Shown here in pieces: positions 1 through 58,981 of a stretch of 58,981 nt of DNA. The translations under genes and the position numbers were made by a program. Source of the stretch: Actinomycetota bacterium. GTDB taxonomy: Bacteria; Actinomycetota; Actinomycetes; S36-B12. Each line of letters starts with the position of its first letter. Position 1 is the first letter of the stretch. The notes under the pieces are model-generated. The model was not told where the DNA came from and ran no database searches. It saw only the letters and a program-made list of their open reading frames with translations. Location: contig SYJA01000036.1 of the NCBI GenBank assembly GCA_005798555.1, positions 1 to 58,981 on the forward strand, read 5' to 3'.

Positions 1-1
1 C

Positions 2-1153
2 TTGCGTCGAGCCGGGTACCAGCGTGGCCTGGTGCAACCACATGACGGTGAGATTGTGCTCGACGAATTTGGCGACCCAACCGGCACCTTGCGGGAGTGG
101 GGAGCCTGGCGACCGGTTTATGCATTGTTGCCGGAGGTGGAGCTCAAGACCCGCCTGGCCGCAATCGCGCACGCGAACGAGTGCTTTGCCGCTGCCGGCC
201 TGACCTGGATTCAAGACGCCTGGGTGGAGGCAACCGATGTTGACACCTGGATCGAAGCGGATCGAAGTGGCCTGGTTACCTGTCGCGTGGCGATGGCACT
301 ATGGGCCGATCCGAATACGTGGCGTGATCAAGTCGAACAATTTGTCGCCGCCCGAGTGCAAGTTAGTGGCGCCGGCTCACCGAGGCTGGTGGCGAATACC
401 ATCAAGTTTTTCGCCGATGGAGTGATCGAGTCGGCAACGGGTGCACTACTTGAACCGTATTGTGACTGCCCACATTCCAAGGGCATGCCAAACTGGCAAC
501 CCGATGAACTAAAGAGCGCGGTCGCGGCGATCGATGCTCTTGGCTTCCAGACACATATTCACGCCATAGGCGATGGTGCGGCTCGGATGGCGCTGGATGC
601 CATCGAGCATGCGAGCATACTCAACGGTGCACGTGATCGGCGACCGGTCATCGCGCACACCCAGTTAGTTGCGGACGCCGACATCGGGCGATTCGCCGAG
701 CTTGGCGTGATTGCGAACTTCGAGCCGTACTGGGCAAAGTTTGACTCTTGGCAAACTGAATTAACCGAACCCCGGTTGGGCGCGGAGCGGACCAACCGCC
801 AATTCATGATTGGCACGATTTTGCGAAGTGGTGCTCCCATCTCCTTCGGTAGTGATTGGCCCGTCACCACTTACGCACCACTTGCCGGTATTCAAGTGGC
901 CGTGACGCGCAAAATGACGCCGACCGGACCTACCTGGATGCCACAGGAGTGCTTGACTGTCGAGGAGGCACTACTCGCATACACCTCGGGGGTGGCCTTT
1001 CAGGCCGGGGACGAAAGCGGCGGGGTTATTCGGCCAGGTGCCAGAGCCGATTTAGTCTGGCTGGCGGCCGATCCGCGCGTCGTTGACCCGATGCAGATCG
1101 AGAACATCGCTGTGCTCGGAACCTGGGCAGATGGCCACCGTGTTTGGCAGTGA
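2..1153 (+). CDS. Amidohydrolase, YtcJ-like (5' end outside window)
   Basis: C-terminal part (about 383 residues visible) of a metal-dependent hydrolase of the amidohydrolase family 3 (YtcJ group), which acts on C-N bonds of unknown cyclic or amide substrates in the cytoplasm. Visible family marks are the FFADGVIES segment, the HIHAIGDGAARMALDAIE metal/His stretch, the FGSDWPV motif carrying the late metal-site Asp, and a C-terminal GARADLVWL beta strand. The reading frame is open to the window edge, so the true start and the first metal-binding His pair lie upstream. It ends 13 nt before the urease-like fused subunit on the same strand, suggesting one operon devoted to amide or urea-type substrates; that link is inference. 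The real substrate cannot be read from the sequence. Confidence 0.85.
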   Translation: MRRAGYQRGLVQPHDGEIVLDEFGDPTGTLREWGAWRPVYALLPEVELKTRLAAIAHANECFAAAGLTWIQDAWVEATDVDTWIEADRSGLVTCRVAMALWADPNTWRDQVEQFVAARVQVSGAGSPRLVANTIKFFADGVIESATGALLEPYCDCPHSKGMPNWQPDELKSAVAAIDALGFQTHIHAIGDGAARMALDAIEHASILNGARDRRPVIAHTQLVADADIGRFAELGVIANFEPYWAKFDSWQTELTEPRLGAERTNRQFMIGTILRSGAPISFGSDWPVTTYAPLAGIQVAVTRKMTPTGPTWMPQECLTVEEALLAYTSGVAFQAGDESGGVIRPGARADLVWLAADPRVVDPMQIENIAVLGTWADGHRVWQ

Positions 1154-1166
1154 AGGGATGCAATAA

Positions 1167-1889
1167 ATGGCACTGACCCCGGGGGAGTCAGATCGACTTC
1201 TGCTTTTCACGCAATCACAGTTAGCCTGGCAACGCAAGGCGCGGGGCCTGCGCCTAAATGTTCCTGAAACCACCGCGATAATCGCAAATGCCGTATGCGA
1301 GTTCGCGAGGGATGGCCTGTCGCTGCTCGATGCGCGCGATGGCGCTGCGGGGTTACTCAAGGCTGACGATGTGCTCCCCGAGGTGCTTTCGGTACTCACC
1401 GAGGTGCGAGTTGAGGCCAGATTCGACGACGGCACCCGATTGGTGATCGTGCGTAATCCATTCGGCTGCGCTGAGCCGGCGCCGGCTGCCCATTCAGATG
1501 CGCGAGCGGGTGATCTCATCACGATAGTCAATGAGGCGGCCACTTCGATTGGCATCACGTCACACGTTCATTTAGCCGAAGTGAACCCGCGCCTGCGCTT
1601 GGACCGCGCTGCCGCGTATGGCAACAGGTTGGCTATCGACACCGGGTCAGTGATCTGGCTGAGCCCGAATGAGCGCATCTCCTTGCCCATGCGCCCGATT
1701 GGGGGTGAGCGCATCATGGTCGGGAACACCGGCGTCATTGATGGATCATTGGCTGATCCCGCGGTGCGTGATCGCGCACTTTCGACGCTGCGAGATTGCG
1801 GCTACCTAGACGTCGTAGGTGGCTTGGAAGTTGGGTCAATCGAGCGCGCGGAGTCCGCCGTTGCGAATTTAATGGGGCACCTCCGGTGA
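1167..1889 (+). CDS. Urease-like fused gamma/beta subunit
   Basis: 240 residues. Residues 1-100 match urease gamma (UreA): LTPGESDRLLLF, ARGLRLNVPET, an ARDG stretch and RVEARFDDGTRLV. Residues 130-225 match urease beta (UreB): HLAEVNPRLRLDRAAAYGNRL, then a short IGGER segment. Gamma-beta fusions are known in some actinomycetes and Helicobacter. The beta part is divergent and shortened at the usual C-terminal region. ATG is preceded by AAGGGA at 1153-1158, spacing 8. The stop overlaps the GTG start of the alpha-like gene by 4 nt, so the two are translationally coupled and presumably form one complex. Family assignment is firm; true urease activity is not, because the partner alpha subunit lacks flap residues and no ureD, ureE, ureF or ureG is visible. 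Confidence 0.8.
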   Translation: MALTPGESDRLLLFTQSQLAWQRKARGLRLNVPETTAIIANAVCEFARDGLSLLDARDGAAGLLKADDVLPEVLSVLTEVRVEARFDDGTRLVIVRNPFGCAEPAPAAHSDARAGDLITIVNEAATSIGITSHVHLAEVNPRLRLDRAAAYGNRLAIDTGSVIWLSPNERISLPMRPIGGERIMVGNTGVIDGSLADPAVRDRALSTLRDCGYLDVVGGLEVGSIERAESAVANLMGHLR

Positions 1890-3526
1890 GTAATTATGGT
1901 TTCGTCACCGGCGATACCCTAGATCTTGGCGACACTGGTTTACGGCTGCGCATCCCTGATCGGGTCAAGGATGCAGGTGATGAATTCCAGGTGGGCTTTG
2001 GCAACACCGGGCGTGATGGGATCGGGCTGCACCCGGTCACGACTGCTGAGTCCTGCGATGTGGTCATTACAAATGTAGTTGTTTTGGATGCCGTTTCAGG
2101 TGTCCGGGTTGCTAGTATTGGGATTCGCGCTGGGCGGATATCGGCAATCGGGAAAGCCGGCAATCCCAATGTCGCAAGTGGTATCGACATAGTCGTGGGC
2201 GCGGGTACCGTGATCATCCCCGGCGATGGGCTAATCGCTACCGCGGGCGGCATCGATACCCATGTTCACACGCTGAGTCCGCGGGTCCTTGATGCCGAAA
2301 TCGCCTCCGGGGTCACCACGGTGATCGGGCAAGAGGCGGGGCCGATGTGGGGGGTAGGAGTCAGTTCGCCGTGGGTTCTAGGGCGGGCGATGCGCGCGAT
2401 GGACGCCTTTCCGCTAAATATCGGCATCTTGGGCCGGGCCTCTTCATCGGTTGACACCACCTTGACGGAGGCGGTCTTGGCCCATATCTGCGGCCTGAAA
2501 GTTCATGAGGACACCGGTGCCACCCTGCGCACCATCGACACCGCGCTCCGCTGCGCAGCAGACGCGGATTTTCAGGTGGCGCTGCACACTGACGGCTTGA
2601 ATGAGACTTTGTCGGTGGCCGACACCATCGCGGTCATCGATGGCCGAACTATCCATGCATTCCATGTTGAAGGCTGCGGCGGTGGCCATGCTCCCGATGT
2701 GCTGACACTTGCCGGCCGTGACAATATCTTGACTTCTTCGACCAATCCCACCCTGCCCTACGGGGTAAATGCCCTCGCAGAGCATCTCGACATGCTCATG
2801 CTGGTTCACAGCCTCGACCATGGTGATGATCGTGATGTTCGAATTGCCTCAGCCCGGGTGCGCGGCGTCACGATGGCTGCCGAAAACAAGTTGCATGACC
2901 TCGGGGTCATTTCAATGACTTCATCGGATGCTCAGGGCATGGGTCGGGCCGGAGAAACTTGGTGGCGTACTTTTGCGATGGCTGGGGTAATGAACGCGGG
3001 TGCGGATGAGCGTGTTGACGACAACGATCGCATCCTTAGGTACCTAGCCAAGATAACTATCAACCCGGCCCTGGCCCATGGCATCGCCCATGAGGTTGGC
3101 AGTATCGCGCCGGGCTTACTTGCCGACATAGTGCTGTGGCGGCCATCGGCGTTTGCGGCCAAACCCACTTTGATCCTCAAGGGTGGTTTCCCGGCCTGGG
3201 GGGTGGTCGGTGATCCCAATGCGAGTATCGACTCGGCAGAGCCCCTGGTGCTAGGTGAGCAGTTCGGTGCATTTGGGGCGGTGCCAGCGGATCTGTCATT
3301 TCTCCTGTCGAACCAGCAGGCGCTCGCCGAAGGCCCCGCGCCAACTGCTCGGCGTGCGTTAGCGGTCAAGGGATGCCGGACGATCCGTGCCAGTGACCTC
3401 ATCTCGCATGGGGAACTCGGTCCGGTTGCCGTGGCACCGGACGGCAGTGCGGTGTCCTGGCGCGGCGAGCGGCTAGCGGGGGAGCCGGTAGCGAGGGTGC
3501 CCCTATCGCGCCTGCATTTTTGGTAG
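1886..3526 (+). CDS. Divergent urease alpha-like amidohydrolase
   Basis: 546 residues from GTG 1886 (GTGA overlap with the upstream gene), close to the usual UreC length of about 570. All metal-centre ligands of UreC can be aligned: H126 and H128 (DTHVH), the carbamylated-lysine position K205 (GLKVHED), H234, H260 and D348 (SSDAQGMGR). The general acid H308 is present. Departures are clear: the flap cysteine next to that histidine is V307, and the conserved region normally reading GTHATTCTPGPW after the TGVTT strand is replaced by a shorter VGVSSPW, about four residues fewer. These residues shape the urea pocket, so a different substrate, or much altered kinetics, is plausible. No nickel-insertion accessory genes follow; the downstream gene is convergent and unrelated. 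Confidence 0.8.
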   Translation: MSNYGFVTGDTLDLGDTGLRLRIPDRVKDAGDEFQVGFGNTGRDGIGLHPVTTAESCDVVITNVVVLDAVSGVRVASIGIRAGRISAIGKAGNPNVASGIDIVVGAGTVIIPGDGLIATAGGIDTHVHTLSPRVLDAEIASGVTTVIGQEAGPMWGVGVSSPWVLGRAMRAMDAFPLNIGILGRASSSVDTTLTEAVLAHICGLKVHEDTGATLRTIDTALRCAADADFQVALHTDGLNETLSVADTIAVIDGRTIHAFHVEGCGGGHAPDVLTLAGRDNILTSSTNPTLPYGVNALAEHLDMLMLVHSLDHGDDRDVRIASARVRGVTMAAENKLHDLGVISMTSSDAQGMGRAGETWWRTFAMAGVMNAGADERVDDNDRILRYLAKITINPALAHGIAHEVGSIAPGLLADIVLWRPSAFAAKPTLILKGGFPAWGVVGDPNASIDSAEPLVLGEQFGAFGAVPADLSFLLSNQQALAEGPAPTARRALAVKGCRTIRASDLISHGELGPVAVAPDGSAVSWRGERLAGEPVARVPLSRLHFW

Positions 3527-3538
3527 TTCGAGGCTCGG

Positions 3539-5200
3539 TTAGATTCCGGTGGTGCTGCGCGGATAGCTTGCTTCAGGGTCGGTCAGGATATTGACCACGT
3601 AGGGTAATTTGGAGTTCATTGCCCGATCCAGTGCGGGCCCAATCCCTTGGGCCTCGTCAACTAGTTCACCGTCGCCACCGAGTGCTTGCATAATCGTGTC
3701 ATACCGCGTAGCTGGTAGGTCAGCGATGACGTCATACCCATAAAGGAATCGCATTGGCTGCTTCTCCAATGCCCAGCCTTGATTGTTGCCGATGATGATG
3801 ACTACCGGTAGTTGATGACGAACCAGCGACTCCATGTCCATGATCGAGAAGCCGGCTGCCCCGTCACCCATCAGCAAGAAAACAGGTGCTGATGGATTAA
3901 CGAGGCGTGCTGCCATTGCATAGCCAGGCCCGGTGCCAAGACAGCCGTACGGCCCCGGATCCAGCCAGCGCCCCGGTTGCACGGGCTCGACAAACTTGCC
4001 GGCAAAGGACACGAAGTCACCGCCATCGCCAATCACCACGCTGTCAGGAGTCAACCGCGGTAGGAGGTCCCCGTAAATACGAGCCGGGTGAATTGGTGAG
4101 TTGTTGTCTGCGAAGAGTTCATGATCGTTAGCAATTGCGGCAAGGGACAGGTCGCGCAATTGCGTGCACCAGCCGGTGAAATCCCTGCGCGGCACGGCAC
4201 TCTTGATGGCGTGCATTGCCAGTCCTAGATCACCGACGATCGTCAGCGCATTCGGGGCATGGTATGACATCTGTGATTGGGAATCCACCAGATGCAAAAC
4301 CGCTGCGGGTGGATCACCGAAACTCCCGTAGCCAAGTCGAAAATCAAGTGGTGTCCCAATGACGATAACCAAGTCGCAATGCGCAAACGCATCTGATCGA
4401 GCCCGCGTGACAAGTTGGGGATCGGTAGGCGGCAAAATTCCGCGGCCCATGCCGTTGGTGATAGTTGGCAGGCCTAACCCGCGAATGAACTCTTGCGCTT
4501 GCTCAACGGCATTTCCCTGCCAGACATCGCCGCCGATGATGACAACGGGGTGTCGGGAGTTGCTGATTTGCTCTGCGGCCGCCGAAATCAAGTCTGGGTC
4601 GGGTGCTACCTGCTGTGCGACGGTGAGCGTGGGAGCAGGCACATCGGACCAACTGAACAAGGTGTCCATCGGGACGTCCACGAATACCGGGCCCCGATGC
4701 GGTGCGCGCGCTAGGTCAAAGGCCCCCTGTACCTGCGTTCGAATAGTGGCAGGATCATGGATAGTGAAGGCCCTTTTAGTTACATTCGCGAGCATTGGTG
4801 GTTGATCAAGTTCTTGTAATGCGCCAGATCCCCAGCGGGTGTCAGGGGCCCGCCCGCCCAGCACCACCAACGGAGAACCATTAAAAAACGCGCCGGTGAT
4901 GGCGCTGATGCCATTGGTGATGCCGGGCCCGGCGGTTAGTGCGGCAAAGCCTGGCGTTCGGGTCAGTTTGCCCATTGCCTCGGCCGCGAATACTGCGGTC
5001 TGTTCGTGTCGGACATCAATGAGTCGCACCGGCCCATCGCGCTCGGCGACCCGCGGACTGCCAGCGGCCAGCACCGACTCTTTGCCGCCGACTGCGGCAT
5101 CATAAAGCGGGAACACATGCGCGCCACTAAGGGTGAACAGGTGCTCGACGCCACTTGCAACGGCTGCGTCAATAGCGTGGGTGCCCCCGTGCCCGTTCAT
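3539..5200 (-). CDS. ilvG: ThDP-dependent acetolactate synthase-like protein (IlvG type)
   Basis: 553 residues with the three-domain fold of thiamine-diphosphate decarboxylase/synthase enzymes. N-terminal pyrimidine domain: FTLSGAHVFPLYD, RHEQTAVFAAEAMGK with the catalytic Glu, and TAGPGITNGISA. C-terminal cofactor domain: GDGAAGFSIMDMESLVRH...NNQGW, which is the GDG-X(26)-NN motif. It strongly resembles mycobacterial IlvG (Rv1820-type), assigned as an acetolactate synthase large subunit but distinct from IlvB; oxalyl-CoA decarboxylase relatives are an alternative. No small regulatory subunit is adjacent. It stands alone, convergent with the urease-like gene and divergent from the PdtaS-like kinase. 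The start is supported by a TACGGT box 6 nt upstream. Confidence 0.8.
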   Translation of the reverse strand: MNGHGGTHAIDAAVASGVEHLFTLSGAHVFPLYDAAVGGKESVLAAGSPRVAERDGPVRLIDVRHEQTAVFAAEAMGKLTRTPGFAALTAGPGITNGISAITGAFFNGSPLVVLGGRAPDTRWGSGALQELDQPPMLANVTKRAFTIHDPATIRTQVQGAFDLARAPHRGPVFVDVPMDTLFSWSDVPAPTLTVAQQVAPDPDLISAAAEQISNSRHPVVIIGGDVWQGNAVEQAQEFIRGLGLPTITNGMGRGILPPTDPQLVTRARSDAFAHCDLVIVIGTPLDFRLGYGSFGDPPAAVLHLVDSQSQMSYHAPNALTIVGDLGLAMHAIKSAVPRRDFTGWCTQLRDLSLAAIANDHELFADNNSPIHPARIYGDLLPRLTPDSVVIGDGGDFVSFAGKFVEPVQPGRWLDPGPYGCLGTGPGYAMAARLVNPSAPVFLLMGDGAAGFSIMDMESLVRHQLPVVIIIGNNQGWALEKQPMRFLYGYDVIADLPATRYDTIMQALGGDGELVDEAQGIGPALDRAMNSKLPYVVNILTDPEASYPRSTTGI

Positions 5201-5206
5201 CCGCCA

Positions 5207-5212
5207 ACCGTA
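5207..5212 (-). promoter_or_regulatory. -10 element, leaderless ilvG-like gene
   Basis: TACGGT on the minus strand, 6 nt before the ATG at 5200, with no Shine-Dalgarno sequence. Geometry fits an mRNA that begins at the start codon. No convincing -35 box. Confidence 0.5.
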
Positions 5213-5240
5213 CCCAAAATGCTGTTCAATGGCGACGCCT

Positions 5241-5246
5241 TAGACT
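5241..5246 (+). promoter_or_regulatory. -10 element, leaderless pdtaS-like gene
   Basis: TAGACT, 6 nt before the ATG at 5253, no Shine-Dalgarno. Divergent with the box at 5207-5212; the two start codons are only 52 nt apart. Confidence 0.5.
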
Positions 5247-5252
5247 TCGCAG

Positions 5253-6665
5253 ATGTCGACGGTGGCCAGACTTGCCAGTGAGCGCACAGATTTGTCGGAT
5301 GCTGAGATTGATCGCCTGCACGCCATTGTCGGGGAGTGGCCACTACTCGCCGACTTGGCTTTAAGTGACCTAGTGCTTTGGCTACCAACCTGGAATGACG
5401 GTGGATTGGTTGCGGTGGCGCAGGTGCGACCGACCACGGCGCCGACCCGGGTGCCGGATGATGTTGTTGGGGACTTCGCCCCTCGCGGCCGTTTCCCAGA
5501 TATAGATCAGGCGCTGGCATTTGGGCACTGCGTCGAGCACGCATACCCCGTGCACTTTGGTGATCGAGTAATTGCCGTTGTTGCTCGACATTCGTCTGCG
5601 CAACCTCGGGTGGCGGGCAAACTTGAAGAGATCTACTTGCAGACAGCTGATGACTTACTGCGCATGCTCGTTGATGGCACCTTCCCGGCGCTCACGGTCA
5701 TCGACGAGTCCGCGGATTCCCCGCGGGTGGGCGATGGCCTGATCCGACTTGACGCGGCTGGGATTGTCACCTACTCGAGCCCTAATGCGGTGAGCGCTGT
5801 ACACCGCTTGGGCTTGACTTCCGAACTGGTGGGCAAGGAGCTGAAACCGATCCTCACTCACCTTTCACGCCGGCCAGCTCCGATAGATGAGGCCTTGATG
5901 CGGATTGCCGGTGGGCAGGCTGCGGGCCGAGCAGATATTGAAAACAGTATTGCCACGATTTTGATTCAAGGTATTCCGCTGCAATCGAATGACGAGGTTT
6001 TCGGGACTTTGGTGCTGCTGCGTGATGTCACTGATATTCGCGGGCGGGAGCGTGCACTGGTCTCCAAGGATGCCACTATCCGCGAGATTCATCATCGGGT
6101 AAAGAACAATCTCCAGACAGTTGCGGCGCTGCTGCGATTACAAGGCCGGCGGGCGGAAAGTTCCGAAACCAAGGCGGCTCTGGGCGAGGCGGAATTGCGC
6201 GTTGGTGCAATTGCCGTGGTGCACGAGATTTTGTCCCGTGAAGCAGGTGAATCCGTGGCTTTTGATGAAGTCATCGATCGCATCATTGGTCTGATGGGCG
6301 AATTGGCCTCGGCCTATGCCGCCACGGTGCCCACGATCAATCGGGTAGGCAGCTGTAGTGCATTACCGAGTGAGCAGGCGACCCCACTGGCGATGAGTAT
6401 CTCGGAGTTGCTGCAAAACGCTATCGAGCATGCACATGCAACGACAATCACGGTAGCAATAAGCCAGATCGCAGGCCAGGTGCGAGTTGTGGTCCGCGAT
6501 GACGGCATCGGGCTACCAGCTGGCTTCGAAACTGCGGACGCCGGGCTCGGGCTGCAAATTGTGCATTCCCTTGCTACTGGCGAACTACGTGGCACCTTCT
6601 TGATTGAAAATGATGAAAATGGCGGTGCCGTAGCCCTTGTAGAGATCCCGCAACCGGTGCCTTAG
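5253..6665 (+). CDS. pdtaS: PdtaS-like sensor histidine kinase
   Basis: 470 residues, soluble (no membrane segment). N-terminal GAF-like region (about 1-140), PAS-like region (about 150-260), then a HisKA_2 dimerisation segment with EIHHRVKNNLQTVAALLRLQ; the phosphoacceptor is in the His280/His281 pair. The HATPase domain follows with the N box SELLQNAIEHA and the G box DDGIGLPAGF. This is the architecture of PdtaS (Rv3220c-type), whose partner PdtaR is an RNA-binding ANTAR antiterminator; no pdtaR is in this window. The adjacent convergent WhiB1 gene repeats the mycobacterial arrangement. The last 4 nt overlap the end of whiB1. Confidence 0.85.
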   Translation: MSTVARLASERTDLSDAEIDRLHAIVGEWPLLADLALSDLVLWLPTWNDGGLVAVAQVRPTTAPTRVPDDVVGDFAPRGRFPDIDQALAFGHCVEHAYPVHFGDRVIAVVARHSSAQPRVAGKLEEIYLQTADDLLRMLVDGTFPALTVIDESADSPRVGDGLIRLDAAGIVTYSSPNAVSAVHRLGLTSELVGKELKPILTHLSRRPAPIDEALMRIAGGQAAGRADIENSIATILIQGIPLQSNDEVFGTLVLLRDVTDIRGRERALVSKDATIREIHHRVKNNLQTVAALLRLQGRRAESSETKAALGEAELRVGAIAVVHEILSREAGESVAFDEVIDRIIGLMGELASAYAATVPTINRVGSCSALPSEQATPLAMSISELLQNAIEHAHATTITVAISQIAGQVRVVVRDDGIGLPAGFETADAGLGLQIVHSLATGELRGTFLIENDENGGAVALVEIPQPVP

Positions 6666-6916
6666 ACGTTCGTACGCGCGCGCAATCTGGCATTGCGACG
6701 TTTGAGGGCGCGGCGCTCATCTTCACTAAGACCGCCCCAGACCCCGGCATCTTGACCGGTCTCCAGTGCCCAGCGCAGGCATTCGTCAACGACGCTGCAG
6801 CGACGGCAAACCAGTTTGGCTTCCTCGATCTGGACCAGGGCCGGTCCGGTGTTACCGATCGGAAAGAACAATTCTGGGTCTTCGTCACGGCAGGCGGACT
6901 CGTGACGCCAATCCAT
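6662..6916 (-). CDS. whiB1: WhiB1-type iron-sulfur transcription factor
   Basis: 84 residues starting MDWRHESACRDEDPELFFP. The four [4Fe-4S] ligands are C9, C37, C40 and C46, with the last two in the CxxxxxC arrangement typical of Wbl proteins. The GVWGG turn and the basic tail RRALKRRNARLRARTNV complete the family pattern. Length and cysteine positions match WhiB1, the essential nitric-oxide-sensitive member that binds the housekeeping sigma factor. An ATG five codons upstream (6931) is possible, but 6916 gives the family length and has GGAG about 9 nt upstream. Convergent with pdtaS. Confidence 0.92.
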   Translation of the reverse strand: MDWRHESACRDEDPELFFPIGNTGPALVQIEEAKLVCRRCSVVDECLRWALETGQDAGVWGGLSEDERRALKRRNARLRARTNV

Positions 6917-6941
6917 GCGCACCCACTCCAAACCGCTTCGC

Positions 6942-6958
6942 CCCCGGGGTTACCGGGG
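6942..6958 (-). promoter_or_regulatory. Inverted repeat in whiB1 leader
   Basis: Six-base arms CCCCGG and CCGGGG around a 5-nt loop, 26 nt upstream of the whiB1 start. It could fold in the leader RNA or serve as a protein site. Confidence 0.3.
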
Positions 6959-6998
6959 CTCGTGATTGCTTTCACGTGCCGGCGCGTCTTGGGCAGTT

Positions 6999-7013
6999 TC
7001 AGGGGTCACCTGA
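6999..7013. promoter_or_regulatory. Palindrome upstream of whiB1
   Basis: TCAGG-N5-CCTGA perfect inverted repeat about 85 nt upstream of whiB1, a plausible operator in the 290-nt gap between whiB1 and the lipid kinase. The rest of the gap (to 7206) shows no gene; a CCCCTT/AAGGGG hairpin sits at 7078-7094 without a T run. Confidence 0.25.
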
Positions 7014-7206
7014 GTGTTCCCGGGGGAAGATCGCCGGCACATTGCAGCAAATTACTGTCTAAGGTTGTCAGACGAACCCCCTTGGAGCAAGGGGAAAGGC
7101 CGTGGAATGGCGAAAGAACCTGTCAGGTAAGTCACTTTATGGGCTAAATGTTCGAATTATCGGGTCCGAGGAGGGCCGGCGTGGCGGTACGGGGCGTGGG
7201 CTGGGC

Positions 7207-8169
7207 CTAGACCATGGCCCGCAGGGCAGCGGGCACCGAAGTAAAAGTCACCTCGGTGACCTGGCCCCCAGATTCCCCATCGATTTGGATGGGAATCGGT
7301 CGGTCGGCGGTGATCGTAAATTGGTTTTGGTCATGCCAGACCACCATGGCCTTGCGGCTGGAGCCGGCCCGCGAACTCATCACCATGCGCCGGGTGGCCC
7401 GCATTGCGGCTGCTACCCGCAGCGCCCGGAGCGCGAAGACATCTAGGCCGGTTTCGAAGGTTGCCTGCGGGCACGGGTCAATGGGCCAGGTGCCAAAGTA
7501 CGTCCAAGGGGAGGTGTTTTGCACGACGGCCATGAACACACCGGAAACGGGATCGATGCCAGGGCGGTGCAGGGTTAGCGCTGGATGCTTTCGATCGGTG
7601 CGCAGGAAGAACTCGTGTAGCGCCGTGCGTAAGTAGCGGGTTGGGGTGGCGGTCTCGCCGGTGCCGCGCAGTCGCTCCATCGCGGTAATAATCTCGGCGT
7701 CAAGCCCGACACCGGCATTGGCGGTGAACCAACGGATCGGCTGTGGGTCGATGTTGCCACTGTTGTCTAGGCCGGTGACCGTACCTAGCCCGATGGTGCG
7801 AAAGCGTCGTTCACGCAGTGCGTCAAGTAATTGCCCGGTCGCCTCCACCGGATCATTGGGCAGGCCCAGCGCGCGGGCGAAGACATTGCCGCTGCCGCCC
7901 GGCACGGTGGCCAGCATCGGCACTTCCGGCCCGGGCCCCTCAATTAACATGCCGTTGACGACTTCGTTGACCACTCCGTCGCCCCCGAGAGTTAGCACTA
8001 CATCGAGTTCTTGAGTTCGCGCTTGGGCCCCGAGGGCAAACCCATGGCCGCGATAGTTGGTAACTGTCACATCTAGATCTAGTTCATCGGCCAGAGCGTG
8101 TATCAACACATCGGTTACCCGAGGTGAGGTGGTGGTTGCCTTCGGATTGACAACAAGAAGTCCGCGCAC
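7207..8169 (-). CDS. Diacylglycerol/sphingosine-type lipid kinase
   Basis: 320 residues of the DAGK catalytic (LCB5/YegS) family, which phosphorylates diacylglycerol or related lipids at the membrane face. The nucleotide-binding signature TLGGDGVVNEVVNGML lies near residues 58-75, preceded by VVNPKATTT at the N terminus; a GGSGNVFAR segment follows. The start is GTG 8169, chosen because a TAGAGT box sits 6 nt upstream and the protein begins directly with the first beta strand. Divergent from the small membrane protein at 8230. The substrate is not determinable from sequence. Confidence 0.85.
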   Translation of the reverse strand: MRGLLVVNPKATTTSPRVTDVLIHALADELDLDVTVTNYRGHGFALGAQARTQELDVVLTLGGDGVVNEVVNGMLIEGPGPEVPMLATVPGGSGNVFARALGLPNDPVEATGQLLDALRERRFRTIGLGTVTGLDNSGNIDPQPIRWFTANAGVGLDAEIITAMERLRGTGETATPTRYLRTALHEFFLRTDRKHPALTLHRPGIDPVSGVFMAVVQNTSPWTYFGTWPIDPCPQATFETGLDVFALRALRVAAAMRATRRMVMSSRAGSSRKAMVVWHDQNQFTITADRPIPIQIDGESGGQVTEVTFTSVPAALRAMV

Positions 8170-8175
8170 CAGATA

Positions 8176-8181
8176 ACTCTA
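8176..8181 (-). promoter_or_regulatory. -10 element, leaderless lipid kinase gene
   Basis: TAGAGT on the minus strand, 6 nt before GTG 8169; no Shine-Dalgarno. Confidence 0.45.
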
Positions 8182-8216
8182 ATAGCGGCATCCGGTGGTA
8201 CAAGCTGGCAAGCCCC

Positions 8217-8222
8217 TAGGCT
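8217..8222 (+). promoter_or_regulatory. -10 element, leaderless gene at 8230
   Basis: TAGGCT, 7 nt before ATG 8230; no Shine-Dalgarno. Confidence 0.45.
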
Positions 8223-8229
8223 CTGCCCC

Positions 8230-8655
8230 ATGCGTTCTGAGTCGCCGGGCCGGGCGCTGATGGCATTAGCGGTGATCTCTGGCACCGAGGGGCTAGGTCT
8301 GCTCGGGTACGCGCTCTATGACGTGGTGCAGGCGATCCGGGTTGGCGTGACCGGGCCCGCGGAAGTCTCAAGTGGACCGGCGCTGTTCATTCAAATTTTG
8401 GTTTTCGCGGTCTTGGGTGTCGGTTTGCTGCTAGTCGCCCGCGGTTGGCTACGGGCGCAGCGCTGGAGCCGATCACCATTTATCCTGGCCCAGCTCATTG
8501 CACTACTTGTTGGGTTCCCGGTCGCGCAGAGTTCAACTGGACCAGAGCGCGCGGTGGGCGCGGCCTTGGTGGTACTTGCTTTAGCGGGTGGGGTGGTGGC
8601 GCTAACACCGCAAGTTGGTCGCGCAATTGCGGTAAATGACTCAAAAGCTGACTAA
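8230..8655 (+). CDS. Small four-helix membrane protein, unknown function
   Basis: 141 residues with about four hydrophobic segments: residues 10-33, 55-77, 86-100 and 108-128. A short polar loop carrying WLRAQRWSRSP separates helices 2 and 3. It resembles small actinobacterial integral membrane proteins with no assigned role. The start has a -10 box 7 nt upstream. It ends 8 nt from the convergent sigma factor gene with no obvious terminator between them. No function is proposed. Confidence 0.7.
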   Translation: MRSESPGRALMALAVISGTEGLGLLGYALYDVVQAIRVGVTGPAEVSSGPALFIQILVFAVLGVGLLLVARGWLRAQRWSRSPFILAQLIALLVGFPVAQSSTGPERAVGAALVVLALAGGVVALTPQVGRAIAVNDSKAD

Positions 8656-8663
8656 ACGGCTGG

Positions 8664-9464
8664 CTAGGTGTCGGTCATACCTGCGCGAATCTGCGCGAGG
8701 CTTGTTGCCAGTAAGCGCGATACATGCATCTGCGAAATGCCCAGCTGTTCGGCTATTTGGCTCTGCGACTGGTTCTTAAAGAACCTGAGCATGACGATCT
8801 GCCGCTCGCGCTCTGGCAGCGCGGCAAGCAGAGGGCGAAATGACTCTCGGAGTTCCAAGGCTTCGAGTGCTAGGTCAGCTCCCCCGACGCGGTCGTAAGG
8901 GCTATCCCCGTCGCCACTCGCCTCGGCGGCAGCATCGATCGAAGCAGCTGTGTATGCCCGTCCTGCGTCCATGGCCTCCAAGACTTCGGCGTCTTGAAGG
9001 TTGGTGCGCCTGGCAAGTTCGGCGATGGTGGGGGGTCTGCTCAACTCGCGGGTCAATGATTCGATGGCGTGATTAATCTCAATATTTCGTGCCTGCAGGC
9101 TTCGAGGGATATGAACGGCCCAAGCGTGATCGCGGAAGTGCCTTTTGATTTCTCCGAGAATTGTTGGCGTCGCGAAGGTGCTGAACTCCAATCCACGTGC
9201 TACCTCAAATCTATCAACGGCCTTGATCAACCCCAGCATTCCAACTTGGGTTAGGTCTTCTTGGGATTCGCCCCGATCGCGATACCTGCGTGCCAGATGC
9301 TCAACGAGTGGCATATGCATCTCGATCAGCTCATCGCGGACGACTTTGTGCTCAGGGCTGCCGGCTGGCAGGTTGGCCAACTCGGTGAACAAAGAGCGGC
9401 CGCGATCTCGCTTTGCCGAAGTCCAGCCGCCAGTCAAGGTGTGCGCGGTCACAACTTGAGCCAT
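8664..9464 (-). CDS. SigF/SigB-type stress RNA polymerase sigma factor
   Basis: 266 residues. Region 2 is visible as HLARRYRDRGESQEDLTQVGMLGLIKA with the -10 recognition segment FEVARGLEFSTFATPTILGEIKRHFRD; region 3 as IEINHAIESLTREL and PTIAELARRT; region 4 as LPERERQIVMLRFF with the helix-turn-helix SQSQIAEQLGISQMHVSRLL. This fits the SigB/SigF/SigL general-stress group rather than an ECF factor. It lies 9 nt downstream of an RsbW-like gene, the usual anti-sigma arrangement. It is the last gene of a minus-strand operon headed by sodN. No anti-anti-sigma (STAS) gene is in the window. Confidence 0.9.
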   Translation of the reverse strand: MAQVVTAHTLTGGWTSAKRDRGRSLFTELANLPAGSPEHKVVRDELIEMHMPLVEHLARRYRDRGESQEDLTQVGMLGLIKAVDRFEVARGLEFSTFATPTILGEIKRHFRDHAWAVHIPRSLQARNIEINHAIESLTRELSRPPTIAELARRTNLQDAEVLEAMDAGRAYTAASIDAAAEASGDGDSPYDRVGGADLALEALELRESFRPLLAALPERERQIVMLRFFKNQSQSQIAEQLGISQMHVSRLLATSLAQIRAGMTDT

Positions 9465-9473
9465 GGGGCTTGG

Positions 9474-9884
9474 CTAGACCGTCACCGAGGCGGGGCGGGT
9501 AATGCGCAGCTCAAGGTGGACAAGCCCGTTATCGGCGTCGGCCGTTACTTTATCAACTAATGCCGCGAGCACTAGCCAACTGAAGGTATCGGTTGCCGGG
9601 GGTTGTCCACTTCGGGTAGTTGCTCTGGTTTGGATGACCAGCGTGCCCGCTGTTTCGGTGAAATAGCAATGCACGTGAGTTTGCTCATCGCAGTCGTTGA
9701 CCAGCTGTGAGACCGCTTCGTCAATTGCGAGCCGGACATCCTCAATTTGATCGATCGTCAAGTGCGCGCGGGCGGCCATCGCCGCAGCCATTGTCCGAGC
9801 CAGAGCCACATTGGCGGTAATTGCTCGAAAGCTCAAGGTGACGTCACTTGGCGGACGGTTCGAATCTACATCTTCACTGCTCAT
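9474..9884 (-). CDS. RsbW-like anti-sigma factor (ATPase fold)
   Basis: 136 residues of the GHKL/HATPase_c serine-kinase anti-sigma type. The N box reads DVRLAIDEAVSQLVND around residue 50. The C-terminal strand order fits RsbW/UsfX proteins that bind SigF-type factors. The usual clear G1 box is weak (TDTFSWLVLAALVDKV), so kinase activity is uncertain although binding is plausible. The gene overlaps the end of the broken GNAT gene by 11 nt and is followed after 9 nt by the sigma factor, strongly indicating a sigma/anti-sigma pair. Confidence 0.8.
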   Translation of the reverse strand: MSSEDVDSNRPPSDVTLSFRAITANVALARTMAAAMAARAHLTIDQIEDVRLAIDEAVSQLVNDCDEQTHVHCYFTETAGTLVIQTRATTRSGQPPATDTFSWLVLAALVDKVTADADNGLVHLELRITRPASVTV

Positions 9885-10377
9885 GCTCGTAGCCTGCCAG
9901 ATTCACAAGGTCATTGCCGGTTATTCGCTGCACTGTCCAATCGGTCATTGGCTCGGCACCGATGCTGCGATAGAAGCCAAGGGCTGGCTCGTTCCAGCCA
10001 AGGACCCACCACTCCAAGCGCCCATAGCCATTGGCTATGCATTCACTTGCCAGCTGGGCGAGCAGCGATTTTCCGTACCCGTGGCCTCGGTAGGGGGCCC
10101 GCACATAAAGGTCTTCCAGATAAATGCCGTGCTTGCCGAGCCAAGTTGAGAAATCCAGGAAGTAGATCGCAAATCCTGCAAGTTGGTGGCCTGGGCCCGG
10201 GTGTTATATGACAATGGCGAAAACTGCGAGATTGGCGTCAAAGAAAAGTTGCTGGTAACTCTCGGGGGTCGCAATGAGTTGGTCCGCGGCTTGCTCATAT
10301 TCGGCAAGCTCGCGGACCAACTCCAATACTTCGTCAATATCTCCGGGTCGGATCTGACGGATCAGGCCGGTGCTCAT
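9874..10377 (-). pseudogene. GNAT acetyltransferase interrupted by in-frame TAA
   Basis: A 168-codon frame reads as a complete GNAT acetyltransferase except for one TAA at 10204-10206. The first part begins MSTGLIRQIRPGDIDEVLEL and continues through EYEQAADQL to FAIVI. After the stop, in the same frame, come AGFAIYFLDFSTWLGKHG and IYLEDLYVRAPYRGHGYG, the latter holding the acetyl-CoA R/Q-x-x-G-x-G/A loop, then the WWVLGWNEPALGFYRSIGAE motif. No base is gained or lost, so this is a nonsense change, a recoded codon or a sequencing error. The apparent GTG start at 10104 falls inside the family's core strand and is not a likely real start. It sits 3 nt downstream of sodN. Confidence 0.8.
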
Positions 10378-10380
10378 TGC

Positions 10381-10797
10381 CTAAGCGGCCTTGGTCTCCC
10401 AAAAGATTGCCGAGATCTCGTCGATCTTGGCCAGTAGCTCATCGGCCACCGCAACGTCGACGGTGCCCTTCGTGCCCCCGGCGCCAGCCAATTTGGTGGC
10501 CTGGTTGAAGAGATCATTGAGTTGTGGGTACTTCTCAAAGTGCGGTGCCTTGAAGTAGTCGGTCCAGAGCACCCAGAGGTGTTCCTTGACCATGTTTGAG
10601 CGATCTTCCTTGATGGCGATTGCCCGAGCCTTGAAGTCGCCGTCAGCAGAAGCGTGGTACTTGGTCATGCAGGCTTTTACCGATTCGGCTTCAAGGCGCG
10701 CTTGGGCTGGATCGTAGATCCCACAGGGCAGGTCGCAGTGCGCGTAAGCGACGTGACGTGCCTGAAGAAAGCGTGGGGCGAGGATGCGGTTCAGCAT
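10381..10797 (-). CDS. sodN: Nickel superoxide dismutase
   Basis: 138 residues. The nickel hook HCDLPCGIYDPAQ begins at H20, giving mature H1, C2 and C6 after removal of the 19-residue propeptide ending in AYA. The remainder is the four-helix bundle with WTDYFKAPHFEKYP, typical of Ni-SOD, which converts superoxide to peroxide and oxygen in the cytoplasm. AAAGGGA lies upstream of the ATG. Processing needs the SodX protease, whose gene is divergent just upstream. The downstream GNAT, rsbW-like and sigma genes follow with almost no spacing, so oxidative defence and stress-sigma control may be co-transcribed. Confidence 0.95.
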   Translation of the reverse strand: MLNRILAPRFLQARHVAYAHCDLPCGIYDPAQARLEAESVKACMTKYHASADGDFKARAIAIKEDRSNMVKEHLWVLWTDYFKAPHFEKYPQLNDLFNQATKLAGAGGTKGTVDVAVADELLAKIDEISAIFWETKAA

Positions 10798-10868
10798 GGG
10801 TTCCCTTTCCAGAAGTTGGAGTCTCCAGCCTAGTGCGAGTCCGGGAACTTGGCAGGGGGCAGGATGGG

Positions 10869-11180
10869 GTGGTGTTCACGACCGTGCAGATAATTGGTCC
10901 TTCGATGGCACCGGCCATGCGCACCGGAGACTACTGGGTGGTCTGGCGCACCAGGAAAGTGCAGCCGGGCCAGGTGGTCATGCTTCGGCACCCGCTGCGC
11001 CCGGAGCTGTTAATCGTTAAGCGGTTGATCCACCAGCCCGGCCCGGGGCTTTGGTGGGTCGAGGGTGATAGCCGGCAAATCTCAGATGACAGCAGGGCAT
11101 TTGGCCCGGTGGCCACTTCCGCGATCGTGGGGCGTGTCACATTTCGGTACTTCCCACTGCGACGTCGTCGAAAGATGTGA
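10869..11180 (+). CDS. sodX: Nickel-SOD maturation protease SodX
   Basis: 103 residues from GTG 10869. A signal-peptidase (S26) type serine protease that removes the Ni-SOD propeptide. The catalytic serine is S12 in IIGPSMAP and the general base is K51 in LIVKRL; WVEGDSRQISDDSRAFGPV is the conserved box after the Lys. There is no membrane anchor, as expected for SodX. The frame stays open upstream to 10758, which would overlap sodN; 10869 is preferred because the catalytic strand then begins near the N terminus and AGGGGG lies upstream. GTG 10833 is the alternative. Divergent to sodN. Confidence 0.85.
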   Translation: MVFTTVQIIGPSMAPAMRTGDYWVVWRTRKVQPGQVVMLRHPLRPELLIVKRLIHQPGPGLWWVEGDSRQISDDSRAFGPVATSAIVGRVTFRYFPLRRRRKM

Positions 11181-11293
11181 CATCATCGGGTCTACCGCAC
11201 CGGTGTCCTAGTCTTTATCGGCCCATACCCCGGCCCGATCGCCTTTACTCCAAGAACTTTCGTGTACCACACCTGCTAGCTAAGGATTTAGCC

Positions 11294-12460
11294 GTGAGTC
11301 CGCCCGATCCGACCGACGAGGTCTTCGCCCTGCACGAGGGTGGCAAAATCGAGGTGCGCCCCACCATCGAAGTGCGCGACCGCGAAGGCCTCGCACTTGC
11401 CTATACCCCCGGGGTGGCACGGGTCTCGCAGGCACTTGCGTCAGACCCTGAGCTTGCGTACCGGTACACCTGGAAGGGAAATACCGTACTGATTGTCACC
11501 GACGGCACCGCGGTGCTTGGCCTTGGTGATATCGGCCCGATCGGGGCATTGCCGGTAATGGAAGGCAAGGCGCTGCTATTCAAGGACTTCGGAGGTGTCA
11601 ACGCAGTGCCGATCTGCCTCGACACCACCGACGTCGAGGATATTATCGAAACGGTGGTGCGAATCGCCCCGGCATTTGGTGGCGTCAACCTTGAAGACAT
11701 CTCTGCTCCTAGGTGCTTTGAAATTGAGAAACGGCTACAGCAACTACTTGATATTCCCATTTTCCATGACGATCAGCACGGTACGGCGATCGTCGTATTG
11801 GCGGCCTTGCTGAATGCGGCGAAGGTCACCGGACGCACCATTGCTCAACTTCGCGTGGTGGTATCCGGTGCCGGGGCCGCGGGCGTGGCCGTTACGAATA
11901 TGCTGCTTGACGCCGGCATTGGCGATATCTCGGTCGCGGATTCGCACGGCATCGTATCGACCACTCGCGGTGACCTAAATTCAGTGAAAGCAGATCTCGC
12001 GAGTCGCACCAATCGCGCGGGCATCAGTGGGGCAATTGCAGAGGCCATTCGTGGCGCGGATGTCTTCATCGGCTTATCGGCCGGGAATGTGCCACCTGAG
12101 GTGGTTGCCACCTTGGCGCCCAACGCGATCATTTTCGCCCTTGCTAACCCGAACCCGGAGATTCACCCGGATTTGGCGGCTAGGCATGCGGTGGTCGTGG
12201 CGACCGGGCGCAGTGACTTCCCGAATCAGATCAACAATGTGCTGGCCTTCCCAGGGATCTTCCGCGGGGCCTTAGACGTCCGCGCCTCCTGCATCACGCC
12301 AATGATGCGGTTAGCTGCTGCCAATGCGATTGCGAATGTGGTTGGTGAGGATCTGTCCACCAGCATGGTTATCCCCAGTGTCTTCGACCCGCGGGTGGGT
12401 CGCGAGGTGGCAGCTGCGGTAGCCGCGGCCGCGCGCGCCGACAAAGTCGCCCGCGCCTAG
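11294..12460 (+). CDS. NAD(P)-dependent malic enzyme
   Basis: 388 residues. Oxidative decarboxylation of malate to pyruvate and CO2. The catalytic Tyr lies in LAYTPGV (Y37), the catalytic Lys in MEGKALLFK (K92), metal ligands in the FHDDQHGT segment, and the dinucleotide fold begins at VVSGAGAAG. It is the short bacterial form without the phosphotransacetylase-like C-terminal domain of MaeB. GTG 11294 is chosen because AAGGA lies 7 nt upstream (11282-11286) and the protein then begins at the family N terminus; the open frame extends back to 11177. The last 4 nt overlap the convergent threonine aldolase gene. Confidence 0.9.
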   Translation: MSPPDPTDEVFALHEGGKIEVRPTIEVRDREGLALAYTPGVARVSQALASDPELAYRYTWKGNTVLIVTDGTAVLGLGDIGPIGALPVMEGKALLFKDFGGVNAVPICLDTTDVEDIIETVVRIAPAFGGVNLEDISAPRCFEIEKRLQQLLDIPIFHDDQHGTAIVVLAALLNAAKVTGRTIAQLRVVVSGAGAAGVAVTNMLLDAGIGDISVADSHGIVSTTRGDLNSVKADLASRTNRAGISGAIAEAIRGADVFIGLSAGNVPPEVVATLAPNAIIFALANPNPEIHPDLAARHAVVVATGRSDFPNQINNVLAFPGIFRGALDVRASCITPMMRLAAANAIANVVGEDLSTSMVIPSVFDPRVGREVAAAVAAAARADKVARA

Positions 12461-13485
12461 GAAAGTTGCAGTCGAACGGCGTCGACAAACTCGTCGATGT
12501 CGGCGGGAGTCGTATCCCAAGAGCAAACCCAGCGGACTTCGCTATTTTTTTCACTCCACACATAGAACGGGGTGTGCGCCTGTAACTTTGGGATGGCAGC
12601 TGCCGGCAACTGTGCGAAAACCGCATTGGCCTGAGTGGGTTGGGTGATTACCAAACCAGGTAAGTCCTTGATGCCGGCCACTAGGCGCTGTGCCATGGAG
12701 TTGGCGTGTGCAGCGTTCACTCGCCAAAGCTCATCGCTTAGCAAGGCAATGAATTGGGCTGACGTGAAACGCATTTTGCTGGACAACTGCATGTATTGCT
12801 TGCGGATGAAACCAAGTTCGGTGCTGATATTCAGGGCGGGATTCAAAACGACAACCGCCTCTGCCGACATCGCCCCATTTTTAGTCCCGCCAAATGACAT
12901 CACGTCAACACCGGCATCGGTCGTCATGGCTCGCAGAGATACATTGAAACTGGCCGCCGCATTTGCGATGCGGGCGCCGTCTAGATAAAGAGCGAGGCCG
13001 CGAGCATGTGCCGCATCAGCGATGGCCCTGATCTCGGCCGGTGAGTAGCAGGTTCCGTACTCCGTTGATTGGGTGACCAAGACCACCTTGGGCTGTGACT
13101 GGTGCACATCACCGTTGCGCCACTCCACAGCATTGATCAACTCCGGGGTCAGTTTGCCGTCGGAGGTCTGCAGGTCGATGATCTTCGAGCCAAGGAGTTT
13201 TTCCGGTGCACCACCCTCATCGACATTGATATGGGCAGTGCTTGCACAGATAACCGCCTCCCAGGTGCGCATCAGTGATTGGAGGCCGACGACATTGGCG
13301 CCCGTGCCATTGAAGGTCAGGTATACCTCAACTTCAGACCCAAGCTCCCGGCGAAATGCCTCGACAGCCTGTTCGGTTATCGCGTCGCTTCCGTACGCCG
13401 GGGCGTGATCAATATTCGCGGCGCCAATTGCTGCCAGCACAGCAGGGTGGATTCCGGCGTAATTATCACTCGCTAATGACCGCAT
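12457..13485 (-). CDS. ltaE: Low-specificity L-threonine aldolase
   Basis: 342 residues. A PLP enzyme of the beta-eliminating lyase fold, cleaving threonine or allo-threonine to glycine and acetaldehyde. N-terminal SDNYAGIHPAVLAAI, the stacking histidine H85 (STAHINVDEGGAPE), LYLDGARIANAA with the PLP Asp, and the Schiff-base lysine K202 in SFGGTKNG are all present. The frame extends 41 codons upstream, but ATG 13485 matches the family start and has a TACGGT box 7 nt before it. Divergent from the MDR oxidoreductase with only 35 nt between start codons. Confidence 0.9.
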   Translation of the reverse strand: MRSLASDNYAGIHPAVLAAIGAANIDHAPAYGSDAITEQAVEAFRRELGSEVEVYLTFNGTGANVVGLQSLMRTWEAVICASTAHINVDEGGAPEKLLGSKIIDLQTSDGKLTPELINAVEWRNGDVHQSQPKVVLVTQSTEYGTCYSPAEIRAIADAAHARGLALYLDGARIANAAASFNVSLRAMTTDAGVDVMSFGGTKNGAMSAEAVVVLNPALNISTELGFIRKQYMQLSSKMRFTSAQFIALLSDELWRVNAAHANSMAQRLVAGIKDLPGLVITQPTQANAVFAQLPAAAIPKLQAHTPFYVWSEKNSEVRWVCSWDTTPADIDEFVDAVRLQLS

Positions 13486-13492
13486 GTGTCGT

Positions 13493-13498
13493 ACCGTA
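13493..13498 (-). promoter_or_regulatory. -10 element, leaderless ltaE
   Basis: TACGGT on the minus strand, 7 nt before ATG 13485. It lies inside the region a polymerase would occupy at the opposing promoter at 13509. Confidence 0.5.
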
Positions 13499-13508
13499 CC
13501 AACGGCAC

Positions 13509-13514
13509 TACGCT
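13509..13514 (+). promoter_or_regulatory. -10 element, leaderless MDR gene
   Basis: TACGCT, 6 nt before ATG 13521; no Shine-Dalgarno. Divergent and overlapping with the ltaE promoter. Confidence 0.5.
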
Positions 13515-13520
13515 CGCCGT

Positions 13521-14486
13521 ATGTTCGCCGTCTATGCCGCCGCCGTGAACCGTGATGACCCGCTGGCCGGCCTTGGGGTTGGCGAGTTTGAGCTGCCGAG
13601 TTCGCCACCGGGGTGGGTCGCGGTCCAGGTGCAAGCCGCGAGCCTGAATCATCACGACATCTGGTCGCTCAAGGGGCAAGCACTGGCCGCCGACCGGGTA
13701 CCGATGGTCTTGGGCTCGGACGCTGCGGGGATCACCGAAGGCGGCCGTGAAGTCATTGTGCATGCGGTGATCGGCGATAATTCGGGCGGTGACGAAACCC
13801 TCGATGTCAAGCGATCGCTGCTTAGCGAGATCTACCCGGGGACGATGGCGCAACAGGTCTATGTGCCGGCGGGCAATTTAATCGACAAGCCAGGTGAGTT
13901 AACGTGGGCCGAGGCCGCTTGTCTGCCCACCGCCTATCTGACGGCGTATCGAATGATTGCCACCAAATCTGCCACGAGCCCGGGCGACACAATTTTGATC
14001 CAAGGTGCGGCCGGCGGAGTGGCAACCGCGTTGGTCTTGCTCGGCAAGGCCTTGGGCCGGAAAGTCTGGGTTACGTCGCGATCGGCGAGCAAGCGGGATT
14101 GGGCGCTGGAATTGGGGGCTGACGCGGTTTTCGAAACTGGTGAGCGACTGCCGAGCAAAGTGGCCGCCGTAATGGAGACCGTTGGCGAGGCGACTTGGGA
14201 TCATTCACTTAAGTCATTGCGGCCGGGTGGCACCATCGTGGTTTCCGGCGCTACCTCAGGTGCCAACCCACCCGCTGACCTTAACCGGGTTTTCTTCCTG
14301 CAACTAAATATCGTTGGCTCCACCATGGGAACCATCGCTGAGCTTCAAGAACTTGTGGACTTGCTGCTTCGCACCGGAGTGCGCCCGGTAATCGACCGCG
14401 AATACCAGATAGGGCAGGCGGCGGAGGCATTCGCAGCCATGGCAGGCGGTGATGTGCACGGCAAGCTCGTGTTAACGGTGCGGTAG
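13521..14486 (+). CDS. Zinc-type alcohol dehydrogenase / quinone oxidoreductase family protein
   Basis: 321 residues of the medium-chain dehydrogenase/reductase superfamily. N-terminal GroES-like domain with QVQAASLNHHDIWSLKG and VLGSDAAGI, then the Rossmann domain with ILIQGAAGGVATALVLLG and WVTSRSASKRDWALELGAD. The structural-zinc cysteine cluster of classical alcohol dehydrogenases is absent, which favours the quinone oxidoreductase or YhdH/enoyl-reductase side of the family. NAD(P)H-dependent; substrate unknown. The start is fixed by a -10 box 6 nt upstream and by homology; the frame is open further upstream over ltaE. Confidence 0.85.
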   Translation: MFAVYAAAVNRDDPLAGLGVGEFELPSSPPGWVAVQVQAASLNHHDIWSLKGQALAADRVPMVLGSDAAGITEGGREVIVHAVIGDNSGGDETLDVKRSLLSEIYPGTMAQQVYVPAGNLIDKPGELTWAEAACLPTAYLTAYRMIATKSATSPGDTILIQGAAGGVATALVLLGKALGRKVWVTSRSASKRDWALELGADAVFETGERLPSKVAAVMETVGEATWDHSLKSLRPGGTIVVSGATSGANPPADLNRVFFLQLNIVGSTMGTIAELQELVDLLLRTGVRPVIDREYQIGQAAEAFAAMAGGDVHGKLVLTVR

Positions 14487-14552
14487 CATTGGGTGGTTTG
14501 GCAATTAGCACGTTAATCGTTGACACGCTGATGAATTCCCTGTGCGATCGGA

Positions 14553-15266
14553 GTGGGCTTGAAGAAGTTCGAGGCGCTTGGCTTTGCTGGCGCAATCGAT
14601 TTAGCCCGGAATGAGACCCGGCAGCAGGCCGCCGTTTTCACGTCATACTGGCGAAAGCCAAAGGTCGGGGCAGTGATATCTCTTGAGGTGGACCCAGCTG
14701 ACGATTGCATTACCCGGGTCCTGGAGTCTGGCCAATCCTGGGAGTCCTGGCTCAACCCTTACCTAAAGCGGTATTGCGATCCGAACAAGGTGAGCTTGGA
14801 TGTCGGGGCAAATATCGGCACCCACACGGTAACCCTTGCCGGCAACTCACTCCAAGTGCACGCCTTTGAGCCGCAGCGTCGGGTCTTTGCGATCTTGTCG
14901 CGCAATATCGCCAAATTCGGCAATGTCGTAGCGCACAATGTTGCTGCTGATAACACACCTGGTACCGCCCGCATGAAGGCACCGACCAAGAACGTCGGTG
15001 CCACCGAGATGGCGATCGATGGCACCGGCGAAGTGATCACCTGCATTCGTATTGACGACCTGACTTTTCCGGCTCCAGTGGGGTTCATGAAGATCGATGT
15101 GGAAAAACATGAGATGGAAGCCTTGGCGGGAGCCCTGAAAACGGTCGAGCGTGATCGGCCGGTGATCATCATGGAGGATCAAGTCCACGCCCGAAACCTA
15201 CTGGCGCCCCTAGGTTACCGATGTCGCCGAATCGCACTAGTTGACTTTCTCTGCCTACCTGGTTGA
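14553..15266 (+). CDS. FkbM-family SAM-dependent methyltransferase
   Basis: 237 residues. The SAM-binding motif reads VSLDVGANIGTHTVTLAG near residue 80, followed by VHAFEPQRRVFAILSRNI with the acidic ribose-binding residue, and GFMKIDVEKHEMEALAGA, the post-I Asp-Val-Glu element of FkbM proteins. These O-methylate sugars, lipids or peptides; the substrate here is unknown. GTG 14553 has only a close GGAG upstream, so the exact start is uncertain. It stands alone between the MDR gene and the convergent DUF6104 gene, with no glycan or polyketide cluster nearby. Confidence 0.8.
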   Translation: MGLKKFEALGFAGAIDLARNETRQQAAVFTSYWRKPKVGAVISLEVDPADDCITRVLESGQSWESWLNPYLKRYCDPNKVSLDVGANIGTHTVTLAGNSLQVHAFEPQRRVFAILSRNIAKFGNVVAHNVAADNTPGTARMKAPTKNVGATEMAIDGTGEVITCIRIDDLTFPAPVGFMKIDVEKHEMEALAGALKTVERDRPVIIMEDQVHARNLLAPLGYRCRRIALVDFLCLPG

Positions 15267-15298
15267 GTCGCCGTAGCCGCGACCGGTGCCTTCTGCGC

Positions 15299-15496
15299 TC
15301 AGAATTCTTCGTTATCGGCATAGTCGTCATCGTCAGCTACGCGCGCTAGCCAGGTCGCGAATCTTTCAATTGGAGTTTCGAATTCGGGAAACAGATCGAC
15401 GAACTCGCGCAGTCGCTCAGCCAGGGCCGCGACAGCGATCGACTCATCCCCGCGCCTACTTTTAAGCTCCTCAATTCCGCGATCGGTGAAATACAT
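15299..15496 (-). CDS. DUF6104 small acidic protein
   Basis: 65 residues, strongly acidic at the C terminus (ARVADDDDYADNEEF). The opening MYFTDRGIEELKSRRGDE and the core LAERLREFVDLFPEFETPIERFATWLAR are the DUF6104 pattern of actinobacteria, where the gene commonly sits directly downstream of kgd/sucA, as here (11 nt after the kgd stop). AGGGG lies upstream of the ATG. Its conserved linkage suggests a role with the 2-oxoglutarate complex, but no function is established. Confidence 0.85.
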   Translation of the reverse strand: MYFTDRGIEELKSRRGDESIAVAALAERLREFVDLFPEFETPIERFATWLARVADDDDYADNEEF

Positions 15497-15507
15497 GGGT
15501 ACCCCTG

Positions 15508-18500
15508 CTAGTTTGACGGCGCGAATGCGCGTTCGACCAAGGCTGCCTGCTCAACTTCGTGGCGGTGATGGGATCCGACCGCGGGGGATGAGGACTTATC
15601 CCGGCTTATCAGCGAGACCGGCCGATTGATTATCTCCGGGAGGTTCAACGCGATAAAGCTCCAAGCACCTTGGTTTGCCGGCTCCTCTTGGACCCACCGG
15701 ATTTGTGCAGTTGGCATCTTTTCCAACTCCGGTGGCAGAGTTCGGTAAGGCAGTGGGTAGAGGCGCTCAAAGCGAATCACCGCGACGTCTTGGCGATTAG
15801 TAGCGTCGCGGTGCGCGATGAGGTTGTAGTAGACCTTGCCACTGCAGAGTAAAACGGTCGTCACGCCGGCTGGATCGACAACTGGGTCTGGCAGCATTGG
15901 CTCGAAGTGTCCGCTAATGAATTCCGCCTTACTTGAAACCGCGAACTTGGCGCGCAAAAGTGATTTGGGAGTGAAGATCACTAGTGGGCGGGTGAGTTTG
16001 CTGAGCACCTGCCAGCGAAGCAGGTGGAAGTAGGAGGCCGGAGTCGACGGCATGGCAACAGTCATGTTGTCCTGGGCGCAAAGCTGCAGATATCTTTCGA
16101 CGCGAGCCGATGAGTGGTCTGGGCCTTGGCCCTCCTGCCCGTGCGGCAGCAACAGCGTGACGGCGGACTGCTGCCCCCATTTTTGCTCCCCCGATGAGAT
16201 GAATTCGTCCAAAATGGTCTGGGCCCCATCGGCGAAGTCACCGAACTGGGCCTCCCAGAGGACAAGTGCATCAGGGCGGGCTACCGAGTAGCCATATTCA
16301 AATCCCAGTGCCGCGAACTCGCTAAGCAGTGAGTCATACACGTACAACTTCGCGCTATCGCGATAGCATTGCTTAAGTGGTTTGTATTGCCAGCCGGTTT
16401 CCCTGTCGACGATGACCATATGTCGGTGGCCGAAGGTGCCGCGCCTTGAGTCTTGCCCAGCGAGGCGCACGGTACGCCCCTCCATCAGCAAGGAGCCGAC
16501 CGCAAGTGCCTCGGCCATGCCCCAATCGATCGCATCCTCGGCAACCATCTGGGCCCGGCGTTGGAGTTGGGGTGCGAGTCTGGGGTGAACCGTGAAATCA
16601 GCGGGCATAGTCAATTGCGATGCGATGACGGTTTCAATTTGCTTGGTGGTGATGCCGGACACCACCTCAGCGGCTGGGCCCTGAAGTTCAAGATCGCGCT
16701 GGCCTCCGCTGATGATGTCCTGGTCGTGGGTGCCAAATGCCGCGGCGTCTTCGCTGCGGGTTTCTTGGAAGATCAGCTCGAGTTGCTCCTGGAAGTGCTT
16801 CAATGCGGACTCGGCCTCGTCAACGGTGATGTCACCACGCCCCACCAGGCCCTCGGTGTAGTGCTTGCGCACTGAGCGCTTGTTGTCGATGATCGCATAC
16901 ATCAGCGGCTGCGTAAGTGAGGGATCGTCGGCTTCATTGTGGCCTCGGCGGCGATAGCACACTAGATCGACGACGACGTCCTTATGGAAGGCCTGTCGAA
17001 ACTCAAATGCCAATTGGGCAACTCGAACCACGGCTTCTGGATCATCGCCATTGACGTGGAAGATCGGTGCTTGCACCATGCGGGCGACGTCGGTGGCATA
17101 AACCGAGGACCGGCTGTATTTCGGGCTGGTCGTGAAGCCAACTTGATTGTTCACGACGATATGGACAGTGCCGCCGGTGCGGTAGCCCTGCAGCTGGGAA
17201 AGGTGCAAGGTTTCGGCTACTACGCCTTGCCCAGCGAATGCGGCATCGCCGTGCATCAGAATCGGCAAGATGTCATAGACGCGATCAAGTGGGAGCAGGT
17301 CTTGCTTGGCGCGGACAATACCTTCAAGAACAGGGTTCACGGCTTCTAGATGTGATGGGTTGGCTGCCAAATACACAGCCGTTTGCGCGCCGCCGCGCGC
17401 GGTATAGGTGCCGGTTGTGCCTAGGTGGTACTTGACGTCACCGGACCCTTGCACCGACTCCTCGCCGTACTGGCCTTCAAACTCGCGGAAAACCTGCGCA
17501 TACGACTTGCCGGCGATATTGGTCAGCACATTAAGGCGCCCGCGATGTGGCATGCCGATGGCAACCTCGAGGATGTGCTGATTCGCTGCCTGGTCAAGTA
17601 CGGCATCAAGTAGTGGGATAAGTGATTCCGCACCCTCCAAGGAAAAGCGCTTCTGCCCAACGTACTTAGTCTGAAGGAAGGATTCGAGTGCCTCGGCCTC
17701 GTTCAACTTGTGCAGGATCCGCAGTTGCTCTTCGCGTTCAGGCTTGGCATGGGGAATCTCGACGCGATCTTGAATCCACTTACGTAGCTCGGGGTCTTGG
17801 ATGTGCATGTACTCAATGCCGACGGTGCGCGTGTAGGAATCGCGCAGGACGCCAAGGATTTCGCGGAGTTTCATCAACGGGCGGCCGCCGAAGCCACCCG
17901 TGGCAAATTCACGGTCTAAGTCCCAAAGGGTCAAATCATGTGAGAGGACGTCAAGATCAATGTGATTGCGCTGCTTGTATTCGAGGGGGTCGGTGTCTGC
18001 CATCAGGTGCCCGCGCACCCGGTAGGCGTGAATGATTTCCTGGACCCTGACTGTCTTGCCGAGATCTGTCTCGTGGCTGGCCGAGATGTCCCGGGCCCAG
18101 CGCACCGGCTCGTATGGGATGCGAAGGGACCGGAAGATCTCGCCGAAGAAGTCATCGGCCCCGAGAAGCAGTTCGTGGATTCGGCGGAGGAATTCACCGG
18201 ACTGGGCACCTTGGATGACTCGGTGGTCATAGGTTGAGGTCAATGTCATGATTTTCGAAACCGCATTGCGAGCGATGGTCTCCGCGGAGGCACCGGCCCA
18301 TTCGGGTGGATACTCCATGGCTCCGACCCCGACTATGCAGCCTTGCCCCACCATCAGTCGGGGGACGGAGTGGTTTGTTCCGATGGTGCCCGGATTGGTC
18401 AGTGACACAGTGGTGCCGGCGAAATCGTCAACGGTTAACTTACCGCTGCGAGCTTTGCGGACGATGTCCTCGTAAGCGGCCCAGAACGCGGCGAAGTCCA

Positions 18501-19128
18501 TCTCGCTCGCCCCTTTGATATTTGGGACGAGTAATTGGCGGGAGCCATCGGGCTTGGCCAGATCAATGGCTAGCCCCAGATTGACGCTGGGATTTGTTAC
18601 TAGTACGGGCAGGCCGTCGACCTGCGCGTACGCCGCGTTCAGGGCAGGCAGGTCCTGGGTGGCCCGCACGATCGCGTAGCCGATGACATGGGTGAACGAG
18701 ATCTTGCCGCCCCGGCCGCGGGCGAGGTGGTTGTTGATGACCACCCGGTTGTCGATCAGCAACTTCGCCGGAACCGAGCGCACGCTGGTAGCGGTTGGCA
18801 CCGAGAGGCTGGCTTCCATGTTGGTCACTACGCGCGCAGCCGGGCCCTTTAGGACCGTGGTCGTCGTAGTGGTCGCCATGGCGGTGGACGTGGCGCCTTT
18901 CGGGTTAGCGACCGGCTTAGTTACCGGCTTAGTTACCGGCTTAGTTACCGGGGCTTTGAGCGGGGATTGGTCACTGGGGGAGTACCCCTCGAAGAACTCC
19001 CACCAAGCCGGATCAACACTGAATTTGTCGGTGACGTATTGCTGGTAGATCTCGTCAACCAGCCATTCATTCGGACCGAAATTCGCTTGCCTGCGTTGAC
19101 TGCTTGCGCTCCCGTCGTCCGTGACCAC
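15508..19128 (-). CDS. kgd: Multifunctional 2-oxoglutarate decarboxylase / dehydrogenase E1 with E2 acyltransferase domain
   Basis: 1206 residues, the usual actinobacterial length. The N-terminal peptide (NEWLVDEIYQQYVTDKFSV) is followed by a Pro/Thr/Lys linker, then an E2 succinyltransferase-like domain without lipoyl domain (about 85-330; STYDHRVIQGAQSGEFLRR holds the catalytic His). The ThDP-dependent E1 part follows: GMPHRGRLNVLTNI, HGDAAFAGQGVVAETLHLS and the NNQVGFTT cofactor loop, ending in the transketolase C-terminal domain. It links 2-oxoglutarate to succinyl-CoA or succinate semialdehyde in the TCA cycle. Mycobacterial Kgd is controlled by the FHA protein GarA, not seen here. GTG start with AAGGGA upstream. 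Confidence 0.95.
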   Translation of the reverse strand: MVTDDGSASSQRRQANFGPNEWLVDEIYQQYVTDKFSVDPAWWEFFEGYSPSDQSPLKAPVTKPVTKPVTKPVANPKGATSTAMATTTTTTVLKGPAARVVTNMEASLSVPTATSVRSVPAKLLIDNRVVINNHLARGRGGKISFTHVIGYAIVRATQDLPALNAAYAQVDGLPVLVTNPSVNLGLAIDLAKPDGSRQLLVPNIKGASEMDFAAFWAAYEDIVRKARSGKLTVDDFAGTTVSLTNPGTIGTNHSVPRLMVGQGCIVGVGAMEYPPEWAGASAETIARNAVSKIMTLTSTYDHRVIQGAQSGEFLRRIHELLLGADDFFGEIFRSLRIPYEPVRWARDISASHETDLGKTVRVQEIIHAYRVRGHLMADTDPLEYKQRNHIDLDVLSHDLTLWDLDREFATGGFGGRPLMKLREILGVLRDSYTRTVGIEYMHIQDPELRKWIQDRVEIPHAKPEREEQLRILHKLNEAEALESFLQTKYVGQKRFSLEGAESLIPLLDAVLDQAANQHILEVAIGMPHRGRLNVLTNIAGKSYAQVFREFEGQYGEESVQGSGDVKYHLGTTGTYTARGGAQTAVYLAANPSHLEAVNPVLEGIVRAKQDLLPLDRVYDILPILMHGDAAFAGQGVVAETLHLSQLQGYRTGGTVHIVVNNQVGFTTSPKYSRSSVYATDVARMVQAPIFHVNGDDPEAVVRVAQLAFEFRQAFHKDVVVDLVCYRRRGHNEADDPSLTQPLMYAIIDNKRSVRKHYTEGLVGRGDITVDEAESALKHFQEQLELIFQETRSEDAAAFGTHDQDIISGGQRDLELQGPAAEVVSGITTKQIETVIASQLTMPADFTVHPRLAPQLQRRAQMVAEDAIDWGMAEALAVGSLLMEGRTVRLAGQDSRRGTFGHRHMVIVDRETGWQYKPLKQCYRDSAKLYVYDSLLSEFAALGFEYGYSVARPDALVLWEAQFGDFADGAQTILDEFISSGEQKWGQQSAVTLLLPHGQEGQGPDHSSARVERYLQLCAQDNMTVAMPSTPASYFHLLRWQVLSKLTRPLVIFTPKSLLRAKFAVSSKAEFISGHFEPMLPDPVVDPAGVTTVLLCSGKVYYNLIAHRDATNRQDVAVIRFERLYPLPYRTLPPELEKMPTAQIRWVQEEPANQGAWSFIALNLPEIINRPVSLISRDKSSSPAVGSHHRHEVEQAALVERAFAPSN
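18911..18951 (+). repeat. 12-bp tandem repeat in the kgd linker
   Basis: Three perfect copies of accggcttagtt (18911-18946) plus a partial fourth. On the coding strand they encode repeated Thr-Lys-Pro-Val units joining the N-terminal helix to the E2 domain. Copy number could vary by slippage without shifting the frame. Confidence 0.9.
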
Positions 19129-19250
19129 GGTGTCCCTTCAGGTGAGTTCAGATTCCAAGTGACCGGCCGGCATAGACTTGCACCCCTACAAACTTTAGTA
19201 CCCAAGCCGACCCCGGATTTACCGGAGTGCCCGCCGGGAAAGCTCGCAGG

Positions 19251-20024
19251 TCAGGTGATGTCGCGACGCAGCGTGATCAGGGATGCCAGGAGGCCAAGCA
19301 GCACTGCATAACCAAGGAGCACGACCACCCCGATGGCCGTGGGCAAGATGTCCTCGCCACCGCGCCCGGTGACATTGGTTGTTTGGAGCACGGCGTTAAG
19401 TGCGCCGCCTGGTAGCCACTTGCCGATCCAGTCCACGAACACGGTAAGCAGCGCTTCAACGATGAGCACCCACACCAAGGCGCCGACGATGGCTGCGACC
19501 TGATTGCGAATGAGCGCGCCTACTGAAACCCCAACGAAGGCATAGATCGCGAATGCGAGGACAACGCCGCCCAGAATCTGAAGGGCGGTGACGATATCCA
19601 CGGGCGCATGTTCATCGCTCATCAGTGCGATCAAGGTCACCGCGAGACTAGTGATGAAAGCGATAAGGCCAAGTGCTGCACCCAATATGGCGTAGGTGAT
19701 GCCCTTGGCGATCAGCACTCTGGGCCTCTTGGGTGTGGCCAGGAAGGTTGAGGTGATTGTCATATGGCGGTACTCACTCGTCATCCCGATGATGCCGAGA
19801 ATCAAAATGAAGATTGAGGAAGATCCGGCAGCCCCGAGAATGTTCGTCACATAAGCGGGATCAAGCAATAGGTTCAATTCGGGGTCGATGTCCATGGCCC
19901 GTGGTGTCAAGAAGACCAGCAGCACGACATTGAGGGCGCTGAAGGCGATCGCCGCAATAGTTAGCCAAAGCAGCACTTTGGTGGTGGTTACTTTGCGGAA
20001 CTCAGAACGCACCATCGACATCAT
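19251..20024 (-). CDS. ABC-2 type transporter permease
   Basis: 257 residues with about six hydrophobic segments, beginning near residues 15-40 and ending with GVVVLLGYAVLLGLLASLI. The N-terminal MVRSEFRKVTTTKVLLWLTI is typical of ABC-2 permeases, and an MTSEYRHMTITSTFLATPKR loop precedes the third helix. Its ATG overlaps the stop of the upstream ATPase gene by 4 nt, so the two form one exporter. The family moves lipids, antibiotics or peptides outward; the substrate is unknown. Confidence 0.85.
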   Translation of the reverse strand: MMSMVRSEFRKVTTTKVLLWLTIAAIAFSALNVVLLVFLTPRAMDIDPELNLLLDPAYVTNILGAAGSSSIFILILGIIGMTSEYRHMTITSTFLATPKRPRVLIAKGITYAILGAALGLIAFITSLAVTLIALMSDEHAPVDIVTALQILGGVVLAFAIYAFVGVSVGALIRNQVAAIVGALVWVLIVEALLTVFVDWIGKWLPGGALNAVLQTTNVTGRGGEDILPTAIGVVVLLGYAVLLGLLASLITLRRDIT

Positions 20025-20950
20025 GCGGCACCACCTGGGTTGCCGCCGGCGGTTAGCTCTAAGAAGAGTGCTTCGAGGTCAGTGCCGACCGGCGTGAGCT
20101 CATGTAGCTCGACCTGTTTACTTAAGGCAAGGTTCCCGATCTCAGGCGCTGACAGGCCGCTGACCAGGACCTCGTCCGGGCTCACATCAAAGATGTTGAC
20201 GCTGGTGCTGCCGGCCTCGGCGACGAGGGCGGCCCTTAAGACGTCAAGATTCGGTGTTCTAACCCGAACTTGGATGAGTCCGGCACTGGTGAGTTCATCG
20301 AGTGAGCCGGTCTGCACCAGCCGGCCTTTGCTGATGATGACTACGTCATCCACCGTCTGCTGCACTTCGGAGAGCACATGGCTGGAGACCAAGACCGTGC
20401 GCCCTTCCTCGGCGCGGGCCCGCAGGAAGTTCCGAAGCCAAGCGATGCCCTCGGGATCAAGGCCATTTGCGGGTTCGTCCAAAATGAGCACGCCGGGGTC
20501 GCCGACCAAGGCCGCCGCAAGGGCCAAGCGCTGGCGCATGCCGAGGGAGAAACCACCCACCTTGCGACCGGCCGCTTCGGTCAGGCCCACGAGAGCCAGA
20601 ACTTCATCGGCCCGGGCCGCTGGTAGTGCTGCCGCATCGGTAATGACCCGAAGGTGACCGCGGGCGGTGCGCCCCGGGTGAAACCCACTGGCTTCAAGTG
20701 CTGCGCCGACAATGGCCGCCGGATGAGGCAGTTCGCGATAGTCGTGGCCGCCAACCTGCGCCCTGCCGCTGGTTGGCTGCACTAAGCCAAGGAGGCACCG
20801 CAAGGTGGTGGTTTTACCCGAGCCATTGGGTCCGAGGAATCCGGTCACCCGGCCCGGTTGCACCGTGAACGACAGATCTTGGACGGCCGATACCTTGCCG
20901 AACCTCTTGGTGAGGCTCGTCACAGTGAGAACTTCGCCTTTGGGTGACAT
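20021..20950 (-). CDS. ABC transporter ATP-binding protein
   Basis: 309 residues. Walker A FLGPNGSGKTTTLR, signature GGFSLGMRQRLALA, Walker B VLILDEPANGLDP and switch histidine in LVSSHVLSE are all intact. The C-terminal extension of about 90 residues is typical of DrrA/CcmA-type ATPases paired with ABC-2 permeases. The frame extends to 21091 but would overlap the divergent aldehyde dehydrogenase gene; ATG 20950 is supported by TACGCT 6 nt upstream. Confidence 0.9.
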   Translation of the reverse strand: MSPKGEVLTVTSLTKRFGKVSAVQDLSFTVQPGRVTGFLGPNGSGKTTTLRCLLGLVQPTSGRAQVGGHDYRELPHPAAIVGAALEASGFHPGRTARGHLRVITDAAALPAARADEVLALVGLTEAAGRKVGGFSLGMRQRLALAAALVGDPGVLILDEPANGLDPEGIAWLRNFLRARAEEGRTVLVSSHVLSEVQQTVDDVVIISKGRLVQTGSLDELTSAGLIQVRVRTPNLDVLRAALVAEAGSTSVNIFDVSPDEVLVSGLSAPEIGNLALSKQVELHELTPVGTDLEALFLELTAGGNPGGAA

Positions 20951-20956
20951 ACCGGG

Positions 20957-20962
20957 AGCGTA
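20957..20962 (-). promoter_or_regulatory. -10 element, leaderless ABC operon
   Basis: TACGCT on the minus strand, 6 nt before ATG 20950. Confidence 0.5.
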
Positions 20963-20968
20963 CCGGTC

Positions 20969-20974
20969 TAGATT
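20969..20974 (+). promoter_or_regulatory. -10 element, leaderless aldehyde dehydrogenase gene
   Basis: TAGATT, 6 nt before ATG 20981. The opposing -10 boxes here are separated by only 6 nt, so both promoters cannot be occupied at once. Confidence 0.5.
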
Positions 20975-20980
20975 TCGGTC

Positions 20981-22447
20981 ATGACCCAACTCATCCCGAC
21001 TCAACTCATCCCGGGTATCTCCACCACCGAAGTTACCCCCGTCCCCTTGGCTGGCGGGTTGGTCTTTGGTGACGCGGTTATCGACGTGCAATCACCATTT
21101 GATGGCGAACACTTAGGCCAGGTGCCGGCATTGACCTCGGCCGATGTTGATCGGGCAGTGGCATACGCGCGCAAAGCAATGCATGAGCGGCCGTTGGCCC
21201 AGTGGCAACGAGCTGAGATCTTGGATAGAGCCGCGCTCTTGATGGCCGAGCGCCGCGATGACTTTGCGATTGCCATTGCCCGCGAGGCCGCCAAGCCGCT
21301 CAAGACCGCGCGCGGGGAGGCTGATCGCGCGGTCGCCACTTTTCAGTTCTCCAGTGCGGTGGCACGCACTCTGACCGGTGACACCGTGCCGTTGGAAGCC
21401 GCGGCGGTTGGCGGCGGCAAGATCGGGTTCACCCTCCGGGTGCCGGTTGGGGTAGTCGGAGCGATCTCGCCATTTAACTTCCCGCTCAACTTGGTAGTGC
21501 ACAAAGTGGGGCCGGCAATTGCGGCGGGCTGCGCGGTGGTGCTAAAGCCGGCATCGCAAACCCCGTTCTCGTCAATCCTGCTGGCGCGGTTGCTCGCCGA
21601 CGCCGGCTTGCCCGATGGCTACCTGCAGATCGTCACGGGCAGCGGCGGCACGGTGGGCAATGCGCTGGTTGATCACCCGGATGTAGCACTTATCAGCTTC
21701 ACCGGCTCACCAGATGTGGGCTGGGGGATTCGGGCGCGGGCGCCGCGTAAGCGGGTAGGCCTCGAACTTGGCAACAACGCACCGGTGATCATCGAGGCCG
21801 ATGGTGATTGGGCATCCGCTGCCGCGAAGATCAAATTGGCCGGATTTGCCCACGCGGGTCAATCATGTATTTCCACGCAGCGGGTGCTCGTGCACCAGAG
21901 CATTGCCGATGAGTTCGTCACGAAGCTGGTTGCGAACGTAAATGAGCTGGTGGTCGGTGACCCGATGGCCGAGGCCACCGACGTATCCGCACTGATCTCC
22001 CGGACCGAACGTGACCGGGTTGTCGGGTGGATCAGCGAGGCGGTGGCAGCCGGGGGGCAGGTGGCCTGCGGCGGAGATCTTGATGCCAATGGGGTCCTGC
22101 GGCCGACCGTGATCGTCAACGCGAAGCCCGAGATGAATATCTGCGCCCTCGAGGTATTCGGCCCGGTGGTGGCCGTGCAGACCTACGAGTCCTACGACAC
22201 CGCACTGCAGATCGCCAATGACACCCGTTATGGCCTGCAGGCTGCGGTGTTCACTTCCGATATCGCCAAAGGACTGCAGGCGGCGCGGACCTTGGACTTC
22301 GGCGGGGTGCTGATAAACGAGGTGCCCACGTGGCGGGCCGACCACATGCCATACGGCGGAATCCGGGATTCGGGTAATACCCGCGAAGGGCCGGCTTACT
22401 CGGTGCGCGAGATGACCGAGGAACGGCTGATCATCATCTCGGGCTAA
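20981..22447 (+). CDS. NAD(P)-dependent aldehyde dehydrogenase
   Basis: 488 residues of the ALDH superfamily. The catalytic nucleophile is C296 (HAGQSCIST) and the general base E262 (LELGNNAPV). ISPFNFPLNLVVHKVGPAIAAG and the LISFTGSPDVGW cofactor loop are intact. It most resembles the lactaldehyde / phosphonoacetaldehyde / non-phosphorylating glyceraldehyde-3-phosphate branch, but substrate cannot be fixed. The N terminus carries a short duplicated QLIPTQLIP stretch from a 15-bp direct repeat just after the start. Monocistronic between the ABC operon and the L,D-transpeptidase. Confidence 0.9.
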   Translation: MTQLIPTQLIPGISTTEVTPVPLAGGLVFGDAVIDVQSPFDGEHLGQVPALTSADVDRAVAYARKAMHERPLAQWQRAEILDRAALLMAERRDDFAIAIAREAAKPLKTARGEADRAVATFQFSSAVARTLTGDTVPLEAAAVGGGKIGFTLRVPVGVVGAISPFNFPLNLVVHKVGPAIAAGCAVVLKPASQTPFSSILLARLLADAGLPDGYLQIVTGSGGTVGNALVDHPDVALISFTGSPDVGWGIRARAPRKRVGLELGNNAPVIIEADGDWASAAAKIKLAGFAHAGQSCISTQRVLVHQSIADEFVTKLVANVNELVVGDPMAEATDVSALISRTERDRVVGWISEAVAAGGQVACGGDLDANGVLRPTVIVNAKPEMNICALEVFGPVVAVQTYESYDTALQIANDTRYGLQAAVFTSDIAKGLQAARTLDFGGVLINEVPTWRADHMPYGGIRDSGNTREGPAYSVREMTEERLIIISG

Positions 22448-22490
22448 GCACTGGGCCAGCCAGGTGGTCAGAGCGGCCGGAAAAGTGTTT

Positions 22491-22496
22491 TACAGT
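22491..22496 (+). promoter_or_regulatory. -10 element, leaderless L,D-transpeptidase gene
   Basis: TACAGT, 6 nt before ATG 22503; no Shine-Dalgarno. Confidence 0.5.
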
Positions 22497-22502
22497 AGGC
22501 GG

Positions 22503-23849
22503 ATGCTTCCCCGTCGACTTGTTGGTGTCGTAGCCGCCACGTTGTCTGCCACCGTGGTCGCGGTTGGCAGCGCGGTAGGTGTCGGTGCCGGCCCGGCACT
22601 GGCCGCCGAACCTTATCCGTCGGCTCCGACTATCACCTCGGTCAACTCCGGCCCGGCCGCGACCGAACTACAGGTGATCTATGCACCGCCACTTACTGAC
22701 GGCGGATCGCCAATTACCTCGTACCAAGTCTCACTTGACGGGGGTACCAATTGGTTCACCTGCGCCGGCACCGCCGGGATCTGCCCGTTGGGCAGTTTGA
22801 CGAGCGGGCAGACCTACTCGGTTGTGCTGCGCGGGGTCAATGCCAGCGGTGCCGGTGCAATGAGCAACACCGGGGTTGGGGTCCCGGCGGGCAATGGGTC
22901 GGCGGATAAGCCCAAAGTCCTGCCCAAGCCGCGGGTACGCGTGGGTGCGACCTTCACGGCGGCAAGTAACAACCTCGGGGTGTCGAACCCAACCGTGCGA
23001 CTTGGAGTAGGCACCTTGCCGAAACTTCGTTTCAGTCGCGATATTCCCAACAAATCTGCGGTCGAGCGAAATCTCTTAGTAACCGCCACCAATCAGGTTG
23101 GCGTAGTGCGCGGGGTTCCGGGGGCTTGGGGTTGGCTGGATGAACGCACCGCAGTTTTTCGACCGCGTACCTGGTGGCCAGGTAACTCGACCATCAACAT
23201 CATTTCAACACTGGACAATTCGGTTCTGGGTCAAAGCGGGAGCACATATTTGGTGGGCTCAATGGCGCTGGCACGCATCTATTCCTTCGCCACGGGCAAC
23301 AGTGTGGTCATCAAAGTTGATGGTGCTACCGACAGGATGACTGTTTTCATCGACGGGGTGAAACGTAAAATCTTCCCGGTTTCGCTGGGCACCACCGGAT
23401 GGGAGACCGCCAATGGGGTAAAGGTGATAAGTGTCGACAAGGAGCCATTGCACACCTACACGAGTGCGGCCCTTGATATCACCGACCCAGATGAGCAGTA
23501 CTTCCTGCCTGATGTGCCCTGGAACACCCGGTTAACGCCAACCGGTGAATTCATCCATGCGGCGCCCTGGGCATATTCGCGCATCGGGCAATGGAATGGC
23601 TCCCACGGCTGCACCAATATGTTCGAGGCGGACGCAAAGTGGATCTTTGACAATACTGTCTCTGGGGATGTTGTTATCTACTCCAGGACGGGCGGGCAAA
23701 TCGTGCAGCCATGGAATGGCCCGGGTGGGCTATGGAACATCCCGTGGTCAAATTGGCTGAAGAAGTCGGCGCTTCACAGCGCAACGCCGGACACGGCCGC
23801 GGTCACCGATTCCGGTTCCGCGACCCCCGTAACGTCGGCAGGGGTATAG
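22503..23849 (+). CDS. Secreted L,D-transpeptidase with fibronectin type III domain
   Basis: 448 residues. Signal peptide: basic MLPRRL, hydrophobic core, cleavage near PALAA. A fibronectin III domain (about 38-135) is followed by an Ig-like domain and the YkuD catalytic domain. The catalytic motif SHGCTNM places the nucleophile at C370 with H368 adjacent; the upstream histidine lies in EFIHAAPWAYSRIG. The enzyme makes 3-3 cross-links in peptidoglycan outside the membrane, as in mycobacterial LdtMt2-type proteins, though a fibronectin module is less usual there. ATG 22503 is chosen over 22464 because of the signal peptide and the -10 box 6 nt upstream. Confidence 0.88.
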   Translation: MLPRRLVGVVAATLSATVVAVGSAVGVGAGPALAAEPYPSAPTITSVNSGPAATELQVIYAPPLTDGGSPITSYQVSLDGGTNWFTCAGTAGICPLGSLTSGQTYSVVLRGVNASGAGAMSNTGVGVPAGNGSADKPKVLPKPRVRVGATFTAASNNLGVSNPTVRLGVGTLPKLRFSRDIPNKSAVERNLLVTATNQVGVVRGVPGAWGWLDERTAVFRPRTWWPGNSTINIISTLDNSVLGQSGSTYLVGSMALARIYSFATGNSVVIKVDGATDRMTVFIDGVKRKIFPVSLGTTGWETANGVKVISVDKEPLHTYTSAALDITDPDEQYFLPDVPWNTRLTPTGEFIHAAPWAYSRIGQWNGSHGCTNMFEADAKWIFDNTVSGDVVIYSRTGGQIVQPWNGPGGLWNIPWSNWLKKSALHSATPDTAAVTDSGSATPVTSAGV

Positions 23850-23857
23850 AAACCCGA

Positions 23858-23863
23858 TAGCGT
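23858..23863 (+). promoter_or_regulatory. -10 element, leaderless sbcDC operon
   Basis: TAGCGT, 6 nt before ATG 23870; no Shine-Dalgarno. Confidence 0.5.
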
Positions 23864-23869
23864 CGCACC

Positions 23870-25045
23870 ATGCGGCTCCTGCACACCTCGGATTGGCACC
23901 TGGGGCGCACCCTGCACGGCTATGGGTTGCAGGAGGCCCAGGAGCAAGCAATTGATTTCATTGTCGATCTGGCGATTTCGCGTTCAGTTCATGTCGTCGT
24001 GGTCGCGGGAGATATTTTCGACCGCGCCATCGCGCCCATTGAGTCACTGCGGATTTTCAACGGGGCCATTGAGCGCCTTGCGGCCGCCGGGATCATCGCG
24101 GTAGTGACCGCCGGAAATCACGACAGTGGTGATCGACTGGCAATTTACTCGGGTGTTTTGCAACCCGTTGTCCATGTGGTCGGCTCACTCGACGAGGTCG
24201 GCTCCGCGATTGAGATTACCGATGAGTTTGGGTCTGTCTCGCTCTATCCACTGCCGTATTTGGATCCAGATATCGCACGCGACGTCTTTGGCACGCCGGC
24301 GGCCAAGGTCGAGCGCAGCCATGAGGCGGTGATGGGCGCGGCACTTGATCTCATCGAGGCCGATATCGCCGCGAGGAGGGTGCACCGGGCCGTTGGGATT
24401 GGCCATGCCTTTGTGGCTTCGGTCAACGTCGAAGCGGAGACTTCCGAGAGCGAACGAGATTTGACCGTTGGCGGAGTGCAGGGGATCCCGGCTTCGGTAT
24501 TTGCCGGCCGCGGGTTGACGTATGTGGCACTTGGCCACCTGCACCGGCAGCAAGTTGTCCAGCCGACGGACCCGATGATCGCCTACAGCGGCTCGTTACT
24601 GCGGTATTCCATCTCCGAAGCACTGCATACCAAGTGCGTTTTAGTCGTTGAGATTGGCGCTTCCGGTAGTTCGCCGACGATCGAAATAGTCGGTATCCCG
24701 CAGCCGCGGCCGATGAGCCGCCTACGGGGCGGGATCGACGAGTTGCTGGGTGAAAAATATGAAGCAGAGCGCGACCACTTCGTCGAGTTAATCGTTACTG
24801 ATACGCAGTATCCGGACCGGATGCATGTCCGCCTTGATCAGGTGTTCCCTTACGCCCTGCGCAAGATTTATGACCCCGAGGGTCGTGACGACCTAGCGGG
24901 CACGGGGCGAGGTGATGCGCGGGGCAAGGACCCACTGGAGCTAATAGGCGATTTCTACACCAAGGTGACGGGTGCACCACCGGCGGCCGATGAGGCCAAG
25001 TTATTGCGTGCTGTCTATGAAGCTGTTCGCGGGCAGGCCAACTGA
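23870..25045 (+). CDS. sbcD: Exonuclease subunit SbcD (Mre11-like)
   Basis: 391 residues. The five phosphoesterase motifs are present: SDWHLGR, AGDIFDRA, TAGNHDSGDR, GIGHAFV and ALGHLHRQ, which bind the two Mn ions. The C-terminal cap and the helix that docks onto SbcC (about 300-391) follow. Together with SbcC it cleaves hairpins and protein-blocked DNA ends. The stop overlaps the sbcC start by one base (TGATG), giving tight translational coupling. Confidence 0.95.
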   Translation: MRLLHTSDWHLGRTLHGYGLQEAQEQAIDFIVDLAISRSVHVVVVAGDIFDRAIAPIESLRIFNGAIERLAAAGIIAVVTAGNHDSGDRLAIYSGVLQPVVHVVGSLDEVGSAIEITDEFGSVSLYPLPYLDPDIARDVFGTPAAKVERSHEAVMGAALDLIEADIAARRVHRAVGIGHAFVASVNVEAETSESERDLTVGGVQGIPASVFAGRGLTYVALGHLHRQQVVQPTDPMIAYSGSLLRYSISEALHTKCVLVVEIGASGSSPTIEIVGIPQPRPMSRLRGGIDELLGEKYEAERDHFVELIVTDTQYPDRMHVRLDQVFPYALRKIYDPEGRDDLAGTGRGDARGKDPLELIGDFYTKVTGAPPAADEAKLLRAVYEAVRGQAN

Positions 25046-27657
25046 TGCAAATCAACATCTTGCGCTTTGGCGCACTAGGCCCGTATCCGGGGGAGCATGT
25101 CATTGATTTCGACGCCCTCGGTGGCAGTGCACTTTTCATCATTGATGGCCCAACGGGAGCGGGTAAGTCCACGATCTTGGATGCCCTCGTTTTCGCGCTC
25201 TACGCAGATGTCTCGGGGTCAAGTTCCGATAAGCAGCGGCTGCGCTCCAACTTTGCGGCTGCCACGAGCCAATCCTTTGCCGAAGTCGAATTCACCACCG
25301 CGATGGGCCGATATCGGGTGCGCCGGACACCAGAGTTCGGGCGCCCAAAACTGCGCGGTGCCGGGCAGACCACGGTGCCGGCGACCACGAGGATCGAGCG
25401 CTCGACGGGCGCGAACTCATGGGAGCCGCTTTCAACCCGACACGGTGAGGCAAGCCTGGAGATTAGTAGGGCCATCGGGTTGGACAAGAATCAATTTCAG
25501 CAGACGGTGGTGCTCCCACAAGGTGAGTTCGCAACTTTCCTGCGGGCAAAGAGCGCCGACCGACAGGTGATTCTAGAACGGATCTTCGCCACGAGCCTGT
25601 ACTCGCAAATTCAGGAGAAGTTTGATGAGGAGCGGCGGGCTGCCGAGCGTGATCGCGTGGCTTCGCAGGGGCGAAAGCGCGATGCAGCCCAGCAGCTAAT
25701 CGGGCGTCTTACCGCGCACGGCGCATCCGCGCCTTCGTACGCTGCGGAAATTGAGCAGATCAACGCCATCGAAGATGCCAGTAGCACAAGTGTTTCGCAG
25801 GCGGTTGAGCAGCTGCTCTCGGTGCGCCGGCAGGCGGTTACGATTGCGGAAGACGAGCTGCAGGCGGCTGGTGCATTAGCCAGGAAGCAGGCAGCCTTGG
25901 TTGCCAATTTGGATAAGGCGCACGAGTTAGAAGCCAAGGCGACCACGGCGAGCGTGAAATTTGATGAAGCCATTGCAGCGCGGGCAAGTGCCGTTGAACT
26001 GCTTGCGGAGCACCGGAACATTATTGACGTGGTTGCCGCTGCGGAGGATTGTGATCTCGAGATTCATAAAGTCGGGGAAGAAATTGGCGCCCTAACGGAC
26101 TTGCAGAAGCGGGTGGCTGCGATGCCAGCGCAGCAGGCTGCAATCAAGCAGACTAAGTGCGATTTTTTCGACCTGCGCCACACCATCGAAGTCCTAAGTT
26201 CAGAGCGAGGCGAAGTCATCCCGGCCAGGTTGCAGGAACTAGCCGCGCACCTTCGAGGAGAGCAGCAGCGGGTTGAGTCTGAGGTAACCGCGGCGGCGGA
26301 CTTTCAAAACCGGCTCTTCGAGCAACGCCTAGCTGGCTTTTCGGCCGAGCTGAGCGGGCATCTGGTGCCGGGTGAGCCGTGCCCGGTGTGTGGATCCCTG
26401 GCGCATCCGGCACCGCGCGAAGCGGCGGTCGATCAGGTGTCCGAGCAGGATCTGGCACAGGCAAGAGCGCAATTGGAAAGGAAAAATGCCACCCGCCGCC
26501 AACTCGAGGGGCAAAGTGCAAAACTCGAGGTGGTGCTGACCGCGGAGCAAATCACCGAAGGGGTAGTAACGTCGACCGCCAGCGAATTGACTGATGCCGT
26601 TGAAGTTGATGTTGATGTTGATGTTGAAGTTGATCAAGCTCTGCGGCAATTACAACAACGCTTGACCGAGGTAACCGAGGAGTTAAGGCAGTCAGAGCTC
26701 GAGGCGGTGCGGTTGGGTACTTTGCAACTGGAGCAGGAGCAGGCTTACCAGCGGGGGCTCGCGGAGATTGCCGACGCGCTTGGAGCGGATGCGGATATAC
26801 CGGCACGTATTTCTGCGTTGAAGGCGGCCCGGGCAGCAATAGAAATGGTGCGCCGTACCAGCATGGCTGCTAGCCAAGCGGCCGAGATCAAGGCCGCGGC
26901 GCAGCAGGCCGCGTCCGAAACAGATGTTGTGGTTGACCCCGAAGCGCTCGCGGAGGCACGGCAGTTGCTAGCGGACTGCAGTGCGAGTGAGAAAGGCCTG
27001 CATGGTGTCCACGCGACCCTAATGGAGCTGGCCGATGGTGTTGCGGCTTTGGGAGCCGAATTGCTGGCTGCGGCGGTTGCAATGGATGATCTCGACGCAC
27101 GGATCGGCCCCATTATTCGAATTGCGGATGTCTTGAACGGGCGTGGAGCCAACACGATGATGCAGCCGCTGAAGGCGTTCGTGGTTCAGCAGATGTTCGA
27201 TGAGGTCATCTCGGCCGCCAATATTCGCCTTAGCCAGATGCTGGCGGGCCGATTCGAGCTAGTTGATACCGAAGGGGCAACCGGATTAGAGCGCTTATTA
27301 GGACTTGGCCTCGAAGTCCGGGATCTAGTGACGGAGACCAATAGGCGAACCGAGACCCTCTCGGGCGGTGAGACATTTTGCGCCTCGCTCTCGCTCGCAC
27401 TTGGGCTGGCTGACACCGTCAAGTCCCATGCTGGCGGTATCGAGATCGGGATGCTCTTCGTTGACGAAGGCTTTGGCGCGCTCGACCAGGATCGCCTAGA
27501 TGACGTAATGGCTGAATTACTCAGATTGCGGGCCGACGGACGCACCGTAGGGGTGATCAGCCATGTCAGTGAGATGAAGAAGATCATTCCGGAGCGAATC
27601 ACAGTGATCCCACTTGCCTCCGGTTTCGGCAGTACCCTTGAAGTCTCATGGATGTAG
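25045..27657 (+). CDS. sbcC: Exonuclease subunit SbcC (Rad50-like ATPase)
   Basis: 870 residues, shorter than the roughly 1000-1200 common for SbcC, so the coiled coil is short. Walker A GPTGAGKST at 35-43, Q-loop near VVLPQGEFATFLRAK, zinc hook C446-PV-C449, signature TLSGGETFCASLSLALGLAD, Walker B MLFVDEGFGALD, and a D-loop-linked switch in VGVISHVSEM. Long heptad-like arms flank the hook (about 170-440 and 460-690). An acidic Asp-Val repeat (about 519-530), encoded by a near-perfect 6-bp repeat at 26598-26635, interrupts the second arm. Forms the MR-type complex with SbcD. Confidence 0.93.
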   Translation: MQINILRFGALGPYPGEHVIDFDALGGSALFIIDGPTGAGKSTILDALVFALYADVSGSSSDKQRLRSNFAAATSQSFAEVEFTTAMGRYRVRRTPEFGRPKLRGAGQTTVPATTRIERSTGANSWEPLSTRHGEASLEISRAIGLDKNQFQQTVVLPQGEFATFLRAKSADRQVILERIFATSLYSQIQEKFDEERRAAERDRVASQGRKRDAAQQLIGRLTAHGASAPSYAAEIEQINAIEDASSTSVSQAVEQLLSVRRQAVTIAEDELQAAGALARKQAALVANLDKAHELEAKATTASVKFDEAIAARASAVELLAEHRNIIDVVAAAEDCDLEIHKVGEEIGALTDLQKRVAAMPAQQAAIKQTKCDFFDLRHTIEVLSSERGEVIPARLQELAAHLRGEQQRVESEVTAAADFQNRLFEQRLAGFSAELSGHLVPGEPCPVCGSLAHPAPREAAVDQVSEQDLAQARAQLERKNATRRQLEGQSAKLEVVLTAEQITEGVVTSTASELTDAVEVDVDVDVEVDQALRQLQQRLTEVTEELRQSELEAVRLGTLQLEQEQAYQRGLAEIADALGADADIPARISALKAARAAIEMVRRTSMAASQAAEIKAAAQQAASETDVVVDPEALAEARQLLADCSASEKGLHGVHATLMELADGVAALGAELLAAAVAMDDLDARIGPIIRIADVLNGRGANTMMQPLKAFVVQQMFDEVISAANIRLSQMLAGRFELVDTEGATGLERLLGLGLEVRDLVTETNRRTETLSGGETFCASLSLALGLADTVKSHAGGIEIGMLFVDEGFGALDQDRLDDVMAELLRLRADGRTVGVISHVSEMKKIIPERITVIPLASGFGSTLEVSWM

Positions 27658-27670
27658 TGCAACCTAACTT

Positions 27671-28522
27671 GTGAGCAAAAGAGAAATGTCCAGTGATTTT
27701 GATAAGGCGACCGCGGTATCCGAAATCGCGGCCGGGGTTTTCGAATGGGTGGTGCCCGACGGCTGGCAACAGGGCCGTGGCGCCTGGGGTGGATTACCAA
27801 TTGGGGCGCTTATCAATTGTGTTATTGCCGCCCAAAGCGGCGGCGGCTTTGGATCTGAGTTAAATGATGGCCAGCGGTTGGTGCGGTCGCTCAACTGCCA
27901 GATCTACGCGCCGGTATTGGTTGGTGTGCAGCGCGTCACCACCGCGTTGATCCACCGAGGCTCCGCGATGTCGACCTGGTCCGCCACCGTGACCGACGAA
28001 TCTGGTGCACCAACGGCCCAGTTGACCGCGATCACCGGATTGGATCGCGAGCTCGTTGACCCGCCGCTGGTTTCTAGTTGGTCCACGATCATGGCGCCAC
28101 AACTACCGCATTGGGAGCAGGTACCGGTGCTGGTGCTCCCTGGTTTCGCGCCCCTGTTTTCCAGTCATATTGAACAACGCCTCGTCGCAGGTATCCCGCT
28201 GAGCAATGGCCCGGCCCGGGCTGTGGGCTGGGTCCGGTTCCCGCACCAGTTGGCTTGGTCGGTCGCACAGGTTTTTGCCATTGTTGATGCTTGGTGGCCG
28301 ACCGTGCTAGCACCGCTGCAGCAGATTCGACCGATGGCCACGGTAAATTTCGCCGCCCATCTCATTGCTGATCCGGCCACTATCGCGCCGGCAGAGCCAT
28401 TGATCTTCGAGTCCTACCTCCTCGGTTCCAGTGGTGGATTCATGAGTGAGACCAGAAGACTTTGGACCCGAGATGGCCTACTGGTACTGGAGAATTTGCA
28501 GTCAATCGCCTTGATCCGTTAG
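27671..28522 (+). CDS. Acyl-CoA thioesterase family protein (TesB-like, 4HBT_3)
   Basis: 283 residues with two hot-dog-like halves: WQQGRGAWGGLPIGALINC in the first and FVGSSGGFMSETRRLWTRDG-like C-terminal strand (LLGSSGGFMSETRRLWT) in the second, fitting thioesterases that release free acids from acyl-CoA. The Asp of the second half needed in TesB enzymes is not unambiguous. GTG 27671 is used; ATG 27686 is equally possible. It is followed by a membrane alpha/beta hydrolase and a CoA transferase, consistent with acyl-CoA turnover. A tandem repeat with hairpin overlaps its stop codon. Confidence 0.7.
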   Translation: MSKREMSSDFDKATAVSEIAAGVFEWVVPDGWQQGRGAWGGLPIGALINCVIAAQSGGGFGSELNDGQRLVRSLNCQIYAPVLVGVQRVTTALIHRGSAMSTWSATVTDESGAPTAQLTAITGLDRELVDPPLVSSWSTIMAPQLPHWEQVPVLVLPGFAPLFSSHIEQRLVAGIPLSNGPARAVGWVRFPHQLAWSVAQVFAIVDAWWPTVLAPLQQIRPMATVNFAAHLIADPATIAPAEPLIFESYLLGSSGGFMSETRRLWTRDGLLVLENLQSIALIR

Positions 28523-28557
28523 GGCCGAGCCCGGATCCATCAGGGCCGAGCCCTGAT
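28513..28557 (+). repeat. Two tandem 21-bp repeats with hairpin at gene end
   Basis: Copies at 28513-28533 and 28534-28554 differ at few positions and both contain agggccgagccc. The second forms an 8-bp stem with a 3-nt loop (28539-28546 with 28550-28557). The first copy contains the TAG stop of the thioesterase gene. There is no T run, so any terminator role would be weak; it may stabilise the 3' end or attenuate read-through. Confidence 0.75.
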
Positions 28558-28592
28558 CGGCTCGTGCTGAAATGGGCTGGCAGGATACGCCC

Positions 28593-30629
28593 ATGAAGGT
28601 CACCAAAGCAGCGAACTCAGTTATCGGGTGGCTGGGTCCAGATCGGCCACTTGCCGAGCGTGTCGCATTATTTGCCGCCGCTGCTGCGGTTGGGCCCTCC
28701 TTCGAGCCCGGCCTGCAGCCGCGCCGGACCATCGATCAGGCGATCGCGACCGGGGTGATCTCGGCAACAACCCTGTCGGCGGTCACGGCAACTCAAAGTG
28801 CCATCGGCGCCCTCGGGCGAATAGCGACCAGGGGCCGAATAGATACCGCAGGCCACGGCGCACGCGTGCTGTTCGCGGTTGGTACCAACGCGATCGTGGC
28901 CGCATTAGCCGAGGGGTTGGCCCGGGCCATCCCACCGCGTGACGACGAACGACCCCGTCGCGGGCTACTTCGAGTAGCCGCACAACGCACCTCCCGGGTC
29001 GCCTTGGTCGGAGCCGCCGTGTCGGCGGTGGTAGGTGCCGGGGATGTGGTGTCTGAAAACACGCCTCGCAACGGCTGGTTGCTGCGGATTCCCCTCGCGC
29101 TTCCGGCCGGTATCGCGGTGTCCGCGTATGAGATTCACCGAGTCCATCGCAGTGCGCAGTCATTGGGCGACATGACGATAACAAAAGTGTCAACTAGAAA
29201 TTCGGTGCTAATTGCCATTGGAGTGGGTGCCGGTGTGCTCGGGCTGCAGGCTGGTGAGGATATCGTCGCAAAGGGTGTCTCACGGGGGATAAGTAAAGTC
29301 GCCCCCTCCTATGACGTGGTCTCGAACCCGGTCGGACACCTAGTCTCGATGGGTATTTTACTTGGCGTGCTAGGCGCTGGGTATGAGTACGCGGTACGTC
29401 GGGTTGAGCAAGGTGGCGCCGCCGTTGAACCCGCGTATAGCGAACCCCCAACTAGTAAATTTGTCTCGGGTGGTCCCGAGAGCTTAGTAAAGTTCGATTC
29501 GCTTTCGCGCGAGGGACGTCGATTCACGAACATGGTGCTTACTCGCACGGAGATTGAAGATGTGATGGGGGTGCCGGCTACCCATGATCCGATCAGGGCA
29601 TTTGTCGGTCTCGACACCGCCACCGAGGTTGAAGATCGCGTAGATGTCTTGATGGATGAACTCGTGCGCACTCGTGCGTTCGAGCGCGAGGTCTTGGTAT
29701 TTGCCTCGCCGACCGGATCGGGCTACGTGAATTACGTACTCGCCGAGGCCGTCGAGTATCTGACACTGGGCAACTGCGCGATTGCCGCCATGCAGTACTC
29801 AATGCTGCCGTCGTCAATGTCGTTAACTCGCACGGCCTTGGCCATTGAGCAAAATCGAGCCCTGATGCATGCCATCACGGGTTACCTGCGCGGCATGGAT
29901 CCCGATAAACGTCCGAAATTTGTGTTGTTCGGCGAGAGCTTGGGCGCGCTTACAATGCAAGACATCTGGCGCCGTCGAACCCTTGAGGCGGCCGAGCGTG
30001 ACTTCGTGCATTCATCCATCTTCCTGGGCACCCCCTCGGCCTCGCAGTTCGCCAAAGCCTGGCGGATCGACAAGGGTAGAGTGGATCCACGCGGGCGCAT
30101 CATCGAAGTGGATAACTTCGGGGAGTACCTGAACTTGCCAGATGAACGCAAGGTGGATGTCCGACACGTACTCATCAGCCACTATGACGACCCAATACCA
30201 AAGTTCGGCACCAATTTGCTGATGCGTGAACCTTGGTGGTTAGGTCCCGAGGAGATGCGTCCGCCACGGGTGCCAAAGTCATCAAAGTGGCGCCCGGGCA
30301 CCACCTTCGTCCTGACGGCAATTGATTTAGTGAATGCGATGGAGGTCGTTCCCGGTGTCTTTGGCCGCAGAGGCCATGATTACCGCGAGGACATCGCCCG
30401 TTTCGTCTCGGTCGCATATGACCTACCGGTGACACCAGCGCAGTTGCTGTCACTTGAGAAGGCGCTTCGTGAACGTGAACTGCAATGGGCGCAGCGTCGG
30501 TTGGTCTCAGAGCAGGTGGCACGGGCCAAGGAGGCGGTCTTCCGCGAGATGAAGTCGTGGGGGGTAAATAGCGGCGCCAATGACCCAGCTGCGGCCTGGC
30601 TGCAGCAGTTTGCCCCAAAAGCGAAATGA
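28593..30629 (+). CDS. Membrane-anchored alpha/beta hydrolase (Abhydrolase_9 family)
   Basis: 678 residues. The N-terminal half (about 1-270) contains several hydrophobic segments, the Abhydrolase_9_N type region. The C-terminal half begins near PESLVKFDSLSREGRRFT and holds the nucleophile elbow LFGESLGALT and FVHSSIFLGTPS. This two-part family occurs in mycobacteria and other actinobacteria as membrane proteins of unknown role; lipid or ester hydrolysis is a reasonable guess. ATG 28593 has AGGA 7 nt upstream; ATG 28572 is the alternative. The stop overlaps the CoA-transferase gene by 4 nt. Confidence 0.8.
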   Translation: MKVTKAANSVIGWLGPDRPLAERVALFAAAAAVGPSFEPGLQPRRTIDQAIATGVISATTLSAVTATQSAIGALGRIATRGRIDTAGHGARVLFAVGTNAIVAALAEGLARAIPPRDDERPRRGLLRVAAQRTSRVALVGAAVSAVVGAGDVVSENTPRNGWLLRIPLALPAGIAVSAYEIHRVHRSAQSLGDMTITKVSTRNSVLIAIGVGAGVLGLQAGEDIVAKGVSRGISKVAPSYDVVSNPVGHLVSMGILLGVLGAGYEYAVRRVEQGGAAVEPAYSEPPTSKFVSGGPESLVKFDSLSREGRRFTNMVLTRTEIEDVMGVPATHDPIRAFVGLDTATEVEDRVDVLMDELVRTRAFEREVLVFASPTGSGYVNYVLAEAVEYLTLGNCAIAAMQYSMLPSSMSLTRTALAIEQNRALMHAITGYLRGMDPDKRPKFVLFGESLGALTMQDIWRRRTLEAAERDFVHSSIFLGTPSASQFAKAWRIDKGRVDPRGRIIEVDNFGEYLNLPDERKVDVRHVLISHYDDPIPKFGTNLLMREPWWLGPEEMRPPRVPKSSKWRPGTTFVLTAIDLVNAMEVVPGVFGRRGHDYREDIARFVSVAYDLPVTPAQLLSLEKALRERELQWAQRRLVSEQVARAKEAVFREMKSWGVNSGANDPAAAWLQQFAPKAK

Positions 30630-31687
30630 CGACCGGACCACTTTCCGGATTGAGTTTTGTGGAGATGGCCGGTATCGGTCCGGCGCCGTTCGCCGCCATG
30701 GTGCTGGCTGATCTTGGAGCTACCGGTGTGCGGATTGAGTCGCCGGTGCCGCGCTTCCCCCTCCTGAGCGCGCAGTTCGACATCACGCGGCGCGGCCGTC
30801 CAGCAATGCGGTTGAACCTGCACGAGGAGGCGGATCTGGCCACCGCCCGCGATCTAATTGCGGGAGCCGACCTCGTCATCGAGGGTTATCGGCCCGGGGT
30901 GATGGAGCGACTAGGGCTGGGGCCGGCTGACTGCTTTGCCCGCAATCCGAAATTGGTTTTCGGTCGAGTGACCGGCTGGGGGCAAGATGGTCCCTTTGCG
31001 CACCGAGCAGGGCATGATCTTGACTTCATCGCGGCCGCCGGTGTTTTGGCGCATCTTGGTCGCCGCGGGCAACCGCCAACCCCGCCGCAGAACTTGGTGG
31101 CGGACTATGGCGGCGGGGCCATGTTGCTACTCGTCGGAGTGCTGGCCGCCCTTTGGGAGACACAGCGTTCCGGCATGGGACAAGTAGTTGATGCGGCAAT
31201 GGTCGACGGCAGCGCACTCTTAACGTCCATGATGCGAAGCCTTGCCGCGCAGGGGATGTGGTCACCTGATGTCGGGGTCAACATCCTTGACTCCGGTGCC
31301 CCGTTTTACGACGTCTACGCCACCGCGGACGGCAAGTGGCTGGCGGTGGCCTGCCTCGAGTCGGACTTCTTTGCTGAGTTCGTCAGAGTTTGTGGCCTCG
31401 ATACCTCCTGGCTTGAGCGGCAATACGATCCATCGTGCTGGGATCAGCTGCGCATGGTGATTGCGGAGGTTATCGCGACGCGCACCCAGGATTCATGGGC
31501 TGGAGTATTCGCGGAGGAGGATGCCTGCGTGGCTCCGGTATTGACAATGGACGAGGCGCCATTGCATCCGCAATTGGCTTATCGCGAGACGTTCGTAACC
31601 ATCGACGGCCAGGTGCAGCCGGCGCCAGCTCCGCGCTTTGGCCGAACGCCGGCGAGGTTGAAAAGCGATCAGTCACCAGGTGATTAG
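30626..31687 (+). CDS. CaiB/BaiF family III CoA transferase (alpha-methylacyl-CoA racemase-like)
   Basis: 353 residues. N-terminal GLSFVEMAGIGPAPFAAMVLADLGATGVRIE, then RPGVMERLGLGPADCFARNPKLVFGRVTGWGQDGP with the Asp-containing GHDLDFIAAAG segment, all typical of family III enzymes. Members move CoA between carboxylic acids or epimerise 2-methylacyl-CoA; the GHDLDF context with the preceding His favours the racemase branch (AMACR/Mcr). Coupled to the hydrolase gene by an ATGA overlap. The last 15 nt overlap the convergent transglycosylase gene. Confidence 0.85.
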   Translation: MTTGPLSGLSFVEMAGIGPAPFAAMVLADLGATGVRIESPVPRFPLLSAQFDITRRGRPAMRLNLHEEADLATARDLIAGADLVIEGYRPGVMERLGLGPADCFARNPKLVFGRVTGWGQDGPFAHRAGHDLDFIAAAGVLAHLGRRGQPPTPPQNLVADYGGGAMLLLVGVLAALWETQRSGMGQVVDAAMVDGSALLTSMMRSLAAQGMWSPDVGVNILDSGAPFYDVYATADGKWLAVACLESDFFAEFVRVCGLDTSWLERQYDPSCWDQLRMVIAEVIATRTQDSWAGVFAEEDACVAPVLTMDEAPLHPQLAYRETFVTIDGQVQPAPAPRFGRTPARLKSDQSPGD

Positions 31688-32230
31688 TTTCGAGTTCTCG
31701 AGGATTTTCTTGACGTAGTTAATGGTTTCCGGAAACGGGGGCACCCCGTCGTACTTCGTCACCGCACCGTACCCAGCGTTGTAAGCTGCGAGGGTGTTCG
31801 CCAGCCGATCCCCGGACACATCCTTGACTAGTCGCCTGTTGCGGCAGTTGAGTTCAGCCGCCGAAGCCAAGGCGTCGGCTGGATCCCAGATGCTGGTCTT
31901 GCCGTCTTTATTGGCGTCGATGCCGTAGGCCTGCCAGACCTCGGGCATGAACTGGGCAACACCGCGGGCGCCGGCGCCGCTTGCGGCCAGCGGATCCCAG
32001 CCGCTCTCGGCCTCCATTTGGGCGGCAAAGATGGCGAGTGGGATAGCTGGGCACCGGGCAGCCGCCTCGATCACCAAGTCTCGGTACTGGGCGGGCACCG
32101 GGGTGGGCCGGATCAGCCCGCGCTGTTGGGCGGCACCAAATACCCACCAACCGCCTGCGCCAACCAAGGCGACGACGACCAGGAGAACCAGGACGGACCG
32201 CAGCGCCCGACCCCCATTGCTCCTAGCCAC
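31673..32230 (-). CDS. Membrane-anchored lytic transglycosylase (SLT domain)
   Basis: 185 residues. An N-terminal anchor (about 11-30) is followed by a goose-lysozyme-type SLT domain. The catalytic Glu is in QMEAESGWDPLA, followed by GARGVAQFMPEVWQAYGID and the LAAYNAGYGAV box. It cleaves peptidoglycan glycan strands outside the membrane. A small Ca-binding-like DANKDGKTS loop is visible. GTG 32230 has TACCGT 6 nt upstream. Divergent from the GTPase gene. Confidence 0.88.
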   Translation of the reverse strand: MARSNGGRALRSVLVLLVVVALVGAGGWWVFGAAQQRGLIRPTPVPAQYRDLVIEAAARCPAIPLAIFAAQMEAESGWDPLAASGAGARGVAQFMPEVWQAYGIDANKDGKTSIWDPADALASAAELNCRNRRLVKDVSGDRLANTLAAYNAGYGAVTKYDGVPPFPETINYVKKILENSKLITW

Positions 32231-32236
32231 TAGGTC

Positions 32237-32242
32237 ACGGTA
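32237..32242 (-). promoter_or_regulatory. -10 element, leaderless transglycosylase gene
   Basis: TACCGT on the minus strand, 6 nt before GTG 32230. Confidence 0.45.
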
Positions 32243-32279
32243 ACCCGAAGGCCTCCGGTCGGTGCTATCGACATCCGGG

Positions 32280-32285
32280 TACGGT
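32280..32285 (+). promoter_or_regulatory. -10 element, leaderless GTPase gene
   Basis: TACGGT, 6 nt before GTG 32292; no Shine-Dalgarno. Confidence 0.45.
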
Positions 32286-32291
32286 GGCTAA

Positions 32292-33482
32292 GTGGCCGGC
32301 GATTCCAGCTCGAAAGTCCCTGATCTAGACCAAGCTCAGGTCGAGACCATGTTTGAGCAGAAACTGGCTGAGGCATTCGCCGCCCTGGGTACTTTCAATC
32401 TCGCGGTCTTCGGCAAGACCGGGGTCGGCAAGTCCACCTTGGTCAATGCGGTTTTCGGACGTGATGTTGCCCGCACCGGAGTTGGTCAACCAGTCACCAA
32501 AGGCTTGGTCTACTACCGTCACCCAGATGGCTTCCTTGGTCTTTATGACGCGGAAGGCTTCGAGACCGGCACCTCGGGCAATGTAATCCTCGAGGGCCTG
32601 CGCAGGTTGGTCAGCGAACATGGTCAGCGCGCCATCGACCAACGCATTCATGCGGTCTGGTACCTAGTCCGCTGGTCGGATCGTCGATTCGAACAGGCGC
32701 AGGCAGGGTTCGTGCGGGCCTTACATGATCTTGGGCTGCCGGTAATTGTTGTTATGACCCAGGTTCCTACTCGCGACGGGCAGATACACCCAGAAGCCCT
32801 CGAATTTGCTGCCTACATCGAAAGTATGGGATTGCCACTTGCTCCCGCCGGGCGAGTCGTCCTTACCAACGCCTTGGTTGACACCTTCACCGCAGCACCG
32901 GTGTTCGGCCTTCAGCACCTACTGGATGAGACCTACGATGTGGTTCCGGTCGCGGCCGAGCGCGCCTTGACAGCGGCTCAGGTACTTGATCTAGGACGTA
33001 AAAAAAAAGCCGTCGCTGGCATCGTTAATCAAGCGGCGGTCCTAGCCGCCGGGATCGGTGCGACACCAATCCCGTTCGCCGATGCAGCGCTGCTTGTGCC
33101 AAACCAGGTTGCGATGATCGCTCGAATCACCGCTGCCTACGGATTGCCACCGAGTCGGACCCGGGCACTTGCAATTGCCGGCTCCGTGGTCTTGACCGGC
33201 GGTGCCACGATGGCGGGAAAGTACGCGGTTACCAATCTCTTGAAGTTCGTGCCAGGTGGTGCCATCGCCGGCTCGGCGATTTCGGCAACCGTTGCGGGTG
33301 CTCTCACCAAGGCGGTGGGGATGGCATGGGCAAGGGTCTGCGAATACGCAATGAGTTTGACCCCAGAAGGCCGGGATGCTTTTCTGGCGAGTTCTGAGGT
33401 CACCGAGAAGTTCGTCGGGTTCCTGAAAGCCGGCAGTTCGGCTTCCGGGATCGCTAAAGCGGCTAAGCGCGCTCTAACCTAA
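32292..33482 (+). CDS. P-loop GTPase with C-terminal membrane-associating domain
   Basis: 396 residues. The G domain has G1 GKTGVGKSTLVNAVFG, G3 YDAEGFETG (DxEG variant) and a degenerate G4 (MTQVPTRDG instead of NKxD), as in IRG/dynamin-like and DUF697-linked GTPases. The C-terminal half (about 245-390) is rich in alanine, glycine and valine with hydrophobic helices such as AVLAAGIGATPIPFADAALLVPNQVAMI, typical of the DUF697-like region that meets membranes. Function unknown; membrane or cell-envelope dynamics is a guess. A run of nine A at 33000-33008 encodes three lysines between the two halves. Followed after 54 nt by a small alanine-rich protein. Confidence 0.75.
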   Translation: MAGDSSSKVPDLDQAQVETMFEQKLAEAFAALGTFNLAVFGKTGVGKSTLVNAVFGRDVARTGVGQPVTKGLVYYRHPDGFLGLYDAEGFETGTSGNVILEGLRRLVSEHGQRAIDQRIHAVWYLVRWSDRRFEQAQAGFVRALHDLGLPVIVVMTQVPTRDGQIHPEALEFAAYIESMGLPLAPAGRVVLTNALVDTFTAAPVFGLQHLLDETYDVVPVAAERALTAAQVLDLGRKKKAVAGIVNQAAVLAAGIGATPIPFADAALLVPNQVAMIARITAAYGLPPSRTRALAIAGSVVLTGGATMAGKYAVTNLLKFVPGGAIAGSAISATVAGALTKAVGMAWARVCEYAMSLTPEGRDAFLASSEVTEKFVGFLKAGSSASGIAKAAKRALT

Positions 33483-33536
33483 GGTAATGACTTAGTCCAC
33501 CCCTCGCCAAGGAAGAAACCAGAAAAAGGAGAGTCC

Positions 33537-33950
33537 ATGAAAAAAGTGCTCCTAGCGCTCGCGGCGGCCGCCGGTGCCGCCGCCGGCGTAATCATCTGGA
33601 AGCGCCGTGGCTCCGTCTCAGCTCTAAGTGAGGCCACCGAAACCTGGCCGAAGTCAGTTGCCTCGGCAGCCGATGTCGCTGCCGGGGGAGTTGCCTCTGC
33701 TGCCGAAGTCGCGGCCAAGGTAGCCGATCGTGCAGCGCAGGCGGTTACCGACACCGCTGCCAGTGTTGCTGATACCGCGGAGGCGGCTGGCGCCTCGGCT
33801 AAGAGGGCCGCAAAGCAAACTGCGTCGGTGGCCCAGGAACTTGCAGATACCGCGCAGGATGCAGCAGCGGTCGCTGCAAAGAAAGCTGAGACCAAACAGG
33901 GGACCGCTAAGAAAGCCGCTGCCAAGAAAGTAGTCAAGCCCGAGGCGTAA
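33537..33950 (+). CDS. Alanine/lysine-rich single-pass helical protein
   Basis: 137 residues. A short N-terminal hydrophobic segment (MKKVLLALAAAAGAAAGVIIW) ends in WKRRG, giving a single anchor or uncleaved signal. The rest is low-complexity Ala/Val/Lys/Asp with 11-residue-like amphipathic periodicity (VADRAAQAVTDTAASVADTAEAA), like LEA, apolipoprotein or phasin-type helices, ending in a basic KKAAAKKVVK tail. AAGGAG lies just before the ATG. Placed with the GTPase gene on the same strand, so a shared envelope or lipid-body role is possible; nothing identifies it further. Confidence 0.65.
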   Translation: MKKVLLALAAAAGAAAGVIIWKRRGSVSALSEATETWPKSVASAADVAAGGVASAAEVAAKVADRAAQAVTDTAASVADTAEAAGASAKRAAKQTASVAQELADTAQDAAAVAAKKAETKQGTAKKAAAKKVVKPEA

Positions 33951-34060
33951 TTGACCGGTGCCCGTGCGCTTTGAGCGAACTGGGGCACAGCGGTTACGTC
34001 AGGAATTAATAGTTGATGCACAATACTGGCTAGGGTCTAGTAGTTTTCGGGAGGTTGGTC

Positions 34061-34996
34061 GTGCGGTCGCCGGAGTCGTTGTACACCATTCACCAAGATC
34101 CAGCCGCCGTGGATCGACCGGTGCTTGTCTACGCTTTCTCCGGGTTTGTCGACGCCGGTGGCGGGGTTCGCCTCGCTGCTGCGCATATCTTGGAAACGTG
34201 TGAGCATACGTTGATCGCATCATTCGATATTGACGAGATTCTTGACTACCGTGCTCGTCGCCCTCGCATGTCTTATGTGGTCGATCACTTTGCCTCCGTA
34301 GAAATACCGCAGGTTACCTTGCATGAAGTCATCGATGCGAATGGTGAGTCCTTTCTCCTACTGGTTGGCCCCGAGCCCGATTACCAGTGGCAACGATTCA
34401 TCGCGGCGATTGAGGGTTTGGTGCGACGCTTTGAGGTTCGACTCGCGGTCGGTCTCTCCGCGATCCCATGGCCAATTCCACACACGCGACCACTAGCGGT
34501 GACAGTGCACGGCAATGAGTCGGCGCTCCTAAGCCCTTACGCATCTGTCCTTGGTGAGATTGAGGTCCCGGGTCACCTCGGTGCAATGCTGGAACTGCAC
34601 CTTGGCGAGCAGGGGATCGCCTCGATGGGGATAACGGCGCAAGTACCCCATTACCTTGTGCAGTTTGAATTTCCGCGGGCGGCTCAAACCCTGCTCAATG
34701 GAGTGGCTGCGCTTGCGGGCCTAGTTCTAACAACCTCGGATCTCCAGCCGGCAGCTGTGCGCGCTGAGCGTGAGGTCGCGGAGCAACTTGACGGCAATGA
34801 TGAGTTCGCGACAGTCGTCGCGGCTTTGGAGCAGCAGTACGACCAATTGAATGCTCTGCAGCAGGGCGCAACCGGCGGTATTTCCGATCTCACTCCGGCG
34901 GGCGGAGTCCCGACCGGCGATGAGATTGCGGCTCAGGTCGAAGAGTTCCTGCAGAGTCTGGCCGAAGGTGACGAGCCAAAAGATCCAGACAACTAG
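34061..34996 (+). CDS. PAC2 family protein
   Basis: 311 residues. The PAC2 (proteasome assembly chaperone 2) fold is recognisable from LVYAFSGFVDAGGGVRLAAAHIL, DYRARRPRMSYVVDHF and LLLVGPEPDYQWQRFI, with VPHYLVQFEFPRAAQTLL later. Actinobacterial members are common and of unresolved function. GTG 34061 has GGGAGG at 34049-34054, spacing 6, preferred over TTG 34055. It stops 6 nt before the convergent peptidase gene, with no terminator visible in between. Confidence 0.85.
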   Translation: MRSPESLYTIHQDPAAVDRPVLVYAFSGFVDAGGGVRLAAAHILETCEHTLIASFDIDEILDYRARRPRMSYVVDHFASVEIPQVTLHEVIDANGESFLLLVGPEPDYQWQRFIAAIEGLVRRFEVRLAVGLSAIPWPIPHTRPLAVTVHGNESALLSPYASVLGEIEVPGHLGAMLELHLGEQGIASMGITAQVPHYLVQFEFPRAAQTLLNGVAALAGLVLTTSDLQPAAVRAEREVAEQLDGNDEFATVVAALEQQYDQLNALQQGATGGISDLTPAGGVPTGDEIAAQVEEFLQSLAEGDEPKDPDN

Positions 34997-35002
34997 TCCA
35001 AA

Positions 35003-36499
35003 CTATTTGCAGATCTTGCCGCTGGTTGGTGCCACCCCGGTTATAAAGAAGTTGTCAATCAGCCGATCAATGCATGTTGAACCGGCACCGAATGCAGTGT
35101 GGCCATCGCCGACGTAAGTTATCAGTGAGCTTGTCGGCAGCTGCTCATGCAGGGCCAATGCCCAAGAGTACGGAGTCGCCGGGTCGTATGTTGTTCCGAC
35201 AACCAAGATCGGCGCGGTAGTTTTTGAGGTGACCGGCACCGGTTTACCGACTAAATGATCAAACCAGTACGTACAGGGCGCATTTCCCCAAGCGATCGCC
35301 CGCGCCATTTCCGGAACAGCGGCATTCTTTGACCATGACTGCGCCGCGGCGGCCAGGCCAGTGCGGCCCGGTGTTGCGGGTACGTCTAGGCAGGAGATCG
35401 CGTAGAAAGCGGAGTTTTGATTACTGCCGTATCGGTTCTTGCCGATTCGGTCGGTGGCCTGATCGGCCAGCCATTGGAGGTATTCGCCGCTGCCGCGCTC
35501 GGCTTGGCGCAGTGCCGAGCGCAAGGTGCTCCAGAACTGGGGGGTGTACATACTCCAAAATAATGCGGTCACCGCCTGGGCCTGGTTTAAAGGTTCGTAA
35601 CCATCGGTTGGCAGCGGGCTTTGCTCCAAGGTGGCGAGGAGACTATTGATACCGGTGAGCACATCTTGTTTTGTGCCGGAGTATGGGCAGTTGCTGCGTT
35701 TGGCGCAGTCCGCGGCAAAGCGCATAAGGGCGCCCTGGAAGCCGGCAGATTGCCCCTTTGAGATCGCCATGGCGTCCAAGCTTGGGTCGACCGCACCATC
35801 GAGCACCATCAGGCCAACTTGCGCCGGGAACTCCTGGGCGTATAAGGCACCCAAGACGGTGCCATAGGAAAATCCCAACAGATTCAGTTTCTCATCGCCA
35901 AGTGCAGCCCGCATGATGTCAAGATCTCGGATGGTGTTTGCTGTCGAAACATATGGAGCAATTTGCGGCGAGTAGCGCAGGCACCCCGAACTGATCGCAC
36001 CGGCCAACTTCAGCAGTGCGTTCTGCTCGGCTAGGGAATCAGGTGTTGGGTCTGACAAAAGCCATCGGGTAGTTTGTGCACCTGTCATGCAGGTTACCGG
36101 TGCCGAATCTGCGACACCGCGTGGATCGAAACCGACGATGTCGAATTGGCCTCGGACCTGCGGTGCGACGATGTTCGCAACCGACGTCGCGAAATCGGTA
36201 CCGGCACCACCTGGCCCACCAGGGTTCACCACGAGTGAGCCTTTGAAATTAGTGCCAGAGTGCGGTACCCGGGCGAGGGCAATTTGGATGTCGCCGGCGG
36301 CTAGATCACCGTAATCCTTGGGCACGGTCAACTTGGCACACTGCCGGCCGCCGGCACATTCGGTCCAGCTAAGGCGCTGCTGGGTGTACTTGGAGAGCTC
36401 GGCAGCGGCGGCCGTGGGCAGCGCGAGGGCGAGCAGGGCCGCACCGGTCGCCAGCAGCACCGCCTGGGCAATGGGCCGGCGCCAATTCGGGGGTATCAC
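35003..36499 (-). CDS. Secreted TAP-type alpha/beta hydrolase peptidase
   Basis: 498 residues. A signal peptide (NWRRPIAQAVLL hydrophobic core, cleavage near PTAAAA) precedes an alpha/beta hydrolase of the tripeptidyl-aminopeptidase group. Oxyanion segment VVNPGGPGGAGTDF, nucleophile NLLGFSYGTVLG, the Asp in VVGTTYDPATPY and the His in GDGHTAFGAGS are all present, with the C-terminal TAP domain. Several Cys pairs fit an extracytoplasmic protein. Similar secreted or membrane-linked proteases occur in mycobacteria (CaeA-like). GTG 36499 has TACGGT 6 nt upstream; GTG 36517 is the alternative. Divergent from the ole operon. Confidence 0.87.
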   Translation of the reverse strand: MIPPNWRRPIAQAVLLATGAALLALALPTAAAAELSKYTQQRLSWTECAGGRQCAKLTVPKDYGDLAAGDIQIALARVPHSGTNFKGSLVVNPGGPGGAGTDFATSVANIVAPQVRGQFDIVGFDPRGVADSAPVTCMTGAQTTRWLLSDPTPDSLAEQNALLKLAGAISSGCLRYSPQIAPYVSTANTIRDLDIMRAALGDEKLNLLGFSYGTVLGALYAQEFPAQVGLMVLDGAVDPSLDAMAISKGQSAGFQGALMRFAADCAKRSNCPYSGTKQDVLTGINSLLATLEQSPLPTDGYEPLNQAQAVTALFWSMYTPQFWSTLRSALRQAERGSGEYLQWLADQATDRIGKNRYGSNQNSAFYAISCLDVPATPGRTGLAAAAQSWSKNAAVPEMARAIAWGNAPCTYWFDHLVGKPVPVTSKTTAPILVVGTTYDPATPYSWALALHEQLPTSSLITYVGDGHTAFGAGSTCIDRLIDNFFITGVAPTSGKICK

Positions 36500-36505
36500 A
36501 TAGGC

Positions 36506-36511
36506 ACCGTA
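36506..36511 (-). promoter_or_regulatory. -10 element, leaderless TAP peptidase gene
   Basis: TACGGT on the minus strand, 6 nt before GTG 36499; this is what favours that start. Confidence 0.45.
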
Positions 36512-36614
36512 CGTCACGGTGTGCCTGTTGGCGTAAATTTGGTCCCCGGTCGCTTGACCGTGGCGGGCATGGCAGGCTATGGGGGCTTGACAGTCGTTCT
36601 TGGAAGGGAAGTTA

Positions 36615-37637
36615 ATGGCCGGCAACGCCACATTTCGCTACGCCAATACGGCAATTTTGGCGGTAGCTGTTGCCGACGCACCAATTGTTGTCACCTCTGC
36701 CGAGATTGACAATCAACTCCTCGACACCTACGCCCGGGTTGGTCTTAAGCCGGGAATGCTCGAGAGGCTGGCGGGGATCTCCGAGCGGCGCTGGTGGCCG
36801 GCTGATGTCACCTTTGCCGACGCTGCGGCGATGGCCGGTGCGAAGGCGCTGGCCGATGCTGGAGTCGATCCAAACCAGGTTGGCCTCCTTATTGACACCT
36901 CGGTTTGCCGTGATGCGCTGGAGCCAAGTGCCGCGGTCGATGTTCATGCGCAATTGGGTCTGAGTTCATCCTGCTTGAATTTTGACCTGTCCAATGCCTG
37001 CCTCGGCTTTATCAACGGCATGCAATTAGCGGCGATGTTCTTGGACTCAGGGCAAATTGACTATGCGCTGATCGTTGATGGCGAAGGCAGCAGGCGACCA
37101 CAGGAGTCAACGATCACCCGACTGCAGCAGGCAGGAACCACCAAGGACGACGTCCTGGCGAACTTCGCGACACTTACCCTTGGCTCTGGCGGGGCGGCCA
37201 TGGTTCTGGGCCGAGCAAGTGAGCATCCGGAAGGACACCGGTTTGTCGGCGGGGTTTCTCGGGCGGCAACCGAGCACAAAAAACTCTGCGTTGGCGATAT
37301 CAATGGGATGACCACCGATGCCCGCGGCCTGCTCGAGGCGGGTGTTGCGCTAGCCCGGGACGCGTGGGCGGAGGCGACCGAGGTCTTCGAGTGGCAAGAT
37401 CTTGATTGCTACATCATCCATCAAGTCTCCCAGGTTCATACCGCGTCGATCGTCGATGCCCTTGGCATTGACAAAACCAAAGTCCCGGTCACTTTCACCA
37501 CCCGTGGCAATGTTGGACCGGCGTCTGTCCCATTTACTCTTGCCCATTTTGCGGCTGACCTTGTTTCCGGACAACGCGTGGCCTGCATGGGCATCGGCTC
37601 GGGTTTGAACGCGGCAGTAATTGAAATCACTTGGTGA
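36615..37637 (+). CDS. oleA: OleA, acyl-CoA head-to-head condensing enzyme
   Basis: 340 residues, thiolase superfamily (KAS III fold). The nucleophile is C129 (LSNACLGF), the catalytic pair H269 (YIIHQVS) and N299 (RGNVGP), and E103 (RDALEPSAA) matches the glutamate special to OleA that promotes non-decarboxylative condensation. It joins two fatty acyl-CoAs into a 2-alkyl-3-ketoacid, the first step of long-chain olefin synthesis. AAGGGA lies before ATG 36615. The stop overlaps oleBC by 4 nt. Identity rests on the Glu and on the downstream oleBC-oleD context; FabH alone would not sit there. Confidence 0.9.
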   Translation: MAGNATFRYANTAILAVAVADAPIVVTSAEIDNQLLDTYARVGLKPGMLERLAGISERRWWPADVTFADAAAMAGAKALADAGVDPNQVGLLIDTSVCRDALEPSAAVDVHAQLGLSSSCLNFDLSNACLGFINGMQLAAMFLDSGQIDYALIVDGEGSRRPQESTITRLQQAGTTKDDVLANFATLTLGSGGAAMVLGRASEHPEGHRFVGGVSRAATEHKKLCVGDINGMTTDARGLLEAGVALARDAWAEATEVFEWQDLDCYIIHQVSQVHTASIVDALGIDKTKVPVTFTTRGNVGPASVPFTLAHFAADLVSGQRVACMGIGSGLNAAVIEITW

Positions 37638-40174
37638 ACCAAGGCGAGTCGGCATCCTTGCCGCCGGCCGGTCTGCTTGACCTAGACCCCAGTTGGTCGC
37701 GCCTAGTGGTGGCCTTGGACCACCTGGGGAGAAGTTGCACCTGGCACCTCCTTGATTCATTTGCCAACCGGCCCGATGCCACTGCTCGCCTGACCTTGCT
37801 TTGTGTCCATGGCAATCCGACCTGGTCGTACCTGTGGCGGCACCTGGTTCGAATGGCCCCGGCTGATGTGCGGGTGATCGCAGTTGACAATCTTGAGATG
37901 GGTTTCTCCGAGCGCACTGGCACCCACCGCCGGCTGGCAAGCCGCGTGGGGGACCTGAGCGGGCTCACCGAGCAACTTGGTATTACCGGGCCGGTGGTGA
38001 CGGTTGCCCATGACTGGGGTGGTCCGATTTCCCTAGGCTGGGCCCTAGACCACCTGCCCCAGCTCGTCGGTGTGGTTCTTCTGAACACCGCGGTGCATCA
38101 ACCAGCCGGCGCCCGCGCGCCGGCGCTGATTCGGCTGGCGCGCACCGGCCCGTTGCTGGCAGTTAATACGGTACGTACGACCGCTTTTTTGCGCGGGACT
38201 ACGGCACTTAGTGGCTCGAAAATGACCAAGGAAACAGCCAGGGCCTTTCGGGCGCCGTACCAAACTCCCGGCCGGCGAGTGGCTATCGGTGAATTCGTCG
38301 CCGATATTCCCCTCGAACCCGACCATCCAAGTGCCGATGCGCTCAATTCGATAGCCAATGGTCTTGCCAAGCTCGGGCCGGTGCCCATGTTGTTGCTCTG
38401 GGGGCCGGGGGATCCGGTATTTAGCGATCTTTATCTAGGTGATCTCATGATGCGGGCGCCGCATGCCGATGTTCATCGCTACGAAGGTGCTCGACATCTG
38501 GTAAGTGAAGATGATGATCGAGTGGTGCCGGATCTACTGCGTTGGGTTTCGGAACTTTCTACGGTGGCGCTCAATGACTCGCAGCCGTTGGCGGCAGCCC
38601 CTGCCGACCCGGTGCTCGGCACCAGACTTTGGGATGGCCTACACGATGCGGCGACGCAAGGGCCAACCAACACGGCGATTGTCGAAATGTCAGGTGCCGG
38701 TCGACGCGTCACCTGGCGCCAGCTCGCCGATAAAGTCGATGAATTGGCCGGCGGCCTGCACGCGCGCGGCATTTACCCCGGCGACCGGGTGGCCCTGCTC
38801 ATCCCACCCGGCGCCGATTTAATCGCGGTCGTCTACGCCTGCTGGCGCATTGGTGCCGGCGTTGTCATCGCAGATTCCGGATTAGGAGTCAGCGGGATGC
38901 GCCGGGCCATTCGGGGCGCCGCACCAGATCACGTCATCGGGATATCGCGCGGGCTGGCACTGGCACGAACCTTGCGCATCCCGGGCCTACGACTTTCGGT
39001 CAAGGAGCTGGCTGCGATCGCGCGACCGGGTGCACCGATGCCACCGGAGCCAGCATCGTCTGCCACCGCCGTCATCGTATTTACCTCCGGGGCCACGGGT
39101 CCGGCCAAAGGGGTTGTCTACCAGCAAGCGCAGGTCGCGGGTACCCGCGATGTCCTACAACGGCATTACGCAATGACATCAAGTGATGCGATAGTCGCTG
39201 CGTTTGCGCCTTGGGCGGTCTTCGGCCCAACCCTTGGGGTGGCGTCGGTGATCCCCGATATGGATGTCACCAAGCCGCGGACCTTGCAAGCCGTAGCACT
39301 CGCCGAGGCGACCGCGGCGGTCGGCGGCACGTTGCTGTGGGCCTCCCCGGCAGCATTAACCAATGTGATCCAAACCGCTAGCGAGCTGTCGACAGCGCAA
39401 CGGCAGAGTTTTAAGTCCCTGCGACTGGTGCTGGCGGCCGGTGCCCCGGTGCCATTGCAATTACTTGAAGAAGTTCAGGAGTTGGTGCCAGCTGCCGAAA
39501 TCCGAACTCCATACGGTATGACCGAGGTACTGCCGGTCAGTGAATCAGCACTGCCGCAGATTAGGGCAGCCGCTGGCGGCAATGGCGTGTTGGTGGGTCA
39601 TCCAGTCAGCGGTGTCAAGATTGCGATAAGCGCACTCGATGAGCAAGGCCGGCCGGCTGGCCCACTGAGCACCGACGTTGAAGTCACCGGCGAGATCTGT
39701 GTGCAAGCAGCGCATATGCGTGATCGGTATGACCGGTTGTGGGCTACTACCGCGATGGCAGCCCGTGACACTGGCTGGCACCGCACCGGGGACATCGGCC
39801 ATCTTGATGCCAGCGGCCGCTTGTGGGTTGAGGGGCGGCTCGCGCATCTGATTGTCACGGCTTCTGGCCCTGTTACCCCAGTTGGTGTGGAACAGCAGGT
39901 TCAGCAATTGCCCTTCGTGCGGTTGGCGGCGGCGGTTGGCATTGGCCCGATCGGCAACCAGCAGGTCATCGTGATCGTCACCACCTGTGACCAAATTGCC
40001 ATGGGGTTACTTGATGTGGACCGAACGCAGCTCGTGCGTGCGCAAGTCCGGGGCATTGAGATCGCAGCGGTCCTTGTGCGCGATGAGCTACCTGTTGACA
40101 TCCGTCACAATTCAAAAATCGATCGAACGGCCCTTAGCAAGTGGGCTGATGAGATCTTGGCCGGCCACCGCTGA
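37634..40174 (+). CDS. oleBC: OleBC fusion: beta-lactone decarboxylase plus beta-lactone synthetase
   Basis: 846 residues from GTG 37634 (GTGA overlap with oleA). Domain 1 (about 1-305) is OleB, an alpha/beta hydrolase of haloalkane-dehalogenase type: oxyanion HGNPTWSY, nucleophile D127 in AHDWGGP, His288 in GARHLVSED. Domain 2 (about 325-846) is OleC of the AMP-forming ligase family: TSGATGPAKG (484-493), TPYGMTE (625-631), HRTGD (716-720), and the C-terminal lysine K828. OleC closes the 3-hydroxy acid to a beta-lactone, OleB removes CO2 to give the cis-olefin. The fusion is the known actinobacterial form; in most proteobacteria they are separate. Confidence 0.9.
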   Translation: MNQGESASLPPAGLLDLDPSWSRLVVALDHLGRSCTWHLLDSFANRPDATARLTLLCVHGNPTWSYLWRHLVRMAPADVRVIAVDNLEMGFSERTGTHRRLASRVGDLSGLTEQLGITGPVVTVAHDWGGPISLGWALDHLPQLVGVVLLNTAVHQPAGARAPALIRLARTGPLLAVNTVRTTAFLRGTTALSGSKMTKETARAFRAPYQTPGRRVAIGEFVADIPLEPDHPSADALNSIANGLAKLGPVPMLLLWGPGDPVFSDLYLGDLMMRAPHADVHRYEGARHLVSEDDDRVVPDLLRWVSELSTVALNDSQPLAAAPADPVLGTRLWDGLHDAATQGPTNTAIVEMSGAGRRVTWRQLADKVDELAGGLHARGIYPGDRVALLIPPGADLIAVVYACWRIGAGVVIADSGLGVSGMRRAIRGAAPDHVIGISRGLALARTLRIPGLRLSVKELAAIARPGAPMPPEPASSATAVIVFTSGATGPAKGVVYQQAQVAGTRDVLQRHYAMTSSDAIVAAFAPWAVFGPTLGVASVIPDMDVTKPRTLQAVALAEATAAVGGTLLWASPAALTNVIQTASELSTAQRQSFKSLRLVLAAGAPVPLQLLEEVQELVPAAEIRTPYGMTEVLPVSESALPQIRAAAGGNGVLVGHPVSGVKIAISALDEQGRPAGPLSTDVEVTGEICVQAAHMRDRYDRLWATTAMAARDTGWHRTGDIGHLDASGRLWVEGRLAHLIVTASGPVTPVGVEQQVQQLPFVRLAAAVGIGPIGNQQVIVIVTTCDQIAMGLLDVDRTQLVRAQVRGIEIAAVLVRDELPVDIRHNSKIDRTALSKWADEILAGHR

Positions 40175-41142
40175 TGCGAGTACTCGTTACCGGTGCTAGC
40201 GGGTTACTAGGTGCTGTGACCGCCAAGGCGATCGCGGGCAGAGGCCACGAAATCGTGGTGTTTCAGCGTCGGCCAAGCGGCCTGCCATTTGATGAAGTCC
40301 GAGGAGACCTACTAGACGATGAGGCGCTCGTGCGTGCACTTGTCGGCGTCGATGGGGTGGTGCACCTGGCCGCCAAAGTGTCGATCACCGGATCGCGGTC
40401 GGAGTTCGAGTCGGTAAATGTGGAAGGCACCCGTCAATTGCTTCGCCTCGCGAAAGCGGCGGGTGTCCGCAATTTCGTCTACGTTTCGTCGCCATCGGTT
40501 GCCCATGACGGGATGCCGATCATCGGATCTGGTGCGTTGCCGGCTAACCCGCAGACGGCAAGGGGCTGGTATTCCGTCACGAAAGCCCAGGCCGAGATCC
40601 GCGCGCTGGCGGCAGACGAGCCTGATTTCGCCGTGGTCGCAATTCGTCCGCATCTGGTCTGGGGGCCAGGTGATGAGCAGCTCATTGGCCGCATCATTGC
40701 ACGAGCGCGCGCCGGGCGATTGTTTTTGATCGACCATGGTGTTGCGCTCATTGATACCACTTATGTCGAAAATGCGGCATCGGCGCTAGCCGCCGCCATC
40801 GAGCAGGTGGCCGAGCCTGAGGTGCACGGCCGGGCGTTCGTGGTGACAAATGGCGAACCCAGAACCGTTGCGGAGATACTAACGCAGATAACCCGGGCGG
40901 CCGGGTTGCCAGCCCCGACCCGAAGTGTGCCATTCGGTGCGGCATATCGGGCAGGGCAACTGGCCGAACTGGCCTGGGGCAGCCGGGGCGCCGAACCACC
41001 TCTTACCCGGTTCCTAGTCGAGCAATTGGCCACCGCCCACTGGTTTGATCAGCGCCCAACGCGCGCGGCACTGGCCTGGACACCGCAAGTGCGCCTGGCA
41101 ACCGGTTTCGAGCTCCTGACGAACTGGTATCAGCAGCGTTGA
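40174..41142 (+). CDS. oleD: OleD, NADPH-dependent 2-alkyl-3-ketoacid reductase
   Basis: 322 residues, extended short-chain dehydrogenase. The cofactor motif TGASGLLG (6-13), the S105/S106 pair, and the catalytic Y133-x3-K137 (GWYSVTK) are present. It reduces the OleA product to the 2-alkyl-3-hydroxy acid used by OleC. The one-base overlap with oleBC (TGATG) and the terminator 48 nt after the stop define a three-gene operon. Confidence 0.88.
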   Translation: MRVLVTGASGLLGAVTAKAIAGRGHEIVVFQRRPSGLPFDEVRGDLLDDEALVRALVGVDGVVHLAAKVSITGSRSEFESVNVEGTRQLLRLAKAAGVRNFVYVSSPSVAHDGMPIIGSGALPANPQTARGWYSVTKAQAEIRALAADEPDFAVVAIRPHLVWGPGDEQLIGRIIARARAGRLFLIDHGVALIDTTYVENAASALAAAIEQVAEPEVHGRAFVVTNGEPRTVAEILTQITRAAGLPAPTRSVPFGAAYRAGQLAELAWGSRGAEPPLTRFLVEQLATAHWFDQRPTRAALAWTPQVRLATGFELLTNWYQQR

Positions 41143-41190
41143 CCACGGCGTGGCGCTGCTACCTCATGGGCGCCGGTACCCGTAACATGA

Positions 41191-41230
41191 GAAAGGCCCC
41201 TCAAAGTATGAGTTTGAGGGGCCTTTCTTT
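41191..41230 (+). terminator. Rho-independent terminator of the ole operon
   Basis: Perfect 15-bp stem (41191-41205 with 41213-41227) and a 7-nt loop, followed by ttt. It can also end the opposing RNA, although the minus strand lacks a T run. Confidence 0.85.
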
Positions 41231-41447
41231 GAAGCCAGTTGCCTTCTGCCCGATTGCTCGGGGCGCCTGCTTCCGTTGCAGTTCCGCCGCGCTCGCTCCC
41301 CGTTTCCGGTTCACCAGTCGATCTTTTCTGACTTCTCACACCGTGTCCTGCAACCAACTCCGCCAGCACGCAGAGTTTCCGGAGGTCAAGCCTTCGGTTC
41401 GGCTGTCATTCTTCGGTCTGACCCTTGCCTTTCGGCTCAGTGGGTAA
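41191..41447 (-). ncRNA. Candidate structured stable RNA (about 255 nt)
   Basis: No plausible protein on either strand, yet dense local structure on the minus-strand transcript: GCC-GAAA-GGC (41427-41436) and CCG-GAAA-CGG (41300-41309) hairpins with GNRA loops, CCCGA/TCGGG around 41249-41262, a CTCTGC/GCGGAG hairpin at 41358-41375, a GTTGCAG/CTGCAAC long-range helix (41275-41281 with 41348-41354), and the 15-bp hairpin at the 3' end. A promoter-like TTGGCT-N16-TACTGT with AT-rich upstream sequence lies at the 5' end. It does not show RNase P, tmRNA or SRP signatures that I recognise; a 6S/Ms1-like RNA is the best comparison, unproven. Ends are estimates. Confidence 0.55.
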
Positions 41448-41453
41448 TGTCTA

Positions 41454-41516
41454 ACAGTACGCAAGTCAACACGCAAGCCAAATTCAAAAATATTTTGAAA
41501 TAATTTCTTTTGAATA
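41454..41516 (-). promoter_or_regulatory. Promoter with AT-rich UP-like element for the candidate RNA
   Basis: On the minus strand: a -35-like TTGGCT (41476-41481), 16-nt spacer, -10-like TACTGT (41454-41459). Directly upstream, 41482-41516 is almost all A/T in an otherwise GC-rich window and includes the palindrome TTCAAAA-ATA-TTTTGAA (41483-41499). Such A/T tracts mark strong stable-RNA promoters. A second -35 candidate, TTGACT, sits at 41464-41469. Confidence 0.45.
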
Positions 41517-41710
41517 CCTCATGTTTAACACTGGCAACGTCAGCACATCAAACCACAGGAAATTGCTGTGAATATGCACGGCAATGCGCACGAGTTGACA
41601 CGCCGGGCACCTCCGTGGTCCACCCGGCAGCAAAACCAAAGCCTCCACACAGCCGGTGCAAAAAACCTATATGCTGCAAGGGATATTGGCAGTTGTCCAA
41701 GGAGGAGATC
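41517..41710 (+). other. Intergenic leader of the SDR gene
   Basis: No gene seen. Contains a TATAT-type -10 candidate near 41669 and ends with AGGAGG just before the SDR start at 41711. The open frame reaching back to 41510 has no family similarity before the ATG. Confidence 0.4.
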
Positions 41711-42460
41711 ATGGGCAAGTTGGACGGCAAAGTGGCGATCGTGACCGGCGGCGCCCAGGGTATGGGGGCGGCCGATTGCGCGATCTTGGCAGCTGAAGGT
41801 GCAAGGGTTGTTGTGTGTGATGTACTTGTTGAGCAAGGTGCGGTTGTTGCCAAACAGGTGGGTGGCGAGTATCGCCACTTGGATGTCACGGACGAGGATA
41901 ACTGGGCAGCGGTGGTGGCCGAGGTGGTGGAAGAACTTGGGCCGGTCGACATCTTGATCAACAACGCGGGCGTTGTTGGCTTCACCCCGGTCGTGGCAAC
42001 TGCTCTTGCGGAGTGGAATCGGGTGATCAGCGTCAACCTCACCGGGGTGTTCCTCGGTATTCGGGCGGTGGCTGGCTCGATGAAGGCGGGTGGTGGCGGG
42101 GTCATCGTGAACATCTCGTCAACCGCCGGCCTGACTGGCTATCCGAATCTGGCGGCTTATGTGGCCAGCAAGTGGGGCGTCCGGGGTCTGACAAAGTCGG
42201 CGGCCCTGGAGCTAGGGCGCGACAATATCCGGGTGGTCTCGGTGCATCCAGGCGGTATCCGCACCCCGATGACGGCCGGCCTGGAGCTCGGCGAGATGTT
42301 CGCCAGCCAGTCCATCCCACGCATCGGCGAGGCCGATGAGGTGGCGAAACTGGTGCTCTATCTGGTGGCTGATGCGACCTACTCAACCGGCACCGAGTTC
42401 GTCATCGACGGTGGCGCGACCGTCGGTCAGGCGCTGACGGTTGCGGCGGACCCCGAGTAG
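41711..42460 (+). CDS. Short-chain dehydrogenase/reductase (3-alpha/20-beta-hydroxysteroid dehydrogenase-like)
   Basis: 249 residues. Classical SDR: GGAQGMG cofactor loop, DILINNAGVVG, catalytic Ser in VNISSTAGLTG, catalytic Tyr and Lys in YVASKWGVRG, and VHPGGIRTPM. Sequence style is that of actinobacterial hydroxysteroid dehydrogenase-like enzymes; the substrate is not known. Shine-Dalgarno AGGAGG at optimal distance. It stands alone between the candidate RNA promoter and the pirin gene. Confidence 0.88.
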   Translation: MGKLDGKVAIVTGGAQGMGAADCAILAAEGARVVVCDVLVEQGAVVAKQVGGEYRHLDVTDEDNWAAVVAEVVEELGPVDILINNAGVVGFTPVVATALAEWNRVISVNLTGVFLGIRAVAGSMKAGGGGVIVNISSTAGLTGYPNLAAYVASKWGVRGLTKSAALELGRDNIRVVSVHPGGIRTPMTAGLELGEMFASQSIPRIGEADEVAKLVLYLVADATYSTGTEFVIDGGATVGQALTVAADPE

Positions 42461-42474
42461 TTCGCACCGGTCGC

Positions 42475-42488
42475 GTTGCCCGGGCAAC
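42475..42488. promoter_or_regulatory. Perfect 14-bp palindrome
   Basis: gttgcccgggcaac between the SDR stop and the pirin operator, a possible regulator site or the stem of a weak hairpin; no T run. Confidence 0.3.
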
Positions 42489-42500
42489 CCCTTTGGCATA

Positions 42501-42518
42501 TAGTTGAAATATCAACTA
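42501..42518. promoter_or_regulatory. Palindromic operator upstream of pirin
   Basis: Seven-base perfect arms TAGTTGA and TCAACTA separated by AATA, overlapping where a -10/TSS would lie and 16 nt before the pirin start. The form is that of MarR-family operators. No MarR-type gene is in the window. Confidence 0.6.
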
Positions 42519-42534
42519 ACCGGAGGAGATGCCC

Positions 42535-43497
42535 GTGCCCGCTGTCAGCGTTGCCGATGTTCTGGTGCTGCCACGGATCAGCGAACCCGATGCGACCGCG
42601 GTGGTGCGTCCGGTTAATCAAGTGGTGACCGCACTGGCCACTTTCGAGGGCGAAGGGTTTCCGGTGCGCCGGCCATTTCCTGGCCGCATGTCACTTCGAC
42701 AGTCCGATCCATTCTTGCTGCTCGATCAAATGGGGGCGGTCGAATGGGGCGCCGGTGAGCCAAAGGGCACTCCCTGGCACCCGCATCGCGGATTTGAAAC
42801 CGTTACTTACATCATTGATGGCGCATTTGAGCACCAAGACACCGCCGGCGGTGGTGGCCTGATCGCCGACGGCGCGACCCAGTGGATGACCGCTGGCTCG
42901 GGTCTGCTGCATATTGAAACCCCGCCGGAAGCCTTGGTTAGTTCCGGTGGTCTCTTTCATGGGGTGCAGTTGTGGGTAAATTTGCCGGCCGCATTGAAGA
43001 TGACCGCGCCGAGATATCAAGATATTTCTGCGTCCTCGGTAACTTTGGCGGCAAGCCACGACGGCGGCGCATTGGTTCGCATTATTGCCGGCGAGCTCGG
43101 CGGGATTAGCGGGCCGGGCATCACCTGGACGCCGATAACTTATGCCCATGCAACGGTGCAGCCGGGGGCCAAGGTCACGCTGCCATGGAACCGAAGCTTT
43201 AATGCAATGGTCTACGCACTCTCTGGCCGAGGATCTGCCAGCGACGAAAACGTGGCTTTTGGTGAAGGCCAATTAGTGGACTTCGGTGCAGGTGATGCGA
43301 TCGCTTTCGCAGCCGATGCCAAACAGGATTCAAAATCCCCGACCCTTGAGGTGTTAATACTCGGCGGTAAGCCCATTGGTGAGCCGATCGCGCACCACGG
43401 CCCATTTGTGATGAACACCAAAGACGAGATAGTTACCGCTATGGAAGACTTCCAAGCGGGCCGGATGGGGCAGATCCCGGCGACCGCACGTCGCTAG
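42535..43497 (+). CDS. Pirin family protein
   Basis: 320 residues, bicupin. The N-terminal metal site is in WHPHRGFETVTYIIDG and EHQDT, giving the His3-Glu set of pirins; HGVQLWVNLP follows and the C-terminal cupin is degenerate. Pirins act as quercetinase-like dioxygenases or as redox-sensitive cofactors. GTG 42535 is preferred to ATG 42529 because GGAGG at 42522-42526 lies 8 nt from the former and only 2 nt from the latter. Likely controlled by the palindrome at 42501-42518. The next gene follows in the same direction after 29 nt. Confidence 0.9.
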   Translation: MPAVSVADVLVLPRISEPDATAVVRPVNQVVTALATFEGEGFPVRRPFPGRMSLRQSDPFLLLDQMGAVEWGAGEPKGTPWHPHRGFETVTYIIDGAFEHQDTAGGGGLIADGATQWMTAGSGLLHIETPPEALVSSGGLFHGVQLWVNLPAALKMTAPRYQDISASSVTLAASHDGGALVRIIAGELGGISGPGITWTPITYAHATVQPGAKVTLPWNRSFNAMVYALSGRGSASDENVAFGEGQLVDFGAGDAIAFAADAKQDSKSPTLEVLILGGKPIGEPIAHHGPFVMNTKDEIVTAMEDFQAGRMGQIPATARR

Positions 43498-43526
43498 GTA
43501 AAGCCGACTTTTACGAAGGGGACGTC

Positions 43527-44747
43527 ATGAACACCCGCCGGTTACCCAGGTGGCGTGAAATAAGGCCCCTGCTTGGCACCGAAAACCCATTCACGAATCG
43601 ACGGGCACCCGCTCTGGCGCGGGCGGCGGATATCTGGGATCTGCGCGCATTGGCCAGGCAGCATACGCCGGCGGCTGTTTTCGACTACACCGACGGCGCC
43701 GCAGGTGCCGAGTTAGCCCTGACCCGGGCCCGCGAGGTTTTCAACCGGCTCGAGTTTGAACCAAGGGTGCTGCGCGATGTTGCAGGTGTTGACACCAGGA
43801 CCGAAATCCTAGGTGTGAGCAGTGCGCTGCCCCTCATCATGGCTCCGACAGGTTTCACCCGGATGATGCACCACGCTGGTGAGCCGGCGGTGGCCGCGGT
43901 GGCCGCAGGCATCGGCATCCCGTACTGCCTTTCCACCCTTGGTACGACCTCCATCGAGGATTTGGCGAGCGCGGTCCCAAGTGCACGACGGTGGTTTCAA
44001 ATCTATCTAATGCGCGACCGAAGCCTGCGCACAGGTTTGCTCGAACGGGCGGCGGCTGGCGGCTACGACACCTTGATGCTCACGGTGGACGCTCCGGTAG
44101 CAGGGATACGTAATCGCGATATCCGAAACGGCTTAAGCGTCCCACCAAGGCTCTCGCTGTCGACACTGGTCAATATGTCTCGGTACCCGAGTTGGTGGTT
44201 CAACGTGCTGACCACCGAGCCACTGGAGTTTGCAACGTTCAGAAGTTCCGAGGGCACGGTCGCCGACCTAATGAACAAAGTATTTGACCCATCGTTGACG
44301 CCGGCCGATGTCACTTGGGCCCGCGAGACTTGGCCTGGCAAACTCGTCGTCAAGGGAGTTCAGTCGGTTGCTGATGCGAAATTGCTAGCTGACCTGGGGG
44401 TTGACGGCATTGTCCTTTCGAATCACGGCGGCCGACAACTAGATCGAGCCCCGGTGCCACTTGAGCAACTCCCACAAGTAAAGGCGGCGGTCGGTGGGCA
44501 TATCGCTGTTTTCATTGACGGTGGTGTGCTAACGGGTGGCGACGTGGTTGCGGCGGTGGCACTCGGAGCCGATGCGGTGCTTATTGGCCGCGCGTATCTT
44601 TATGGATTGATGGCTGGCGGGCAGGCCGGCGTGCAGCGTGCCATTGACATCCTGCATCAAGATATTCGCACGACGATGGCGCTGTTTGGCGCGCGCACTA
44701 TCAGTGAATTAGATCCGGAGAGCGTCAGGATACGCAGCTCAAATTAG
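43527..44747 (+). CDS. lldD: FMN-dependent alpha-hydroxyacid dehydrogenase (L-lactate dehydrogenase-like)
   Basis: 406 residues. FMN-binding TIM barrel: FDYTDGAAGAE, MAPTGFTRMMHHAGE, FQIYLMRDR, LMLTVDAPVAG, the active-site SNHGGRQLDRAP with catalytic His, and FIDGGVLTGGDVVAAVALGADAVLIGR. Matches LldD-type enzymes oxidising L-lactate to pyruvate at the membrane; other 2-hydroxyacids are possible and mycofactocin MftD is a relative. Preceded by GAAGGGGA. Directionally grouped with pirin. Confidence 0.87.
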   Translation: MNTRRLPRWREIRPLLGTENPFTNRRAPALARAADIWDLRALARQHTPAAVFDYTDGAAGAELALTRAREVFNRLEFEPRVLRDVAGVDTRTEILGVSSALPLIMAPTGFTRMMHHAGEPAVAAVAAGIGIPYCLSTLGTTSIEDLASAVPSARRWFQIYLMRDRSLRTGLLERAAAGGYDTLMLTVDAPVAGIRNRDIRNGLSVPPRLSLSTLVNMSRYPSWWFNVLTTEPLEFATFRSSEGTVADLMNKVFDPSLTPADVTWARETWPGKLVVKGVQSVADAKLLADLGVDGIVLSNHGGRQLDRAPVPLEQLPQVKAAVGGHIAVFIDGGVLTGGDVVAAVALGADAVLIGRAYLYGLMAGGQAGVQRAIDILHQDIRTTMALFGARTISELDPESVRIRSSN

Positions 44748-44756
44748 GGTGCTGCT

Positions 44757-44951
44757 TTAACTTGATCCGCTCTTGCGTCGGTGCTCGCGCTTGCCCCCGG
44801 CTCTACTTGATGCGTCCTTGACGCCGCCGGTGTCGGCATCGTGACTGGTGCCCAAGTGACCGCCCTTCTTGTTCTTGGCCTCAAGGGCTGCGCGGAACCG
44901 CTCCTTAGGGTCATTTGGGTCAGCGGCGGGGGGGTTCTTGGGGGATGCCAT
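44757..44951 (-). CDS. DUF5302 small basic protein
   Basis: 64 residues, charged and probably disordered: DPKERFRAALEAKNKK followed by a Gly/Ser/Lys tail ending RRKSGSS. The FRAALEAK core and the C-terminal FRRKS-like end are typical of DUF5302, found across actinobacteria. No function known. Convergent with lldD, 9 nt apart. Confidence 0.75.
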   Translation of the reverse strand: MASPKNPPAADPNDPKERFRAALEAKNKKGGHLGTSHDADTGGVKDASSRAGGKREHRRKSGSS

Positions 44952-45013
44952 GGATCAATTCTTGCACTCGATAAAAAGACGAATGTCATGGGTGCCCGTG
45001 GTTGAATAGCAAG

Positions 45014-45517
45014 ATGCGAATCACCAAGGTGCTACTTGGGGTTTTTGTGCTTACGGTGGCCACCACAGGGTGCCAGTCGGCGGCGGGCCCAGTGGCCAGC
45101 GTGTTACCCGCTGATGCGACAGTTATCTACAAATTCAACGATGCCTCGGTACCGCCGGCTTACCACCGCAGTTTCGAGTTGACGATAACCGCAGCGCGGG
45201 CGCGGTTAGTTGTGGATAGCTACGGTGACGTCCTCGCCGACGAGGAGGTAAGTGGGGTTGATGAGGTGGGCGACGCTTGGGCGAAACTAGTTGAAAACTA
45301 CGCGCAGGTCACCGCCATTTCAGTCGCAAAATCGGAGGCGGGATGTGTTGGCGGTACCAGTCGATCACTTGAGATAACTCAAGGGGAGGTGGTGCTCAAG
45401 GATATCTTCCTCGATGATTGCGCGGGGGTCAATGAAGTTGTAACGGCCGAGCTGGCCAATTGGATTGCGCCGGCGCAGCAACTCTTCCCCGCGATTGATG
45501 TGCTGGCGCCAAGTTGA
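45014..45517 (+). CDS. Putative lipoprotein, unknown function
   Basis: 167 residues from ATG 45014. A lipoprotein signal peptide: basic MRITK, hydrophobic VLLGVFVLTVATT, lipobox ending at GC. The mature part has two further cysteines (GCVGGTS and DDCAG) that could pair, and an ELTITAARARLVVDSYGD beta pattern. No family recognised. A TTGAAT box lies 6 nt upstream of the ATG. It precedes tgt on the same strand. Confidence 0.7.
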   Translation: MRITKVLLGVFVLTVATTGCQSAAGPVASVLPADATVIYKFNDASVPPAYHRSFELTITAARARLVVDSYGDVLADEEVSGVDEVGDAWAKLVENYAQVTAISVAKSEAGCVGGTSRSLEITQGEVVLKDIFLDDCAGVNEVVTAELANWIAPAQQLFPAIDVLAPS

Positions 45518-45541
45518 TGGGGCGCATTTATGTTCGTCTGA

Positions 45542-46786
<1,245 letters not shown>

Positions 46787-46798
46787 GACTGCGCGAGA

Positions 46799-47464
46799 TC
46801 AGTAGGTGGGCTCGTGCTTTTTGACCGCGGCTATAACCCGATAGGTGATGGGTAGCAGGACGACTTCGAGAAGAGTCTTATAGAGGTATCCAACGATCAC
46901 GTAGTTGAGGAACTCACCGCCGGTGATGATCCCGTAGAACGCAATTGTGCAAAAGACGACGGTGTCGGCGAACTCCCCAACCACCGTCGATCCAATAAGG
47001 CGCAGCCAGAGCGCCTTTTCTTGGGTGCGTTCCTTGATCTTTACCAAGATGTAGGCGTTCACTAGTTGCCCAACCAGGTATCCGCAGATGCTGGCCAGCA
47101 CGATCCTTGGGACAAAACCCAAGACGGCTTCAAATGCATCCTGATTCTCATAGCCATTGGCCGGTGGCGAGATCTGAACCAACCAAAAAGTCAAGGCAGC
47201 TAGCACCGCCAGCGCGAAGCCTAGGTATATCGCCTTGCGGGCTGCTTTGAGTCCGTAGACTTCACTCAGGACGTCGCCGGTGATGTAGACGAGCGGGAAC
47301 AAGAAGGCGCCGCCATCGGTGATGATCGGGCCGAACTCGATTAGTTTGGTGGCACCGATATTCGAAATTAGCAGCAGTCCGCAGAAGACCGCTACTACGA
47401 CGGGGTAATAGCCCGTGGTCACCGTGGCAAAGTGGGCAGTGGTGCGATTGTTGCTCATCGTCAT
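46799..47464 (-). CDS. Queuosine-precursor transporter (YhhQ/VUT family)
   Basis: 221 residues from ATG 47464 (ATG 47458 possible). Six or so membrane segments; SNIGATKLIEFG, DGGAFLFPLVYITGDVLSEVYGLKAARKAI and LVGSTVVGEFADTVVFCTIAF-like stretch (GSTVVGEFADTVVF) are the family hallmarks. Members import preQ0, preQ1 or queuine. Its placement tail-to-tail with tgt, 12 nt apart, supports a salvage pair. Downstream of the SMR gene, with 4 nt between, on the same strand. Confidence 0.88.
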   Translation of the reverse strand: MTMSNNRTTAHFATVTTGYYPVVVAVFCGLLLISNIGATKLIEFGPIITDGGAFLFPLVYITGDVLSEVYGLKAARKAIYLGFALAVLAALTFWLVQISPPANGYENQDAFEAVLGFVPRIVLASICGYLVGQLVNAYILVKIKERTQEKALWLRLIGSTVVGEFADTVVFCTIAFYGIITGGEFLNYVIVGYLYKTLLEVVLLPITYRVIAAVKKHEPTY

Positions 47465-47468
47465 TGGC

Positions 47469-47792
47469 TCACTTGGTGACGCTGCCCCATTGCATGATGA
47501 CGATGCCAGCGATGACGATGCCCATGCCACCGATGGACAGCGGGCTCATTTTTTCCCCAAAGATCAGCCAGCCGCCAAGCGCGGCTCCGACTGTGCCGAG
47601 GGCTGACCAGGTGGCGTATGTCGGTCCGACCCCGAGGCTCTTTAGGGTCTGGGCCAACAAAGTGAAGGCGAGACCGTAGCCAATTACCACGACCACCGAG
47701 GGCCAAAGGCGAGTGAAGCCATCACTGGCCTTGAGTGCCAGGGTGCCGACCACCTCGCTGGTGATCGCGAGCAGAAGGAGCAGATAAGGCAT
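47469..47792 (-). CDS. SMR-family multidrug efflux / guanidinium-type transporter
   Basis: 107 residues, four transmembrane helices. The essential glutamate is E13 in LLLAITSEVVGTLALK; YATWSALGTVGAALGGWLIFGE is the conserved third-helix block. Proton-coupled export of cationic compounds. Could be EmrE/QacE type or the guanidinium exporter Gdx; no guanidine riboswitch is seen upstream. AGGGGA precedes the ATG. Confidence 0.88.
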   Translation of the reverse strand: MPYLLLLLAITSEVVGTLALKASDGFTRLWPSVVVVIGYGLAFTLLAQTLKSLGVGPTYATWSALGTVGAALGGWLIFGEKMSPLSIGGMGIVIAGIVIMQWGSVTK

Positions 47793-47825
47793 GTCTTGGT
47801 CCCCTATTCCCGCAATTTTTTATCG

Positions 47826-47898
47826 TGCCCCCGGCAGGATTCGAACCTGCGACCGTCGGTACCGGAAACCGGCGCTCTATCCCCTGAGCTACGGAGGC
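47826..47898 (-). tRNA. tRNA-Arg (anticodon CCG)
   Basis: 73 nt. Acceptor GCCTCCG pairs with CGGGGGC; D arm GCTC/GAGC; anticodon loop TTCCGGT gives CCG at 47863-47865; T arm GCAGG-TTCGAAT-CCTGC. The 3' CCA is not encoded. There is one non-pair at the top of the anticodon stem (C-A). Confidence 0.95.
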
Positions 47899-47973
47899 GC
47901 AGAGCGACTTCGCTCAACGGCACATTGTGCCGCAACTGCGGTGAGCGCAGCTGGTGGGGTACTTCGGGTAATC

Positions 47974-48942
47974 TCAGGAGAGATTCTGGGTGTCCAACCC
48001 AGTATGGCCATCCCCGGCATCGTCATATGACCGTGGGTCTTCGAGGGGCTCGAGGTGCGTCTGAATATTGGCCCCCGGGAGGGTGGCCGCTATTGCGGCC
48101 TCGACCCGCTCGACTAGATCGTGCCCTTGGGTGATTGTCCAGGCACCTGGAACAAGAACATGCATGGAGACAAATCGCTGCTGCCCAGATTCGCGGGTCT
48201 GAAGCGCGTGGAACGCCAATTGCCCACCTGGGTATTCGGCGAGAAATGAGTCGAGTACGGATACGACGCGCGCCTCATCGCTTGCGCCCAAAGCCCGGTC
48301 CATCAGCCCATGCAATGAACTGCGGATTAATCCGAAACCAGCCCACAAGATATTCAGGCCGACGGCGATCGCAACAATTGAGTCCAGCGGCAGCCAGCCG
48401 GTCAGCGCAACAAGGCCAACACCTATGACAACGCCAACGGATGTCCAGACATCGGTCAGCAGGTGCTTGCCATCGGCGACCAGGGTCAGCGATCGGTGGG
48501 CGCGTCCGGCACGCAAGATCAGCAGTCCAACGGCAGCATTGATCGCGGTCGCTAGCACCGTGATTAAAAGTCCAACCCCTAGTGCTTCCAACGGCTGCGG
48601 GTGCAGCAGTCGGTCTATGGCCGAAAAAACGATGACGATGGCGGCAGCGAAGATCATTAGTCCTTCGATTCCGGCAGAGAGGTACTCCACTTTGCCGTGG
48701 CCGAAGTGGTGGGTGCGATCAGCGGGACGGGCGGCGATGATCAATGCGATCAGCGCGATGATCGCGGCGGCCAGATTTACGACGGATTCCAGTGCGTCAG
48801 AAAGCAGGCCCACCGAACCGGTCAACAAGTAGGCCCAGTACTTGAGGGAAATAGTCGCCACCGCGGCCGCGATGGATAACCAAGCCCACCGAAGCAGTGC
48901 GGGGGACCGGTCGCCGCGTGCGGTTAGGGCGCCCATGCTCAC
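47974..48942 (-). CDS. Cation diffusion facilitator transporter
   Basis: 322 residues, six predicted membrane helices followed by a cytoplasmic metal-binding domain. Metal sites: GLLSDALESVVN in helix 2 and DGKHLLTDVWTS in helix 5 (HxxxD), fitting zinc/divalent-metal/H+ exchange. A His-rich THHFGHGKVEY loop is present, and the C-terminal domain begins near GLMDRALGASDEARV. The start could be GTG 48942 or ATG 48936. Divergent from the BrkB-like gene. Confidence 0.88.
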   Translation of the reverse strand: MSMGALTARGDRSPALLRWAWLSIAAAVATISLKYWAYLLTGSVGLLSDALESVVNLAAAIIALIALIIAARPADRTHHFGHGKVEYLSAGIEGLMIFAAAIVIVFSAIDRLLHPQPLEALGVGLLITVLATAINAAVGLLILRAGRAHRSLTLVADGKHLLTDVWTSVGVVIGVGLVALTGWLPLDSIVAIAVGLNILWAGFGLIRSSLHGLMDRALGASDEARVVSVLDSFLAEYPGGQLAFHALQTRESGQQRFVSMHVLVPGAWTITQGHDLVERVEAAIAATLPGANIQTHLEPLEDPRSYDDAGDGHTGLDTQNLS

Positions 48943-49021
48943 GCGAGCATCATGTCAGAGTATTGGAGCCGGTCCGGTAAGAGTTTTGGTCCCCAGCAGG
49001 CGCAAGTGCAAAGATGGGTTG

Positions 49022-49870
49022 GTGCACCCAGGGGTAACCGCGGTAGTCGTCCCCCTCAAGGACCTGGGCGAACGATTCACCGAACACCGCAATTCCCTAG
49101 CCGCTGGCGGCTTGGCCTACTTCTTGGCACTTGCGGTAGCACCGGCAGCGATCGTGATTGGTGCTCTAACGGGGCTCGTCCTTGGCCCAGATCAGGTGCG
49201 CTCGGCCATTAATGGGATGTCGGAGAATGACCCGCTTCAAGTCCAGGCACTTAAGCCATTAACTGATTCTTTGGTGGCGGCCACCGAGCATGCTTCGGTC
49301 AGTGGTGTGACCGTTACCTCGCTGGTTGGTTTGGTTGTGGCCATCTACGCCGCTTCTAAAGTGGTTTACGGGCTTCGGCTGGCGCTCGATGGAGTATTCG
49401 AAACAGTTCCAAAACGCCGCGGATTGGTCGGTCGAATTACCGCAACAGTGATCACTTTGATCGGCATGAGTGTCTTGGTCGGCGCGTTGGTGGCCTTAAC
49501 GGTACTGCCGAGAGTCTTGACCTGGCTGGGCTTTGATCAGGTGCGCATCTTTTCCGGGGTCGGCGTGGTGGACTGGATAATTGGTGCGCTTCTTATCTGG
49601 TTGGCGACCAGGTGGGTGCTGCGCCGTGCACCAAATAATCCAGAGCCGATCCCCTGGTGGGGGCTGGGCCCAATCCTCACCACACTTTGGTTGCTTTTGG
49701 TAAGTGCTGGCCTAGGTGCTTATGCGAGCTTCTCAACAACCCTCGGGTCGGCAATCGCGGTATTCGGTGGCGTGGTGGTTTTCCTGCTGTGGTGCTACCT
49801 GGGTTTCCTCGGCTTGTTACTTGGCGCCGAAGTCGAGGCCCTGCGGCAACGCGCCTCGGCAAAAGAATAG
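49022..49870 (+). CDS. YihY/BrkB family membrane protein
   Basis: 282 residues with about six hydrophobic segments: SLAAGGLAYFLALAVAPAAIVIGAL near the N terminus, KVVYGLRLALDGVFETVPKRRGL as the family's signature, GAVVFLLWCYLGFLGLLLGAEVEALRQR-type end (VVFLLWCYLGFLGLLLGAEVEA). These were once annotated as RNase BN; function is unclear. The frame extends upstream to 48842 over the CDF gene; GTG 49022 (or TTG 49019) gives the family's N terminus but has no clear Shine-Dalgarno. Confidence 0.82.
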   Translation: MHPGVTAVVVPLKDLGERFTEHRNSLAAGGLAYFLALAVAPAAIVIGALTGLVLGPDQVRSAINGMSENDPLQVQALKPLTDSLVAATEHASVSGVTVTSLVGLVVAIYAASKVVYGLRLALDGVFETVPKRRGLVGRITATVITLIGMSVLVGALVALTVLPRVLTWLGFDQVRIFSGVGVVDWIIGALLIWLATRWVLRRAPNNPEPIPWWGLGPILTTLWLLLVSAGLGAYASFSTTLGSAIAVFGGVVVFLLWCYLGFLGLLLGAEVEALRQRASAKE

Positions 49871-49984
49871 TTTGGCATAACTGTGACAATTGTGACGAGG
49901 AATGATTTGTGTTGCGAACCCTGACGGGTTGCTTACAAAACTCACCGAATTCGATGTTTGACTTGCGCGGGATCGAGGTACATC

Positions 49985-50061
49985 ACTAAATGTCACTACC
50001 GAATCGGGGGATTAGGCAGTGACACAAGTGAAGGGCCCCGCCAATCGGCGGGGCCCTTCAC
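49985..50061 (+). ncRNA. Possible small RNA upstream of a strong hairpin
   Basis: After the BrkB-like stop lies a TTGACT (49958-49963) with a weak TACATC -10 candidate, then a TGTCACT/AGTGACA stem (49991-49997 with 50018-50024) and a 15-bp hairpin (50028-50061). This could be a short transcript of about 75 nt. The spacer is shorter than normal, so it is only a candidate. Confidence 0.25.
50028..50061. terminator. 15-bp hairpin between convergent transcripts
   Basis: Perfect GC-rich stem 50028-50042 / 50047-50061 with a 4-nt loop, 15 nt beyond the cold-shock gene stop. No strong T run on either side; probably ends cspA and transcripts from the left. Confidence 0.7.
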
Positions 50062-50076
50062 GTAAAGAAGTAGCAA

Positions 50077-50280
50077 TTAGCCAATGGTAACTTTGTCGGC
50101 CTGCGGGCCCTTGGGGCCCTGAACGATCTCGAACTCCACTGCCTGATTCTCTTCCAGTGAACGGTAGCCGTCCGACTGGATTGACGAGTAGTGGACGAAA
50201 ACGTCCGGTCCGCCGTCGGCCTGAGCAATAAAGCCGTAGCCTTTCTCAGCGTTGAACCACTTCACGGTGCCTTGAGCCAT
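50077..50280 (-). CDS. cspA: Cold shock protein (CspA family)
   Basis: 67 residues. RNP1 KGYGFIAQ and RNP2 VFVHYSSI, with WFNAEKG, define the cold-shock OB fold; binds single-stranded RNA and DNA as an RNA chaperone. ATG 50280 gives the standard start [14 protein letters not shown] lies upstream. A long leader with an 8-bp hairpin precedes it, as is usual for cold-shock genes. Confidence 0.95.
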
Positions 50281-50307
50281 GGTGCACATTCTCCTTGCGC
50301 GGAACGT

Positions 50308-50331
50308 CGCGACGGACGGTCGCCCGTCGCG
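50308..50331 (-). promoter_or_regulatory. Hairpin in the cspA leader
   Basis: Arms CGCGACGG and CCGTCGCG with an 8-nt loop, 28-51 nt before the cspA start. A candidate temperature-sensitive leader structure. Confidence 0.4.
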
Positions 50332-50486
50332 TGGCCTAGCCGTTCAAACCTCGTCCCGGCATCTGTGCACGTGCCCAGAAATCCGACACCCACCGAGGTG
50401 GGCACTTTAGAACGGTGGTGCTGATCTGGCCTTGCCTAGGTGGAGCATAGCCCCCTGCCCAGTGATAGCAAGCAAAATGGAGTAGA

Positions 50487-50492
50487 TACCCT
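50487..50492 (+). promoter_or_regulatory. -10 element, leaderless argS-lysA
   Basis: TACCCT, 6 nt before GTG 50499. Confidence 0.45.
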
Positions 50493-50498
50493 CACGGA

Positions 50499-52154
50499 GT
50501 GAACCCAGAAGGCCTAGCCGCGAGTGTGCGTGCGGTGGTTGAATCCTGGGTCGCCGAGGCCGGATTAGGGATTGAAATCCCGGCGGAACTGAAGTTGGAA
50601 CGCCCGAAATCGCGTGACCACGGGGATTACGCGACAAATATTGCCTTGATGCTGGCGAAGCCGGCCCGCCTGGCGCCGGTGGTGATCGCGGCGTCGCTGG
50701 CCCCCAAAATCGCCCAAATCCCAGGGGTCGGAGCCGCCGAAATTGCCGGTCCGGGCTTCATCAATATCCGCCTTGACAGTGCCACCCTGGGGCAAACCGC
50801 CCAAAATATCGTCGAGGCGGGCTCGGCGTTTGGCACCGGTTCGGCCCTGGCCGGCCGGCGCATCAACGTTGAGTTCATCTCGGCGAACCCAACCGGCCCA
50901 CTGCACCTCGGGCACACCAGATGGGCTGCGGTTGGCGATGCCATCGCCCGGGTGCTTGCCGCGGCCGGAGCGCAGGTTTCGACCGAGTTCTACATCAATG
51001 ACCGTGGCGTGCAGATGGATAAGTTCGGCGCATCGGTCATGGCGGCGGCACATGGCGAGAAGACCCCCGAGGATGGGTATCAGGGCTCCTACATCCATGA
51101 CCTTGCTGCCGCAATCCTGATCGCACGCCCCAGGATCAAGGAGCTCCCGATCCCGGAGCAGTTCACCGCATTTCGGGAAGCGGCATACGCACTTCAACTA
51201 AAGCAACAGCAGCAAGTGCTGGAGCAGTTCCGCACCAATTTCGATTATTGGGCATCGGAGCGGGCCCTGCACGAGTCCAACGGGGTCGAGCACGCCTTGG
51301 AGCACTTGCGCGAAAAAGGCCATGTCTATGAACTTGACGGCGCAATCTGGTTACGTACTACCGATTTCGGCGACGACAAGGATCGAGTCTTAGTCAAGGC
51401 GGATGGTGAATACACCTACTTTGCTTCTGACACCGCCTACTACGTCAACAAGCGTGAGCGCGATTTTGACCTGTGTATTTACCTGCTCGGCGCCGATCAC
51501 CATGGCTATGTGAACAGGCTCCGCGCGGTTGCCGCTTGTAACGGTGATGAACTAGACCAAGTTGAAGTACTGATTGGTCAGTTGGTGAAAATCACCCGCG
51601 GGGGTGAAGAGGTAAAGCTCTCCAAGCGGGCCGGGAATATCGTCACCCTTGACGAACTTGTAGACGAAGTAGGAGTCGATGCGGCGCGCTACTCACTAAT
51701 TCGGTACCCAGTCGACTCCCCGCTGACCCTTGATCTTGAGATCATCACGCTTCGCACCAATGACAATCCGGTGTTCTACGTACAGTACGCGCACGCCCGC
51801 ATCGCCTCGGTATTGAGAAATGCAAAGGATTTGGGTATCGATTGGCGGAATCTGGGATTTGACGCTGCCCTGCTCTCGCACGCGCGGGAAAATGAACTCC
51901 TTGGCGCGTTAGCGGAGTTCCCGCGGGTGGTGGCTGGGGCCGCCGAACTGCGTGAACCCCATCGGGTAGCCAGATATCTGGAGGAGTTGGCCGCCGTCTA
52001 CCACCGGTTCTACGACAGCTGCCGGGTCCTGCCGCGCGGTGACGAGGATTTAGCCCCGGAGCACGTGGCCCGGTTGTGGCTGTGCGCCGCCACCCGTCAA
52101 ACGATTTTCAATGGCCTGCAGTTGCTCGGTGTCAGCGCACCTGATCGCATGTGA
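50499..52154 (+). CDS. argS: Arginyl-tRNA synthetase
   Basis: 551 residues, class I synthetase. N-terminal additional domain, HIGH motif as HLGH (136-139, in NPTGPLHLGHTR), KMSKS-type KLSKR (373-377), DALR anticodon-binding domain in the C terminus (YVQYAHARIASVLRN onward). First gene of the block that continues to rho; the stop overlaps lysA by 4 nt. The tRNA-Arg(CCG) gene lies about 2.6 kb upstream. Confidence 0.96.
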   Translation: MNPEGLAASVRAVVESWVAEAGLGIEIPAELKLERPKSRDHGDYATNIALMLAKPARLAPVVIAASLAPKIAQIPGVGAAEIAGPGFINIRLDSATLGQTAQNIVEAGSAFGTGSALAGRRINVEFISANPTGPLHLGHTRWAAVGDAIARVLAAAGAQVSTEFYINDRGVQMDKFGASVMAAAHGEKTPEDGYQGSYIHDLAAAILIARPRIKELPIPEQFTAFREAAYALQLKQQQQVLEQFRTNFDYWASERALHESNGVEHALEHLREKGHVYELDGAIWLRTTDFGDDKDRVLVKADGEYTYFASDTAYYVNKRERDFDLCIYLLGADHHGYVNRLRAVAACNGDELDQVEVLIGQLVKITRGGEEVKLSKRAGNIVTLDELVDEVGVDAARYSLIRYPVDSPLTLDLEIITLRTNDNPVFYVQYAHARIASVLRNAKDLGIDWRNLGFDAALLSHARENELLGALAEFPRVVAGAAELREPHRVARYLEELAAVYHRFYDSCRVLPRGDEDLAPEHVARLWLCAATRQTIFNGLQLLGVSAPDRM

Positions 52155-53527
52155 CCGGCGTCCAATACCCTGCACCTGTGCAAAGAGAGAATCCCGCGGG
52201 CACCTTGGATCAAGCCATCTGGCCGGGATCGGCTATGCGTAACTCAGCAGGGGCCTTGGAGATTGGCGGGGTGGATTGCCGAGATCTGGTGGCGCGGTAT
52301 CAGTCGCCCATCTACGTGCTGGATGAAGCCGATGCGCGATCACGGGCCCGGGGATTTCGAGATGCTTATGAAAGTGCTGGCGCCGCCACGGTCTACTACG
52401 CGGCGAAGGCATTCTTGGCCACCGCGGTTGCCAAGTGGGTGACTGAAGCCGGACTCGGTATCGATGTGGCTTCTGGTGGTGAACTCGAGGTGGTGCTGCG
52501 GGCCGGCGTGCCGGGGGACCAGATTTTGATGCACGGCAATAACAAGTCGATGGCCGAAATCGAGTTGGCTCTGACCGCCGGGGTTGGGCGCATTGTTGTT
52601 GACTCCTTTGACGAGATCGTTCGCCTTGCCGATGCTGCGGGTCGCCTTGGCATCGTGCAGCAGGTCTTGGTCCGAGTGACCGTCGGTGTCGAAGCCCATA
52701 CCCATGAGTTCATCGCGACCGCACATGAGGATCAGAAATTTGGGCTGTCGGTTGCTTCGGGCGATGCCGCGGAGGCCGTTCGACGGATCGCGAAACTGCC
52801 GGCACTGGCATTCGCCGGGCTGCACTCCCATCTTGGGTCGCAGATATTCGATGCGGCTGGCTTCAACGAGGCTGCTGCACGAGTTGCGGCATTCACAAGA
52901 TCACTACGTGATGAGCAAGGGGTAATCGTCCGGGAGCTGAACCTTGGTGGTGGCATGGGCATCGCCTATGTCGATGGGGATGACCCGCTCGATGTTGCGG
53001 AGATGGCTCGGCAAATCTGCAGTGTCGTAAGGGCCGAATGTGACCAAGCCGGTATCGAAACGCCCGAGTTGGCATTTGAGCCAGGTCGCGCGATCATCGG
53101 CCCCGCCGGGGTGACCATTTACGAGGTAGGCACCGTCAAGCCGATTGAACTTGATGACGGAATTGTGCGCACCTACATCTCAGTTGATGGCGGCATGAGC
53201 GACAACATCCGCACGGCCCTTTATGGCGCCCAGTACTCGGTGGTGCTGGCATCACGGCTGTCAGCGGGCGAACCAATGTTGTCCCGGGTAGTGGGAAAGC
53301 ACTGCGAATCAGGTGACATCGTGGTGCGCGATACTTGGTTACCGGCTGATGTGGTGCCCGGTGATCTACTGGCGGTCGCTGCCACAGGTGCTTACTGCCG
53401 TTCGATGTCTTCGAACTACAACTACCTGCCGAGGCCGGCGGTTATCGCGGCGCATGCCGGGAATACCGCGGTGGTCCTGCGTCGCGAAACCACCGAGGAT
53501 CTACTGGCTTTGGACCCGGGGGCCTGA
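52151..53527 (+). CDS. lysA: Diaminopimelate decarboxylase
   Basis: 458 residues, PLP-dependent alanine-racemase fold. The Schiff-base lysine is K86 in VYYAAKAF; GIDVASGGELEVVLRAG, SHLGSQIFD, LNLGGGMGIAY and the EPGRAIIGPAG phosphate-binding motif are present, and the partner-subunit cysteine lies in GKHCESGDIVV. Last step of lysine synthesis. Starts at GTG 52151 coupled to argS. Its stop meets the convergent broken aquaporin after 1 nt. Confidence 0.95.
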   Translation: MTGVQYPAPVQRENPAGTLDQAIWPGSAMRNSAGALEIGGVDCRDLVARYQSPIYVLDEADARSRARGFRDAYESAGAATVYYAAKAFLATAVAKWVTEAGLGIDVASGGELEVVLRAGVPGDQILMHGNNKSMAEIELALTAGVGRIVVDSFDEIVRLADAAGRLGIVQQVLVRVTVGVEAHTHEFIATAHEDQKFGLSVASGDAAEAVRRIAKLPALAFAGLHSHLGSQIFDAAGFNEAAARVAAFTRSLRDEQGVIVRELNLGGGMGIAYVDGDDPLDVAEMARQICSVVRAECDQAGIETPELAFEPGRAIIGPAGVTIYEVGTVKPIELDDGIVRTYISVDGGMSDNIRTALYGAQYSVVLASRLSAGEPMLSRVVGKHCESGDIVVRDTWLPADVVPGDLLAVAATGAYCRSMSSNYNYLPRPAVIAAHAGNTAVVLRRETTEDLLALDPGA

Positions 53528-53528
53528 C

Positions 53529-54279
53529 TTACTCGCGTTCTGAGCCGGCCACTAATTCCTCTGGCAGCTGCGCGGTCGTGCGGGTGCTCATCCAGATGAC
53601 GACGGCGATGACCGAGCCGACTAGAGGTGCTAGGAGGAACAGCCAGACCTGGCTCAGAGCCTGCCCGCCGGCGAAAAGGGCGGGGCCGAATGAACGGGCC
53701 GGGTTCACCGAGGTGCCGTCAAGTGGGATCCCGACCAAGCGCACGAGGGTGAGGGTGAGTCCGATCGCGATACCGGCGAAGCCAGGTGCCGCGACCCGCT
53801 CGGTAACCAGCAAGATCACCAGCACAAAGGCGCCGGTTAGCAGTACTTCGAGCAGGAAGGCACCGGCCATGTTGATATTTCCGTTGTCGTACGAATTGGT
53901 GCCTAGGCCACCGGTGTAATCGGTGACCCCGAATGCGGATACGAAAAGTTTGAGCACCGCGCCAGCCAAAATGGCCCCGAGGAATTGGGCTATCCAGTAG
54001 GCGACCGCATCCTTGCCTGTCATTCTCCCTGCTCAGTGCCATGCCCAAGGTCACCGCGGGGTTTACATGCGCGCCGGAGATCGGGCCAAAAGCGTAGGCG
54101 ACATCAAGCAGTACCAGGCCGAATGCCAAGGCAACGCCGACCACGCCATTGCCCGGTCCACCGCCGTCCACCCCAACTTTGGCTGCGATTCCGAACACAG
54201 CTGCACCGACGGCAAGAAAGACCAGTATGAAGGTGCCGATGAACTCTGCCAGTAGTTTTCGGGTGAGGGTGGTGGTCAT
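53529..54279 (-). pseudogene. Aquaporin/MIP family gene with a single-base frameshift
   Basis: Two overlapping frames together give a full aquaporin of about 249 residues. The first (from ATG 54279, GGAAGG upstream) runs MTTTLTRKLLAEFIGTFI to AHVNPAVTLGMALS with the first NPA box; the second begins at MTGKDAVAYWIAQFLG and carries the second NPA box (TSVNPARSFGP). The junction reads agc agg gag aatg; dropping one A near 54030 restores SGRMTGK. So an extra base splits the gene, by true mutation or sequencing error. AqpZ-like rather than GlpF-like by the NPARS context. It is inserted in reverse between lysA and hom. Confidence 0.85.
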
Positions 54280-54410
54280 GGGGTTCCTTCCGCCTAGGTC
54301 GTGAATGGGCATGCGCTTGGAGGCTGGGCGGTCTGACGAATAGGTGCGCGCAGACGCGCCGTTGCAGCCCAGATGGGGGACACCGTGGGTGGACCTGAGA
54401 GGCTTTGCAC

Positions 54411-55703
54411 ATGACTGGACTTTTGACCGTTGCACTACTGGGGGGTGGCACTGTTGGTGCCCAGGTGGCCCGCCTTATCGACGACAGTGCCGCTGACTTC
54501 GAGCAGCGGGTGGGCGCACCGATCCACCTAACGGCGATTGCGGTCCAGGACACCACGAAGCCCCGCCCGGGGGTGCCAGCCGGTCTGATCACCGACGATG
54601 CGATGGCGGTGGCGACCAGCGGCGTCGACATCATCGTCGAAGTCATGGGCGGCATCGAGCCAGCCCGATCGCTGATCTTGGCAGCGATGGCCGCCGGGTC
54701 AAGTGTCGTGACCGCAAACAAGGCGTTGCTGGCGGCCGATGGCGCTTCATTGCATGCGGCTGCCGCCAAGCACGGCGTCGATCTTTACTTCGAAGCCTCG
54801 GTTGCGGGCGCAATCCCGTTGCTACGCCCGCTGCGGGAGTCTCTGGCCGGCGACCAAGTCATCAAAGTGATGGGGATCGTCAACGGCACCACCAACTACA
54901 TGCTGAGCAAGATGGATGAAGAAGGCGCGGACTACGACGATGCATTCGCCGAGGCTGAGGCTTTGGGTTACCTCGAAGCAGATCCGTCATTGGATATCGA
55001 CGGGCATGATGCCGCCGCAAAAGCAGCAATCCTTGCCGAGCTGGCATTTCACACCAAGGTGACCATTGACGATGTTTATTGCGAGGGGATATCTAAAGTC
55101 ACCGCCGCTGACACCAGGGCAGCGCAGCAGATGGGTTTTGTGATCAAGTTGCTCGCCGTTGCCGAGATTAAAGGCGATAACGAGGGCGTGATTGTGCGGG
55201 TGCACCCGTCGATGGTGCCGCGGGATCACCCGTTGGCGAGTGTTCGTGGTGCCTTCAATGCGGTGTTCATCGAGGCGCGGTCAGCTGGGCAGATGATGTT
55301 TTATGGCAGGGGCGCTGGGGGAGCGCCGACGGCGAGTGCGGTACTCGGCGACGTTATTTCTGCGGCACGCAACCGCGTTACTGGCGGCCGTGGCCCGGGG
55401 CAGAGCACCTACTCGAACCTCACGGTCCTGCCAATAGGTGAGGCTATGACTCGCTACTACGTTAATCTTGACGTCACCGATCGTCCGGGAGTATTGGCGA
55501 CCATCGCCGGGGCCTTCTCCGACAATGGCGTGAGCATTCAAGTTGTCCGACAAGATGGCCACGGTGATGAAGCCGGTTTGCTATTGCGAACCCATCTGGC
55601 AAGTGATGCCTCGTTGCGGGCGACGGTGGATCAGCTCCGTGAGCTGGACACCGTCAAGCGCGTGGTCGGGGTAATGCGCGTCGAGGGTGAGGCCGGAGCC
55701 TGA
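54411..55703 (+). CDS. hom: Homoserine dehydrogenase
   Basis: 430 residues. N-terminal Rossmann motif [11 protein letters not shown], the TANKALLA loop, [13 protein letters not shown] and [25 protein letters not shown] catalytic stretch, and a C-terminal ACT domain (about 350-425; [20 protein letters not shown]) for threonine feedback. Converts aspartate semialdehyde to homoserine. ATG 54411 with GAGAGG upstream. First gene of hom-thrC-thrB. Confidence 0.95.
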
Positions 55704-55705
55704 TC

Positions 55706-56767
55706 ATGGTGCACCAGTGGCGCGGCCTAATCGAGGAATATCGCGATCGGTTGCCGGTTAGCGAAGCAACCCCGGTGGTCACCTTGGGGGAGGGCGGGAC
55801 CCCGCTTGTTTACGCCTGCAACTTAAGTGAGCTGACGGGCTGTTCGGTATGGCTCAAGTACGACGGCGCTAACCCAACCGGCTCCTTTAAGGACCGCGGC
55901 ATGACGATGGCGATCTCAAAAGCGGCAGAGGCGGGAGCGCGTGCGGTGATCTGCGCATCAACCGGTAACACCTCGGCTAGTGCCGCCGCCTACGCGGTCA
56001 AGGCTGGGATGGTCTGTGCGGTCTTGGTCCCGCAGGGCAAAATAGCAATGGGAAAACTCGCCCAGGCCCTCGTGCACGGTGCCACCCTGCTGCAGGTTGA
56101 TGGTAATTTCGATGATTGCCTGACCATCGCGCGGGACTTAGCTGACAACTATCCGGTCGAACTTGTTAACAGCGTGAACCCGGCACGGATCGAAGGGCAA
56201 AAAACCGCGGCATTTGAGATTGTCGACATGTTGGGATTTGCTCCTGATGTCCATTGCCTGCCCGTTGGCAATGCCGGCAACATCACCGCCTATTGGCGTG
56301 GCTACTGCGAGTATCACCTCGATGGCCAGATGTCATCGCGCCCGCGCATGTGGGGTTTCCAGGCTGCTGGTGCGGCGCCATTAGTTCTTGGTGCTCCGGT
56401 GGCGAACCCAGAGACAATTGCGACGGCGATTCGCATCGGTAACCCAGCGTCTTGGGATCAAGCTATTGCAGCTCGAGATGATTCCGCCGGCTTGGTCGAC
56501 CTAGTGACCGATGATGAAATCTTGTCGGCCTATCACCTCGTGGCCAGTCGTGAAGGCTTGTTCTGCGAGCCAGCAAGTGCGGCGAGCGTGGCTGGGCTGC
56601 TTAAACTGCACGCATTGGGCCAACTGGATGCGGGCCAGACCGTGGTTTGTACGTTGACCGGGAACGGGCTCAAAGACCCGCACTGGGCACTTGTTGACGC
56701 GAAAGATCCCCTAGTGGTGCCGGTAGATGTCAAGGCCGCGGCGCGGGCCTTGGGCTTGGATTCGTGA
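55706..56767 (+). CDS. thrC: Threonine synthase
   Basis: 353 residues, fold type II PLP enzyme. Schiff-base lysine K62 in [14 protein letters not shown]; phosphate cradle [28 protein letters not shown]. Makes threonine from phosphohomoserine. Short actinobacterial form. It starts 2 nt after the hom stop and overlaps thrB by 4 nt. Confidence 0.96.
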
Positions 56768-57687
56768 TGGCGGCGTTACTGCGCCGGGATCCGGTCCGCA
56801 TTCAGGTACCGGCGTCGAGTGCGAATCTTGGCCCGGCATTTGACTCTGCAGGACTAGCGCTCGACATCGTCGATGATCTAGTGGCCATGCTCACTGATGA
56901 TGACGGTGTGTTGATCGAAGTTGCAGGCACCGGGGCCGACAGTGTGCCACTTGATGGCTCGAACCTGGTCGCGCGTGCGATGGCAATTGGGTTTGCGGCT
57001 ATGGGCGCGCAGCCGAGGGGATTCATTCTTAGGTGCAATAACTCGATCCCTCATGGCTGCGGGTTGGGGTCATCAGCCGCGGCGATCGTTGGTGGGCTGG
57101 CCCTAGCGCGAGCGTTGGTGGTAGAGGGCGAAAACTTGTTGCCTGACTCGATGCTGCTGCAGATTGCAAAGTCAATGGAGTCGCATCCGGATAACATTTC
57201 CGCAGCTCTATACGGCGGCCTGACATTCGCCTGGACCGATGAGGCAGGTATGGCCGGTCACATTCGCCTGAACCTACATTCAGATATTCGCCCCGTGGTT
57301 GCGGTGCCAGAGTCGGGCCTGCCGACCGCAGATGCAAGATCGGCATTGCCGCTTGACGTTGCTTTCGATGATGCGATATTCAATGTCGCGAGATCCGCAT
57401 TGCTGCTACATGCGCTAACTGCTGATCCTTGTCACTTGATGGAGGCCACGGGCGACCGACTCCACCAGACTCGGCGCCGCCCGATGTACGGGCCATCATT
57501 GGAGCTAGTCGAAGGGCTAAGGGCCAAAGGTGTGCCGGCGGTTATCTCCGGCGCCGGCCCCAGTGTGCTGGCGCTGGCGTCTGCACAAAACATGGGGCTG
57601 GTGGCGGAGCAGGCGGGGGCCAACTGGCAGGTTCTGCCGGTCGCGATGGCTGGGCACGGGGTCCGCACCGTGCCAATTGGGTTCTGA
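56764..57687 (+). CDS. thrB: Homoserine kinase
   Basis: 307 residues, GHMP kinase. [19 protein letters not shown] at the N terminus, ATP-binding [19 protein letters not shown], and a C-terminal [10 protein letters not shown]. Phosphorylates homoserine for ThrC. GTG 56764 overlaps the thrC stop (ATG 56767 is possible). The kinase ends the threonine operon. Confidence 0.95.
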
Positions 57688-57768
57688 CCCCAGATTGCAT
57701 GGTTTATCGGGGGGTGTGTTAAGGTCAGCTAGTTCCGATGGCGACGGCCAAGCTTAAGCAAAGTTGCC

Positions 57769-57812
57769 GTACTTCTCCAAGTACTAACAAGTGACATTTA
57801 ATAGTGACATTT
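57769..57812 (+). promoter_or_regulatory. rho upstream region: hairpin and direct repeats
   Basis: GTACTT-CTCC-AAGTAC hairpin (57769-57784) followed by two direct copies of AGTGACATTT (57790-57799 and 57803-57812, 13-nt period). The 215-nt gap before rho probably holds its promoter and long leader; rho genes are often autoregulated. Confidence 0.4.
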
Positions 57813-57902
57813 TCGAAGCCCTTTTCGGGTATTTAACGCCGATGGTTCCTCGGACAGTCACTGGTGAACCTTGTCGGAGTTCCCAACGAATAAAGGAAAT
57901 GT

Positions 57903-58981
57903 GTGACCGAAACAACGTCCGCCGTAAAATCAGCCAATGGCAGCGGCAGTGACCTATCAAAAATGCTGCTCCCCGAACTGAAGCAGGTGGCAGCCAAATT
58001 AGGCATCACCGGCTCGGGCGCGATGCGCAAGGGTGATTTAGTTGCGGCAATTAGTGAAAAACATAAGAGCGCAGAGCGCTCAAGCGGCGGCGCTCGTGCC
58101 GCACGCACCCCTGTCACAGAAACAGGAGGCACCCGTCAAGGAGCGGAGCCGGTGAAGTCACCGGATCAGCCAGCGGCGCCAATGGCGCCGGCAACCGACG
58201 ACGCTGCTGCGCGCACCGAGAGCCGCGATAACCGCGAAAATCGAAATAGCGGTGACCGCAATAATCGGGGCTTCAACAATAATCGCGATAGTCGGGGCTT
58301 CAACAATAATCGCGATCATCGAAGCGGTGACAACCGAAATAGCGGTGATCGCGACAATCGTGGCGGCAATGACGGCAGCCGCCGCCGTGGCCGGGAGCGA
58401 TCCCGTGATCGTGGGCCCCGCCGTGAGGGTGGATTCAACGAGGCCGAGCTCGAGATTTCACCCGATGACATCTTGACCCCGGTCGCCGGCATTCTCGATG
58501 TCATGGATAACTACGCATTCGTGCGCACCAGTGGCTATATGCCAGGGCCAAATGACGTCTATGTCTCGTTGTCTCTCGTGCGCAAGCATGGCCTGCGCAA
58601 GGGTGATGCGATTACCGGATTGGTAAGGCAGCCACCAGATGGCGAACGCCGGGAGAAATTCAATCCACTTGTTCGCATTGAGACTGTCAATGGTGGCGAT
58701 CTTGAAGCCGCGCGCAATCGCCCGGAGTTCTCGAAGTTGACACCCCTCTACCCACAAGATCGTCTGCGTCTTGAAAATAATCCAAGTAATTTGACGACGC
58801 GGGTGATTGACCTGGTGTCACCAATTGGCAAAGGGCAGCGCGGCTTGATCGTCTCACCGCCAAAAGCGGGCAAGACGATGGTGCTGCAGGCCATTGCAAA
58901 TGCGATAACCGCCAATAATCCGGAAGTCCACCTGATGGTCGTCCTGGTGGACGAGCGCCCGGAGGAAGTCACCGACATGCA
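57903..58981 (+). CDS. rho: Transcription termination factor Rho (3' end outside window)
   Basis: About 359 residues visible from GTG 57903 (AAAGGA upstream). Rho_N helical domain (about 17-55, LPELKQVAAKLG), then a long low-complexity insert (about 60-180) rich in Arg, Asn, Asp, Gly and Ser, then the RNA-binding cold-shock-like domain (VAGILDVMDNYAFVRTSGY) and the start of the ATPase with Walker A PPKAGKT (K324). Actinobacterial Rho carries such inserts, which bind RNA and can drive condensation. Hexameric RNA helicase ending transcription. The C-terminal part is cut by the window edge. Last gene of the argS-to-rho block. Confidence 0.95.
   Translation, partial: MTETTSAVKSANGSGSDLSKMLLPELKQVAAKLGITGSGAMRKGDLVAAISEKHKSAERSSGGARAARTPVTETGGTRQGAEPVKSPDQPAAPMAPATDDAAARTESRDNRENRNSGDRNNRGFNNNRDSRGFNNNRDHRSGDNRNSGDRDNRGGNDGSRRRGRERSRDRGPRREGGFNEAELEISPDDILTPVAGILDVMDNYAFVRTSGYMPGPNDVYVSLSLVRKHGLRKGDAITGLVRQPPDGERREKFNPLVRIETVNGGDLEAARNRPEFSKLTPLYPQDRLRLENNPSNLTTRVIDLVSPIGKGQRGLIVSPPKAGKTMVLQAIANAITANNPEVHLMVVLVDERPEEVTDM
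58266..58319 (+). repeat. 27-bp tandem duplication in the rho insert
   Basis: Two adjacent 27-bp units (58266-58292, 58293-58319), 25 bp identical, each encoding RGFNNNRD plus one residue. Expansion or loss would keep the frame. Confidence 0.9.

Follow-up and report, generated by a model that had tools for sequence, protein, structure and literature searches.

What kind of gene, if any, occupies the minus strand facing the end of oleD at this locus? The stretch of DNA that was analysed, the window, is 58,981 nucleotides long and forms part of contig C9 of the 2.09 Mb genome, 86% complete, of a freshwater actinobacterium. The named records nearest to this genome are Candidatus Nanopelagicales or acSTL-type Actinomycetota. 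An earlier note, made from the letters of the window, had proposed an unannotated structured RNA on the minus strand that might be a 6S/Ms1-like regulator or a new RNA class. The structured RNA is confirmed by our analyses and a new class is supported: covariation, conservation across many families and the lack of any Rfam match together indicate that it belongs to a family of structured non-coding RNAs in the class Actinomycetes that has not been described before. What is new is the RNA family: this is a bacterial structured RNA, but one outside every family that was testable here. The whole gene spans about 254 nucleotides (41188..41441, minus strand), as judged from relatives and the consensus structure, with its ends placed by the conserved promoter and terminator.

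When 99 relatives were searched at the DNA level, the region turned up in eight of ten genomes of the same genus, the window's own genome included; the two genomes lacking it are 71% and 75% complete. Shorter matches occur in many genera of the window's family, and one genome of that family (G010) carries three paralogues. The 3′ hairpin is common to all matched loci and the upstream motifs to most. In most loci of the window's family the RNA is tail-to-tail with oleD (here 40174..41142, plus strand, given as context only).

The predicted minimum free energy of the RNA is -108.5 kcal/mol, with a z-score of -4.5 on the minus strand compared with -2.8 on the plus strand. The z-score drops to -2.1 once the terminal hairpin is removed, so folding energy by itself is insufficient for the claim. 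Comparison between relatives carries much more weight. When 27 full-length RNAs are aligned, their consensus structure has 50 base pairs, with 97.7% of cells paired, and 31 of these pairs show the compensatory double changes that the earlier note had suggested looking for among relatives. None of 500 shuffles reached the observed covariation and slid controls pair at just 32-44%.

Three of the consensus hairpins carry GNRA tetraloops, all on the minus strand. The first is the 5′ hairpin GCC-GAAA-GGC (helix 2, 41427..41436, loop at 41433-41430), each of whose three pairs is double-changed; the second is CCG-GAAA-CGG (helix 8, 41300..41309, loop at 41306-41303), where the pair 140-149 swaps between C-G and G-C. 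These are the two GAAA loops read from the sequence initially, and they are joined by a GCAA loop (41257-41254) in the hairpin CCGA-GCAA-UCGG (helix 11, 41250..41261). A further hairpin, helix 6 of the consensus (41356..41377, minus strand), displays the sequence UGCUGG in its loop (41368-41363); this is invariant in the 27 sequences and offers, for the window's family, another candidate site of contact.

A long-range helix between 41335-41328 and 41238-41231 (minus strand) encloses the 3′ half of the body. Its existence, proposed at first sight of the sequence, is upheld by covariation across relatives and by the minimum free energy fold, although it has eight pairs and not seven. The helix is absent from the alignment-based fold, yet its arms co-vary between subgroups (GAAGUC/GGCUUC, GAGGUC/GACCUC, AGAUGG/CCAUCU, GGUUGG/CCAACC and AGAUUGAG/CUCGAUCU). 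The mean run of complementarity between the arms is 6.1 within sequences versus 4.9 between sequences, and none of 2000 shuffles did as well.

The gene also has a promoter of its own. Nearly all relatives, across families, keep a -35-like element CTTGYG (CTTGCG at 41472..41477, minus strand) and, 18 nucleotides further on, a -10-like element that here reads TAGACAT (41447..41453, minus strand; family consensus TAGAMMT). The pattern CTTGYG-N16..20-TAGAMMT has a single match in the whole of its own genome, at the RNA. This pair of elements replaces the one suggested earlier, TTGGCT-N16-TACTGT, which relatives do not conserve. The predicted transcript start moves with it, from the vicinity of 41447 to approximately 41441, since it now follows from the conserved -10 element at 41453-41447 and not from those hexamers. 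The A/T-rich block upstream (41478..41516, minus strand), which resembles an UP element, was rightly picked out and is present at all loci of the genus.

At its 3′ end the RNA closes with the predicted terminator hairpin (41190..41228, minus strand), which faces the convergent oleD and has a stem of 15-16 bp where 15 bp had been counted. Over 49 sequences 98.5% of its cells are paired and 8 of 15 pairs are double-changed. It displays a near-invariant 7-nucleotide loop, CUCAUAC (41206..41212), that recurs on unrelated stems in many families; wholly changed stems that keep this loop include CCCGGGAA/TTCCCGGG, CCAGCA/TGCTGG, TGGGA/TCCCA and CCTCCAT/ATGGAGG. Among the variants are CCCUUAC, which is found in one family (f25), and the rarer CUCAUGC, CGCUUAC and CUAAUAC. 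The conservation of the loop is partly ascertained, because both the search pattern and the model reward it; independent support comes from the promoter and the changing stems. A regular-expression search located CTTGYG-N18-TAGAMMT at 61 of the 103 loci whose loop is canonical and at one of nine model matches with other loops; that one (CCCTTAT) is of the f25 type, and once it is set aside none of the remaining eight has the promoter.

How far does the family extend? A covariance model of the 3′ hairpin (R1) matches 135 of 395 genomes of the class at E<=0.01, a figure that overstates the spread of the RNA because some of the matches are plain palindromic terminators, with neither loop nor promoter (six such loci were seen). 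Tightening the threshold to E<=1e-8 leaves about 70 genomes, by a count made by eye, and these represent at least 16 families. A phylum-wide sample yielded a single weak match outside the class at E<=1e-7. Among GTDB genome contigs the hairpin core was located in 72 stretches, and every record whose title is informative belongs to Actinomycetota, although a few titles look mislabelled (e.g. a Rubrivirga). Carriers include Phycicoccus, Knoellia, Pedococcus and Nocardioidaceae. A viral origin was rejected, as the core occurs in no viral contig searched.

Across families the RNA measures 190-330 nucleotides, and its common parts are the promoter CTTGYG-N18-TAGAMMT, the 5′ GNRA hairpin and the 3′ terminator hairpin with its near-invariant loop. 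The bodies are unrelated and the stems changed; the promoter and the 5′ GNRA hairpin mostly precede the loop. Outside the window's family the neighbouring genes vary, e.g. groEL, a DUF445-like gene or a glycosyltransferase. In one Propionibacteriales metagenome-assembled genome (L091:1-1600) the RNA occurs twice, the two copies being almost identical and lying about 1.2 kb from each other with small ORFs in between. RNA families this broad seldom escape notice. The matches are weak or missing in the groups that we take as Streptomyces and Mycobacterium, which would explain why this one was overlooked, and in open-access papers our literature search for such a family returned Ms1 and unrelated work only.

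What might such an RNA do? Its gene is a separate unit, with a conserved promoter, GNRA-capped covarying helices and a near-invariant 3′ loop. Our best explanation, to which we tentatively give nearly even weight, is that this new family comprises abundant, trans-acting RNAs in which the terminator loop serves as a contact element for a conserved partner. A strong promoter would see the RNA made in quantity, and the 3′ hairpin would stop its transcription as well as that of oleD from the opposite side, making a bidirectional terminator possible. The RNA would then act in trans, which is favoured because it stands in independent gene contexts in other families. Its exposed CUCAUAC loop may contact a protein that binds RNA, or else an RNA target, with the body as a scaffold that can vary freely. 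In an ordinary terminator the loop sequence would not be expected to persist; even so, the CUCAUAC loop could be retained for termination or stability instead of for a partner. If the preferred reading holds, the loop is a concrete bait for that partner, and Phycicoccus, Knoellia and Pedococcus are cultured carriers.

Two further candidate roles for the loop were rejected. It resembles the anticodon arm of a CAU tRNA (U33-CAU-A37, against C-U-CAU-A-C in the loop); this mimicry is ruled out by CCCUUAC in family f25. Kissing between the loop and the body of its own RNA is likewise not supported, the longest pairing being 4.98 compared with 5.00 in shuffled sequences.

An extension of the preferred reading comes from repeats upstream of the promoter. 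Clusters of DnaA-box-like sequences (TGTGGACAA/TGTGGATAA) precede the RNA at 19 loci, among others, often 11 bp apart and in helical phase with the promoter. At 21 loci, nearly all from families other than the window's, there are 2.38 DnaA-box-like 9-mers (one mismatch allowed) per 250 nucleotides upstream, compared with 0.04 in shuffled sequences and 0.02 downstream, an enrichment over shuffles of more than 50-fold. Over 58 loci the boxes cluster about 53, 74, 84, 96, 109 and 119 nucleotides from the -35 element, spacings close to whole helical turns. DnaA may bind these boxes, and their phasing suggests that in many other families expression may be tied to DnaA or to the replication state. 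The window's genus is almost devoid of such boxes, having lost them or never had them, and they are therefore not evidence for the window's RNA itself. We regard as possible, though rather doubtful, a class-wide RNA that is coupled to replication, with transcription set by DnaA, a dedicated partner for the loop and a role as global regulator parallel to Ms1; its DnaA component concerns the many families outside the window's own. If the boxes are real, they connect an RNA gene with the initiator of replication.

Could the RNA be Ms1 itself? Ms1 binds the RNA polymerase core and its gene adjoins that of a HAD-IB hydrolase (PMC9130861), so we located this hydrolase (SCO3558 type) with its NCBIfam model. 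No HAD motif was found near the RNA in the RNA loci scanned. The HAD-IB gene of the window's genome is elsewhere, on contig C26, and the gaps on either side of it, in this and a sister genome, measure 26-66 nucleotides, which makes the site too small for such an RNA. Beside the HAD-IB genes of what we take as Mycobacterium and Streptomyces, and of two further families, the gap is 270-470 nucleotides; at eight loci the gaps contain CCCACGCGG and CACGCTTGGTARCC blocks and were taken as putative Ms1. A model (R2) of these eight sequences, which come from the HAD loci and not from named Ms1 records, recovers its source loci and offers new Ms1 candidates in three genomes. It matches neither the new RNAs nor anything in nine genomes of the same family. 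At least seven genomes, those three among them, have both the new hairpin and an R2 match. Identity with Ms1 by descent is thus supported neither by synteny nor by the R2 model, coexistence speaks against it, and the new RNA is a family separate from Ms1; of the likeness to Ms1 raised in the earlier note, the part that implies descent is not supported. The empty site on C26 points, as an observation in its own right, to an apparent loss of Ms1 in a small-genome lineage, and a simple model of CCCACGCGG and CACGCTTGGTARCC could map Ms1 in the absence of synteny.

An analogy of function is a different matter. An RNA that is not homologous to Ms1 may still bind the RNA polymerase core or holoenzyme and tune transcription, and in the window's genus, where the Ms1 locus is empty and the Ms1 model finds no match in the nine genomes, it could be the sole bearer of that role. 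The size, the GC-rich folded body, the strong-looking promoter of its own and the fast-evolving sequence would all fit, and the CoRP RNA of Corynebacterium shows that RNA polymerase-binding RNAs other than Ms1 do arise (PMC11077062). Against this, at least seven genomes host both this RNA's hairpin and an Ms1 model match, and the multibranched consensus offers no rod with a central bubble. We therefore consider this reading unlikely, though it deserves to be taken seriously.

A less probable explanation is that the RNA is an antisense-type sRNA that uses its terminator loop as a seed for mRNAs, the complement GUAUGAG containing a start codon. An invariant loop on a stable stem is what seed-loop sRNAs display, and the CCCUUAC of one clade could follow a changed target. 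However, the dnaA regions of 18 genomes contain no consistent complement, and the loop was rejected as a dnaA antisense.

It is very unlikely that we are looking at a mere terminator, one that acts in both directions to separate oleD from an antisense leader and is otherwise without function. Such a terminator would account for a palindromic hairpin between convergent units, as seen in most loci of the same family, but not for the covarying body, the conserved promoter or the unrelated neighbouring genes in other families. The hairpin can also act as a plain terminator, because at three f25 loci a second copy, about 4.1 kb away and without the RNA body, follows a lipoprotein-like gene; TGTGG repeats precede this copy. 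Finally, an mRNA for a small protein is exceedingly improbable: ORFs of 75-102 amino acids overlap the region in three frames, but single-nucleotide indels between relatives of the same genus break these frames in the 27-sequence alignment and paired columns show compensatory changes, in agreement with the original impression that no ORF here is credible.

The comparison with known RNAs places the family on its own. Searching the window region against Rfam 15 with cmscan, a check that had been proposed at the outset, gave chance hairpin matches only at E values up to 10, and at the gathering threshold the loci of 18 relatives contain tRNAs only; tmRNA, SRP RNA, riboswitches and the other Rfam 15 families have no match in the region or at these loci. 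The judgement from the sequence that this is not RNase P, tmRNA or SRP RNA is thus sustained. RNase P RNA is likewise a large stable RNA with GNRA loops, and is ruled out here by the lack of an Rfam match in the region and by the genome's own match on contig C46. That RNase P RNA is itself divergent, with two matches that are both partial and score under the Rfam gathering threshold (C46:6468-6653).

Another actinobacterial RNA with conserved hairpin loops is 6C RNA (RF01066). Its loops are C-rich and so differ from CUCAUAC, and it too has no Rfam match here. Like 6S RNA (RF00013), the new RNA is abundant-looking, structured and equipped with its own promoter. It differs from 6S in having no Rfam match and in its separate 3′ hairpin, and the 6S rod with a central bubble is not seen in the 27-sequence consensus, which is multibranched with only a doubtful 2-bp closing helix. 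The CoRP RNA is a further structured actinobacterial RNA outside Ms1 and 6S; at 516 nucleotides, between tRNA genes and restricted to its genus (PMC11077062), it is set apart from the new RNA by this description and not by sequence. Unlike Ms1 (MTS2823 / scr3559; PMC4191392, PMC9130861), the new RNA is not beside a HAD-IB hydrolase and is without the CCCACGCGG and CACGCTTGGTARCC blocks, but the two have much in common: both are actinobacterial, Ms1 is about 200-300 nucleotides long and has its own promoter, and both show weak sequence conservation across families.
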